Shown here: positions 1 through 8,244 of the stretch, in pieces
Layout: every line of letters starts with the position of its first letter
Position numbering within the stretch: position 1 is the stretch's first letter
Assembly (NCBI GenBank): GCA_947313765.1
Contig: CAMZNQ010000027.1
Location: 1-8,244, forward strand
DNA from: an uncultured Sulfurovum sp.
GTDB taxonomy: Bacteria > Campylobacterota > Campylobacteria > Campylobacterales > Sulfurovaceae
Length of the DNA: 8,244 nucleotides
Reading direction: 5' to 3'
Made by a program: the position numbers and the translations under genes
Notes under the pieces: model-generated
The model's database searches: none
What the model saw: the letters and a program-made list of their open reading frames with translations, nothing else
What the model was told of the DNA's origin: nothing

Positions 1-47
1 TCCTATAAGACTCTATATAAAGATAAACTCTTCCCGTAGAAATTTTT

Positions 48-56
48 TGCTATAAT
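48..56 (+). promoter_or_regulatory. Extended -10 promoter of the cold-shock/DUF1294 gene
   Basis: A perfect TGnTATAAT extended -10 element (TGC then TATAAT at 51-56) follows a T run at 43-48. There is no convincing -35 box, which is usual for housekeeping promoters of Campylobacterota. Transcription would start near 63. An AAAAGGA Shine-Dalgarno at 72-78 lies 6 nt before the ATG at 85, so the leader is only about 20 nt. Confidence 0.75.
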
Positions 57-84
57 TCTTGCATTTTTTATAAAAGGATAAACA

Positions 85-624
85 ATGCAAGGAGTAGTTG
101 TCTACTACAACAAAGAAAAGGCGTATGGCTTTATAGATTCAAATGAACATGAAAAAAATATATTTGTCCATTTTTCTAAAATTCAAAATGCAAAAGAGTT
201 ATCACAAGGTCAAGAGGTAGAGTTCCAAGTAAAAGAGACAAGCAAAGGTCTCTCTGCTGTTCATGTAATCGCAGGAGCAAAACAAAAGTCTCCTTATGCT
301 ATTTTTGGGATTATCTCAGCAATTATCTTTACTTCTCTCTTTGGATTACTTTACTTTTATAAAAAAACGAATCCCATTATTAGCTACCTTATTGCTATTA
401 ATATTACAACTTTTTTACTGTATGGCTACGATAAAATAATTTCATCAACAGAAAGATTAAGAGTACCCGAATACAATTTACACGCGTTAGCTCTACTTGG
501 TGGCTCTCCTGCTGGACTATCTGCTCAAAAGTTTTTTAGACACAAAACTGTTAAAAAATCATTTCAATTGGTATATTGGCTCATTGTTTTTGTACAAATT
601 ACTCTACTTTACAGGTTCGCTTAA
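85..624 (+). CDS. Cold-shock domain fused to a DUF1294 membrane domain
   Basis: A 179-residue protein with two parts. Residues 1-65 form a cold-shock (OB-fold, nucleic-acid-binding) domain. The RNP1-like KAYGFID (12-18) and the RNP2-like IFVHFS (26-31) are both present, so RNA or single-stranded DNA binding looks intact. Residues 72-92 are a first membrane helix. Residues 95-176 match DUF1294, with the helix around 98-114, the conserved YDK (115-117), LGGSPAG, the FFRHKT-KKSF basic patch, and a last helix near 160-176. This pairing is a known architecture, but the role of DUF1294 is unknown. The topology suggests a nucleic-acid-binding domain tethered to the inner membrane. The start is fixed by the SD at 72-78. 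The gene appears monocistronic and its last 21 bp overlap the converging amidase gene. Identity of the domains is secure; function is not. Confidence 0.9.
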   Translation: MQGVVVYYNKEKAYGFIDSNEHEKNIFVHFSKIQNAKELSQGQEVEFQVKETSKGLSAVHVIAGAKQKSPYAIFGIISAIIFTSLFGLLYFYKKTNPIISYLIAINITTFLLYGYDKIISSTERLRVPEYNLHALALLGGSPAGLSAQKFFRHKTVKKSFQLVYWLIVFVQITLLYRFA

Positions 625-1266
625 ATTTAAATCAGAAACAGAGTTACGAACTTTAGCCATAAAAGCATCACCTGGGTCTGATTTTTCTGTTCTATATCCA
701 CTATCTAGCTCTAGCCAATACTCTGTACTCTCCATCTCTCTATACTCATGGTGACCTATTAAAGTATTGATAGTTGGATATTTACCTTTTAAATAGCGAA
801 CTAAAGCAATATTTGATTTAAGTTGAGCCTTGGTTAAATCATCTTTTTTATTACCTTCTCCTCCAACATTCTCAATACCAATTGTTGAGTAGTTTAAACC
901 AATAACATGTCTTGCCATCCAATTTTCTGGCATAAGTCTATATATTGTTCCATCTCTCTTAACTAAAAAATGAGCCGATACATTGAGTGCAGATGCTTTT
1001 ACTATATCTTTTCTATCTGAAAATAGCTTTTGAGGCTTAAGACGATTAAAGCTCTTTTTAAAACTCATATCAGCTGTCCAATGAAGAACAATGATTTTAG
1101 GCTCTATCTCAATATTTTCTACATCAAAACCGTAATGTGTCTTAATGTACTCTTTTGTCATATCTACTCTCTCTTGACCAAAATCTATTGGTTTATCTAT
1201 GATTTTAATCTCATCTGCTGTTGATAGCGTAAAAAGTGTTGCTACTGATAGTAATATTTTTTTCAT
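604..1266 (-). CDS. Secreted N-acetylmuramoyl-L-alanine amidase (Amidase_2/AmpD-like)
   Basis: A 220-residue protein predicted to cut the MurNAc-L-Ala bond between glycan and stem peptide. It has a signal peptide (KK followed by a hydrophobic run at residues 4-16, cleavage likely after STA at about 17), so it should be periplasmic, unlike cytoplasmic AmpD. The Amidase_2 zinc-site pattern is complete: H62 in IVLHWTA, H172 in IGHHEYRE, and D197 in KSDPGDAF. E132 in IGIENVG matches the catalytic Glu of AmpD-type enzymes. AHFLVKRDGTIYRL (98-111) and RHVIG (119-123) are further family motifs. It is the last gene of the namZ operon. Its ATG overlaps the stop of the upstream gene as ATGA, which implies translational coupling. 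The family is clear. The substrate (intact sacculus or released muropeptide) cannot be told from sequence. Confidence 0.9.
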   Translation of the reverse strand: MKKILLSVATLFTLSTADEIKIIDKPIDFGQERVDMTKEYIKTHYGFDVENIEIEPKIIVLHWTADMSFKKSFNRLKPQKLFSDRKDIVKASALNVSAHFLVKRDGTIYRLMPENWMARHVIGLNYSTIGIENVGGEGNKKDDLTKAQLKSNIALVRYLKGKYPTINTLIGHHEYREMESTEYWLELDSGYRTEKSDPGDAFMAKVRNSVSDLNLSEPVK

Positions 1267-1862
1267 CGTTTTAATTCCTTTATTATAAAATGGGCTATTT
1301 TTGAAGCCACTTGTTTAAGTCTTGGTTTTAACCAATCCATCTGTTTATAGCAGGTTATTTCTCCTAACTCTAAAACTAAAAAACCTTTTTTTGTACTTAC
1401 TCTTTGAAATCCATAATAGTTCTCTAAATCTTTAGTAAAATTATCCCTATGCCATTTAAATGGAAAAAAACTACTATACTCTCTTCTCCATCGTCTTGAC
1501 ATATCTTTTGCACTAGAAGTACCATTATGCCCTATTGATGCACCTGTACTACAAGGTCTATTTGAACCATCAAAGTGTATTGCTATGGCTAATTTAGAGT
1601 TAACATAGGGGATAGAAGCTCCAGAGGTAACAACCTCTATACCTCTGTTTCTTAACAACCTAGCTACCTCCTCTCCTACAAGATAGTTCCAATCTGACTC
1701 ATTCTCTCCTCTATGAGAAGAGCCTGTATTTCCAAAGAGTCGTCCAACATGCCCCTCTTGAATAAAAACTGTTGTACTTATTGGTCTATATTTAAATATA
1801 GCAATAATAAATAGAAGCACTAAAATTCCTATAAACAAATTTAATCCTGACCTTGCACTCAT
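1263..1862 (-). CDS. Membrane-anchored Amidase_3-like protein, divergent
   Basis: A 199-residue protein with a single N-terminal membrane helix (about 8-23) and no obvious cleavage site, so probably an inner-membrane anchor with a periplasmic domain. The rest follows the Amidase_3 (zinc N-acetylmuramoyl-L-alanine amidase) pattern in order: H38 in IQEGHVG, GNTGS (44-48), E55 with N59 in ENESDWNYLV, H96 in IAIHFDGS, and E165 in FLVLELGE. These correspond to the two His and one Glu zinc ligands and the late catalytic Glu. The motifs differ from the usual DPGHGG and SIHAN forms, so it is a distant member. At under 200 residues it lacks any cell-wall-binding domain. It lies 29 nt after namZ, with a strong GGGGAGGGG SD, and overlaps the next amidase gene by 4 nt. 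The fold is likely; activity is inferred. Confidence 0.75.
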   Translation of the reverse strand: MSARSGLNLFIGILVLLFIIAIFKYRPISTTVFIQEGHVGRLFGNTGSSHRGENESDWNYLVGEEVARLLRNRGIEVVTSGASIPYVNSKLAIAIHFDGSNRPCSTGASIGHNGTSSAKDMSRRWRREYSSFFPFKWHRDNFTKDLENYYGFQRVSTKKGFLVLELGEITCYKQMDWLKPRLKQVASKIAHFIIKELKR

Positions 1863-1891
1863 ACTATTTCCCCTCCCCTATTCTATATATT

Positions 1892-3040
1892 TTATGGATA
1901 AATTAGATATTTTTTACGCATAATCTTAAATCTATTTAACCCTCTTTGCCAACTCTTTTTAATATATCTAATTGACCTACCTGCAATAATCTGTTTTCTT
2001 AAATTTGAAGAACCTGCTAATTTATCAAAAAATCTATTTTTTAGAAAAAATTTATTACGATAACGATAATTTTTGTAGGCATCTATGATATAAGATAGAT
2101 TAATCCCCTTTGAAGAGTCAATAGATTCTCCCCTTAAATTGACACCATAACATCTTCTATTTTCATATTTAGGATGTTTTGCACCCTCTCTTGAGATAGG
2201 AGTAAAGATAAATTTAGTTTTTCTATAATATGGACTTCCATAGAGTTGAAATTGCATAGTTGTTCCACGCCCTACTGATAGTGGAGTTCCCTCAAAAAAT
2301 GCTAATGATGGATATAGATATATAGACAAATCATTAGGTAGATTTGGAGAGGGTTTAATCGGTAAAGAGTATGGAGTTGAATGTCTATAGTTTCCTAAAT
2401 GTACAACTTGTAAATTGGCTCTTCTATGCCCCTTTAACCAACCTTCCCCATTTATCATCAAAGCGTACTCTCCAATTGTCATACCATAAAGAGTTGGTAC
2501 AGGATGCATACCTACAAAAGATTTATATTTTAGGCTTAACACCTCTCCGTCTATTCGACCACCATTAGGGTTTGGTCTATCTAAAACAATTATGGGAATA
2601 TTTGACTCTACTGCTGACTCCATAATATAATGTAGTGTAGAGAGATAGGTATAGAACCTAACTCCAACATCTTGAATATCAAATAGCAAAATATCAATAT
2701 TTTTCAAATCACGACGTGTAGGTTTCTTATGTTTCCCATACAGAGATATAATTGGCAATCCAGTTTGAGAGTCAATGCCATTTTTTAGATGCTGACCTGC
2801 ATCTGCTTTACCACGAAAACCATGCTCTGGAGCAAATATCTTAACAATATTAATATCTCTTCTAAGAAGATAATCTACAAGATGTTCTCCATCTATTAGT
2901 GAAGATTGATTTACAACAATAGCAACATTTTTTCCTTTAAGCTTTGGCAGATATTCAGAGCTATTTGATGCACCTGTAATAATTTGAGAAAAAAGAGAGA
3001 TAGTAAAGGAGATAATTAAAATAGTTATTTTTTTTAACAT
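1892..3040 (-). CDS. namZ: NamZ-type exo-beta-N-acetylmuramidase (DUF1343)
   Basis: A 382-residue protein covering the whole DUF1343 (GH171) family length. Characterised members such as Bacillus NamZ remove MurNAc from the non-reducing end of peptide-free peptidoglycan glycans. A signal peptide (KK then a hydrophobic stretch, residues 5-22) points to the periplasm. Family landmarks in order are LKGKNVAIVVNQSS (34-47), FAPEHGFRG (69-77, with the strongly conserved E72-H73), LLFDIQDVGVRFYTY (118-132), VLDRPNPNGG (152-161), LYGMTIGEYA (184-193), PSPNLP (230-235), FFEGTPLSVGRGT (248-260), and the C-terminal FDKLAGSSNLRKQI and KYLIYP. It is first in an operon with two amidases, which would strip the peptides that block NamZ. 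No NagZ partner is in view. SD is weak (AAAG only). The symbol is by family; enzymatic activity is inferred. Confidence 0.88.
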   Translation of the reverse strand: MLKKITILIISFTISLFSQIITGASNSSEYLPKLKGKNVAIVVNQSSLIDGEHLVDYLLRRDINIVKIFAPEHGFRGKADAGQHLKNGIDSQTGLPIISLYGKHKKPTRRDLKNIDILLFDIQDVGVRFYTYLSTLHYIMESAVESNIPIIVLDRPNPNGGRIDGEVLSLKYKSFVGMHPVPTLYGMTIGEYALMINGEGWLKGHRRANLQVVHLGNYRHSTPYSLPIKPSPNLPNDLSIYLYPSLAFFEGTPLSVGRGTTMQFQLYGSPYYRKTKFIFTPISREGAKHPKYENRRCYGVNLRGESIDSSKGINLSYIIDAYKNYRYRNKFFLKNRFFDKLAGSSNLRKQIIAGRSIRYIKKSWQRGLNRFKIMRKKYLIYP

Positions 3041-3060
3041 TTGAGATACTTTATTTATTA

Positions 3061-3066
3061 ATTATA
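3061..3066 (-). promoter_or_regulatory. Candidate -10 box of the namZ-amidase operon
   Basis: TATAAT on the minus strand, 20 nt before the namZ ATG. It is preceded by CCC rather than TGn and has no good -35 box, so it may need an activator. It would give a leader of roughly 13 nt. Confidence 0.5.
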
Positions 3067-3099
3067 GGGTATAAGATAGATATTTAATGATAAACAACC

Positions 3100-3115
3100 T
3101 TTGAACTTGTTCAAA
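3100..3115. promoter_or_regulatory. 16-bp perfect palindrome, possible operator of the namZ operon
   Basis: TTTGAAC and GTTCAAA form two 7-bp arms separated by TT. The centre is about 53 bp upstream of the predicted namZ start of transcription, a usual position for an activator site next to a weak promoter. The bound factor is unknown. A chance AT-rich palindrome is possible, although the GAAC/GTTC cores make that less likely. Confidence 0.4.
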
Positions 3116-3237
3116 ATAAAAACTCTATCAATCCCTAATGCAGATGGATATATAATTAAACTTCCACATATTTAGACTTCCTGCACATAGTATAATAACT
3201 ATTTGTAGAAGAATTGTATAAGTTTACAACTAAATAT

Positions 3238-3269
3238 AAAAATTATGTAAAAAATTTTAATTTTACATA
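3238..3269 (-). terminator. leuA: Weak AT-rich terminator candidate after leuA
   Basis: On the minus strand, two perfect 9-bp arms (3261-3269 and 3244-3252, TATGTAAAA and its complement) close an 8-nt loop. They are followed, after one A, by T5 at 3242-3238. The site lies about 70 nt beyond the leuA stop. The stem has only one G-C pair, so it would be a weak terminator. Confidence 0.4.
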
Positions 3270-3339
3270 CATTTTATAATAAAACGTAACCCTTTAACTC
3301 AAATTTATACAAAAAGCATTTTAAAACTCTTAAATTAAG

Positions 3340-4899
3340 TTAAACTGTCTCTCGACTATCACAATTACGCTTCTTTAACATCCCCTCCATACTCAAATAA
3401 CTATTTAATGCACCAATATATGCCCTAGCAGATGCCAACATAGTGTCTATGTGTAAACCATGACCAATAATAGCAGGGTCTTTTTTATCAAATGCTACCT
3501 TTACAGTAACAGAAGCCAAAGCATCTTTACCCTCACTTACAGAATTAACTTTATAATCCAATAACTTTCCATCAAAACCTGAAATTCTATCAATAGTTTT
3601 AAAAATAGAATCAATTGTTCCCTCTCCAATTCCTGCTTCAAGAATCTCTTTACCATCTTTTCTAATTTTAACAACAGAACTTGGAGTTCCATCTGAAAAG
3701 TCCATCAACTGTAAAGAGACCAACTCATAAATTTGAGTAGCTTTAGTCATCTCATTTGTTACCAATGCTCTTAAATCATTATCATAAATATCTTTCTTCT
3801 TATCTGCCATAATCTTAAAACGTTCAAAAGATTTATTTAAAGCATCTAACTCTAAATTAAAGCCCAATTTTGCTAATTTATCTTTAAATGCTGCACGTCC
3901 AGAGTGTTTACCTAAAACTAATGTATCCTCTTTCATTAAACCAATACTCTCAGGACTCATAATCTCATACGTCTCACGATTTTTCAACATACCATCTTGA
4001 TGAATCCCACTCTCATGAGAAAAAGCATTCTTACCTACAATTGCTTTGTTGGGCTGTGGTTCAATACCTGTAACAGTTGCTATTAAACGACTTGCAGGGT
4101 AAATCTCTTTAGTGTTAATATTGGTGGTATAATTAGAGAAAACATCTTTTCTAGTCTTTAAACTCATAACAATCTCTTCCAATGCTGCATTTCCTGCACG
4201 CTCCCCTAAACCATTAATAGTACACTCAATCTGTCTTGCACCATTAACTACAGCCTCCAATGAGTTTGCAACCCCTAAGCCTAAATCATTATGGTTATGA
4301 ACAGAGATAATAGCTCTATCTTTTGTATAGTCACTCATGATTTTTACCATCTCACCAATCTCAAAAGGCAATCTAAAGCCTACTGTATCAGGTAAGTTAA
4401 TAGTAGATGCTCCTGCTTCTATAACAGCATCACTTATCTCTTTCATAAATCCAATATCTGAACGCCCTGCATCTTCACAGCTAAACTCGACATCATCTAC
4501 AAACTCTCTTGCATAGCTAACTGCTCTAACAGCTCGTTTTATAACTTCATCAGGAGTCATTTTTAACTTGTACTCCATGTGAATAGTAGAAGTGGCAATA
4601 AACGTATGAATTCTCTTCATCTTTGCCTTAGCTATCGCTTCTCCAGCTGATTTAATATCAGAATCAATTGCTCTTGCTAATGAACAGACTGTAGAGTTCT
4701 CAATGCGTTGTGCAATTTTAGATATGGCATCAAAGTCCCCTGGACTAGCTGCTGCAAACCCTGCTTCAATAATATCTACTCCCAATTTCTCTAACTGAAT
4801 GGCTATCTGAATCTTCTCTTCGGTGTTCATAGAAGCCCCTGGGCTTTGCTCACCATCTCTTAATGTTGTGTCAAATATTTTAATGGTTTCAATACTCAT
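3340..4899 (-). CDS. leuA: 2-isopropylmalate synthase
   Basis: A 519-residue, full-length enzyme of the first committed step of leucine synthesis: acetyl-CoA plus 2-oxoisovalerate gives 2-isopropylmalate, in the cytoplasm. The catalytic TIM barrel carries [13 protein letters not shown] (9-21), the metal-binding [13 protein letters not shown] (201-213), [14 protein letters not shown] (229-242) and [10 protein letters not shown] (294-303). The C-terminal LeuA dimer/regulatory domain (about 390-505, with [11 protein letters not shown] near 421 and [20 protein letters not shown] at 480-499) is present, so feedback inhibition by leucine is expected. The start is set by AAAAGGAA 6 nt before the ATG. 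leuB, leuC and leuD are not in the window. The gene stands alone, 222 bp after ftsH, with a leader that looks like an attenuator (a 23-codon Leu-containing ORF and a terminator-like hairpin), suggesting control by both transcription and enzyme feedback. Confidence 0.97.
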
Positions 4900-4920
4900 T
4901 ATATGTTCCTTTTATAGTGT

Positions 4921-4962
4921 AAAAAATATCTAATTCTATCTTAACTTTATAGAATAGAATTA
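4921..4962 (-). terminator. leuA: Terminator-like hairpin in the leuA leader (candidate attenuator)
   Basis: On the minus strand, TAATTCTAT (4962-4954) and ATAGAATTA (4939-4931) make a perfect 9-bp stem with a 14-nt loop, followed by GATA and T6 (4926-4921). A second register (4955-4949 with 4939-4933) is possible because ATTCTAT is partly repeated. The hairpin ends just before the leuA SD and comes after the leader ORF, exactly where an attenuator belongs. The stem is AT-rich and so weak. It could instead be an operator at the internal -10 box at 4963-4968. Confidence 0.5.
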
Positions 4963-4968
4963 ATTATA
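4963..4968 (-). promoter_or_regulatory. Possible second, leuA-proximal -10 box
   Basis: TATAAT on the minus strand, 63 nt before the leuA ATG, with the inverted repeat 4931-4962 directly downstream. It lacks the TGn extension found at the leader promoter. It is an alternative to the attenuator reading: a start here would bypass the leader ORF and leave the repeat as a repressor site at the start of transcription. Confidence 0.3.
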
Positions 4969-4996
4969 GTGTTGAAAATTTGTTGTAGTTGAAAAG

Positions 4997-5068
4997 TTAA
5001 TATGAGAGAATCAGAAGAGTAGTAGTATCTTTTTTAAAATATGTTGCGTTATTATGAATAGATTTCAT
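4997..5068 (-). CDS. Putative leuA leader peptide, 23 aa, with Thr3-Leu2-Ile-Leu
   Basis: ATG at 5068-5066 and TAA at 4999-4997 enclose 23 codons. The peptide begins MKSIHNNATYFKKD and ends TTTLLILSY. The SD AGGGGAG (5079-5073) lies 4 nt before the ATG and is stronger than that of leuA. A TGnTATAAT promoter (5101-5093) would place the start of transcription about 18 nt before the ATG. The codons ACT-ACT-ACT-CTT-CTG-ATT-CTC cluster Leu, Ile and Thr just before the stop. CTG and CTC should be uncommon Leu codons in DNA this AT-rich, as in known leader peptides. It lies 97 nt upstream of leuA, with a hairpin and T6 between. Reading it as a leucine/branched-chain attenuation leader is inference. 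A chance short ORF is the alternative, but the promoter and SD argue against that. Confidence 0.6.
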   Translation of the reverse strand: MKSIHNNATYFKKDTTTLLILSY

Positions 5069-5092
5069 ATATCTCCCCTATTATTTTTCACA

Positions 5093-5101
5093 ATTATAAC
5101 A
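5093..5101 (-). promoter_or_regulatory. Extended -10 promoter of the leuA leader
   Basis: On the minus strand, TGT followed by TATAAT (5098-5093) is a perfect TGnTATAAT element, the same form as the promoter at 48-56. It starts only 11 bp after the ftsH terminator stem and 25 nt before the leader ATG. Transcription would begin near 5086. Confidence 0.65.
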
Positions 5102-5111
5102 GAAGATTATT

Positions 5112-5137
5112 AAAAGAGGAGTTACACCTCCTCTTTT
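5112..5137 (-). terminator. ftsH: Terminator of the hisA-prmA-ftsH operon, overlapping the ftsH stop
   Basis: AAAAGAGGAG (5137-5128 on the minus strand) and CTCCTCTTTT (5121-5112) are perfect 10-bp arms around a 6-nt loop. The loop begins at 5127 and contains the ftsH TAA (5124-5122). The stem bottom supplies T4, followed by AATAAT. The last codons of ftsH (Lys-Lys-Glu-Glu) form the upstream arm. The A/T ends are symmetrical, so it may also work on the plus strand, where T6 follows. Confidence 0.75.
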
Positions 5138-7059
5138 TTAATATGAGCTAAACGAGACTCCATACCATTCTCCTCTTCAAACTCTTTAATAATTGATTGA
5201 ACTCTATCTCCCTCAATTACTTCGATATCTAAAAGAACAGCCGTCATATTTTCAATTGCTCCACTATACTCTTTAAGAGTCTTTTTAACAAATTCGTAAC
5301 GTTCGGTCAAGGTTGCTTTGATACTAGCATCAATATCTTGTGCCATCTTTTCACTATAATCATTTGATACCATTCCTCCACCAAGGAAAGAGCTTTGAGA
5401 ACGTGAAAGAACCATAAGCCCAGCTACATCACTCATTCCATATACAGAAATCATATCTTTTAATATTGCTGTTGCTCGGTCAAGGTCATTTCCTGCACCT
5501 GTACTAATCTCACCTAAAAATACCTCTTCAGCACCTCGTCCACCAAGAAGGACATCAATCTCTGCCATAAGCTCATATTTACGCTTTAAAAATCTATCTT
5601 CATCATCTGGTAGATGTAGTGTGTACCCTAATGCACCTAAACCTCTAGGGATAATGGATACTTTTGTAACTCTAGTTGAGCCTTTGGTTAACTCTGCCAT
5701 TAAAGCATGTCCACTCTCATGGTAAGCTACAATTCGTTTCTCAATATCAGAAACTTTTCTATTTTTTCTTTCAAGTCCTACAAAAGCTCTCTCTATTGCT
5801 TCCAATAGTTCATCTTGTGTAATTGTTTTTTTGTTACGTCTACCTGCTAAAAGTGCTGCCTCATTAATGATATTTGCTAAATCTGCACCTGCCATTCCTG
5901 CTGTCTGTTTTGCAACTACTTCCATGTCAATAGACTCATCAAGTTTAACATCTTTGGAATGAACCTCTAGGATTGCTAAACGACCTGCAAAGTCTGGTTT
6001 GTCTACTAATACTTGTCTATCAAAACGCCCTGCTCTAAGCAGTGCTGCATCAAGAGTTTCTGGTCGGTTTGTAGCTGCTAAAACAATGACTGGAGTATCT
6101 GTACCAAAACCATCCATCTCTGCTAGTAGTTGGTTTAGAGTCTGTTCACGTTCATCATTTCCACCCATTTGACCACCTGATGCACGGCTTTTTCCAATTG
6201 CATCAATCTCATCAATAAAAATAATAGATGGAGCTACTTTTTTAGCTTGTTCAAACAAATCACGAACACGACTTGCACCAACACCTACAAACATCTCTAT
6301 GAAGCTTGAACCACTAACAGAGAAGAATGGAACACCTGCTTCTCCTGCAACAGCTTTTGCTAAAAGTGTCTTTCCTGTACCTGGAGGTCCTACAAGTAGT
6401 AGACCTTTTGGAATTTTTGCACCAAGTTCAATGTATCGTTCTGGATATCTAAGGAAATCAACAATCTCAACAACTTCATCTTTTGCCTCTTGTACCCCTT
6501 GAACATCATCAAACTTAACATCTGGAGTCTCCATATTTATCATCTTGTCAGACTTTCCAGCACCTAAAATTCCACCCATTCCTTTTGACATCTTCTTAGC
6601 CAAAAACATCCAAATGGCAAAAAAGATTAAAATTGGGAGTAGACTAGAGATTAGTGTCTGAATAAATGGCTCTCCTACACGACCCTCATAAGTAATATTA
6701 TTATCCTCTAACATAGGAATTAACTTCTCATCAAATGCAGGAACATTTTGGGCTACATATCTTAGGTCTCCATTATTACTTATTGCTTCAATAGAAGAAG
6801 ATGTAATCTTTACAGACTTTACTTTACTCTCTTTTATATACTTTTTTATATCAGAGTACTTTACATGTTCAGTTTTTGTAATCTGATTATTGCCCATAAT
6901 ATTGTTTATGGACTCTTCATTTGTAAAAAGCTTTATAAGAATAATGACAACAAATGCAAAGATTCCAAATGCAAGAAATGGGTTATCATTAAAAAAATTA
7001 TTATTGTTGTTGTTATTATTATTGTTGTTGTTATTTTGATTACTATTTTGATTATTCAT
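5122..7059 (-). CDS. ftsH: ATP-dependent zinc metalloprotease FtsH
   Basis: A 645-residue, full-length inner-membrane AAA+ protease that degrades membrane and short-lived cytoplasmic proteins as a hexamer. Residues 9-21 are thirteen Asn in a row, part of an N-rich cytoplasmic tail. Membrane helices are at about 27-45 and 134-154, with a periplasmic segment between. The AAA module has Walker A GPPGTGKT (224-231), Walker [12 protein letters not shown] (279-289), and sensor and arginine-finger residues in AATNRPE (328-334) and LRAGRFDR (341-348). The protease domain has HESGH (H447, E448, H451) and the third zinc ligand D525 in [10 protein letters not shown]. All catalytic residues are present. 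It follows prmA by 22 nt. The SD is poor: AGGA lies 14 nt before the ATG, but the next Met (56) would remove the first membrane helix, so this start stands. A terminator overlaps the stop codon. Confidence 0.98.
7000..7035 (-). repeat. ftsH: Two exact 18-bp tandem copies encoding poly-Asn in FtsH
   Basis: The 18-bp unit reads ATTATTGTTGTTGTTATT on the plus strand and occurs at 7000-7017 and 7018-7035 without a mismatch. Each copy gives six Asn codons in the same AAT/AAC order, so the tract grew by duplication rather than by codon drift. Unequal copy number would add or remove six Asn in frame. Confidence 0.9.
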
Positions 7060-7081
7060 ATATATTTTCTATTTCCTATTT

Positions 7082-7903
7082 TTATGATTTTCTATAGACA
7101 AGTGTTACCCACTCATCTCTCTCTTTTCTCTCTAATAGCTTCAGATTTGAGTAGACCTCTCTTACTTGTAGCTCTTTTTTATCTAAAATCCCCGAAAGTA
7201 TTAAGATTCCATCTTGTTTTATTACTCTATTTAAATCATGTACTATAAATTTCAATACATCTGCAATGATATTTGCAATAACAACATCATATTGTCCTTT
7301 TGCTTGATTTGCTGAACCCTCCCAAAGCTCTTCATATTCAGATTCATTTAAAGCAAAATTATCTTCACAAGAGTCAACTGAAATGGGGTCAGTGTCACAT
7401 AGGTCAACTTTTGCTCCAAGTTTAGTAGATGCTAAACCTAAAATCCCTGAACCACAACCTACATCTAACACTCTATCGTTCTCTTTAACATAATCCCCAA
7501 TAGCATCTAAACATGAAAATGTAGTAGCATGATGTCCTGAACCAAATGCTAATGCAGGGTCTATTTTAATAATAATCTTACCTTTTTTAGCTTCATACCA
7601 ACTTGGATAGATATAAAATTTTCCTACTTCAATTGGTTCTATAGAGTTTTGATACGTAGCTATCCAATCTTTATTTTCTCTCTCCTCTTTTTTGAATGAA
7701 ATCTTAATATCAGTTCCCAATGTTCCAATAAGTGAGTTAATATTATCTTCTAAATTATCTAAACTATTCTCTGAACGAACAATAATGGTATTGTGTCCAA
7801 TCTCTAAACCCTCACCTGAAATATTGGCAACAAAGTCAGCTAAAAACTCTACAAAATTTTCATTTTCAACAGTTATTGTCAATTCATAATATCTATTTTT
7901 CAC
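7082..7903 (-). CDS. prmA: Ribosomal protein L11 methyltransferase
   Basis: SAM-dependent enzyme that methylates ribosomal protein L11 in the cytoplasm. From the GTG start at 7903 it is 273 residues, slightly short of the roughly 290 usual for PrmA. The N-terminal substrate-recognition domain fills about residues 1-100. The family signature [14 protein letters not shown] is at 115-128, motif [10 protein letters not shown] (145-153) binds SAM, and the VVIANII (207-213) motif follows. I chose GTG at 7903 because GAGG lies 6 nt upstream and the protein then opens as MKNRYYEL, like its relatives. The longer frame to 7915 would start at a TTG without a well-placed SD. The start overlaps the hisA stop by 11 nt, so the two are probably translated together. 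ftsH follows after 22 nt. Confidence 0.93.
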
Positions 7904-8244
7904 TTGCCACCTCAAACGCCTCTTCTAAATCAAGCGTCCCTTCATAAAAGGCTTTACCAACAATTGTTCCATCTATTCCAGCCTCTATTAAGCCATGAAT
8001 ATCGGTCATATCTTTAAGCCCACCACTCGCAATGGTCTCTAAACCTGAAGCCTCTTGAATTGCTTTGGTAAATTCAATATTGACCCCTGTCATCATCCCA
8101 TCTCGACCAACATCGGTACAGATAATCGCCTCAACACCACAAGAGGCGAACTCTTTGGCTAAATCGGTCGCTTTCATGTCAGAAGTCTCTGCCCAACCTT
8201 CAACAGCCACCATACCATCAATGGCATCAATCCCCACCACTATG
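7893..8244 (-). CDS. hisA: HisA, phosphoribosyl-ProFAR isomerase, C-terminal half (5' end outside window)
   Basis: About 116 residues of a protein usually near 240, read from the window edge to the TAG at 7895-7893. HisA catalyses the Amadori isomerisation of ProFAR to PRFAR, the fourth step of histidine synthesis, in a (beta/alpha)8 barrel. Visible motifs are [32 protein letters not shown] (its RDG Asp matches the second catalytic Asp), TIASGGLKD, and the phosphate-binding [11 protein letters not shown] near the end. The GTG at 8240 is an internal Val, not a start: the frame is open to the edge and the IVVGIDA strand runs through it. The gene overlaps prmA by 11 nt. The segment is richer in G+C (132 of 300 bases by hand for 7921-8220) than prmA beside it (37 of 120 for 7741-7860). 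Confidence 0.93.
7910..7913 (-). promoter_or_regulatory. prmA: Shine-Dalgarno site deciding the prmA start
   Basis: GAGG on the minus strand, inside the last codons of hisA, 6 nt before the GTG at 7903-7901. It favours GTG over the TTG at 7915, which overlaps this site and has only AGAGG about 3 nt upstream. Confidence 0.65.

Follow-up and report, generated by a model that had tools for sequence, protein, structure and literature searches.

A leuA leader of the LeuL type in a Sulfurovum-like bacterium and the probable closure of its leucine-coding end over its own Shine-Dalgarno sequence

The short open reading frame (ORF) in front of leuA in DNA from an uncultured Sulfurovum sp. (a stretch of 8,244 nt, analysed whole and referred to here as the window) is a genuine leucine leader, of a kind already known as LeuL. 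It probably serves leucine attenuation by a self-lock, in which the leucine-coding end of the leader closes over the leader's own Shine-Dalgarno (SD) sequence and transcription is terminated by a hairpin, by Rho or by both; we would put the probability of this reading at about 0.6. Given that the Leu-coding end is predicted to lie on the leader's own SD, leucine shortage would be likely to open the leader and so to allow leuA to be expressed. The leader itself is known; new are the observations of a self-lock, of a hairpin put to two uses and of a tail poor in G.

All of the features considered lie on the reverse strand. On its upstream side the leader adjoins an ORF (5122..7059) that, to judge by its sequence, is presumably ftsH, an AAA protease with an HEXGH-type motif; the FtsH N-terminus (6990-7059) opens with an Asn-rich run (MNNQNSNQNNNNNNNNNNNNN). 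A 10-bp hairpin (5137-5128 with 5121-5112) spans the ftsH stop codon 10 nt ahead of the leader promoter, and is probably the end of the ftsH transcript and probably shields the leader from ftsH transcription. The leader transcript has an extended -10 promoter, P1 (TGTTATAAT, 5093..5101), with a predicted start at about 5088-5086. The leader ORF, leuL (4997..5068, ATG 5068-5066, stop 4999-4997), consists of 23 codons, MKSIHNNATYFKKDTTTLLILSY, ending in TTTLLILSY, with the regulatory codons CTT CTG ATT CTC at 5006..5017. Direct reading bore out the positions given in a preliminary description of this DNA for the promoter, the SD and the ORF. In both the MFE and the centroid fold the 5' strand of the lock (5072..5083), composed of UAAUA (5083-5079) and GGGAGA (5077-5072) with the leader SD lying within it, pairs with a 3' strand (4998..5009) composed of UCUCUC (5009-5004, with the last Leu codon) and UAUUA (5002-4998). 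The leader stop is followed by 51 nt that contain C and are free of G (4946..4996), a putative Rho-binding stretch, and this runs into a terminator-like hairpin, 3:4 (4931..4962; 4962-4953 with 4940-4931), recognised by folding and by covariation in relatives. A T6 run (4921..4926) ends the series 21 nt from the ATG of leuA (3340..4899; SD AAAGGA at 4912-4907), which has full-length matches to Campylobacterota loci and is presumably 2-isopropylmalate synthase. The hairpin and T6 run described earlier are both present; the stem has 10 bp, with a further 2 pairs inside it (-8.1 kcal/mol), and the T-run, as a correction, begins 4 nt past it; the hairpin region had also been placed correctly, but a -10-like box, TAGAAT (4933..4938), had to be added within its 3' arm, where it forms a predicted second leuA promoter, P2, with a start at about 4927. 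A simple promoter and terminator scan of the window gave nothing at the sites of the leader promoter or the hairpin, and an Rfam search gave three weak matches under the gathering score, none of them within 4900-5101 and none to a leader family.

Taken alone, the window barely departs from chance in Leu count and folding. Its leader has three Leu in the last 12 residues (three Leu and one Ile in the last six), and at least three Leu in the last 12 are reached by shuffles in about 11 of 155 loci and by the reverse strand in 19 of 155; its two folds have z scores of -1.86 and -1.87 and were equalled by 13 and 11 of 200 shuffles. For this reason the upstream regions of other leuA loci were compared, the set being 167 Campylobacterota loci, 158 of them distinct and 155 with enough upstream sequence (L009, L022 and L200, with less than 150 nt upstream, were left out of the leader count). 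An SD-preceded ORF with at least four Leu in the last 12 residues was found in 98 of the 155, as against about 3.2 in dinucleotide shuffles and six on the reverse strand, and many relatives have leaders with 5-7 Leu in this stretch, so that the leucine leader before leuA suggested by the preliminary description is borne out as a conserved one. A looser rule yielded 118 leaders, or 114 without L018, L147, L154 and L177, in which the ORF calls were judged wrong or incomplete. The counts by the stricter rule are lower bounds, since leaders are visible by eye in L115, L120, L127, L134, L137 and L022 that were missed by the rule or cut. The window leader is identical to that of L111 at 13 of 23 residues and to that of L006 at 12 of 23, and it is this conservation that raises it above chance. 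A -10-like box 16-60 nt upstream of the leader start occurs in 104 of 114 leaders compared with 47.8 expected from shuffles. Seven loci of family f15 (L179, L180, L184-L186, L191 and L194) show no leader; in six of them TTGACA (TTGAAA in L184) and then a TATAAT-like box are found just before leuA.

The name LeuL was given in C. jejuni by Porcelli et al. in 2013, with orthologues reported in most Epsilonproteobacteria possessing leucine genes (PMC3847290), and the earlier suggestion of possible novelty in the phylum has thus been overtaken. According to that account, LeuL lies before leuA, has 20-35 codons and carries several Leu near its C-terminus, its Leu codons are rare, stalling on them was proposed to cause antitermination, and the C. 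jejuni LeuL RNA ends shortly past the stop codon. The window ORF, too, is short, has an SD and immediately precedes leuA in the same orientation; it is 23 residues long with C-terminal Leu, and CTC and CTG make up only 5 and 4 of the 198 Leu codons in six window ORFs, the third codon, CTT, accounting for 41. The leader of L198 (genome G045), of 28 aa with five Leu at its end, fits the C. jejuni LeuL as published, and start-site peaks for LeuL appear in a C. jejuni Ribo-seq study of 2025 (PMC11955535). The accessible parts of these two publications describe no SD-to-Leu-codon pairing, no hairpin covariation and no second promoter; the word Rho is absent from the article proper of PMC3847290, and no paper on a Leu-codon lid over the leader's own SD in this phylum was seen in listings of the openly available literature.

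Many leaders have an SD (AGGAGAG) whose complement is found in the Leu-codon end (NCU-CUC-CUG), and three sequence-based tests support the view that this pairing is under selection. Over 114 leaders the duplex between the SD and the 3' end was stronger in cognate than in swapped combinations (-11.56 versus -10.39 kcal/mol, z -6.5, 0 of 5000 permutations), as it was after thinning to 41 (z -4.8, 0/5000); inside the Sulfurovaceae the same test gave z -4.9 for 46 leaders and only -2.5 for 21 after thinning (46/5000), values from which relatedness among loci is only partly removed. Where bases outside the SD core face bases ahead of the Leu run, consecutive pairs were likewise more frequent in cognate combinations (1.93 versus 1.46, 0/5000, n = 113, L058 being omitted as it has no SD core), also when 98 distinct combinations were used (1.76 versus 1.38, 0/5000). 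The preference was weaker when all five positions were counted (2.75 versus 2.61, 43/5000; for distinct combinations 2.64 versus 2.55, 409/5000), and weak once SDs reading GGAGAG were set aside (55 distinct combinations), both in consecutive pairs (1.11 versus 0.86, 57/5000) and in total pairs (2.29 versus 2.27, 2228/5000). When codons were redrawn for the same peptides, mean SD pairing over the 114 leaders fell from 0.61 to 0.45, and 92 of them scored higher in their natural form than when redrawn (Wilcoxon p 4e-12). In 89 of 114 leaders the pairing of the SD with the leader end reaches at least 0.5, and the letters that pair differ between lineages, as in GGATAGA/TCTATCC, GGAGTGT/ACACTTC and GGAGCAG/CTGCTCC. 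The window SD pairs with the leader 3' end at 0.86 and 0.84 per nt in two computations, using only the last of its three Leu codons together with the stop region, a register 3' of the CTC-CTG usual in relatives. It is not an exceptional lock, its duplex (-10.4) being equalled by 33% of synonymous recodings, a test in which only 25 of 118 leaders (L018, L147, L154 and L177 still counted) fell below p = 0.05.

Codon choice in the Leu run of the 114 leaders is almost wholly CUN (519 of 542 codons, with UUR in 23), compared with 60% UUR among the Leu codons of leuA. Of the 114 leaders, 95 have CTC or CTT at the first Leu position and 65 have CTG at the second; for Leu residues ahead of the run TTA or TTG is the usual choice (33 of 48), and NCT codons directly before the run match the SD pairing. 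The lock accounts for this order, with CUC or CUU mostly in first place and CUG in second, and for the frequent NCT before them. The later Leu codons of the run, which lie beyond the usual pairing, are CUN as well, so codon sensitivity to starvation has probably been selected in addition. The three Thr codons of the window, which the preliminary description had included in the signal, were rejected as such, the residue ahead of the run varying over 113 leaders (Ser 34, Thr 29, Ala 15, Asn 13, others 22).

The hairpin behind the leader, predicted earlier from the window, is upheld by covariation in the Sulfurovaceae: for 46 distinct segments from 49 loci, cognate arms gave -8.73 against -6.41 for swapped arms (z -8.6; -6.9 without the CCGATT/AATCGG group). 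An exact complement of the own four-base inner arm was present in 25 of 46 segments compared with 76 of 1662 comparisons with other-arm segments; the inner arms AGAT, GGAT and GGGT alone gave 21 of 33 compared with 44 of 1155, and AGGT, CGGT and GTAT gave 3/9, 1/3 and 0/1. An RNAalifold consensus of the ungapped hairpin alignment yielded no structure, probably because spacings differ, and it was replaced by the swap test and the inner-arm counts for that reason. The hairpin set omits L027, L033, L053, L133 and L140, which have no box nearby; L022, L115 and L120 are in the covariation set and outside the stalled-ribosome folding, the SD and arm-3 swap and the T-run and box sets, whilst L012 and L131 were left out of the by-eye comparison of hairpin and box, and L205 duplicates L005. 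The T-run after the hairpin in 46 leader loci has at least five T in 22, four in six and at most three in 18. Examined as an intrinsic terminator, the window has a covarying hairpin and T6, but there is the 4-nt gap and there is the -10-like box in the arm.

It is this box that speaks against the hairpin being a plain terminator, as had been supposed. A G-preceded TANAAT box between leader and leuA occurs in 40 of 51 Sulfurovaceae leader loci where 2.6 would be expected, and GATATAAT occupies the same interval in 13 of 15 Arcobacter-type leaders (a type picked by the start of the peptide, not by taxonomy) where 0.1 would be expected. By eye, nine loci of the family that lack a leader (L004, L009, L010, L011, L014, L018, L021, L026 and L208) keep the box, mostly as TAAAAT; that of L018 is TAATAT and was scored as no box by the script. 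These loci are mostly without the covarying hairpin, the upstream stretch of L009 being short. Since the box lies in the arm and is kept where there is no leader, the 3:4 stretch probably does double duty as hairpin and second promoter. Were it mainly a second promoter for leuA, with the leader RNA of little influence, these box counts would be accounted for; however, covariation of the arms goes far beyond the needs of a -10 box, P1, the SD and the Leu codons are conserved, the excess of TANAAT is small in the leaders containing the peptide LPKIEIKN (11 of 28 compared with 6.1 expected), and the leader RNA itself has been seen in C. jejuni (PMC3847290), so that we regard this alternative as improbable. 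In L004 the leader and P1 have been lost between ftsH and leuA with the hairpin and P2 box retained, a natural leader deletion. Arcobacter-type loci (L050, L052, L160, L165, L181 and others) have a T-tract/A-tract dyad leading into GATATAAT between leader and leuA, which amounts to a second promoter with a hairpin-like spacer and no T-run behind it.

The attenuators of enterobacterial leu, thr and trp operons consist of a leader peptide with codons for the pathway amino acid followed by a hairpin with a U-run, and the window resembles them in both. In classical attenuation of the trp or leu type a ribosome stalled on the Leu codons lets an antiterminator block the 3:4 terminator; this would suit the CUN-biased regulatory codons, a 1:2-like helix, the covarying hairpin and the run of 6 or 7 T that is present in 10 of 14 hairpin loci (the window included) with a leuA segment of at least 86% identity, and in many relatives arm 3 does pair with the leader 5' part before arm 4 exists (mean 6.7 pairs, 5.0 of them in the SD part). 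However, folding predicts that 3:4 forms alike with a ribosome on the first Leu codon, summed pairing being 1.42 free and 1.36 stalled (mean of 46) and 1.87 in either case for the window, where arm 3 is almost without an upstream partner (0.6 pairs with the leader 5' part, 0.7 with the spacer). No cognate preference was found for 2:3 (z +1.7), that for 1:3 (z -1.9) falls to -0.1 on thinning, in 18 of 46 loci the hairpin is followed by three T at most, and LPKIEIKN-type leaders have, by eye, no comparable conserved hairpin. Constrained folding and swap tests revealed no antiterminator exclusive with the terminator in the window and none that was robust in relatives, and the classical switch of the preliminary description thus appears unlikely. 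The differences from the enterobacterial systems are accordingly that no antiterminator was found, that the leader SD and not a separate RNA segment partners the Leu-codon end, and that a long U-run is absent after the hairpin in many relatives.

A Leu-codon run that pairs with an SD does have a precedent in the actinobacterial LEU element, in which the partner is the SD of leuA and not, as here, that of the leader (PMC1262725). Translational control of that kind, with the Leu codons covering the leuA SD, is nevertheless very unlikely in the present case, as cognate and swapped combinations of Leu region and leuA SD differ little (-4.99 versus -5.13, z +1.1) and the pairing probability is 0.085, and 0.0 in the window. 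It is scarcely credible that the ORF arose by chance in a gap rich in A+T: by its Leu count and its folds the window, taken by itself, comes close to chance, but conservation and the pairing preference over 114 leaders speak against it, as does a C. jejuni counterpart with start-site peaks (PMC11955535).

The RNA behind the leader is of unusual composition. Within 30 nt past the leader stop G amounts to 4.0% and C to 21.8% (n = 110), whereas 77 other genes in these loci are followed by RNA with 17.1% G and 15.2% C (Mann-Whitney p 8e-21 and 2e-6, respectively). Rho sites are RNA almost free of G, and Rho is present in 30 of the 31 genomes searched, including that of the window. Where Rho controls a leader peptide, as in tnaC, the ORF gives way to RNA that contains C and little G, and an intrinsic terminator is not obligatory; the likeness lies in this arrangement, with Rho action here inferred from composition and from the presence of Rho. 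Such a tail, judged on composition, fits the leaders with no evident hairpin.

In other families 28 leaders contain LPKIEIKN or a close variant, a peptide absent from the leader of the window, and in these the lock is weaker (13 of 28 at 0.5 or more). Carriers of K-x-LPKIEIKN-x-LL include L028, L029, L042-L045, L051, L057, L059, L142, L144 and L198, among others. Synonymous change is free amongst them (median dN 0.15, dS 1.18; 132 of 378 pairs scorable). An exact degenerate search for LPKIEI[KR]N found one match each in 48 of 198 genomes, the reversed control pattern finding none, and by eye the match shared the strand of the leuA match and ended 64-118 nt ahead of it in 40 of 40 comparable genomes; the other eight of the 48, G208 (no leuA match listed) among them, fall outside the leuA comparison. 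Free synonymous change together with a single copy beside leuA suggests that purifying selection acts on the peptide itself in those families.

For the window, the self-lock may be pictured as follows. With leucine plentiful and its tRNA charged, the ribosome would complete the leader and depart, the lid formed by the 3' end of the ORF, Leu codons included, would shut over the SD, further ribosomes would not be loaded, and the bare transcript would be stopped by the hairpin (4962-4931), by Rho acting on the stretch poor in G, or by the two together. Under leucine shortage the ribosome would halt on the CUN codons and the lid could not shut; with the SD open, further ribosomes would keep entering and line up along the leader RNA, and polymerases would get through to leuA more often. 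We infer that the stalled ribosome would be what allows polymerase to pass; it counts against the mechanism that this ribosome neither gets to the hairpin nor covers the G-poor stretch. P2 would provide a basal supply of leader-free leuA mRNA.

A wider reading, which we put forward tentatively and consider rather less than probable, is that a self-lock without an antiterminator occurs across the phylum. The leucine-sensing codons would themselves form the anti-Shine-Dalgarno of the leader, one stretch of RNA serving as both sensor and lid, a starved ribosome would prop its own start site open, and the resulting queue of ribosomes would shield the transcript from Rho; the peptide of the sister families may arrest the ribosome as a nascent chain or act in trans. 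Whether the leader peptide itself has a function is a distinct question posed by the conserved LPKIEIKN. For a leader whose mechanism was proposed in 2013, the self-lock would offer a concrete and testable structure, and it would provide a way for a leucine sensor to work where the usual antiterminator was not found.
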